Source of the DNA: an uncultured Bacilli bacterium | GTDB lineage: Bacteria; Bacillota_I; Bacilli_A; RF39; UBA660 | Reading direction: 5' to 3' | DNA: 32,304 nt | Assembly: GCA_944350285.1 (NCBI GenBank) | Contig: CALVOL010000007.1 | Span: 1 to 32,304, forward strand | In this document: positions 1 to 32,304 of the stretch, piece after piece | Layout: each line of letters begins with the position of its first letter | How positions within the stretch are numbered: position 1 is the stretch's first letter | Program-made: the position numbers and the translations under genes | Notes under the pieces: generated by a model | Database searches by the model: none | Seen by the model: only the letters and a program-made list of their open reading frames with translations | Told to the model about the DNA's origin: nothing

Positions 1-312
1 GTTAGCAGGTGTAACAGGAATCATATTATTAAAGTTTATTGCCCCTAACTCTCCATGATCAATCTTCATAAAATCAATGGTATCATTCATCCTTCTATGT
101 TTTGTTTTTGGGCTAGATAAAGGCGCAAAATAGTCAATATCATGAACTCGAAACAAAATACCAATAAAAGGTCGAAGTTTCTTTGCATCAGCATTATAAG
201 GAACTCTACTATCAAAAGTTCTTAGAAAATTACAATACTGCGAATTAATCGTTACAAATTTAATTTTAGTATATTGTGTGAACTGTAACAAAATATTCAC
301 CTGCCTTTTCAT
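1..312 (-). CDS. toxN: ToxN/AbiQ-family type III toxin endoribonuclease (5' part, runs off the window)
   Basis: About 104 codons of the N-terminal part are visible; the rest lies left of base 1. The translation contains KFVTINSQYCNFLRTFDSRV, then RPFIGILF, then YFAPLSSPKTKH and a segment ending INFNNMIPV. This is the order seen in ToxN/AbiQ proteins (strand, RPFIGI, APLSSPK, then a segment ending in NxxxMIPV). Family members are ribonucleases that cut their own antitoxin precursor into repeat units and are held inactive by those RNAs; several abort phage infection. The ATG at 312 has no Shine-Dalgarno site. A TTG at 291 follows AGGTGA at 6 nt and may be the real start. Upstream on the same strand are a terminator and three 37-nt repeats, the expected toxI-terminator-toxN layout. 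The family call is firm; activity cannot be judged from a truncated gene. Confidence 0.85.
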   Translation of the reverse strand, partial: MKRQVNILLQFTQYTKIKFVTINSQYCNFLRTFDSRVPYNADAKKLRPFIGILFRVHDIDYFAPLSSPKTKHRRMNDTIDFMKIDHGELGAINFNNMIPVTPAN

Positions 313-363
313 TAGTAGATTGTATAAGAAAAGATAAGGATATTTTGTCGATTTCTGTCACAA

Positions 364-393
364 CAAAAAAAGATTAGAGTTTGCTCTCTAATC
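364..393 (-). terminator. Intrinsic terminator between toxI and toxN
   Basis: On the minus strand GATTAGAG pairs with CTCTAATC across a 6-nt loop (372-393) and is followed by seven T residues (365-371). It lies after the antitoxin repeats and before toxN. Known type III systems use such a leaky terminator to make the antitoxin RNA in excess over toxin mRNA. Confidence 0.88.
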
Positions 394-404
394 CTGCATT
401 TTTC

Positions 405-517
405 ACTGCCATATATAGGGCTGGCTTCACCCACTTTTTTAACTGCCGTATATAGGGCCGGCTTCACCCACTTTTTTTACTGCCATTTCTAGGGGCTGGC
501 TTCACCCCGCTTTTTTA
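405..517 (-). ncRNA. toxI: ToxI antitoxin RNA: three 37-nt pseudoknot repeats
   Basis: Three near-identical units start at 405, 442 and 479 with an exact 37-nt period. Read on the minus strand each has an A-rich start, then GGGU, GAA, GCC(A/G), GCCC, a 6-nt A/U-rich loop, (U/C)GGC and AGU. GGGU can pair with GCCC (stem 1), and GCC(A/G) with (U/C)GGC (stem 2), giving an H-type pseudoknot. In the middle repeat both stem-2 positions change together (A-U to G-C). In the repeat at 479 stem 1 gains a G-C pair at both flanks. This supports a folded RNA, not a simple DNA repeat. Position before a terminator and toxN identifies it as the antitoxin. The repeat sequence does not match any ToxI I can recall. 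Confidence 0.85.
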
Positions 518-543
518 AACTTTACAATTTCTTGTACATTCAT

Positions 544-572
544 AATCTAACATAAAACTATTAATTTGTCCA
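544..572 (-). promoter_or_regulatory. Predicted toxIN promoter
   Basis: Minus strand -35 TGGACA (567-572), 17-nt spacer and -10 TAGATT (544-549). Transcription would start about 20 nt before the first antitoxin repeat. It lies just after the stop codon of the 39-aa gene, so toxIN can be transcribed independently. Confidence 0.55.
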
Positions 573-584
573 TTATTTTTCACA

Positions 585-704
585 CTATTTTATATAATGA
601 GAATCTCTTTCCATTTCTTCATCAGCTCTTTTAGCAAGCTTTAAAGCGGAAAAAGTAAATACTAAAAAGAAACTTAGTAAAATCATTCCGATAACAAAAA
701 ACAT
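585..704 (-). CDS. Small single-pass membrane protein, 39 aa, unknown function
   Basis: An ATG at 704 follows a strong Shine-Dalgarno site, AAGGGGG, 9 nt upstream, and opens a 39-codon frame ending in TAG. The peptide starts MFFVIGMILLSFFLVF. Residues 1 to about 20 are hydrophobic and the rest is charged (KLAKRADEEMERDSHYIK), so one N-terminal membrane helix with a cytoplasmic charged tail is likely. The quality of the ribosome-binding site and the clear helix-plus-tail pattern support a real gene. I do not recognise the family. It lies upstream of toxIN on the same strand but has its own candidate promoter and stops 13 nt before the toxIN -35 box. It could be a core small membrane protein or a small toxin-like peptide; the sequence does not decide. 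Confidence 0.6.
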   Translation of the reverse strand: MFFVIGMILLSFFLVFTFSALKLAKRADEEMERDSHYIK

Positions 705-730
705 ATATCAATTCCCCCTTCGATATATGT

Positions 731-758
731 ATACTATTCATTTTTTTAAATATCACAA
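731..758 (-). promoter_or_regulatory. Possible promoter of the 39-aa gene
   Basis: Minus strand TTGTGA (753-758), 16-nt spacer and TAGTAT (731-736), lying 27 nt or more upstream of the small-ORF start. Both boxes are imperfect and the region is very AT-rich, so this is tentative. Confidence 0.35.
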
Positions 759-805
759 CAAATTCGACAAAATAAGATAAAATTTTCTTAAACATAAATG
801 TTCAT

Positions 806-865
806 TTTACATTTTGGCTCATTTTCACTTTACAAAATGGCTGAGTTTCATTTTACATTTTGGCT
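806..865. repeat. 23-bp tandem repeat, resembles an IS21-type element end
   Basis: TTTACATTTTGGCT at 806-819, TTTACAAAATGGCT at 829-842 and TTTACATTTTGGCT at 852-865 are spaced exactly 23 bp apart. The intervening bases are also similar (CATTTTCAC, GAGTTTCAT). IS21-family elements carry multiple short direct repeats of this kind at each end, and units of the TTTACAAAATGGCTCA type are, from memory, common at such ends in Bacillota. No transposase genes (istA/istB) are present in the window, so at most this is a solitary end. It sits directly downstream of the histidine phosphatase gene. A protein-binding iteron array is the alternative. Confidence 0.45.
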
Positions 866-879
866 ATATATTACATACT

Positions 880-1500
880 TTAATCGCTCTTACCATACAC
901 AACATGTTCTAAATCGATAATATTATCTTGTTCTATTTCTAATTTATAAATATCCGGAGATGCCCACTTTAAAGTAATATTTAAATCACGATAACAAAGA
1001 GTTAATTGATCCTCTATATATCTTATTTCACAAAAATTCATCAGTAAAATAAACAATGCAAAATGATGTGAAAAAATAGCTATGGTTTTATTTTGATTAG
1101 ATTCGCAAATTTCATGAAACACTTCTGTCATTCTTTTTTGAACATCATAGAATGATTCTCCATCTTCTAATTTAAAATCAAAGTCATGTTCTCTTAAATA
1201 ATTAAAAGTTTTATTATCCATCGTTTTCTTACCAGTCTTTATCTCTTCTAATCTAGAGTCCAAATAAATATCTAAATTTAATTTTGCTGCCAAATACTTA
1301 GCAGTAGCTACACTCCTTGCATATGGAGAAGAATATATCTTTTCGACTTTAGATAATTCTGGAATATCTGATAATTCTTTTGCGAGTCTCTCCCCTTCAA
1401 CAGTTAATGTCATAGCTTTAGTATCCAATTCAAAATCATTATTTTGAATAATACCTTTCTTTAATTTTTCAGAATGTCTAATTAAATATATTGTTGTCAT
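880..1500 (-). CDS. Histidine phosphatase superfamily protein
   Basis: The 206-aa protein begins MTTIYLIRHSEK, with the RHxE-type catalytic motif (nucleophile His9 in RHS). It continues with YSSPYARSVATA, the SSPxxRxxxTA segment that binds phosphate, and FSHHFALF with the second histidine. This is the phosphoglycerate-mutase-like histidine phosphatase fold; the substrate cannot be inferred. The ATG at 1500 is preferred over one at 1518 because AAGGTGG sits 5 nt upstream and the upstream ATG has no ribosome-binding site. It follows the TOPRIM gene by 30 bp on the same strand, so it is likely the third gene of the ATPase-TOPRIM operon. A phosphatase there is unexpected and may act on a nucleotide or phosphoprotein in the same system, or be a passenger. 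Confidence 0.8.
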   Translation of the reverse strand: MTTIYLIRHSEKLKKGIIQNNDFELDTKAMTLTVEGERLAKELSDIPELSKVEKIYSSPYARSVATAKYLAAKLNLDIYLDSRLEEIKTGKKTMDNKTFNYLREHDFDFKLEDGESFYDVQKRMTEVFHEICESNQNKTIAIFSHHFALFILLMNFCEIRYIEDQLTLCYRDLNITLKWASPDIYKLEIEQDNIIDLEHVVYGKSD

Positions 1501-1530
1501 ATTCCACCTTAACCTCATCTATATAAAATA

Positions 1531-2346
1531 CTAGTTATTCACATTGTCACTATCTTTCCTATAAATAATTCCTAAATCTATTAGCATGATACTAATTAAA
1601 GATAAAGCCCTAAATCTCTTACTATATTTATAATTATCTTCTTCCTCACGAAAAATAATACAATTTTCTCTTTTAAAATTCGATGGATCGTAAGAAGTAA
1701 TACCAAAGAGTTTCATTGTTCTATGCATGTTTTCGGCTGCTAATATTAATGAGTTTTCATCAATGTCTCTTATATTCTTTTTTATCCGATGAAAAAATTC
1801 TGCTTTAGCTTTTTTCGCATCATTGCTTTGATAAAAACTTCCTCTCCATAATTGCTTTTGAAAATTGGAAAGTTCATAGACTTCAACACAAGGATAACTT
1901 AAAAGAAGTAACCCGTTCATCTCGTATTCATTATCCATCGCACTGGCAAAAGATTCCAATGCTTTTTTTACCACTTTTTGTTCATTGGATTTATTGTCTC
2001 TATCCCATAAAATATAAATAGGGATATTTTTTAAACTTCTTCCTAATCGAGGACTTAAAAGATTATATATATTATCATAATAGTTTTCACCCTCAAATAT
2101 AGATTTTATACTTGAATTCGCTGTATTAACAACAATAACTTTAGAATTCATATTACTTTTACTAATAAAGACATCTTGACTCTTTTTTCCTCTACGAATT
2201 GACACATAATTATAGTCTAAAATATTTGTAAAAATATGCTTTAGCAACCGAAATTCTTCATCTTCCCCTTCAACAATTATAATAACTTCACCAATAGATT
2301 GATCTTTATTTATCTGTAATTTCCTTGTTATATCTTGGCATTCCAT
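1531..2346 (-). CDS. TOPRIM-like (RloB-like) partner of an AAA ATPase
   Basis: A 271-aa protein. Counting from an upstream ATG at 2358, VIIIVEGEDEEF at about 25-36 supplies the acidic EGE, ILWDRDNK at about 116-123 supplies the DxD, and LLSYPCVEVYEL follows at about 152-163. That order (EGE, DRD, PCxE) matches RloB/AbiLii-type TOPRIM-fold proteins, which are predicted metal-dependent nucleases paired with AAA ATPases in restriction-linked and abortive-infection loci. The ATG at 2346 has GGAG 6 nt upstream; the ATG at 2358 has nothing. Either way the start lies inside the ATPase gene (41-bp overlap from 2346), showing translational coupling. The C-terminal half from about residue 170 is lysine- and aromatic-rich and I do not recognise it. 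The TOPRIM assignment rests on motifs only. Confidence 0.65.
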   Translation of the reverse strand: MECQDITRKLQINKDQSIGEVIIIVEGEDEEFRLLKHIFTNILDYNYVSIRRGKKSQDVFISKSNMNSKVIVVNTANSSIKSIFEGENYYDNIYNLLSPRLGRSLKNIPIYILWDRDNKSNEQKVVKKALESFASAMDNEYEMNGLLLLSYPCVEVYELSNFQKQLWRGSFYQSNDAKKAKAEFFHRIKKNIRDIDENSLILAAENMHRTMKLFGITSYDPSNFKRENCIIFREEEDNYKYSKRFRALSLISIMLIDLGIIYRKDSDNVNN

Positions 2347-3472
2347 CAAAAACTCCATTTAAATACATTTTTTCAATATTTTGTGATTCCCGAGGATTTT
2401 CTAAAGATGCTCTTTTGATTATAGTCCCTCTTTTTGGATCAAATCGAAAAGTATAAATTTGATCAGGTCTTAGTAAAGATGTGTCTAATAAATTTGTAGA
2501 ATGAGAAGTGAAAAATAACTGAGAATTTTTACTATTATTGAAAAAATATTTTATTAATGCTTCCTCTAATTCATTATGTAATCCACTAGAAAACTCATCA
2601 ACAATAAGCATACAATTATTTTTCGTAGTAAATAAAATCGGTAATAATGTATTCATAAAGACTCTATTTCCAGTCGATTCTAAAGCAAGTGGAAAAGCGA
2701 AATTTGTTCCATTCTTTTTTAAACAAATAGTTTCTTTATCTGCTGCAATCTTCATGGTTTGATCAGGATTTGTCAGCTGTTTATTAAACACCACTTCGCT
2801 ATTATAACCGAGTTCCTTCATGAATTTATTTAAAGCAGTGGCATCGCTATTTTCGGCATATTTATCAATAATTTGTTCTGCGGCTTTTAAAGAATTATAT
2901 GATTTGGTAAGACGTCCACCAAGAAGACAATTAATATACATTGAATTCTTTAAAAAATCAAACCACTGATTTAAAATTGGATGATTATTAAATCTCGTAT
3001 TAAAATAAATAAATTTAACAATAGATAACTGAAGATTAATATCAATATTTGTATTTTCTTCTGTTAAATAATTCTTTCCTTTAGATTGTAATCTTTCTAA
3101 AACTAATTTTTGATTCAAATATAATTTTTCTTGATTAAAAGCATTTCCATCAAACTCAACATCATATTTTAATATATTATTATCAATCTCAAATTCATAA
3201 GATAAATTATACCTTGTTCCATTTGTATACATTGACTTTTTCATGATAAAATTAGGCTCTGAATTATCTAATAAAAAATCTAATAATAATACTATAGCTT
3301 GTAGGGCTTGTGTTTTACCGGAAGCATTCTCACCAATAAATAATGCTCCTTTCAAAATACGATCTTTATTCACATTTGTATCATTTAGTATTTTAGAATT
3401 GGTAGCTTTAAAATCAAAAATTGTTTCTTCCATAAACGTTGTATAATTTTTTAAAACAATTTTTGTTAACAT
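2306..3472 (-). CDS. AAA/ABC-type ATPase, RloA/AbiLi-like, putative defence protein
   Basis: A 388-aa ATPase of the SMC/ABC-like AAA_15/AAA_21 group. The N-terminus MLTKIVLKNYTTF is the usual first strand of this group. Walker A is GENASGKT (47-54). A signature-like LESTGNRVF follows in the second half, then Walker B LIVDEF (289-294), D-loop SGLH and the switch histidine in FFTSHST (H324). Between the Walker motifs is the variable insert typical of RloA, AbiL and OLD-like proteins. Such ATPases work with a nuclease partner, and here the partner gene overlaps the 3' end. The start has AGGAAGGTG 5-6 nt upstream. The gene is cut off from the polysaccharide operon by a terminator at 3509-3543. 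A role in phage defence is inferred from family and context; the ATPase fold is certain. Confidence 0.82.
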   Translation of the reverse strand: MLTKIVLKNYTTFMEETIFDFKATNSKILNDTNVNKDRILKGALFIGENASGKTQALQAIVLLLDFLLDNSEPNFIMKKSMYTNGTRYNLSYEFEIDNNILKYDVEFDGNAFNQEKLYLNQKLVLERLQSKGKNYLTEENTNIDINLQLSIVKFIYFNTRFNNHPILNQWFDFLKNSMYINCLLGGRLTKSYNSLKAAEQIIDKYAENSDATALNKFMKELGYNSEVVFNKQLTNPDQTMKIAADKETICLKKNGTNFAFPLALESTGNRVFMNTLLPILFTTKNNCMLIVDEFSSGLHNELEEALIKYFFNNSKNSQLFFTSHSTNLLDTSLLRPDQIYTFRFDPKRGTIIKRASLENPRESQNIEKMYLNGVFDGMPRYNKEITDK

Positions 3473-3508
3473 AATATCACCTTCCTAATATTAGTATATT
3501 CGATAAAT

Positions 3509-3543
3509 AAAAAAAAATTACAGTTTAAATATTTAAACTGTAA
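3509..3543 (-). terminator. Terminator of the exopolysaccharide operon
   Basis: A perfect 26-nt palindrome (3518-3543; half-site TTACAGTTTAAAT) is followed on the minus strand by nine T residues (A-run 3509-3517). It lies 78 bp after the last exopolysaccharide gene and 37 bp before the ATPase start, separating the two units. The stem is AT-rich but long. Confidence 0.75.
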
Positions 3544-3620
3544 AAATTTTACGTTTATTATACATAATTATAATAAAATGTCAAATATTATATTTATTCT
3601 TTTGATTTCTTAAAAGAAAA

Positions 3621-4787
3621 TTAAGTTTTTTCTGATGTTTTATTAATTGCTTTACGAACAACATTTCTACATTTCCTTACAACTCTAGAAAACAGAGATT
3701 TTCGCTTCACATATTTTTTAGCCAATTCATCAAATTCTAATTTATCCAAATCTTCAAAAAAGAAATCTCTATTTTTATCAGGCTTTACCGATGAAATCAT
3801 AGCTGAGTTATATTGCAACGCTTGTTCAAAATTAGTTTCTATACATACCATTTGCTTTCTAATAGCGTCAAATAATTCTTTTCCCTTTACAGAATTAACT
3901 AGTACAAGAGAAGTTCCTTTATTATCAAAAAAATCCTTATGAATATGTTGAACACCCCAATAATCCGCCAAAGTAATATCAGAAATTCTACTTTTTTTCT
4001 TAAAATGACAATGATAACAAGAGTCTCTTAAACAAATATTACGTAAAAATGTTCTCAAAAATAAATCTTGAGTCTGATTTTTACAATATGTTTTTTGATT
4101 ATAAAAAAATTTCATATTAAATAAAATCCAACCTTGATCCTTATTTCTAAAAGAAATTCCTGTTGGTATTTCTTTATCTTTTTTAATACGATAAGCCTTA
4201 TATTTCTCCCAAACTTTAGGCGATGGAACACCATGACAAATAATATCTTGAGTATACAATTGCGGGTAGTCCTTACTCAAAAAAGACTTTAACCCTTCAA
4301 TCTGGCAAGGCGTTCCAGTATATAGCACCGTCACGCCCTTATTCAAAAAATCTTTCACTTCACGATAAGTTGTACCAATAGTGCTTTGTACATATTTAGA
4401 ACCCATTAACTTTATCAAATCTTTTTCAGTAGTAATCTTGATATGTTTCACTACAAAATTATCATCAAAAGCTGCCCCAAAAACAACTCCATTACGTCTC
4501 AAAACTTCTTTGGCAAGCAAAATAAAAATACCACCAGAAGAACTATCTCTTCGTTCTTGTTCATTTAGATTATAACAAGCATAGGCTTTCGTCTCATTTT
4601 TCGACATCTTATTTTTTAAAACAGGACATACTCTTTTGCATAATCCACAATCAATACATTTTTTAGAATCTATTTTAGGATATCGAAAACCTTTATCATC
4701 TTCTTCCATAGTAATAGCGCCCTTTGAGCAAGCATTAAAACAAGCATGACACCCACAGCAAACCTCTTTTTTTACAATTTCATTCAT
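3621..4787 (-). CDS. Fe-S protein of the F420 hydrogenase/dehydrogenase beta-subunit (FrhB) family
   Basis: A 388-aa protein starting with two ferredoxin-type 4Fe-4S motifs: CCGCHACFNAC near residues 9-19 and CIDCGLCKRVC near 40-50. The FrhB/FdhB N- and C-terminal domains follow, with YTGTPCQIEGLKSFL, DIICHGVPSPKVW, and a cysteine group in CLRDSCYHCHF before ISDITLADYWG. In Bacillota, which lack F420, this family repeatedly occurs next to polysaccharide pyruvyl transferases in capsule loci. A flavin/Fe-S redox reaction on a polysaccharide precursor is plausible, but the reaction is not established. The start overlaps the flippase stop by 4 bp (ATGA), so it is translationally coupled. It is the last gene of the operon. 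C-terminus is basic (RKCRNVVRKAIN). Confidence 0.82.
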   Translation of the reverse strand: MNEIVKKEVCCGCHACFNACSKGAITMEEDDKGFRYPKIDSKKCIDCGLCKRVCPVLKNKMSKNETKAYACYNLNEQERRDSSSGGIFILLAKEVLRRNGVVFGAAFDDNFVVKHIKITTEKDLIKLMGSKYVQSTIGTTYREVKDFLNKGVTVLYTGTPCQIEGLKSFLSKDYPQLYTQDIICHGVPSPKVWEKYKAYRIKKDKEIPTGISFRNKDQGWILFNMKFFYNQKTYCKNQTQDLFLRTFLRNICLRDSCYHCHFKKKSRISDITLADYWGVQHIHKDFFDNKGTSLVLVNSVKGKELFDAIRKQMVCIETNFEQALQYNSAMISSVKPDKNRDFFFEDLDKLEFDELAKKYVKRKSLFSRVVRKCRNVVRKAINKTSEKT

Positions 4788-6313
4788 GACTTTACTCCTT
4801 TCAAGTGCATTTTTACTAAAATTTTATCAATAATCCCCTTTTCATATTTATTCATAACGAATAAATATGAAGTAAGACAAAACAACAAAGTATATACTCC
4901 ACCATAGACAAGAAAATTCCAAATACCACTAAAATGAGTAAAATGCATAAATACTAGAATAACTATAATTGGCATAACAAAAGGAACAGTCATTTTAAAA
5001 ATATTTTTCCAAAATTTTATAACATCCAATTTAATCTCTTTATAATAATAAATATTCATAATAATGATATTACAAACTACTAACGAAATACAAGTACCAA
5101 GAGCGGCACCTATGGCTCCCCATTTTTGTGCAAGAAAAATACTAATAATTACATTAATAATAGTCATCCCAAACGATACAATAGCCTTAAACTTATACTT
5201 ATCCATTGCTTGCATAATACTAATTCCCAAATTTTGAATTAATGGAACACATAATGGAATAATCAAAAGAAGCGCTATATAATAAGATTCTTCATATCCA
5301 CTTCCGGCCCATAATAATATGAAATTTTTACCAAACAACACTAATCCACTACACATTAAAAATATAATATAGTATTGTAATCTTCCAACTTTAATAAACT
5401 CGTTTGTAAGTTCATCAGTAGTAGCTTTTTTAGCAACCAATTTAGACATCTTTGGTAACAATACCCCACTTAATGCTGAAGACAAACTAATGAATAATTG
5501 ATTTAAAGTGGCCGCGATAGAATAAACAGACACCGCAATAGTTCCTGATACAGCACCTAAAATAAACTGATCTACAGACCAATTTGCCTTATCCACTACA
5601 ATTCCTAAAAAAATCCATATGGAATAACCAAGAATGGTTTTAAATAATATTTTATCAAATCCTTTATATTTAGTAGAAATATGCAATTTATTCTTACAAT
5701 AAAAATAATTAGACAACACAATAAAAATATTAACAGCTGTGATAACAATACAAAGTGCTATTGATTTATAACCCATAAATAATAACGGTATCATAAGCAA
5801 TGGTTTTAAGATTGCTCCAATAATCACGCGAATTTTTTGAAAAACAAACTTTTCATATGCACTAACAATAGAACTATAAATATTAAAAGAAAATGTAATC
5901 ATCATATTAACAGACAAAATAAGCATCATAATTTTCATTTTATGTAACTCAATATCAGTCATTGTATTCCCAAATATACTATCAACACCAAAGAATAAAA
6001 CAAGTCCTAATATTGCCACTATAATGCCAATTATAATATAAACAATCTTAAACATACCATGAAGTTTCTTCTCTTCTTCATATTTCTTTTGTTCTCGATA
6101 TTTAACAGTATATATAATAATTGCATTCCCAAAACCCAAATCAAGAACTGCTAAATAACCAATAATATTTGCTACCAATGAATATAGCCCATATTCGCTC
6201 TGACCAAGCATCCGTATCAATAAAGGCGTATACAAAAGTTGTATCAAAGTATTTACAATAATTGATACATAAGTTAGTATCACGCCTAATTTTCTTTGTT
6301 TACTATCACTCAT
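4784..6313 (-). CDS. Wzx-type polysaccharide flippase (MOP superfamily)
   Basis: A 509-aa, highly hydrophobic protein with about 12-14 predicted membrane helices. The N-terminal KLGVILTYVSIIVNTLIQLL and LYTPLLIRMLGQSEYGLYSL segments are diagnostic of oligosaccharide flippases (RMLGxxEYGLYSL), and a MATE-like C-terminal half follows. It would move the lipid-linked repeat unit across the membrane for polymerisation by the EpsG-like protein. A good Shine-Dalgarno site, GAAGGA, precedes the ATG. The stop TGA overlaps the next start. It follows the pyruvyl transferase gene after a 70-bp gap, the longest gap in the operon. Confidence 0.9.
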   Translation of the reverse strand: MSDSKQRKLGVILTYVSIIVNTLIQLLYTPLLIRMLGQSEYGLYSLVANIIGYLAVLDLGFGNAIIIYTVKYREQKKYEEEKKLHGMFKIVYIIIGIIVAILGLVLFFGVDSIFGNTMTDIELHKMKIMMLILSVNMMITFSFNIYSSIVSAYEKFVFQKIRVIIGAILKPLLMIPLLFMGYKSIALCIVITAVNIFIVLSNYFYCKNKLHISTKYKGFDKILFKTILGYSIWIFLGIVVDKANWSVDQFILGAVSGTIAVSVYSIAATLNQLFISLSSALSGVLLPKMSKLVAKKATTDELTNEFIKVGRLQYYIIFLMCSGLVLFGKNFILLWAGSGYEESYYIALLLIIPLCVPLIQNLGISIMQAMDKYKFKAIVSFGMTIINVIISIFLAQKWGAIGAALGTCISLVVCNIIIMNIYYYKEIKLDVIKFWKNIFKMTVPFVMPIIVILVFMHFTHFSGIWNFLVYGGVYTLLFCLTSYLFVMNKYEKGIIDKILVKMHLKGVKS

Positions 6314-6383
6314 ACAAATTCCTTCTTTACAACAATGAATTTATTATACCTTATTTTCAGTTTTTATCAAAATATTATGAACT

Positions 6384-7424
6384 CTATTTATCTAAATTTA
6401 AAATTTCATTTAGAAAATCAACACTATTTTGAATTAATGTATGTAATTTTTGATCGACCTTTTTATAATCAATTTTAGGTAAAGAGTCCAAACTATCTAA
6501 TGATTGCAATTCATCAGAATGAAAAATTCTTCCCGTAATCCCTAAACTCTCTAACAAATCATATATTCTATTATTCATAGAATTTCGAGTAATAACAAGA
6601 AATTCTTTATGATTTATAATAGAAAATACAGTTCCATGAAATGAATTTGTAATAACAAAAGAAGAAGATGCAATTGCTGCCAACCATTCACTAGGACCTA
6701 GATGATTTAATTTTTTATCAAGATACCGAAATCTTTTTTTATAAAAAACATCTCTAATTTTCATTTGCTTCTTTTGACACAACTGGTCAATCAACTGAAT
6801 ATCATTAGAATTTAATCCTAAAGTATAAACAAAAACATATGGTTTAATATCCACCTTAGGAATTACTTTTTCCCAATCCTCATTCGATAAAAGTAACGTC
6901 GGATCTAATACATTTGAAATCTTTTTATCTGTATATTTTTGAATTAACCCAACAGAGCTTTTTTCTCTAACAGAAAGATAATGAAAATCATTAATATACT
7001 TAACTATTTCAGTAACATTCTCTTCGTCATTATCAAGCTTCATATCTCCCACACTTGCGGCATAAGCATTTTTTCTCGAAGCATCCTTCACAAAATCTAA
7101 ATAAAAATGCTTACGAACAGGAAAAGCAATCGCGGGATTCCATACTTGATCACTTCCAACAATATATACACTACCATCATCTTCTAAAAATTCTACAGGA
7201 GAACTCATCGAAAAATTTTCTTTGCGAAATTGTTCAAACTTTTGATTACGACGATAATAAACAACTCTTTTTATTCTCCCCTTCATAGAAGGCTTCTTAT
7301 TTAAATATTCTGTATAATTAACAATCGTAGAATTATGACCTAATTCTTTTATCTTATGTTGTAAAGCATACGCTTGCAAACATCCTCCATAATTGTTACC
7401 TAATAAAGTTAATATTTTTATCAT
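6384..7424 (-). CDS. Polysaccharide pyruvyl transferase family protein
   Basis: A 346-aa CsaB/WcaK-type protein. Characteristic segments are NNYGGCLQAYALQHKIKELG near the N-terminus, YIVGSDQVWNPAI (the GSDxxWN motif), AYAASVG, YLSVREKSS, VLDPTLLLSNEDW and ITNSFHGTVFSI near the C-terminus. The family transfers pyruvate from phosphoenolpyruvate to form pyruvate ketals on sugars of cell-surface polymers; some members have other acceptors. AAAGGAGT lies upstream of the ATG. It sits two genes from the FrhB-family Fe-S protein, a recurring association. Confidence 0.9.
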   Translation of the reverse strand: MIKILTLLGNNYGGCLQAYALQHKIKELGHNSTIVNYTEYLNKKPSMKGRIKRVVYYRRNQKFEQFRKENFSMSSPVEFLEDDGSVYIVGSDQVWNPAIAFPVRKHFYLDFVKDASRKNAYAASVGDMKLDNDEENVTEIVKYINDFHYLSVREKSSVGLIQKYTDKKISNVLDPTLLLSNEDWEKVIPKVDIKPYVFVYTLGLNSNDIQLIDQLCQKKQMKIRDVFYKKRFRYLDKKLNHLGPSEWLAAIASSSFVITNSFHGTVFSIINHKEFLVITRNSMNNRIYDLLESLGITGRIFHSDELQSLDSLDSLPKIDYKKVDQKLHTLIQNSVDFLNEILNLDK

Positions 7425-7445
7425 AAAGTATAACTCCTTTCCTGT

Positions 7446-8582
7446 CTATTCATTCCCAAAAATGTTAACTCCTTTAGTCAAATAGCTTTGATAATTCTTT
7501 AAAGCATAATCACCTGAGTCATAAGTATAAATATATCTATAAAAACCAACAAAACAAAGTAAAAATATTAAAGAATTATAGAAAAATCTATTATTTCTTC
7601 CAAAAATCGTACTAATATAATATATCACGAATGGGAAAAATATAGAAAAATAATCTCTAAATCTTGTAATAATTTCAAAACTTCTTAATAAAGAAACCAT
7701 AGGAATAATCAGCAAATACAAATTAATAATCATCTTTCTCTCATGAGAAGCATTTTTATAAACCTTATTATAAAATATTATAATGAGTAACCACACACCA
7801 AAAGTTTCAATAGAACTTAAAATATTCAATGCTGAGCTATTTCCTATCAAATACGCTTCTGTTTTACTCATAATCTTAGCACTATTACCAAAAATACTTA
7901 CAATCAAATCTGTTGGATTAAAAGCAAAGATACCCATTAAATTTAAAACAAGAAAAGCTAAAAATATTAATCCGCATATAATTAAACCTTTCTTACTAAA
8001 GTTTAATTTTCTTATAAAAATCAACGGTATTAAAACAACACTACTGATATGCAAAAAGATACATGGTATAATACATAATAGATACTTCTTTGTATTCCCC
8101 TTAATCAAAAAGTAAACAGCATTTAAAAATATAACTAAAACTAAAGATTGTCTCATACTAACAAATGTATTAAAAATACAACATTTATACAAAAAGATAA
8201 TTATAAAATAAGAAAAATCAATATCAAATCTTTTTAATGCCTTATATAACAAAGTATAAAATAAAATAGAATGAATTAATGTGAAACCATAAAAATTAAA
8301 GCCAAATGATTTTACTATAGAATTTAACAAGATATAACCAATCTCGGTATCATACTGATTTGTAACACTAAAAGAAAATTCAGATAAAGGAGGTGCAGCT
8401 TTAAAAATATTTTCATAAATATTATAATCCCAGCCACCTAATCGATATCTTGTTCCAGAAAGCAAAATTAGTACAATTAATGTGATAATCTCAATTGCCT
8501 TTTTTGCACTATTACTTTTAGCCCCTTTATGCAAAATATAAAAAACTAAACATAGTATAAAAACCGAAACATAATATAACAT
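7446..8582 (-). CDS. EpsG-family (Wzy-like) polysaccharide polymerase
   Basis: A 378-aa membrane protein with about 9-11 helices. The GTRYRLGGWDYNIYENIF segment near residue 43 matches the conserved GxRYxxGxDxxxYxxxF signature of EpsG proteins, and SMRQSLVLVIFLNAVYFLI follows in the middle, also typical. EpsG proteins are the presumed polymerases that join flipped repeat units outside the membrane. The gene lies between the pyruvyl transferase and the ATP-grasp gene, with gaps of 21 and 3 bp. No other polymerase candidate is present in the operon. Confidence 0.82.
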   Translation of the reverse strand: MLYYVSVFILCLVFYILHKGAKSNSAKKAIEIITLIVLILLSGTRYRLGGWDYNIYENIFKAAPPLSEFSFSVTNQYDTEIGYILLNSIVKSFGFNFYGFTLIHSILFYTLLYKALKRFDIDFSYFIIIFLYKCCIFNTFVSMRQSLVLVIFLNAVYFLIKGNTKKYLLCIIPCIFLHISSVVLIPLIFIRKLNFSKKGLIICGLIFLAFLVLNLMGIFAFNPTDLIVSIFGNSAKIMSKTEAYLIGNSSALNILSSIETFGVWLLIIIFYNKVYKNASHERKMIINLYLLIIPMVSLLRSFEIITRFRDYFSIFFPFVIYYISTIFGRNNRFFYNSLIFLLCFVGFYRYIYTYDSGDYALKNYQSYLTKGVNIFGNE

Positions 8583-8585
8583 TAG

Positions 8586-10259
8586 CTAACCTCCTAATTT
8601 TATCTTATTAATTGTTTTCCCCATAAATCTTATAATTGTCTTTTCCCCAACTTTTTTAAAACCAAGTCGCATAAAATTTTTATACGATGGAATGTTGTAT
8701 TCATAAACAAAAGCATAAAACTTAGAATTTGCTTTTAAATGCTCTATTTGATGAATTAATTCAAGAATTAAATCACATTGATATTTTTTTCCTCTAAAGT
8801 TATGTTCGACAGATATATGAGCAATAATATATCTATCACTATCACAAATTTTAAAAAAGTGATCTGACTTACATGAACCAAAAATTATGAATCCTTTTCC
8901 AATTAATCGATCCTCTTTCACAAGAGCTATCCCCTGAATTTTATCCGATATAATATATTTTTCCATTTCTTTATCTCGACCGGATAAATTTAAAACCGCC
9001 ATATAATTGTCCAAGGTTAACAAGACAACTTTATAATCTTTGTTATATGGTTCTTTTTTTAAAGTATTATAATCACACATCAATATATCTCCATTAATAT
9101 CTTTATGACATACCTTTTCTAATTTATTGATAAAACCATTTAATTTCAATTTATTAAGCACTTTATGAAACTTCATACTCTTTGCAACACGTTTATCTAA
9201 AGGATTATCTCCTAATAAAATTTTACATTTCTTTCTATCTTTTTTGTAGGTAGAATAACTAATTTCTTTATCAAGTACATTGTGTAAATCAGCCTGGTCA
9301 TCCATAAAATAATACTCATCAGCGATTAAAGGACAATTATAGAACTTCTTATGAATATTAGATAGATACCAATAATAAACTATTCTCGCATCTCCAAAAG
9401 CATAAGAAGGTGCTCCATTTCTAAAATTAATTTCATTAATATAAAACGTATCCTTACACACAAAACACTCTATGTCAAATATTCCATTATAATGAATATG
9501 GTTCATAAGTTTTTCGATTTGATTTGTTAAGTCCTGATATTTTTCTTTCGGAATAACCACTCCAAAAGTCGTACTACCTCTCTTTTGAGGCCATATTCTT
9601 TCTTTCTTAATAATTCCAGCAACACTTGTTTTGCCATTATAAGAAAAACCACCAATATCTACTTCATAATCATAATGAATAAATTCCTGTAATAAAATTT
9701 TATCATAATTAAGTTCTTTTAATTTTTTTAAAGCTTGCTGATACTCCTGTATATTATTACAAATAGTAATATCATCTTTTTGACCATTTGCACTAATAAC
9801 AGGTTTCATGATACATGGTAAATCAAACTCTTCCTTTGAATTACAAATGTCAATCAACTTACTTTTTGCCATTTTAATATGTTGTTTTTTTACTAAATTA
9901 TATTGATTATATTTATCCATAAACTGAATAATATTTCCTTGCTTACCGTCTAAATTAGGGACAATAAAATTTTTAAAAAGAATATCATAAATCTCATCTA
10001 TTTTATAGGTTGCCAAATCAGTTGTAGGAATAATAACTGGTTTTTCAGTTTCCTCTTTAAATACCGACATAATCGTTAATAAAGCAATTTCCTCATCCGT
10101 ACAAATCCAATATTTATAAATATATTTACTTTTAATGACTGAAACGTTATGAGTTTTACTAACAACAAATACATAAGGTTTTATACCATTTTCTCCAAAA
10201 GTTCTAATAACACCCAATGTATTAACATGATCATTCCCAATAATGATTACTTTATTCAT
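8586..10259 (-). CDS. ATP-grasp ligase fused to a GNAT acetyltransferase
   Basis: A 557-aa two-domain protein. The N-terminus MNKVIIIGNDHVNTLGVIRT is a Rossmann-like pre-ATP-grasp domain. The ATP-grasp part (about 100-310) shows PCIMKPVISANGQ, LLQEFIHYDYEVDIGGFS and FDIECFVCKDTFYINEINFR, including the metal-binding D/E and ExNxR residues. From about 410 to 550 is a GNAT domain with IAHISVEHNFRGKKY (acetyl-CoA loop) and NIPSYKNFMRLGFKKVG, the usual end of the fold. ATP-grasp enzymes in capsule loci often add an amino acid to a carboxylated sugar; the GNAT domain would acetylate an amine. The substrate is unknown. The ATG at 10259 has AGAGG 5 nt upstream and overlaps the preceding gene by 8 bp; the in-frame start at 10289 lies deep in that gene. 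Confidence 0.82.
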   Translation of the reverse strand: MNKVIIIGNDHVNTLGVIRTFGENGIKPYVFVVSKTHNVSVIKSKYIYKYWICTDEEIALLTIMSVFKEETEKPVIIPTTDLATYKIDEIYDILFKNFIVPNLDGKQGNIIQFMDKYNQYNLVKKQHIKMAKSKLIDICNSKEEFDLPCIMKPVISANGQKDDITICNNIQEYQQALKKLKELNYDKILLQEFIHYDYEVDIGGFSYNGKTSVAGIIKKERIWPQKRGSTTFGVVIPKEKYQDLTNQIEKLMNHIHYNGIFDIECFVCKDTFYINEINFRNGAPSYAFGDARIVYYWYLSNIHKKFYNCPLIADEYYFMDDQADLHNVLDKEISYSTYKKDRKKCKILLGDNPLDKRVAKSMKFHKVLNKLKLNGFINKLEKVCHKDINGDILMCDYNTLKKEPYNKDYKVVLLTLDNYMAVLNLSGRDKEMEKYIISDKIQGIALVKEDRLIGKGFIIFGSCKSDHFFKICDSDRYIIAHISVEHNFRGKKYQCDLILELIHQIEHLKANSKFYAFVYEYNIPSYKNFMRLGFKKVGEKTIIRFMGKTINKIKLGG

Positions 10260-10971
10260 GTTTTCCTCTAACCTTTCTAAAAACAACAATCGCTAACTGT
10301 AATAAACAATCAAAGATATTCCGATGTCTATTACCATACTTATCTAACAAAAAATCCAAATTAACATCAAATTGCTCTCTATACTTCCGAATAAAAGTTT
10401 CTAAATATTGAAAATCCTCTTCTTTCATATTATTTGGATGATATATAAAAGTATAAATTCCAAACGAAAATAACTTATGAGGAGTATCAAAAACAGAAGG
10501 AAGAAATAATACGCCATTTTTTTTATAAGGATAAAAGGCATATCCATCCGAAACAAACTTATAAAATTGCAATTCTTTGATAGCAGCAATAGTCTCATTA
10601 TCAAAAGTATGAGCAGGCGCAAAAAAGCAAACTGGCTTCACATGATGTTGTTGAAGTAACTCATATCCTCTTGTTAATATTTCTTTTTGTTCTTGAAAAC
10701 TTTTTCCACTAAACTCAGTTCGAACAGTCTTAGATAAATCATGATGAAGACCATGTTGAGCTATAATCCAATCATGTTCTTGCCATCTTGGTACAATTTC
10801 AGTCCAAAAGTTTTTTAAAGAAGAATAACAAAACTCTTTATCTTTATTATCTGGTATGATACCAACAATTGGTTTAATCTGATATTTATTTAAAAGTTGC
10901 TCTACTCTTAACCATTTTTTATCATCCATGCTTGGACAAGCATCATCAAGACGAACTATAAATTTCAACAT
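10252..10971 (-). CDS. DUF2334 polysaccharide-deacetylase-like protein
   Basis: A 239-aa protein with a NodB-like pattern: RLDDACPSMD at about 7-16 supplies the Asp pair, AQHGLHHDLS near 92-101 supplies histidines for metal binding, and FFAPAHTFDNETI near 140 is the DUF2334 signature. There is no signal peptide, so it probably acts in the cytoplasm on a nucleotide- or lipid-linked sugar rather than on the finished polymer. It could remove an N-acetyl group to give the free amine needed by the adjacent ATP-grasp/GNAT enzyme; that link is inference. The start overlaps the upstream acyltransferase by 7 bp and has only a weak Shine-Dalgarno site, consistent with coupling. Confidence 0.78.
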   Translation of the reverse strand: MLKFIVRLDDACPSMDDKKWLRVEQLLNKYQIKPIVGIIPDNKDKEFCYSSLKNFWTEIVPRWQEHDWIIAQHGLHHDLSKTVRTEFSGKSFQEQKEILTRGYELLQQHHVKPVCFFAPAHTFDNETIAAIKELQFYKFVSDGYAFYPYKKNGVLFLPSVFDTPHKLFSFGIYTFIYHPNNMKEEDFQYLETFIRKYREQFDVNLDFLLDKYGNRHRNIFDCLLQLAIVVFRKVRGKHE

Positions 10972-11921
10972 GCTTTTCTCAACTCCACTCTACTTAATAA
11001 TAACTTTAATTTATCACTCAATAGTTTTAGCAATGTAGCAATAACAAATGATAAAATAATTATAATAAAGCAATTTAAATAATAATATCTAGTACAGGAA
11101 ATTAAGCTGATAGGACCAACAATTAACGCATAATGTGTTATATATACATAATAACTGATATTATCCAAATAATCTAATACTTTATTGTATTTGAGTTTAA
11201 CTTTTGTACATACATATTTTACTGTCGTAAATAAAGAATAAGCTAAAGACAAATGAACTACAAAATAAATAATTGAATTATATATTGGTGTTTCATCAAT
11301 AAAATAATGTGCAACAATTTTAAGCGATAATGCTAAGACACAAATTATTCCAGTTAAAAATATATTATATTTAATTTTTTTTTCTTTTTCTTTATAACTC
11401 ATACCTAAAAAATAAGTGAAAATCATAAAAAACAAATCACATATTTTTTCATTAATAAATGCTACACCGCAAATCAACAAAAATAACACCGCCAAAAACA
11501 CAGGATTCCAAAATAATCTTTTTATATATTCCTTGCACAACGTTAAAACATAACAAATCATAATAACGCTAACAAACCATAAATGTGTCATTCCTAGGAC
11601 ACCTTTTGTAAAATACTGTATATCAAATAAATAAACAAAAATTTTTTTCCAATCAAATTGCATTCTTTGAATCAGAAAAACAATTATAACAAACACTAAA
11701 TATATACATACAGGAATTGTTATTTTTTTATACTGTTTTAAAAGCCACATCTTTTTATTACCAAGATTCTTTTCACTATACAAATAACCAGACATAAATA
11801 GAAAAGTATAAATTCCAAATGTCAAAAATTGACCAATAACATGATTGGTTACTAAATGGCACAGTATTATCGAAAACATTGACACCACTCTTATTATCTG
11901 AATAGATAAATCTTTTTTCAT
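10965..11921 (-). CDS. Acyltransferase family 3 (O-acetyltransferase) membrane protein
   Basis: A 318-aa protein with about ten membrane helices. The first helix SIQIIRVVSMFSIILCHLV contains the Arg and His of acyltransferase-3 enzymes (R11 and H22 area), and FLFMSGYLYSEK follows as in fucose-4-O-acetylase-like proteins. Near the C-terminus YYVYITHYALIV matches the conserved YxxYLxH region. It is expected to O-acetylate a sugar of the repeat unit using a cytoplasmic acyl donor. The stop TGA lies inside the DUF2334 gene start, so the two are coupled. Confidence 0.87.
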   Translation of the reverse strand: MKKDLSIQIIRVVSMFSIILCHLVTNHVIGQFLTFGIYTFLFMSGYLYSEKNLGNKKMWLLKQYKKITIPVCIYLVFVIIVFLIQRMQFDWKKIFVYLFDIQYFTKGVLGMTHLWFVSVIMICYVLTLCKEYIKRLFWNPVFLAVLFLLICGVAFINEKICDLFFMIFTYFLGMSYKEKEKKIKYNIFLTGIICVLALSLKIVAHYFIDETPIYNSIIYFVVHLSLAYSLFTTVKYVCTKVKLKYNKVLDYLDNISYYVYITHYALIVGPISLISCTRYYYLNCFIIIILSFVIATLLKLLSDKLKLLLSRVELRKAC

Positions 11922-11944
11922 AGCTTTCTCCTTTCTATTTACGA

Positions 11945-12823
11945 CTACTTAAGATTTCTATATTTCTTTAAATAATAGAAATAAGACGGAATAAAAGTCA
12001 CTATTAATAACATAAAATGTTTATTTTTCATATAGCGAAAATGATTTTTAGCAATCAAATTAGCAATATTATATTGAATAGCGCCTTTTACCCTATTTCT
12101 CCACAATTTTGATATTTCTAATCTTTGCTTTGAATATAAAATATATCCTTGAACATTATTTTTTAAAAGCTGTGCGGAATGATTAGTATAGCCATCTTCT
12201 TGATATTCATAATAATAAATATAATCTTGAAGAAAATAACACTTTCCAATAGTATCCAATTGATCATATAAATAACTTTCTGGCACAAACTTTTCTCCTT
12301 TTATAATTGGAAACAAATGCTGTTTCAAAATATCTGTTTTATATAACAAAGCAAGTTCATCCTTAAAATGATATTTTCGATACAAAGCGGCCACAGTAAT
12401 TGTTTTCACTGGAATTTTTTTGGCTATTATTTTATCACAAAGAATATTCTTTTTATAACCCATAATTCCAACAATCTCATCATCATTCATAATCAGAGAA
12501 TTAATTTCATTTAATTCCTGAATGGTATTCTCACCAATATAATCATCAGAGTCAACACAAAAAAACAAATTATACTTAGCATTCTTCACACCAACATTAT
12601 GGGCATAGGTTTTTCCGTGATTTTCTTGGTAAATATATCGAATAGAAATTTTATTTTCATCCATCCAGCCTTGTATCAAATCTTTACTATGATCTATGGA
12701 ACCATCATCAACAATCAACCATTCAAAATCATGATTAGTTTGTTTTAACAAACTATGATACAAACGTGGCAAAGTAGTTGCTCTATTATAAGTTGGCGTA
12801 AAAATTGTAATTCCCGTTTTCAT
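11945..12823 (-). CDS. GT2-family glycosyltransferase
   Basis: A 292-aa GT-A enzyme. The start GITIFTPTYNRATTLPRL, then FEWLIVDDGSIDHS (first Asp motif) and NLFFCVDSDDYI (DxD metal-binding motif) are standard for GT2. A basic C-terminal segment with FIPSYFYYLKKY could associate with the membrane. I prefer the ATG at 12823 because AAAGGAA lies 11 nt upstream, while the ATG at 12844 has no ribosome-binding site. It adds one sugar to the growing lipid-linked unit; donor unknown. Confidence 0.88.
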   Translation of the reverse strand: MKTGITIFTPTYNRATTLPRLYHSLLKQTNHDFEWLIVDDGSIDHSKDLIQGWMDENKISIRYIYQENHGKTYAHNVGVKNAKYNLFFCVDSDDYIGENTIQELNEINSLIMNDDEIVGIMGYKKNILCDKIIAKKIPVKTITVAALYRKYHFKDELALLYKTDILKQHLFPIIKGEKFVPESYLYDQLDTIGKCYFLQDYIYYYEYQEDGYTNHSAQLLKNNVQGYILYSKQRLEISKLWRNRVKGAIQYNIANLIAKNHFRYMKNKHFMLLIVTFIPSYFYYLKKYRNLK

Positions 12824-12849
12824 GATAAAACTCGTTCCTTTCATTATAA

Positions 12850-14982
12850 TTAAAGATTTGTTTCAGACTCAGTATAGCAAAATTCATAGATAGATAACAA
12901 ATTATTTTGAAATTGTTTCTCATCACTATATTTTAAACAACGCGATATTGGTTTTGGTTGTTTTAAATATTTGTTAATTTTATCAACATATTCATCTAGA
13001 TCATTACAAATATAAAATGAATTATTCTCATAGATTTCCTTTAACCCCCCGACTCCACTATTAAAAACAGGCTTTCCTAAAATATTACATTCAATCGCCG
13101 CCAAACCAAATCCTTCATACAAAGATGGCATAATACCAATTTTAGAATTTTTAATATAAGGAAACGGATTAGATTGAAAACCTAAAATATCTACATTTAG
13201 TTTTTTTTCTTGAATTTCTTTTTTACACGCTTCCATCAATATGCCATCACCAATCATAACAGCAGTAACTTCTCTTTTCTCAGAAAGGTGTTCGATAACT
13301 GCAAGAAATTCCATAGGATTTTTTTCCGGACTAAGCCGTCCTAAATAGAAAAAGTCATAAGTTTTATCCACGGAAAACTCATTAGACATTTTTTGAATTT
13401 TATTTGCATCCACATAATTATATAAAACTTTAAATTTATGGCCAATACTATTCTTAAAAACATACTCATTCAATACCGATTGAGATACCCCTACAACCTC
13501 AAAAAAATTTCTGGAACTAATCCGATATAAAACACTTTTTAATGACAATTTATTCATACTAAAATCATTCTTATGTAAATGCGATATTACTCGATATCGT
13601 TTTCCAAAACGACTTGCTATCAAAGAAGCCTTAATATCATGAGCATGAATAATATCTGGCTTGTATTCTTTTATAATCCGTTTTATATCACCATAACGAA
13701 ATTTCTTCAAAGGATAATATTTGATTTTTTTCTTATTTAAAATATCTTGAATAGAGCCAACAGGCGAACAATATGCCATCTCATAATAATCAGATAACTG
13801 TTCTATAATAGTACAAACCACATTTTCTGCTCCAGAATATTTATTACTAGCCAATAGATGCAACACTTTTTTCTTTTGGGTATAAATCGCATCCATTTTT
13901 CTTAATATATCCGACAACATATATTCTTGCGATTTTTCTAATCCATTTCTAGAAAATTCATCATATTTCTCTCGGTTCTGATAAAGCTCTAAAATTTTAG
14001 AAACAAAGAAAGAACTATCATACGAAATGATATATCCACTTAATCCATCCTCTACTAAATCTCTTTGTCCTCGACAATTAGTCGCGATAACAGGAAGTCC
14101 TACATGCATAGCTTCCATAATATTAACCGGTAGTCCCTCTCTAAGACTAGAAGCAACAGCCAAATCAGATATTTTTAACAACTCAGGAATATCTTTTCGA
14201 AATCCCAAAAAGAAAATATGATCACATAAATTCTTTTCAGCTACAATTTTTTGGTAATATCCATGATAAGAATCTTTACCCGGCAAAAGAAGCTTAATAT
14301 TAGGATATTTCTTTACCAATTGTTCCATAGCCTCAATAAGTAAAATCTGGTTCTTATTCTTGTTTAATTCAGCCGGATAAATTAACACAAAATCATCTTT
14401 TTTAAGTCCCAAAGATTTTCTAAGTTCCAGCTTTTCTTTTTCACTCATTTGAAAATCAAATTTTTCTTCATCAATTCCCACGCCCGGAACATATTTGATA
14501 TCCTTGCATTTCTTAAACTTCTTTTTAGCACGTTGATAATCCTCTTGATTAATTAAAATTAATGTATCTGTATATTTAGATAAATATTTTTCCACTGAAT
14601 AAAACAAACACCAATTAAGAAGCGGAGCTCCTTTAAAAAAATGAAAACCATGTGCGGTATAAATCACCCTAGTACCATTTCTTCTAGCCTTTTTAGCAGC
14701 AAGCCGTGTAATGGCACTTCCCATTGGTGTGTGCGTATGAATAATATCATAATGCTCTTTCTGAATAACTTTTCTAAGCTCTTTAATAGCCTTTAAATTA
14801 TTAATTTTAAAAGGACTTCTTTCAAATGGAATAATAATTTTCTTATCACAATATGGAATTTCTTCAGTTCCATTCGTAGCCACATGAACTTCATAGCCAT
14901 GCTCTTTAAAATACTTTAAAAAAGGAATGTGAAAGGCCAATATATGAGCATCAACCGTCGCTGAAAACAAAACCTTCTTCAT
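12850..14982 (-). CDS. Tandem double GT4 glycosyltransferase (two GT-B enzymes in one chain)
   Basis: At 710 aa this is about twice the usual GT4 length. The first enzyme (about 1-365) resembles EpsD: HTHTPMGSAITRLAAKKA, YTAHGFHFFKGAP, AELNKNKNQILLIEAM, REGLPVNIMEAMHVGLPVIA. The second (about 366-710) restarts with KKVLHLLASNKYSGAENVV and resembles EpsF: PDIIHAHDIKASLIA, YLGRLSPEKNPMEFL, PSLYEGFGLAAIECNILGKP. Both keep the acceptor-side HxH/HAHD motif and the C-terminal E(x7)E, so both are probably active and add two sugars in sequence. The frame is unbroken and no internal start with a ribosome-binding site was evident at the junction. In related loci the two enzymes are usually separate genes. 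Confidence 0.9.
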   Translation of the reverse strand: MKKVLFSATVDAHILAFHIPFLKYFKEHGYEVHVATNGTEEIPYCDKKIIIPFERSPFKINNLKAIKELRKVIQKEHYDIIHTHTPMGSAITRLAAKKARRNGTRVIYTAHGFHFFKGAPLLNWCLFYSVEKYLSKYTDTLILINQEDYQRAKKKFKKCKDIKYVPGVGIDEEKFDFQMSEKEKLELRKSLGLKKDDFVLIYPAELNKNKNQILLIEAMEQLVKKYPNIKLLLPGKDSYHGYYQKIVAEKNLCDHIFFLGFRKDIPELLKISDLAVASSLREGLPVNIMEAMHVGLPVIATNCRGQRDLVEDGLSGYIISYDSSFFVSKILELYQNREKYDEFSRNGLEKSQEYMLSDILRKMDAIYTQKKKVLHLLASNKYSGAENVVCTIIEQLSDYYEMAYCSPVGSIQDILNKKKIKYYPLKKFRYGDIKRIIKEYKPDIIHAHDIKASLIASRFGKRYRVISHLHKNDFSMNKLSLKSVLYRISSRNFFEVVGVSQSVLNEYVFKNSIGHKFKVLYNYVDANKIQKMSNEFSVDKTYDFFYLGRLSPEKNPMEFLAVIEHLSEKREVTAVMIGDGILMEACKKEIQEKKLNVDILGFQSNPFPYIKNSKIGIMPSLYEGFGLAAIECNILGKPVFNSGVGGLKEIYENNSFYICNDLDEYVDKINKYLKQPKPISRCLKYSDEKQFQNNLLSIYEFCYTESETNL

Positions 14983-14985
14983 CTC

Positions 14986-15615
14986 TTACACTCCCTCATG
15001 AATTGCCGTTTTTTCTTGCTTTAATGCTTCTAACTCATTCTTAATTGTCTCTTTTCCAGCATCCGCGCCTTTACCAGATAATACTGTAACAATTGTTAAG
15101 AATACAACTTTACAATCCTCAAAGAAAGTTAAATTTTCTACATAATGCACATCATATTTAATCTTCTGAAAAATCGTAAGACCATTTCTTCCTTTTGCTT
15201 GAGCAAGTCCCGTAATACCTGGACGAACATTCACTCTTTTTCTCTGTTCTGCGTTCATGTTCTCATAGTAATCCGTAATCCAAGGACGCGGCCCAATAAA
15301 ACTCATTTCTCCTTTTAAAATATTAAATACTTGAGGAATTTCATCCAAAGAAGTTCTTCTTAAAAATTTACCAACTTTTGTATGCTTATCCGCACATTTA
15401 AAATCATGAACATCATTATCTACTTTCATACTCCGAAATTTAATAAGTTGAAATACCTTCCCATAACGACCAGTTCTATATTGTTTAAAAAATACAGGTC
15501 CATGATCTTCTAATTTAATAGCTATCGCAATCAATATCATTGGAATAGCAAAAAGAATCAACAATAAAATTGCTCCAAAAACATCTAAAATTCTCTTTAC
15601 AAATTTCTTATACAT
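14986..15615 (-). CDS. Priming sugar transferase (monotopic phosphoglycosyl transferase)
   Basis: A 209-aa protein with one N-terminal membrane segment (ILDVFGAILLLILFAIPMIL) and the catalytic domain of EpsL/WbaP/PglC enzymes: VFFKQYRTGRYGKVFQLIKF, RRTSLDEIPQVFNILKGEMS, FIGPRPW and NVRPGITGLAQAKGRN. It transfers the first sugar phosphate to undecaprenyl phosphate and so starts each repeat unit. The ATG at 15615 is chosen because AGGAG lies 7 nt upstream and the family starts with this short basic segment; the frame's upstream start at 15672 would overlap the phosphatase gene. It is the small, single-helix form. Confidence 0.92.
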   Translation of the reverse strand: MYKKFVKRILDVFGAILLLILFAIPMILIAIAIKLEDHGPVFFKQYRTGRYGKVFQLIKFRSMKVDNDVHDFKCADKHTKVGKFLRRTSLDEIPQVFNILKGEMSFIGPRPWITDYYENMNAEQRKRVNVRPGITGLAQAKGRNGLTIFQKIKYDVHYVENLTFFEDCKVVFLTIVTVLSGKGADAGKETIKNELEALKQEKTAIHEGV

Positions 15616-15625
15616 ACAAACACTC

Positions 15626-16366
15626 CTAATCAACATCACTATCATACAAAATATAATCAAAATTTTCAACAAATAATTTATGAACTATTCTTTTATCTTT
15701 TACAATTTTCGTTACTTTTTTATATGCTTTTTTTAAATCATAGGGCTCAGCATGATGGGTATCGCTTGCCAAAAAGGTAATCATTCCTTTTTGCAGTAAT
15801 TTTTTTAATCTTTTCTCGGCCCCTTTTGTATACTTGCCAAGGAGACTCTTGTAATTTCCTTGTAATAATACTCCCATATCTCTTAAATCTTCAAAAAATG
15901 TAGAATCTTCACTGATATAATGATACCTTTCTGGATGAGCGAGTATAGGGATATACTCATGATTAATTAATTCAAAGAAGATATTTTTTACATTTAATAG
16001 TTCATTGTTCATGGGAAGCTCTACTAAAACATAACGAGAATGATTTAACGTCATACATTCCCCATTCTCTAGCAGTTCTAAAATATTGTCACATAGTAAA
16101 ATTTCGTTTCCTAAATATAAATGAATAGGCAACTTTCTTGTTTCAACGAGTTCTTGTAATACTTCAAAACGAATTTTCTTTTCTTTGTTATTACAAGCAT
16201 ATTTGCTTCCATAAATATAATGGGGTGTCAAAATAATATCTGACACCCCTTCTTCTACTGCAAGTTTTAAAATTTCAATGCTTTCTCTAGCTGAACTACT
16301 ACCATCATCAATGCCAGAAAGTATATGACAGTGGATATCTTTTAAATTACTGTTCATAGTACTCAT
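15626..16366 (-). CDS. cpsB: CpsB/CapC-family (PHP) tyrosine-protein phosphatase
   Basis: A 246-aa PHP-fold phosphatase. DIHCHILSGIDDGS holds the first metal-binding histidines; TPHYIYG, LAHPERYHYI and LASDTHH complete the manganese-type site. The family dephosphorylates the tyrosine cluster of its cognate BY-kinase, here encoded just upstream, and so controls polymer length and export. It overlaps the kinase gene by 20 bp. An AAAGGA lies 10 nt before the ATG at 16366; an ATG at 16357 is the alternative. Confidence 0.9.
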   Translation of the reverse strand: MSTMNSNLKDIHCHILSGIDDGSSSARESIEILKLAVEEGVSDIILTPHYIYGSKYACNNKEKKIRFEVLQELVETRKLPIHLYLGNEILLCDNILELLENGECMTLNHSRYVLVELPMNNELLNVKNIFFELINHEYIPILAHPERYHYISEDSTFFEDLRDMGVLLQGNYKSLLGKYTKGAEKRLKKLLQKGMITFLASDTHHAEPYDLKKAYKKVTKIVKDKRIVHKLFVENFDYILYDSDVD

Positions 16367-17039
16367 AGTATCCGTATCCTTTCTTATGTTTGAGTTCTAC
16401 TTTGTTCAAGACCACTCCAGTTAGTTCTGCGTTTGCTTTTTCAAAAGCTTTTTTTACATCATTTAGCATTTCTGCTTTTGTCTTTTTTGCGGATACAACA
16501 ACTATATTTGCATCAGAATATCTTGTCATAATTAGAGTATCTGATAATCCTAAAACAGGAGGACAATCAAAAAGGATAATATCAAACACTTGATCCAACT
16601 TTTGCAAAATCTCACGATTTGTATCAGATGCCAAAAGTTCAATTGGATTAGGAGGAGTCGGTCCCTTCGGAATCAACGAAACATTTTCAATATCAGTTTT
16701 CACAATATATTTCGCCAAATCTTTTGGTTCATCATAATTCAATATTAAATTAGAATACCCACGGCTTGAAGAATTCTTAACATGAAAAATCTTATGTTGC
16801 CTTCCTCTTCTTAAATCACAATCAATAATCAAGACTTTTTTATCTTCTTGTGCATAAGCTAATGCAAGATTGGCTAAAATAAAGCTTTTGCCATCTCCCA
16901 TCTCCGCACTAGTTAATAAGATGATTTTCATCTCTGTATCTACAGCTGAAAATTGTATATTTGTTCTGATCGTTTTAATTGCTTCACTAAATGCAGATTT
17001 CGGTTTTACATTTACTATTAAATCGCTACTTTGATCCAT
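16347..17039 (-). CDS. cpsD: CpsD/CapB-family bacterial tyrosine kinase
   Basis: A 230-aa BY-kinase. It has Walker A SAEMGDGKS (44-52), Walker A' VLIIDCDLRRG (about 69-79), Walker B IILFDCPP in the 130s, and a C-terminal tyrosine cluster (Y222, Y224, Y225, Y227, Y228 in KKGYGYYEYYEQ). The kinase is activated by the cytoplasmic tail of the separate CpsC protein encoded 3 bp upstream, the arrangement normal in Gram-positive bacteria. Its phosphorylation cycle with CpsB regulates chain polymerisation. Confidence 0.93.
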   Translation of the reverse strand: MDQSSDLIVNVKPKSAFSEAIKTIRTNIQFSAVDTEMKIILLTSAEMGDGKSFILANLALAYAQEDKKVLIIDCDLRRGRQHKIFHVKNSSSRGYSNLILNYDEPKDLAKYIVKTDIENVSLIPKGPTPPNPIELLASDTNREILQKLDQVFDIILFDCPPVLGLSDTLIMTRYSDANIVVVSAKKTKAEMLNDVKKAFEKANAELTGVVLNKVELKHKKGYGYYEYYEQ

Positions 17040-17042
17040 AAA

Positions 17043-17714
17043 TTAACCTCTCTTTTCTACATATGGTACGTTTCCTAAAACGACCAACCTAAATTTTTCT
17101 TCAATTTCTGTACTAGATTTAATTGATGTATCGAAATAATACATAATAAAGATGATAACGCAGCCAATAATTATACCAATCAGCAAATATAAAACTATTT
17201 CTTTCCCTATATTTACATTATATGGGCTATTTTCTACAACCGCTTCATCAAGTACGGATACGTTTTGTAAATTATAACGTGTTCTAATATCAGCTATAAA
17301 CACTTCAGCAATTTTATTGGCAATCTGAGCTGCTAATTTATTATCTTGATCAGAGACCGATATTTTAATGATATCTGTATCGCTTATTGCTGAAACTGAT
17401 ACATTACTTGCTAATGCGCTTTCACTGTAAGAAAGCCCTAATTGACTAATCACATCTGAAAGTATATTTCTGCTCTTAATAATTTGTGTATACGTTTCTA
17501 ATAAGTTACGATTCACTTGAATATCACTATTTGTAATCGTATTTCCGCTACTCTGGTTCACTAAAACAATTGATGTTGTTCCATGATACATTGGTTTTTT
17601 AATAGCGACAGAATAGATACATCCTACAATAAAAATAACAGCAACCACACTTAGTATAACCGTTATATGAGAAAGAAAATAAGCTCCAAGTTCTTTCAAA
17701 TTGATTTCTTCCAT
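17043..17714 (-). CDS. cpsC: CpsC/Wzz-family chain-length regulator and kinase activator
   Basis: A 223-aa polysaccharide co-polymerase with two membrane helices: one near residues 18-37 (VILSVVAVIFIVGCIYSVAI) and one near 170-190 (IVLYLLIGIIIGCVIIFIMY). Between them lies the extracellular Wzz domain, ending in VSVLDEAVVENSPYNVN, which is followed by the Pro-containing entry to the second helix. The short C-terminal tail contacts the kinase CpsD. The ATG at 17714 has GAAGGG 9-10 nt upstream; the ATG at 17723 directly abuts that site. It is the first gene of the 13-gene operon, 30-60 bp from its promoter. Confidence 0.9.
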   Translation of the reverse strand: MEEINLKELGAYFLSHITVILSVVAVIFIVGCIYSVAIKKPMYHGTTSIVLVNQSSGNTITNSDIQVNRNLLETYTQIIKSRNILSDVISQLGLSYSESALASNVSVSAISDTDIIKISVSDQDNKLAAQIANKIAEVFIADIRTRYNLQNVSVLDEAVVENSPYNVNIGKEIVLYLLIGIIIGCVIIFIMYYFDTSIKSSTEIEEKFRLVVLGNVPYVEKRG

Positions 17715-17744
17715 ATAAAACATCCCTTCTTTTATTCTAAAAAT

Positions 17745-17773
17745 AGTGTAATAAAAAAGTATAAATTTGTCAA
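17745..17773 (-). promoter_or_regulatory. Promoter of the exopolysaccharide operon
   Basis: Minus strand consensus -35 TTGACA (17768-17773), 17-nt spacer, -10 TACACT (17745-17750), about 31 bp upstream of cpsC. It is the only strong promoter I see before the 13 genes. Confidence 0.75.
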
Positions 17774-17787
17774 TGATTTTGCATTGA
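17770..17787. promoter_or_regulatory. Inverted repeat overlapping the exopolysaccharide -35 box
   Basis: TCAATG and CATTGA flank a 6-nt centre and overlap four bases of the -35 box. As DNA it could be an operator; as RNA of the upstream gene it makes only a short hairpin. No T-run follows directly, so it is a poor terminator. Confidence 0.35.
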
Positions 17788-17792
17788 ATTAT

Positions 17793-18614
17793 TCAGGCAT
17801 TTGTCTTGATTTTCTTTTTGCCTTTTTTAGTGTGAATAGAGCTTATTCCTGTGCTTAATAAACCTAAAACAGCGCACGAAATTATTATCATAATTATGTT
17901 AGAATATATGCTGGTTTGGATACTTTTCATCAAATTAGAAAATGATGTATTATAAACATAAAAATTTTGCATATCTAGGGAATTTAAAAGATATATGTAT
18001 AGTGTTCCATAAACAAAAGCGCTTGTAAACAATGGAATCCCTAATACATTTCTTTTTGTTCCAAACTTTAATAGAAGTCCCAATAATATGATGGTAATAC
18101 TTAGCATTATTGTAATTGTTGGTATTAGATTTTTGATCTTTACAAAAGGAGTTTGTACTTTACCTAGCAAAAAAGAATTCTCCATATTTTGTTTGTATGT
18201 ATTCATAATTTCTTCCACAAACATATCCAATGATGCTTCATCACTGACAGTCAAATTATTATGGCTTAAATATGCAATAATATTATCTTCTAATCTGGCC
18301 TTAATTTGATCCGTTGGAATTTCCATAGTATTGCCTTCATAAAAGTCGTGAAGATAGTTTAGAAATGCTTCTTTCATCTCACTTTCAGAAATTAGTCCGG
18401 CAACAACTTCTTCTGAGAGCCCTGATTGTAAAATATAATAGGAAAATTCTTCTTCTGTAGTCTTGTATAACTCGCTTATAAAATTGCTCTTTTCGATTTC
18501 TTTTACCATAAAATCCTCTTTAAAGATCGTATTTCCTAATATCATGAGACCAGCCAAAATAATGATTAAAATTGCTAGTATAAATTCACCAATATAATAA
18601 CTAATTGTTTTCAT
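17793..18614 (-). CDS. Multi-pass membrane protein of the sortase module, unknown function
   Basis: A 273-aa protein I do not recognise. One membrane helix is near residues 9-28 (EFILAILIIILAGLMILGN). A mostly acidic, helical region of about 125 residues follows (EEEFSYYILQSGLSEEVVAG, EASLDMFVEEIMNTYKQNME). Three more helices come at about 163-183, 192-213 and 235-257, then a basic tail TKKGKKKIKTNA. The topology suggests an extracytoplasmic domain between helices 1 and 2. The start overlaps the sortase gene by 14 bp, so it is coupled to it. It ends in TGA just before the exopolysaccharide promoter. A helper for the sortase or its substrate is inference from context. Confidence 0.75.
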   Translation of the reverse strand: MKTISYYIGEFILAILIIILAGLMILGNTIFKEDFMVKEIEKSNFISELYKTTEEEFSYYILQSGLSEEVVAGLISESEMKEAFLNYLHDFYEGNTMEIPTDQIKARLEDNIIAYLSHNNLTVSDEASLDMFVEEIMNTYKQNMENSFLLGKVQTPFVKIKNLIPTITIMLSITIILLGLLLKFGTKRNVLGIPLFTSAFVYGTLYIYLLNSLDMQNFYVYNTSFSNLMKSIQTSIYSNIIMIIISCAVLGLLSTGISSIHTKKGKKKIKTNA

Positions 18615-19242
18615 TTTCTGGACCCACCTCCATTAATTTTGCATAGACTACATAACGTTCATTGGTTAAGCCAACATACCCCGGAGGATAGCAAGTATAA
18701 AGCATTAATGTTTCCTCTTCTGTTTTCACTGGAAGCGCTTCCTCTTCCGTATTTTTGATAATTTTAGATTCTGTCATCTCGTAAGTATATTCTCCATATA
18801 CGGTATCTAATACAATTGTATCGCCAACTTCTAAGTTAGGAAGTGTACCAAAATAGGCATCGTTATTATGAGCATCTAGAATGATTCCTCCTCCTTCACC
18901 TGGAAAGTAGCTGCCGGCTAAATGCCCTACTCCATAACGTAAAATATCTAGTGTGTCCCCATGATAAACTGGTAGCTCTAAATTCAATTTTGGAATTTTA
19001 ATTGTCGCCCAAACAGTACCATAATTTGGATAATCCGTTAATCTTTTTTCTACTTGATCAAATGAGATTGTCTGATTCTCATTTTTTATAGTTGAATAAC
19101 TCAAGTTGCTTATTAAAGTAAAATATGGCCTTACTTGTCTTTCTACAAACAGGTAAAACAAAAAGATAAGAAATGCCGTAAAGAAAAAGGAAACTGCGAT
19201 ATTCTTCGCAATTCCCTTTAAACTTTTTTTTAGTTTATGCAT
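18601..19242 (-). CDS. Sortase (class D-like)
   Basis: A 213-aa membrane-anchored transpeptidase. A signal-anchor helix lies at about 16-33. The beta-barrel domain follows from about residue 75, with catalytic H125 in ILDAHNN, C184 in LYTCYPP and R196 in TNERYVV. The LYTCY motif and the absence of a C-terminal membrane helix fit class D or a D-like group better than class C. Sortases cleave a C-terminal sorting signal and attach the protein to the cell wall. The gene immediately upstream, overlapping by 8 bp, encodes a secreted protein with a C-terminal helix and basic tail, its likely dedicated substrate. Confidence 0.9.
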   Translation of the reverse strand: MHKLKKSLKGIAKNIAVSFFFTAFLIFLFYLFVERQVRPYFTLISNLSYSTIKNENQTISFDQVEKRLTDYPNYGTVWATIKIPKLNLELPVYHGDTLDILRYGVGHLAGSYFPGEGGGIILDAHNNDAYFGTLPNLEVGDTIVLDTVYGEYTYEMTESKIIKNTEEEALPVKTEEETLMLYTCYPPGYVGLTNERYVVYAKLMEVGPENENN

Positions 19243-19759
19243 GTTTTCTTAAAAACATTCCTACAGCAATTGCTAATCCTACTAATGAGATAACCCCAGT
19301 AATTAGAAGGATATTATTGTTACCTGTTTGTCTAATTGCTTCTTTGGTTACACGCGCAAATTCTGTTCCATCAATATTTTGGATAGAAAGAATGCCGCCA
19401 GATAACACAGTAGCTTTAATTGCTGTATTTTCAGAAATGTCACTAACTAGAGCAACTAATCTGTTTTTATCAGCAGATGATAAATCATTCACATTAGTTA
19501 CATTCGCATTTCTTAAAATAGCAATCGCTTCGTCAACTTTAGAAGCAATGTAATCAGCATCAGATTCGCTAATTTCATTTTTAGCAAGATATTGTTCTAC
19601 TAAAACTTTTTCTGTATCTCTTAAAGAGATTTCGTTTCCGTTTATGTCATAGCTTGCTGTTAGTTTTGCTTCTAGTTCGTCTTCTGTCATTGCGTTAACA
19701 GATGCAGAAAATCCAAATAATGCAAGTGCTGCTAACACAATCATGCTACATTTTTTCAT
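19235..19759 (-). CDS. Secreted cell-wall protein, likely sortase substrate with a non-canonical QTG signal
   Basis: A 174-aa protein. Residues 1-24 form a signal peptide (MKKCSMIVLAALALFGFSAS, cleavage probably after VNA). A small, acidic, helical domain of about 110 residues follows. The C-terminus has EAIRQTGNNN, then a membrane helix (ILLITGVISLVGLAIAVGMF) and a basic end LRKHA. This is the three-part sorting signal layout, but the pentapeptide is IRQTG instead of LPxTG. The ATG at 19759 is preferred to 19813: AAAGGTGGAGAG lies upstream and the signal peptide starts there. It leads a three-gene unit with the sortase and a membrane protein, under its own promoter. The domain itself is not one I recognise. 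Confidence 0.8.
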   Translation of the reverse strand: MKKCSMIVLAALALFGFSASVNAMTEDELEAKLTASYDINGNEISLRDTEKVLVEQYLAKNEISESDADYIASKVDEAIAILRNANVTNVNDLSSADKNRLVALVSDISENTAIKATVLSGGILSIQNIDGTEFARVTKEAIRQTGNNNILLITGVISLVGLAIAVGMFLRKHA

Positions 19760-19784
19760 AAAAACTCTCCACCTTTCTGAAATA

Positions 19785-19813
19785 ATTGTACTATATATTT
19801 TTATGATTGACAA
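19785..19813 (-). promoter_or_regulatory. Promoter of the sortase module
   Basis: Minus strand -35 TTGTCA (19808-19813), 17-nt spacer, -10 TACAAT (19785-19790), 26 bp before the substrate gene's ATG. It overlaps the 3' end of the PemK-like gene. Confidence 0.65.
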
Positions 19814-20303
19814 CTATTTTTTTGTTGGTTTGACAATCTGTCATTATTCGCAAAAATTGTTGAGCTTTTTGAATATATCTTGTCGTACGCTCTACTCCTA
19901 AATCTCCTATCTTGTATAACAATTGACATCTCTCTACTTTTAAAGGAATTTCTAAACGTACAAATGACTCTTTTTGTAATCCACACTGTTTATAATCAGA
20001 AATTTTTATTCTTTGATACGTATCTTTTTGTGAAGTAATCTTTAAAGCATAGTAATTTTTAAAATCATGTTTTATAAAATGCTCATGTGTATCATCAACA
20101 ATTAAAACAGGTCTAGTCATAGTCTCAAAAAAAATGTCTTCTTGATTAGAAACAAGCACAGGAACTCGACAAATCCATATTTCTCCAAATTTAGGAGTAG
20201 CAAAAGAATGATAGTCCTCCCGTAAAGTAAACTCTGAAACAAGATGAGATATCTCTTCTAATTCTCTTTGTAATTCCCATATTAAATATAATTCCATGGC
20301 CAT
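19791..20303 (-). CDS. PemK/MazF-like protein with an N-terminal extension, no adjacent antitoxin
   Basis: About 170 aa. The core has FGEIWICRVPV, then TRPVLIVDDT, then SFVRLEIPLKV and LLYKIGDL. This is the PemK/MazF order: GxIW, RPVLIV, a serine strand and KIGxL. It is preceded by about 35 helical residues (ELYLIWELQRELEEISHLV) that ordinary MazF proteins lack. No antitoxin-sized gene lies next to it. It could be a housekeeping member of the fold, a toxin neutralised in trans, or inactive. The start is uncertain: a TTG at 20333 sits inside a terminator hairpin, and ATGs at 20303 and 20297 have no Shine-Dalgarno site. TTGTTT-17-TAAAAT just upstream would give a nearly leaderless mRNA. Confidence 0.6.
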   Translation of the reverse strand: MAMELYLIWELQRELEEISHLVSEFTLREDYHSFATPKFGEIWICRVPVLVSNQEDIFFETMTRPVLIVDDTHEHFIKHDFKNYYALKITSQKDTYQRIKISDYKQCGLQKESFVRLEIPLKVERCQLLYKIGDLGVERTTRYIQKAQQFLRIMTDCQTNKKIVVNHKNI

Positions 20304-20322
20304 TATTTTATAAAAAGAAGCA

Positions 20323-20347
20323 GAAAAAAACAAGTTATTTCTAACCT
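20323..20347 (-). terminator. Terminator after the 183-aa gene
   Basis: On the minus strand AGGTTA pairs with TAACTT (one G-U) around GAAA (20332-20347), followed by G and seven T residues (20324-20330). The tetraloop and T-run are good; the stem is short. Confidence 0.5.
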
Positions 20348-20371
20348 GTTAAATGAATAATATTTAACTTT

Positions 20372-20923
20372 TTAAAGTCTCGGCCCATTTTTTTCTAACT
20401 CATCCGTAAATTTATATGTATCTTCAAAATCTCTTTGAGAAATCCCATACATATCATTAGCATTAGTAATATTAATAAATCCACCAGCAGCAATTCGCAT
20501 GTCAGAACCCCATTGATTCAAAATAATATTATCTGGAATTTGTACAAATATTTGAGGACCTCCAGTAGGGCGAAATAAGCCTTGGTTTTCAGGATCTAGT
20601 TCATATTTCCTTTTAAAAGTAGAATCATCAATAATCCACTGATTAGCATGATTGTTAATATCCACTATGACATTCCCTTGCTCATCTACTTTAGTAGCAA
20701 CCCATCCTGGTTGTCCTGTTTGACTATCTAAGGCTACTTGAGCTACTTTTTCCTGAACTTCATTTCCTTGAGCATCGACACTCCAAGAAATTACATTCTC
20801 TCCTACATTTCCCTGTCTTGCAACAATACGTGCAAATTTTTCTGCTTGTCGTGGTATCATAGAACCACTTTCTATACCTTGTTTCACATAGCTAGCTACA
20901 TCAACTTTTACGTATTCTCCCAT
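20372..20923 (-). CDS. Conserved hypothetical protein, PGDYG-like
   Basis: A 183-aa soluble protein with no signal peptide or membrane helix. It begins MGEYVKVDVASYVKQGI and contains SMIPRQAEKFARIV, then NQWIIDDSTFKRKYE, FRPTGGPQIFVQIPDN and AAGGFINITNANDMYGIS. The pattern of a WIIxxxxFxKKYE segment and a GGxxxxxxIxxN(D) ending recalls small beta-rich PGDYG-type proteins of unknown function, but this is a weak resemblance. AAAGGA lies upstream at the rather long spacing of about 13 nt. It follows trxA after 52 bp and is closed by a terminator, so it may be the last gene of the cvpA-trxA unit or have its own promoter (a TATAAT lies at 20947-20952 without a clear -35). Confidence 0.65.
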   Translation of the reverse strand: MGEYVKVDVASYVKQGIESGSMIPRQAEKFARIVARQGNVGENVISWSVDAQGNEVQEKVAQVALDSQTGQPGWVATKVDEQGNVIVDINNHANQWIIDDSTFKRKYELDPENQGLFRPTGGPQIFVQIPDNIILNQWGSDMRIAAGGFINITNANDMYGISQRDFEDTYKFTDELEKNGPRL

Positions 20924-20975
20924 AAATAAATTTATTTCCTTTCAAATTATAAAATTTTTTTGCAAATTTCTTTTC

Positions 20976-21272
20976 TCATTTCAAAGAATTTATCCATCTT
21001 TCTAATTCTTCTTTATTCATGAAACCAACAGTTTTGCCGACTTGTTTTCCATCTTTAAATAGAATTAATGTCGGGATAGACATAATGCCAAAGGATACTG
21101 CAAGATCTGTATGTTCTTCTGTGTTGATTTTTAAAACATCTACTCCTTCTAATTCTTCTAATATTGGAGCTAGAGCCTTACATGGGCCACACCAATCCGC
21201 ATAGAAATCTACTAAAACTAACCCTTTTTTGATTTCTTCTTCAAAATTTTCTTCTTTTAAATGTTTTATCAT
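20976..21272 (-). CDS. trxA: Thioredoxin
   Basis: A 98-aa thioredoxin with the redox motif WCGPC (27-31) after VLVDFYADWCGPC, the cis-proline segment MSIPTLILFKDG, and the usual length. It is cytoplasmic (no signal) and reduces protein disulfides using thioredoxin reductase. AAAGGAAT lies before the ATG and the gene follows cvpA by 17 bp. It ends in TGA exactly where thioredoxins end, which shows that TGA is a stop codon in this genome. Confidence 0.95.
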   Translation of the reverse strand: MIKHLKEENFEEEIKKGLVLVDFYADWCGPCKALAPILEELEGVDVLKINTEEHTDLAVSFGIMSIPTLILFKDGKQVGKTVGFMNKEELERWINSLK

Positions 21273-21289
21273 ATTTTTATTCCTTTCTT

Positions 21290-21997
21290 TTATTCATATT
21301 TTTCTAAAATGCTATCTGCATTTTCAATGGACAATTTTCCAGAATCAATTAAATCTTTCGCAGAATTTGCATCAACAATGTTATATTTTAATAAAATATC
21401 TAGACTCTGTCTATTGTATTCTTCTTTGTCGTGAATGTTTTGATCCTTTATACTAATGATTTCTTCAAATGCTTTAAAATAATTTTCTGAAATATCTGAT
21501 AAAATCGGACTGGAATTGGCAATTTTTTCAGCTACAAAACTTTCTTTCATGTATGCATTTGTTGCTGGGATCTGCGAAAGCAAAAATAAAGCAACAAACA
21601 CAAATAGATATGTTTCAAAAAAGCCAAACAATGCCCCTAATAATTTGGACGGAATCCCAAGGACAATCGTAAAATTAAGGACTTTTTCGATCACTCCTGT
21701 CACGGCAATTAAAATTTGTAAAATGCTCATTAATAATACATAGACAATCACAAAAGCAAGTGCTTCATAAATCACAATATTTAACACGGTAAGCCCTTCA
21801 AAATCTCCAGCAAAATTAAAGAACGGTAAATAAGTATACATTAATTTTGACAATGGATTTTTTAGATAGAAAGCTAAAATAATTACTATGATTGCTCCGA
21901 TGAATGTCACAGCACTTTTAATTACTCCTCTTTTAAAGCCAATCACGGCTCCCATTAATAATACTAAGACTATAATCACGTCAATTGTCGTTCCCAT
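21290..21997 (-). CDS. cvpA: CvpA family membrane protein
   Basis: A 235-aa protein with four predicted helices in the first 150 residues and the CvpA-type start IDVIIVLVLLMGAVIGFKRG, followed by ALAFVIVYVLLMSILQILIA and LGALFGFFETYLFVFVALFL. The C-terminal 80 residues are acidic and helical. CvpA proteins are needed for colicin V production in enterobacteria; their role in Gram-positive bacteria is unclear, perhaps envelope-related. AAGGAGG lies 6-7 nt before the ATG. A strong promoter is directly upstream. Confidence 0.87.
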   Translation of the reverse strand: MGTTIDVIIVLVLLMGAVIGFKRGVIKSAVTFIGAIIVIILAFYLKNPLSKLMYTYLPFFNFAGDFEGLTVLNIVIYEALAFVIVYVLLMSILQILIAVTGVIEKVLNFTIVLGIPSKLLGALFGFFETYLFVFVALFLLSQIPATNAYMKESFVAEKIANSSPILSDISENYFKAFEEIISIKDQNIHDKEEYNRQSLDILLKYNIVDANSAKDLIDSGKLSIENADSILEKYE

Positions 21998-22017
21998 ACT
22001 TTATCCTCCTTGTAAAC

Positions 22018-22046
22018 ATTATAGTATAAAAAACTAGGAAATGCAA
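22018..22046 (-). promoter_or_regulatory. Promoter of cvpA-trxA
   Basis: Minus strand -35 TTGCAT (22041-22046), 17-nt spacer and consensus -10 TATAAT (22018-22023). The first gene starts 20 bp downstream with AAGGAGG. Confidence 0.72.
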
Positions 22047-22054
22047 AGAAATTA

Positions 22055-22063
22055 TGATACACT
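22055..22063 (+). promoter_or_regulatory. Extended -10 promoter of rnhC
   Basis: TGATACACT fits the extended -10 form TGnTAnAnT. No good -35 is present. Transcription would begin near 22070, which excludes the ATG at 22041 as start and supports the ATG at 22080. It is divergent from and adjacent to the cvpA promoter. Confidence 0.5.
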
Positions 22064-22079
22064 AAACATGGTGATGTTT

Positions 22080-23012
22080 ATGACAATCGTTTTTAAAGTG
22101 AGCGATAAATTAAAAGAAAAGATGATCCAATATTATATGGATAAAAGAAGAAGTAAAACTCCTCCTTATGCCGTATTTCAAGCAGATGATGCGGATACAA
22201 TTATTACATTATATGAATCTGGGAAAGTAATGTTTCAGGGTATTAGTGCAGACATCGATGCTAAAATGTGGTCAGAAATGGAAGAAAAATTGACAGGCAA
22301 AAAAATTAATATTTACGAACCCGAAAAAAAACGAGAAAAAAGTAAATTAGAACGTAAGGAATGGCAAGCTAAATCTACAATTGGTTCTGATGAAGTTGGA
22401 ACTGGAGATTACTTTGGACCTATTGTTGTAACTGCTTCTTATGTTTCTAAAGACCAAACAGATTTTGTGGAACAATTGGGTGTTCGAGATTCTAAGGTTT
22501 TAACCGATGAAAAAATCAAAGAAATTGCGCCTACTCTAATTAAAAATATTCCTTATTGCACTTATATTTTAACAAATACCGATTATAATAAGTATCAGAG
22601 TGTGGGCTATAATATGAATAAAATAAAGGCTATTTTGCATAACAAGGTTTTAGTAGAAATGAAGAGACGTGAACCGAATTATGAAGCGATTGTGGTCGAT
22701 CAATTTGTTTATCCCAAAAAATATTTTGAACATATTCAAGAAGCTACAGAAAAAGTAACTGATATTGATTTTACCCCAAAAGCGGAAAGTAAATGTGCAT
22801 CCGTAGCTGTTTCTAGTTGTATTAGTCGTTATATCTTTCTTCAAAAAATGGCTGAACTTAGTCAAGAAATTGGTATGACTTTACTTAAAGGAGCCGGCGA
22901 AGAGGTCGATAAACAAGCTGCTAAAATCGTTAATACTCATGGGAAAGATAAATTAAAAGAGATTGCTAAGTTAAATTTTAAAAATACTGAGAAATTACAA
23001 CAATATTTATAG
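22080..23012 (+). CDS. rnhC: Ribonuclease HIII
   Basis: A 310-aa RNase HIII. The N-terminal TBP-like substrate-binding domain covers about 1-90 (including AVFQADDADTIITLYESGKV). The catalytic domain begins STIGSDEVGTGDYFGPIVVT with the Asp-Glu pair, continues with LGVRDSKVLTDEKI, and has IVVDQF and the late acidic residue in the FTPKAESKCASVAVSS region. It removes RNA from RNA-DNA hybrids. The ATG at 22080 follows GGTGATG and gives the usual length; the frame's first ATG at 22041 lies upstream of the predicted transcription start. It is one of only two plus-strand genes and is closed by a bidirectional terminator. Confidence 0.95.
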   Translation: MTIVFKVSDKLKEKMIQYYMDKRRSKTPPYAVFQADDADTIITLYESGKVMFQGISADIDAKMWSEMEEKLTGKKINIYEPEKKREKSKLERKEWQAKSTIGSDEVGTGDYFGPIVVTASYVSKDQTDFVEQLGVRDSKVLTDEKIKEIAPTLIKNIPYCTYILTNTDYNKYQSVGYNMNKIKAILHNKVLVEMKRREPNYEAIVVDQFVYPKKYFEHIQEATEKVTDIDFTPKAESKCASVAVSSCISRYIFLQKMAELSQEIGMTLLKGAGEEVDKQAAKIVNTHGKDKLKEIAKLNFKNTEKLQQYL

Positions 23013-23019
23013 AAATGTT

Positions 23020-23053
23020 AAAAAGCCTTCAAGATTTTCTCAAAGGCTTTTTT
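23020..23053. terminator. Bidirectional terminator between rnhC and the 661-aa surface protein
   Basis: GCCTT (23025-23029) pairs with AAGGC (23043-23047), extended by A's on the left and seven T's on the right. The A-run before and T-run after let it work on both strands, for rnhC (+) and the converging minus-strand gene that stops at 23053. Confidence 0.8.
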
Positions 23054-25038
23054 TATTCAGTTTTTATTACATACGGTTCATTTTGTGTTCCTATTCCGCC
23101 AGTGATTTCAACATTGGCATTGAGATTTATGACTGGCCGCACACCATATGTATATGACATTTCAAAAGCGCTTGTTATACCATTTTCAGAAAGTCCAAAT
23201 CCAAATGGTGCTGAATAGTTAGAATCAAAGTCGAATGGTGACATAGCCCAATAATTCGAGTCTGAAAATGGATAGGCCAGCCTATTAATAAAATTCGCTC
23301 TATATCCTGCATACATTAATTCATCAACTGTAATTAACCCAATTGGGTTTGTTAATACTTGATTACCAAAATTGTTTGCCACTGTAAACAGATCGTTTGT
23401 CACATCCAGACATACCAATGTCGGATTAAATGTTGTATAATATCTCTCATATGGTGCGTAGTAAGTTGTTTTTCCGATGTTGATGCCGTCGCCATTCCAA
23501 CTATAGCTGGCTAGTGTTCTATCATTACAAAATCCTGAATCAGCTATGTAACTCGCGTATTCGCTTAAGTTTGTGCTATACCAACTATCTAAATAAGATT
23601 TAATCGTAGAATCGTTTGTATTCGCACTGACTTCTGTTAAACTAGAGCCAGCACTATTTCCGTACATATATCCCACATACAATGGTAAATTTCTGTTTAT
23701 ATTAAATGCACTTGTTCCGATTTGGGAATCCTCACCCGTTGCATCTTTCGTAGTTCCTGCATAGAGTAGTCTGATACTTCCGTCCCCATTGATTCTGATG
23801 ATCCTCCAATAATAGTCGGCAAAATATACATAATTATTTTTCACACTTCCTCGATAGTAATAACTTGTTCCATAGTCATCTAATGCTACATATAATCCTT
23901 TATCTGATTTATCACTTTCTAATTCCGTTTGAGTGTGAATTTCCGATCTCTGGAATGTATATCTTATTACGGGATATGTCTTCCCATCTGAGCCAGAGAT
24001 CGTTGTTTCTGTTGTAGTTGTTAAACCACTTATTTTATACATTACCGGACAACTAGTGCTATGATAAACACCTAGTTTTCCGGTGGCAGTTACATTTATT
24101 CCAGTACTACATGCATAATAATTCTCACTTGAAAAGTCAATAGTACCTGGATCTTGATAGATTAAATCTCCTAAGTAATAACGCCCTGTTTCTGAATCGA
24201 ATGTATAGGTATTTGAAAAAGCTACTACTGCACTTGTCTCGTTTAATTCAGAAGCATAATCCAAGTCACTTCCCACATCTTCTTTTCTAGCTACTGACCA
24301 GCTTATAGTTGCTGTTGGAGTAAAAGTACTATTTTCTTGCCATTCTATAATTGGAGCTGTTTGGGTAAAATCAGGTTGTTGTTTACTATTAATCTTATCG
24401 ATCGCTGTTTGTAGTTCTGTTACTTGATATTCATTGGCTAGTATGGCATCATGTAATGTCGTAATTCCATTTTCTACTGGACTATAAGTACTTGGAGCCG
24501 CTGTTATTGTAATTTTTGCGCTTAATGTTTTGCCAATTGCTTCTGTTGTAGTTTGATCTACGTCACTATCAATCCAGAGTCTTAAAGTATAATCTTCTGA
24601 GTCACCGTTTCCTAAAGAACCTTTTGCTAGTATTCTTGCTTCTGTAGTGTCTTTGTTAACATATTCTGTACTTTCTTCATATTCATTTAGATTTTGAATT
24701 GCTTCATTATTGATCATTGCTCTTATATACTTTGTTGGTAATGTAGATGTTTCTGTCATTTCTAATTGTACAATATAACTTGCAAACATATCACAAGTAT
24801 TAGTAATCGTAAAAGAATATGGTGTAAGAGTTCTTCCTTCTTCATCATACATAGTATATGCATTTTGTAAATTAATCATGTTTTCTTCTTTGGTTAGTTC
24901 TAGTTTTAAGCATCCTGTTGATATTCTATTTGTACCTGTTTGTGATAGTGTTAATTGCCATACGGCATAACTTATTCCTATAAATATTGATATTACAATT
25001 AAAATTCCTAGTGTTATTAGCACTTTTTTATTTTTCAT
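23053..25038 (-). CDS. Large SipW-type secreted surface protein
   Basis: A 661-aa exported protein. Residues 1-30 form a TasA/SipW-type signal (LITLGILIVISIFIGISYAV then WQLTLSQTGTNRISTGCLKL), leading into a TasA-like beta domain (about 30-190). A Ser/Thr-rich middle follows. The C-terminal half has YYWRIIRINGDGSIRLLYAG, STIKSYLDSWY, FCNDRTLA and YGVRPVINLNANVEI. This order resembles DUF6273-type modules of gut Bacillota surface proteins, probably adhesive; fold and ligand are unverified. No sortase motif or C-terminal helix is present. AAGGAG precedes the ATG. The gene is divergent from an XRE regulator across a palindromic operator region, so it is probably under that regulator's control. 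Confidence 0.75.
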   Translation of the reverse strand: MKNKKVLITLGILIVISIFIGISYAVWQLTLSQTGTNRISTGCLKLELTKEENMINLQNAYTMYDEEGRTLTPYSFTITNTCDMFASYIVQLEMTETSTLPTKYIRAMINNEAIQNLNEYEESTEYVNKDTTEARILAKGSLGNGDSEDYTLRLWIDSDVDQTTTEAIGKTLSAKITITAAPSTYSPVENGITTLHDAILANEYQVTELQTAIDKINSKQQPDFTQTAPIIEWQENSTFTPTATISWSVARKEDVGSDLDYASELNETSAVVAFSNTYTFDSETGRYYLGDLIYQDPGTIDFSSENYYACSTGINVTATGKLGVYHSTSCPVMYKISGLTTTTETTISGSDGKTYPVIRYTFQRSEIHTQTELESDKSDKGLYVALDDYGTSYYYRGSVKNNYVYFADYYWRIIRINGDGSIRLLYAGTTKDATGEDSQIGTSAFNINRNLPLYVGYMYGNSAGSSLTEVSANTNDSTIKSYLDSWYSTNLSEYASYIADSGFCNDRTLASYSWNGDGINIGKTTYYAPYERYYTTFNPTLVCLDVTNDLFTVANNFGNQVLTNPIGLITVDELMYAGYRANFINRLAYPFSDSNYWAMSPFDFDSNYSAPFGFGLSENGITSAFEMSYTYGVRPVINLNANVEITGGIGTQNEPYVIKTE

Positions 25039-25055
25039 AATTTCACTCCTTGCAT

Positions 25056-25113
25056 TTTAATCATAGACAAATTTTGTCTAAATGTCAATAGACAATTTTT
25101 ATCTATGATTAAA
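25056..25113. promoter_or_regulatory. Palindromic operator region between surface-protein gene and XRE regulator
   Basis: Palindrome O1 TAGACAAATTTTGTCTA (25064-25080) is perfect around one central base. O2 ATAGACAATTTTTATCTAT (25088-25106) has one mismatch. Both are enclosed by a perfect 12-bp inverted repeat, TTTAATCATAGA (25056-25067) and TCTATGATTAAA (25102-25113). Operator centres are 25 bp apart. The layout is typical of a divergently transcribed, self-regulating XRE repressor. Confidence 0.75.
25060..25088 (-). promoter_or_regulatory. Promoter of the 661-aa surface protein
   Basis: Minus strand -35 TTGACA (25083-25088), 17-nt spacer, -10 TATGAT (25060-25065). O1 overlaps the -10 and fills the spacer, so a bound regulator would block RNA polymerase. 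Confidence 0.75.
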
Positions 25114-25129
25114 TAAAATTGGTGATGAT

Positions 25130-25357
25130 ATGAACAGGTTAAAAGAAATGCGAGAAGATAAAGATTTGTTACAACGGGAAGTGGCTGAAAAGATTGGGAT
25201 TACACAACGAAACTATAGTTATTATGAAACAGGAAAAACACTTTTAACTGAAGATATTTTAGAAAAGTTAGCCAACTTTTATCAAACAAGCATTGATTAT
25301 ATTCTTTATCGTACCGATGTCCGGACTCCATATCCTGAAAGTCGTATTTCTAAATAA
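25130..25357 (+). CDS. XRE-family HTH transcriptional regulator
   Basis: A 75-aa single-domain regulator. The Cro/C1-type helix-turn-helix covers about residues 2-58 (RLKEMREDKDLLQREVAEKI, GITQRNYSYYETGKTLLTED, LEKLANFYQTSIDYILYRTD). A short tail follows. GGTGATGAT lies before the ATG; a TATGAT -10 is at 25104-25109 inside the operator region with a weak -35, consistent with low-level, self-controlled expression. Its target is most likely the divergent surface-protein gene. A bidirectional terminator closes it. Confidence 0.9.
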   Translation: MNRLKEMREDKDLLQREVAEKIGITQRNYSYYETGKTLLTEDILEKLANFYQTSIDYILYRTDVRTPYPESRISK

Positions 25358-25386
25358 AAATAGAAGAAAACTCTCTTCTATTTTTT
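25356..25386. terminator. Bidirectional terminator between XRE gene and holA
   Basis: TAGAAGA (25361-25367) pairs with TCTTCTA (25374-25380), preceded by five A's and followed by six T's. It serves the plus-strand regulator and the minus-strand holA, whose stop codon at 25385 overlaps the end. Confidence 0.8.
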
Positions 25387-26323
25387 AATACTCTAAATTT
25401 TGAACTAAAAAGGAATATAATGCTAAATTTTTATCGTATTGACCACTTTTGATCTTATAGTCGATTTTTGATAATTCAATTAAATAATCTTTTAAATCAT
25501 CTTGATGGTATATACTTGCATTTTTTATGATTTTTTGTACTTGCCAATCTTGCAATTTTAATTCACTCATAATTTCTCGTGAAGATTTTCTTTGACGTTC
25601 TAGAATTTTATAATAATACATTAGGCGATACTCTCTTGCTAATAAATTAAGTAACTGGATTGCATCAATTTTTAGAGAAAGAAAATCCTCTAATAAATGA
25701 ATCGCATCATGTAAGTCTTTTTTTATTACAGCATCGGTGAATTTAAATAGATTATCTGTGGTATTTGAAGCGACGATTTGTCTTACAGCTTCGCCGGATA
25801 TACTATCTTGCTTTTGAAAATATAAAGGAAATTTTTCTAACTCTTTCATAATTAAATCGTAATTTCCTAAACAAGCATCGATAATATATTTAATGGAAAC
25901 ATCGCTAATCTTATAATTTTTCATTTGTTTTTTTATTTCTTGAGTTAATTCATAATTTTTAGGTGCTTTTAATTCGACGATTGCTTGTTTTTCTTCTAAT
26001 GTTTTGGTGATATTCTTTCTTTTATCTATGGTCTCATATGTAGTAAAAATTAAAGTAGTATTCGGGTATGGATTTTTTAAGTACTGTAGTAATGATTCTG
26101 TTTCTTTTTCCGTAATTTTCTTTTTACCAAATATATCCGCATTTTTCACTATTACATATTTTTGTTCATTAAATAAAGAAACGTAGGAAGCTTCTTCTAA
26201 TATGTCAGCGATACTACTCTCTTCCATATTATATTTAATAACGACATCGTTAGTGCCAATGATTTCTTTTATTTTTTTGTCTAATAACACTTTAGAATCT
26301 GATGTAATTAATTCTACACGCAT
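25385..26323 (-). CDS. holA: DNA polymerase III subunit delta
   Basis: A 312-aa clamp-loader delta subunit. The N-terminal AAA-like domain lacks a P-loop, as expected for delta; typical segments are VVIKYNMEESSIADILEEAS, FNEQKYVIVKNADIFGKK and NTTLIFTTYETIDKRKN. The helical C-terminal domain has NLFKFTDAVIKKDLHDAIHL and LKIDAIQLLNLLAREYRLMY. Delta opens the beta sliding clamp. GGTGATATT precedes the ATG. Position after comEC is the usual order in Bacilli. Confidence 0.92.
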   Translation of the reverse strand: MRVELITSDSKVLLDKKIKEIIGTNDVVIKYNMEESSIADILEEASYVSLFNEQKYVIVKNADIFGKKKITEKETESLLQYLKNPYPNTTLIFTTYETIDKRKNITKTLEEKQAIVELKAPKNYELTQEIKKQMKNYKISDVSIKYIIDACLGNYDLIMKELEKFPLYFQKQDSISGEAVRQIVASNTTDNLFKFTDAVIKKDLHDAIHLLEDFLSLKIDAIQLLNLLAREYRLMYYYKILERQRKSSREIMSELKLQDWQVQKIIKNASIYHQDDLKDYLIELSKIDYKIKSGQYDKNLALYSFLVQNLEY

Positions 26324-26376
26324 AATATCACCGGTTCAATTATATCATGATTTTTTTTCTCAAGTAAAGAAAAGAA

Positions 26377-28425
26377 CTAACTTGTTAAATAGAAAAGTTT
26401 CATCCAAGATGGTGAGATTTCAAACCAAATGGTTTTTTTATTACTTGTCATTAAATAAGAGATTCCTAGTTTATCTAGTTTTGCCAAAGTTTCTTTAGCG
26501 GGATGATTATAACGATTGTCTTTCCCGACGTGAATGATAGCATAAGTAGGCGCAACGGTTTTCAAAAAACTTATATTCGAACTATCTTTAGATCCATGAT
26601 GAGCCACTTTTAATATTGTACTTGTAATTTCTTTTGTAAGAAGTTTTTCCTCGATTTTTTGCGAGATATCACCAGTCATTAAAAATGATTGATTGTAAAT
26701 AGATATTTGCAAAACTAAACTGGCATCATTTTCATTTGTTGCCGCTGCAATGGTGAGATCGGAAATTTGAAAAGACGAGCTGGATATATTTGACTTTATT
26801 TTGTTGGAATATAAATTTTCTATCTTTTGCTCTAAAGTGTTTTTAGTATTTCGATTCATTATAATATTATGGATTGACATTTTTTCGAGCAAAGACATAG
26901 CATTGCCAGCATGATCTGTATCTCCATGACTCAGTATTAGAGTATCAATCGAGGAAATTCCAATAGAATTTAAAAATGTTTTGATTAAATCTGCTTGGTC
27001 TATTTGTTGTTCACGAATTTTCCAGCTCTCTTGCTGATATGTGATTTTTCCTCCAGTATCTAATAAGATCACTTCTTTTTGATGAGGTGCTACAAAAAGT
27101 GTGGCATCCCCCTGTCCAACGTCTAAAAAATAGACATAGGCATGATTTGTTAATTTACATTGATATTTTATAATAATTAAAAGAATTATTATAAATAAGA
27201 AACATGTTCTTTTCTGGAATTGAAATACACAACCTAATAATAAATAGTAAATTCCCCACCATAGCATAAAAACTTTGGGAATCGTTATAATGCCAAAGGA
27301 TATATTTGCACACCACTGATTCGTTATTTCAAAAAGAGTAATACATCCAATAAAAATATCTTTTAGAAAAGGAAATAGTATATATAGAAAACAAAGAGGA
27401 AACAAAACAAATGTTACAAACGGCACAAAAAATAAATTCCAAAGAACGGATAAAATATTTATCGAATAGAAATTCATGGCTGTAATTGGCAAACTAACTA
27501 AAAAACTTGCAATACTAATTTCTAAACAACTCTTTACATAGTTTTTGCTAAACTTCATGTGCATTAACACAAAACTGATTAAGAAAGAATACTGAAAGCC
27601 TAAATTCATTATAGCAAATGGCTGCACTAGTAGAATGGTACATAAAACTAACAAGAAAATTTGCGTTTTATTTAAGTTCCATTGTCCTTTTTTATTAAGC
27701 CATTGATAACACCACGATAACACCGCTCGCATCACAGACGGCGTAAAACCAACTAAGAATGCATAAAACCACAAGAATAAAAGAATGCCAGCATCTTTTT
27801 TGGGTCCAAATCTTTTCAATAGACCAGCAATCACTTTGGCTAATAGTGTGATTTGCATTCCTGACACTGCGAATAAATGACTAATGCCGTTTGTTTTTAC
27901 ATCTTGAATGTTTAAATGACTTGTATTTCCTAAAATCATTGCTACAAGATAGTCACCTTGTTCTAAATGATAAAGTCTTTGATAAATCCAATTTTTAAGA
28001 AAATAAATTCCTGTGGCGGGTTTTGTTATTTCCAACTGATTTACATTTAGAATATAGTGGATTTTTTGATAATATAAATACTTTTGATAATTAAAAGTAT
28101 TTGGTAAAGAATTACTTTCCGGCTTTTCCAGAATTCCCTCTATGCGAATTATAACACCATATTCTAAATGTTTTTGATAATTTAGCTTTTCTTCTTCCGT
28201 TTGAAAATAATAAAATGCTTGAACTTTTTCTTTACTCTTCACAGTCATTGATAAAAAATTTCCATCAATTTTATAAGCAATTACTTTTCCTTCTATTGTG
28301 GTTATTCCTTCTTCATATATGCTATTCCTTGGTGTGATAAAAGCAAATACTACAAGAAAAATAGTAAGGGCAGTCAATATGATATAAAACCGGTTATACT
28401 GTAATAAAACTTTCCAATTTTGCAT
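26377..28425 (-). CDS. comEC: DNA-uptake channel protein ComEC/Rec2
   Basis: A 682-aa protein. The N-terminal DUF4131-type segment with two helices covers about 1-160. The competence domain with many helices follows (HLFAVSGMQITLLAKVIAGL, VGFTPSVMRAVLSW). A C-terminal metallo-beta-lactamase domain starts near 445 with FLDVGQGDATLFVA, LILSHGDTDHAGNAM and LKVAHHGSKDSS. All zinc-binding histidines of HxDxDH are present. ComEC forms the membrane pore through which one DNA strand enters. The gene overlaps comEA by 32 bp. No comEB gene is present between them. Confidence 0.93.
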   Translation of the reverse strand: MQNWKVLLQYNRFYIILTALTIFLVVFAFITPRNSIYEEGITTIEGKVIAYKIDGNFLSMTVKSKEKVQAFYYFQTEEEKLNYQKHLEYGVIIRIEGILEKPESNSLPNTFNYQKYLYYQKIHYILNVNQLEITKPATGIYFLKNWIYQRLYHLEQGDYLVAMILGNTSHLNIQDVKTNGISHLFAVSGMQITLLAKVIAGLLKRFGPKKDAGILLFLWFYAFLVGFTPSVMRAVLSWCYQWLNKKGQWNLNKTQIFLLVLCTILLVQPFAIMNLGFQYSFLISFVLMHMKFSKNYVKSCLEISIASFLVSLPITAMNFYSINILSVLWNLFFVPFVTFVLFPLCFLYILFPFLKDIFIGCITLFEITNQWCANISFGIITIPKVFMLWWGIYYLLLGCVFQFQKRTCFLFIIILLIIIKYQCKLTNHAYVYFLDVGQGDATLFVAPHQKEVILLDTGGKITYQQESWKIREQQIDQADLIKTFLNSIGISSIDTLILSHGDTDHAGNAMSLLEKMSIHNIIMNRNTKNTLEQKIENLYSNKIKSNISSSSFQISDLTIAAATNENDASLVLQISIYNQSFLMTGDISQKIEEKLLTKEITSTILKVAHHGSKDSSNISFLKTVAPTYAIIHVGKDNRYNHPAKETLAKLDKLGISYLMTSNKKTIWFEISPSWMKLFYLTS

Positions 28426-29035
28426 AAATGGACTCGCCTATTCCTTTAATATACATGAGTTCCTCTTTGCTGGTGAAAGGTCCACAACTGTCACGATATT
28501 CGATGATTAAATTTGCTTTTGCTTCGCCTATTCCCGGTAAAAGCATTAACTCTTCGACATCAGCAGTATTTAAATTTACAAGAGTTGTGTTTTCTTCGTC
28601 TGTCTTAGAATTAGTAGATGAGGTATTATTTTCAATAATCGTATCTACTTTTTCTTGCATAGCAACTTCTTCTTTGGTATAAATAGTGATCATCATTTCG
28701 CTACTGACATTTTTACTAAGATTAATGTTACTTGTATCCGCATCATCTCGAAGTCCGCCAGCTAAAACAATCACATCGTTTATAATACTGTTTTTGCTGA
28801 CACGATATACACCAGGATTTACTACAGCTCCTTTTATGTCCACTGTTACTGTCTCATCTTCGGTGGTTTCTTCTGCTACAGTATTATTGGCAACTTCTTC
28901 TTTCGGACATACATATGCTTCCTCTGCTGTTGCTTCTGAAATGTAAAGGGTCATAAATACAGCGCAAGCGAAGAAAAGAAATATAAAACCGCACAATGTT
29001 TTTCTCTCTTTTAACCACGTTAAAACTTGTTCCAT
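28394..29035 (-). CDS. comEA: Competence DNA receptor ComEA
   Basis: A 213-aa protein with one N-terminal helix (LCGFIFLFFACAVFMTLYIS), an acidic linker, a SLBB domain (VTVDIKGAVVNPGVYRVSKN, LAGGLRDDAD), a Ser/Thr/Asn-rich linker and a C-terminal helix-hairpin-helix DNA-binding domain (LVNLNTADVEELMLLPGIGE and EELMYIKGIGESIYAKLESF). It binds incoming double-stranded DNA outside the membrane and passes it to ComEC. GGAGG precedes the ATG. A cluster of hairpins lies in the 203 bp upstream. Confidence 0.93.
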   Translation of the reverse strand: MEQVLTWLKERKTLCGFIFLFFACAVFMTLYISEATAEEAYVCPKEEVANNTVAEETTEDETVTVDIKGAVVNPGVYRVSKNSIINDVIVLAGGLRDDADTSNINLSKNVSSEMMITIYTKEEVAMQEKVDTIIENNTSSTNSKTDEENTTLVNLNTADVEELMLLPGIGEAKANLIIEYRDSCGPFTSKEELMYIKGIGESIYAKLESFITV

Positions 29036-29051
29036 AAAATCCTCCTTTCTA

Positions 29052-29070
29052 AGAAGAGTTTTCCTCTTCT
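29052..29070 (-). promoter_or_regulatory. Leader hairpin just before the comEA ribosome-binding site
   Basis: AGAAGAG pairs with CTCTTCT around a 5-nt loop and ends about 6 nt before AAAGGAGG. It has no T-run. It could affect mRNA stability or translation of comEA. Confidence 0.4.
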
Positions 29071-29087
29071 ACTATCATTATTCCGAC

Positions 29088-29115
29088 AAAAAAACTACTT
29101 TACTTCAAAAAGTAG
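29088..29115 (-). terminator. Terminator-like hairpin in the comEA upstream region
   Basis: Minus strand CTACTTT pairs with AAAGTAG around a 7-nt loop (29095-29115), followed by seven T's (29088-29094). It lies 53 nt upstream of the comEA start and no gene ends nearby, so it may attenuate comEA. Confidence 0.55.
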
Positions 29116-29128
29116 CAAAATTGTTGCA

Positions 29129-29165
29129 GAAAAAAATACAAGATAATTTTAAAATTTTCATCTTG
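29129..29165 (-). terminator. Second terminator-like hairpin between ftsW and comEA
   Basis: Minus strand CAAGAT pairs with ATCTTG (29139-29165), with an AT-rich inner part that can pair further (AATTTT/AAAATT), followed by TA and a T-run. Weaker than its neighbours because the stem is AT-rich. Confidence 0.4.
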
Positions 29166-29206
29166 GCAAAACTTATTTCTTAGAGTTTGTTTTTCCTTTT
29201 TTATCA

Positions 29207-29228
29207 TAAAAAAAGCCTGATCGAGGCT
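29207..29228 (-). terminator. Terminator of ftsW
   Basis: Minus strand AGCCT pairs with AGGCT around GATCG-type loop (29214-29228), followed by seven T's. It begins 11 nt after the ftsW stop codon. Confidence 0.82.
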
Positions 29229-29238
29229 ATTGAATTTT

Positions 29239-30399
29239 TTAACGTGTCATATTTGCTAAAGCGCGTTTTTCAGCGTTTTGCTTATTTTCTATAGCAATTC
29301 TTTGAACAACAAATAGCATAGCGATGACATTCATATTGAAACTTCCACCATAACTTAAGAATGGTAAAGGAACCCCTGTTAAAGGAATTAGAGCCAAAGT
29401 TCCCATCAAATTAATTAATAAATGCATTAATAAATAAATAAAAGTTCCGTAGCAAATTATAGAATTTCGAATACAATCGACATTTTTAGCTATTTTAATG
29501 ATTCTGTATAACATGTAAACATAACCGAAAATCACTAAAATTCCTACAATTAATCCTAATTCTTCCACAAGGATTGGAAAAATAAAATCAGTATGAGCTT
29601 CTGGTAAATATAAATATTTTTGAGAAGAATTACCTAAGCCTACACCAAAAACACCTCCATTATGATAGGCAATGAAACCGTTACAAACTTGATACCCTGT
29701 ATCTTCCATATAACGTTCGCAAGGGTTTTGAAATTTTAATCTAGCAAGTTGAGTGCTATTAAATATATCAGAACCACTATATAGTAGGATCACCGCAGCT
29801 ATTAAAGCAGCAATGCCGACAAACTTAATGATTTGGACACTGCTTTCTTTTTCGAAAGGAACGCTTAAAAAAGTGAAAAAGACAATACCAGCTATGATAA
29901 CTGCTCCTCCAAAATCTGGTTGCATAGCTACTAAAAAGAAAGCGATGACCGCAAAAATAATTGGAATAAAGTTATAAGCAAATGGTTTTCTTTTTTTAAT
30001 ACTTTTTTCATAAAAGACAGCCATATATAAAATGAGTGCTGTTTTAATAAATTCTGTTGGTTGTAAATTAAAAAAGCCTAAGTCAAGCCAACTTTGGGCT
30101 CCGCCGGCTATGACACCATACCCAAATACAAGAAATAATAAGGATAAAGTTATAAACAGGTATATTGGTGCTAAATAGTGGTATTTCTTCGTTGGTATTT
30201 TTAAAATAAAAAACAATCCCACAAACCAAGCGGCTCCCATAAACAATAATTGGCGTACAAAAAAGTAAGAAGAAGAGACATTGTATCTTAATACAGCGGA
30301 AACACTAGATGCGCTTAAAACCATTACCAAGCCTAATATGGTATAAATTAAAGATATAAAGAATAATGGTTTATCAATTTTCTGAAACAATGCTTTCAT
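29239..30399 (-). CDS. ftsW: FtsW/RodA/SpoVE-family peptidoglycan glycosyltransferase, probably FtsW
   Basis: A 386-aa SEDS protein with ten predicted helices. It contains LSASSVSAVLRYNVSSSYFF near the N-terminus, LDLGFFNLQPTEFIKTALIL, MQPDFGGAVII with the catalytic Asp, GGVFGVGLGNSSQKYLYLPE, AHTDFIFPILVEELGLIVG and PLTGVPLPFLSYGGS near the C-terminus. The family polymerises lipid II into glycan strands; the LPFLSYGGS ending fits FtsW (division) slightly better than RodA. The ATG at 30399 has AGGTGG 5 nt upstream; the GTG at 30408 overlaps that site. A monocistronic unit with its own promoter and terminator. Confidence 0.87.
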   Translation of the reverse strand: MKALFQKIDKPLFFISLIYTILGLVMVLSASSVSAVLRYNVSSSYFFVRQLLFMGAAWFVGLFFILKIPTKKYHYLAPIYLFITLSLLFLVFGYGVIAGGAQSWLDLGFFNLQPTEFIKTALILYMAVFYEKSIKKRKPFAYNFIPIIFAVIAFFLVAMQPDFGGAVIIAGIVFFTFLSVPFEKESSVQIIKFVGIAALIAAVILLYSGSDIFNSTQLARLKFQNPCERYMEDTGYQVCNGFIAYHNGGVFGVGLGNSSQKYLYLPEAHTDFIFPILVEELGLIVGILVIFGYVYMLYRIIKIAKNVDCIRNSIICYGTFIYLLMHLLINLMGTLALIPLTGVPLPFLSYGGSFNMNVIAMLFVVQRIAIENKQNAEKRALANMTR

Positions 30400-30416
30400 C
30401 CTTACCACCTATTATA

Positions 30417-30445
30417 ATCATAACACATTTCTAATGTAATCAAAA
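30417..30445 (-). promoter_or_regulatory. Predicted ftsW promoter
   Basis: Minus strand extended -10 TGTTATGAT (its TATGAT at 30417-30422) with a weak -35 TTTTGA (30440-30445) at 17 nt. The start codon is 18 bp downstream of the -10. Confidence 0.45.
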
Positions 30446-30471
30446 GCTTTAATTCAAGGACTATGTCAATC

Positions 30472-32118
30472 TTATTTAGTTGGTGTTAACACAATACGAT
30501 AACTCTTACCACCCTCTTCCCCACGACCGCATTGAATGGCAAAAATTCCGGAATATGTTCCGCCGCTATAGTTATATCCTCGAACCGCAAATGAGTATGT
30601 TGTTGTAAAATATTGACTGATTAAGTCTCCATACCACGATGTGATCGGAATGTTAAACACCCCAAAAGATTGTGATTCAAAAGGTCCTAACTCACCAGTC
30701 GCGTCACCTAATATTCTTCTATTAAATACATAATTTTCCGTGCCATATAAGTAAGTATCATAATATTTTTCGGCTGGGTAATCAATGCCATCGGTTTTAC
30801 TCGTAACATTATTCGTCGGAATAGTGAAAGTCCCATTAAATCCCGAATTTCTATCTACATTTACACCGCTGACTGGGCGATTATTTTGATCTAACATTAC
30901 TCCCATTACATATGTCACAACACCATTAGTATCAAACATCCCAGTAATATTGCCGGTAGTACTTGCTAAAACACTATTTGGATAAGCTGTATTACATGTG
31001 TCGTCATTGCAATATCTGTTACATTCTTCATTTGTGCCAGTATAACCACATGTTGGCTCATTATTCGCTTGATATCCGGTGATATTCTCAGCGTTATTGT
31101 TTATACGTATATTGCAATTGATGCCATATTTGCTATGAGAAAGATAGGCAATTGCACCCCACTCGGTGTTTTTTATAGCATGACTATCTAGCTCTCTTTT
31201 GTAATTATAACTATTTAAATGAGCAATGGCTAATTTTAACCCACGTCAAATATACTGATTTGGTTTGATCTGAATTTTGCTTACATCATATACGTTAATC
31301 ATAGTTCCTTCCTTACTTGTTCCACCTCTATAAACTGTAGAAAATTTTCCTACCCAAAATCCGGAACTCGGAATACTTAGAAATGCTGGATGTGTCATAT
31401 AATCTCCGACTTCACAGTTACCACTTTCTCCTGACTCCATTGGAGTACTACATTCTCCTGAGACTAAATCTGTTGTATTATAATCTCCAAATATCACTGG
31501 TATTTCATGCACTTTATTGGTGTCAATGGTTGTTAAACTATCATAGTTCCCTAAATCCCATAATTGATAACGATACTTTGGTATCCATACAAAGTAAGAT
31601 TCTATATTCTCTTCTGGAATGATTTCATTCGAAGCATAGCTCTTACTTTCATCTTCAAGTATCACGGCATTCGCCCATTTCTTTGTTTCATAATCGTACC
31701 ATTCACTTGCTAGATCTGCTTTTCTTACAACTCCGTCACTATCAATTGTTACTGGTATTAATGGTTCTTCTAACACTGGATCGGTTCCATTTAATAATGG
31801 TTCAATATACTTATCTGTAAAGTACAAACTACATTTTACTCTTGTGTTATCTGTACTTTCATAATTACTATAATTTGTTTTTATGCTCCAAGTATTATAA
31901 TCAAAATCTAGTACTCCATTCGTACAATTGCTTTTTGAAAGATCTAGAGTATAACCTGAATCTTTCTCTGGAATATAACTAATTTGTTCATCTTCTAGAT
32001 AAATCGATAGATAATTTTCTTCTGTTTGCTTATCTAAAATCGTTTCTTGTTTAGAATTGTTAATTATTATGAGGCTTATTCCAATAAATAATATTGGTAT
32101 AACCCGAGTTTTGTAGTT
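30472..32118 (-). pseudogene. Surface-protein pseudogene: lost start codon and in-frame TGA
   Basis: One reading frame runs from 32118 to the TAA at 30472 (about 549 codons), interrupted only by a TGA at 31246-31248. The visible N-terminus is a membrane anchor (TRVIPILFIGISLIIINN) with no ATG, GTG or TTG before it; a TAG lies two codons upstream, although AAGGAA sits at the right distance for a start. An exported domain follows, with ESYFVWIPKYRYQLWDLGNY. After the TGA the frame continues with RGLKLAIAHL, ELDSHAIKNTEWGAIAYLSH and SKYGINC, and ends SYRIVLTPTK. Similar gut-Bacillota surface proteins have, from memory, a Trp where the TGA stands (TGG to TGA). Elsewhere TGA is a stop, so this is a nonsense mutation. 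Without the start both fragments are probably silent. Confidence 0.72.
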
Positions 32119-32121
32119 CTA

Positions 32122-32304
32122 TTTTGGGAAGTTCCTTGTAATTAAAGAAAAAAACAATGATTTTTTAAGTATTATAAACGAAGGTATATAAGGTTAAAAT
32201 TGTGTTTTAAATCAAATATTTAGTAAAATATATGTTAAACATTAGTTAAAATGATACCGATTTATAATGTGGATAACAAACAAAGGTAAACCTTGTTTGT
32301 AGTC
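32122..32304 (-). promoter_or_regulatory. Upstream region of the pseudogene, at the window edge
   Basis: A minus-strand TATAAT (32171-32176) with TTTAAC 16 nt upstream (32193-32198) is a possible promoter. A single perfect DnaA-box sequence, TTATCCACA on the minus strand, lies at 32268-32276. At 32276-32300 ACAAACAAAGGT and ACCTTGTTTGT form an 11-bp inverted repeat with one bulged A; the window ends before showing whether a T-run follows. No coding region is visible. Confidence 0.35.

What the first reader, a model, noticed from the sequence alone, without database searches (positions are those of the whole stretch)
880..3472. Three-gene ATPase + TOPRIM-like nuclease + histidine phosphatase operon, candidate defence system
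Seen: the ATPase gene overlaps the TOPRIM-like gene, and the phosphatase gene follows after 30 bp with its own good ribosome-binding site, all on one strand, isolated by a terminator upstream. Known: RloA/RloB-like, AbiL and OLD-like ATPase/TOPRIM pairs act in or near anti-phage loci. A histidine phosphatase as third member is not part of the versions I know. It might remove a phosphate from a nucleotide signal, a nucleic-acid end or a modified protein. Adjacency to toxIN strengthens a defence-islet reading.
Basis: partly seen in the sequence, partly recalled or inferred. Interest (0 to 1): 0.66.

Follow-up and report, generated by a model that had tools for sequence, protein, structure and literature searches.

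The report
AbiL-like defence pair beside unrelated phosphatase
This is a known kind of two-gene bacterial anti-phage module (an ATPase plus a nuclease-like partner, as in lactococcal AbiL), and the phosphatase gene next to it is a separate gene that almost never accompanies the pair, so the proposed new three-gene system is not supported.

Summary
The three genes are real and placed as described: minus strand, ATPase 2306-3472, RloB/TOPRIM-like 1531-2358 (53-nt overlap), histidine phosphatase 880-1500 after a 30-nt gap. The first two form a known kind of module: all 9 ATPases tested match PADLOC AbiLi (E 1e-48 here) and 8 of 10 partners match AbiLii, though weakly. In public genomes the pair keeps the same gene overlap (exactly 50 nt in 31 of 33 scored loci). 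The phosphatase is not part of the module: 39 loci encoding the TOPRIM-like gene, 35 with room for a downstream gene, hold no such phosphatase. Its own relatives stand alone in unrelated gene neighbourhoods. In one sister species at the same site, most of the ATPase and TOPRIM genes is deleted, leaving a 96-bp scar, while the phosphatase is intact. That scar and the high DNA identity show the three genes were neighbours in at least two genomes and probably moved together once, but not that they work together. Best reading: an AbiL-like abortive-infection pair (ATPase sensor/restrainer, TOPRIM nuclease effector) with a passenger phosphatase, in a variable site between a polysaccharide locus and toxIN/rpsB. 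The TOPRIM fold rests on motifs and profile matches; structure searches did not confirm it.

The parts
2306..3472 (-). AbiLi-like AAA/ABC-type ATPase, 388 aa (Walker A K53, Walker B D292/E293, H324)
   Evidence: PADLOC AbiLi E=1.1e-48, Pfam AAA_21 5.9e-17; invariant motifs in 9 homologues
1531..2358 (-). AbiLii/RloB-type TOPRIM-like protein, 275 aa (E30, D119-R-D121, E159)
   Evidence: PADLOC AbiLii 2.2e-4 and 8 of 10 members; Pfam RloB 0.0027, below cut-off; profile match to the RloB family, hhalign E=9.7e-7 over D119..E159; D119, R120, D121 invariant in 30 sequences and E30, E159 nearly so
2306..2358 (-). 53-nt overlap of ATPase 3' end and TOPRIM-like 5' end (translational coupling)
   Evidence: exactly 50 nt in 31 of 33 scored public loci, one of 53 and one of 143
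880..1500 (-). Histidine phosphatase (branch 1, PhoE-like), 206 aa; judged a passenger gene, not a member of the system
   Evidence: PF00300 7.3e-23; model pLDDT 89, best PDB matches all of the histidine phosphatase superfamily; absent next to all other pairs
3557..3584 (-). perfect sigma-70-like promoter TTGACA-16-TATAAT of the pair
   Evidence: 12 of 12; TTGAC/TATAAT pairs at about -110/-90 recur upstream of many homologous ATPases
3518..3543 (-). 26-nt perfect palindrome in the leader (operator, attenuator or terminator), not seen in homologues

Best explanation
The locus is an AbiL-like two-gene abortive-infection module. The ATPase (AbiLi-like) would assemble into a sensor complex that holds the RloB/TOPRIM-type partner (AbiLii-like) inactive; on infection a phage trigger would release or activate the partner, which would cut a host nucleic acid (by analogy with PARIS AriB, tRNA) and stop growth. 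The downstream histidine phosphatase is a separate small-molecule or broad-specificity phosphatase gene that happens to sit behind the pair, may be co-transcribed by position, and is not needed for the module. Shown here: gene content, family matches, conserved overlap of the pair, absence of the phosphatase elsewhere, and a natural deletion that leaves the phosphatase alone. Inferred by analogy: sensing, restraint and nuclease activity.
For: AbiLi match E=1e-48 in the window and in 9 of 9 homologues; AbiLii match in 8 of 10; RloB-profile similarity around D.D and the E of 'YPCxE'; pair with conserved 50-nt overlap. A distant plasmid pair (27% identity) is annotated ATP-binding protein + RloB domain protein. 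Phosphatase absent from 39 loci with the TOPRIM-like gene, 35 with room downstream, and from the pairs in relatives' genomes. Phosphatase relatives stand alone, the four nearest sequences forming one clade of the same genus. Sister genome G030 keeps the phosphatase intact (99% aa identity) after most of the ATPase and TOPRIM genes was deleted. Literature: AbiL is bicistronic abiLi/abiLii (PMC3985639), AbiLii is RloB/TOPRIM_OLD-related and AAA proteins are reported as antitoxins of such partners (PMC10440598); PARIS mechanism (PMC12409363).
Against: The AbiLii and RloB matches are weak (RloB 18.3 bits, under the 31.5 cut-off), and Foldseek of the predicted model gave no TOPRIM structure in PDB or BFVD. 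F. nucleatum AbiLi did not neutralise AbiLii in E. coli (PMC3985639), so the restraint step is not general. Phage defence is untested for this lineage.
Confidence: 0.8

Rival explanations
1. True three-gene system: the phosphatase is a recently recruited third component that, in this lineage only, resets or licenses the pair, for example by removing a phosphate from a nucleotide signal or nucleic-acid end.
For: Same strand, 30-nt spacing, good ribosome-binding site; catalytic residues kept; G030 carries a scar of the same three-gene arrangement, with the phosphatase block (96%) and pair remnant (94%) much more alike between the two species than nearby core DNA (72-82%), so the three genes probably moved together once.
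Against: 0 of 39 loci with the TOPRIM-like gene carry it; phosphatase relatives live alone; in G030 it persists after the pair is gone.
Confidence: 0.07
2. The phosphatase belongs to the adjacent surface-polysaccharide locus rather than to the defence pair.
For: It lies at the edge of a polysaccharide locus in both G000 and G030; capsule loci often hold phosphatases (own knowledge).
Against: Its closest other relatives (G013, G027) are not in polysaccharide loci; the sister genome G016 has a polysaccharide locus at the same site without it; the window locus already encodes what looks like a CpsB-type phosphatase (15626-16366, judged by eye).
Confidence: 0.08
3. The pair is not a defence module but an OLD-like ATPase/TOPRIM pair with a housekeeping DNA- or RNA-related role.
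For: ATPase/TOPRIM combinations also serve non-defence roles (archaeal Cran1, PMC12796447, abstract only).
Against: Patchy distribution (ATPase in 11 of 196 genomes searched), decayed copies, neighbouring restriction genes and integrases, best matches to defence families.
Confidence: 0.1

Closest known systems
AbiL (AbiLi/AbiLii) of Lactococcus lactis
   Same: Two-gene operon, ATPase plus RloB/TOPRIM-type partner; ATPase scores E=1e-48 against PADLOC AbiLi
   Different: AbiLii similarity is weak; a phosphatase gene follows here by chance of position; no phenotype known
PDC-M12 (PADLOC phage defence candidate)
   Same: ATPase matches PDC-M12A at 8.7e-34; one homologue of the partner matches PDC-M12B
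   Different: Candidate system only; AbiLi scores better
PARIS (AriA/AriB)
   Same: Separate ATPase and TOPRIM genes, likely sensor-effector logic
   Different: AriA match weaker (1e-18) and no AriB match
RloA/RloB pairs
   Same: Same order of genes; profile similarity around the DxD and PCxE motifs
   Different: Below the RloB curated cut-off; genuine RloB proteins of the class are separate sequences
PhoE-like / CobC-like histidine phosphatases
   Same: Phosphatase gene product: PF00300, fold and catalytic residues
   Different: Not assignable to any curated NCBIfam function (61 bits against cut-offs of 163 and 350 for the two best)

Membership tests
AbiL | AbiLi-type ATPase | tested here: met
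   PDLC02335 E=1.1e-48; 9 of 9 homologues match
AbiL | AbiLii-type (RloB/TOPRIM) partner | tested here: inconclusive
   PDLC02337 E=2e-4, 8 of 10 homologues; hhalign against RloB 91% over 54 columns
AbiL | Two-gene operon, ATPase first, tightly coupled | tested here: met
   53-nt overlap; 50 nt in 31 of 33 scored public loci
AbiL | Abortive infection of phage | not testable with these tools
   needs phage challenge
PARIS | AriB effector (TOPRIM tRNase) | tested here: not met
   no AriB model matched
OLD / Gabija GajA | ATPase and TOPRIM in one chain | tested here: not met
   two separate ORFs
RloB | Score above the Pfam curated cut-off | tested here: not met
   18.3 against 31.5 bits
TOPRIM fold | beta-alpha order with E after strand 1 and DxD after strand 3 | tested here: inconclusive
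   motifs and predicted order fit, Foldseek found no TOPRIM structure
Three-gene ATPase/TOPRIM/phosphatase system | Phosphatase kept next to the pair in other genomes | tested here: not met
   0 of 39 loci, 35 with room downstream; none in relatives' genomes
Histidine phosphatase branch 1 | RHG-type catalytic motif and fold | tested here: met
   PF00300 81.7 bits over cut-off 21.7; PDB fold matches to 1.7e-12

The most novel reading that the evidence does not exclude
In this lineage an AbiL-like pair has recruited a histidine phosphatase as a third, regulatory component, and the trio moves between species as a unit.
Probability: 0.07. Interest if true: 0.5.

Novelty: new member of a known kind. 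Interest (0 to 1): 0.18.

Why it matters
It adds a divergent, compact branch of AbiL-like ATPase/TOPRIM pairs, mainly from uncultured Bacilli, with a fixed gene overlap. It also shows how a neighbour-based guess of a new defence component can be tested: the pair travels without the phosphatase, and a natural deletion in a sister species leaves the phosphatase alone.

Tried and rejected
Foldseek of the TOPRIM-like model against PDB and BFVD gave only weak GTPase-like or unrelated matches, so it was not used as support. PDB sequence searches with the TOPRIM-like profiles found nothing convincing. Literature search for a histidine phosphatase with TOPRIM and anti-phage found no paper. Rfam found nothing in the window at gathering scores. 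The AT-rich repeats 801-865 were first suspected to be the end of an IS21-type element, but in 4 of the 7 other matches in the genus they lie just upstream of AAA_14/DUF4143-like genes, and a fifth such gene follows them in G148-type copies; the gene identities there were judged by similarity to the G030 gene, which Pfam calls AAA_14/DUF4143. Viral contigs hold no relative of the TOPRIM-like protein by direct search and two ATPase relatives; one has an intact TOPRIM-like partner, the other only a 73-aa piece, and neither has a phosphatase.

Full report
Observation. The ATPase (2306-3472) and the TOPRIM-like gene (1531-2358) overlap by 53 nt, and the phosphatase starts at ATG 1500, 30 nt after the TOPRIM-like stop, at the start codon its relatives use. 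A perfect sigma-70-like promoter lies at 3584-3557, and a 26-nt palindrome sits between it and the ATPase start. The 'terminator' is therefore in the pair's own leader. The palindrome was not seen upstream of 33 homologous loci.

What the pair is. The ATPase matches PADLOC AbiLi at 1.1e-48, PDC-M12A at 8.7e-34 and AriA at 1e-18; all 9 homologues tested match AbiLi. The second protein matches AbiLii weakly (2.2e-4; 8 of 10 homologues) and RloB below cut-off. Profile comparison with genuine RloB proteins from the same class gives 9.7e-7 over the segment from the DxD motif to the 'S-PC-E' motif. D119, R120 and D121 are invariant among 30 sequences, and E30 and E159 nearly so. The AlphaFold model (pTM 0.82, mean pLDDT 74) has a strand/helix order that fits TOPRIM, but Foldseek found no TOPRIM structure, so the fold is inferred, not shown.

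Is the phosphatase part of it? No, by distribution. In 196 genomes the ATPase is found in 11 including the window's own; the pairs and their surroundings show no neighbouring phosphatase. One ATPase (G001) ends at a contig end and one pair (G004) is split over two contigs, so those two are uninformative or partial. A scan of public genome contigs gave 40 loci; 39 have a TOPRIM-like ORF, 35 of them with at least 700 nt downstream, and none has a phosphatase by profile or, within 3 kb, by a convincing RH motif (the one motif match is a 517-aa protein that I judge by its length and sequence not to be a phosphatase). In contrast the ATPase/TOPRIM overlap is exactly 50 nt in 31 of the 33 loci where both genes scored, with one of 53 and one of 143.

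The phosphatase on its own. Its four nearest sequences (window, G030, G013, G027) form one well-supported clade of the same genus. In G013 and G027 it stands alone in unrelated neighbourhoods, and the 30-37% relatives in other genera do too. It is an intact branch 1 histidine phosphatase whose substrate cannot be assigned.

A natural deletion. In G030 the same site carries a 96-bp remnant (94% identical) of the ATPase end and TOPRIM start, followed directly by the phosphatase. The phosphatase block is 96% identical over 720 bp, with no mismatch in its first 578 bp, while the flanking toxI region is 87% and nearby core DNA is 72-82% identical. The block therefore moved between species recently, and the trio existed in the ancestor of the G030 copy, but the phosphatase remains where the pair is gone. 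In a third genome, G016, toxIN and rpsB are at the same place with a polysaccharide locus next to them and no trio. The site is a variable one.

Surroundings of the pair elsewhere include a restriction helicase subunit and a GmrSD enzyme (G061), phage integrases (G002, G009) and a resolvase (G179), which fits a mobile defence module.

Mechanism. By analogy with PARIS, in which an ATPase hexamer holds a TOPRIM tRNase until a phage protein binds (PMC12409363), and with the report of AAA proteins as antitoxins of TOPRIM_OLD partners (PMC10440598), the likely sequence is sensing by the ATPase, release of the nuclease and growth arrest. None of these steps was shown here. A caution from the literature: F. 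nucleatum AbiLi did not neutralise AbiLii in E. coli (PMC3985639).

Verdict. A new, divergent member of the AbiL-like ATPase/TOPRIM kind; the phosphatase is a passenger. Interest is low to modest.

Noticed in passing
window 1-312 (-) and 399-518: toxN, cut off by the contig end, behind 3.2 copies of a 37-nt ToxI-like repeat. In sister genome G030 (L049 about 8400-8507) the repeat region is shorter by one unit and toxN is not found before rpsB, so the antitoxin repeats appear orphaned.
   Followed up: partly
window 801-865: 23-nt AT-rich repeats that at several other places in the genus lie just upstream of AAA_14/DUF4143-like genes; here no such gene follows, while G030 has one at the same place (L049 6848-8110). 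Looks like the scar of a lost AAA_14 gene.
   Followed up: partly
window 585-704 (-): A 39-aa ORF with a hydrophobic start (MFFVIGMILLSFFLVF...) lies in a stretch conserved in G030 (87%) and G016 (about 94%).
   Followed up: no
L124 735-2189 (G030:C42): Extra ORFs, one DinD-like by eye, lie between two parts of what looks like the comEC gene in the sister genome.
   Followed up: no
window about 20342-20977: Stretch holding a 183-aa ORF (20372-20923) that is absent from the otherwise colinear G030 region.
   Followed up: no
L075, L108, L109, L110, L111: Several public copies of the pair have a broken or shortened TOPRIM-like gene, or none found beside the ATPase.
   Followed up: no
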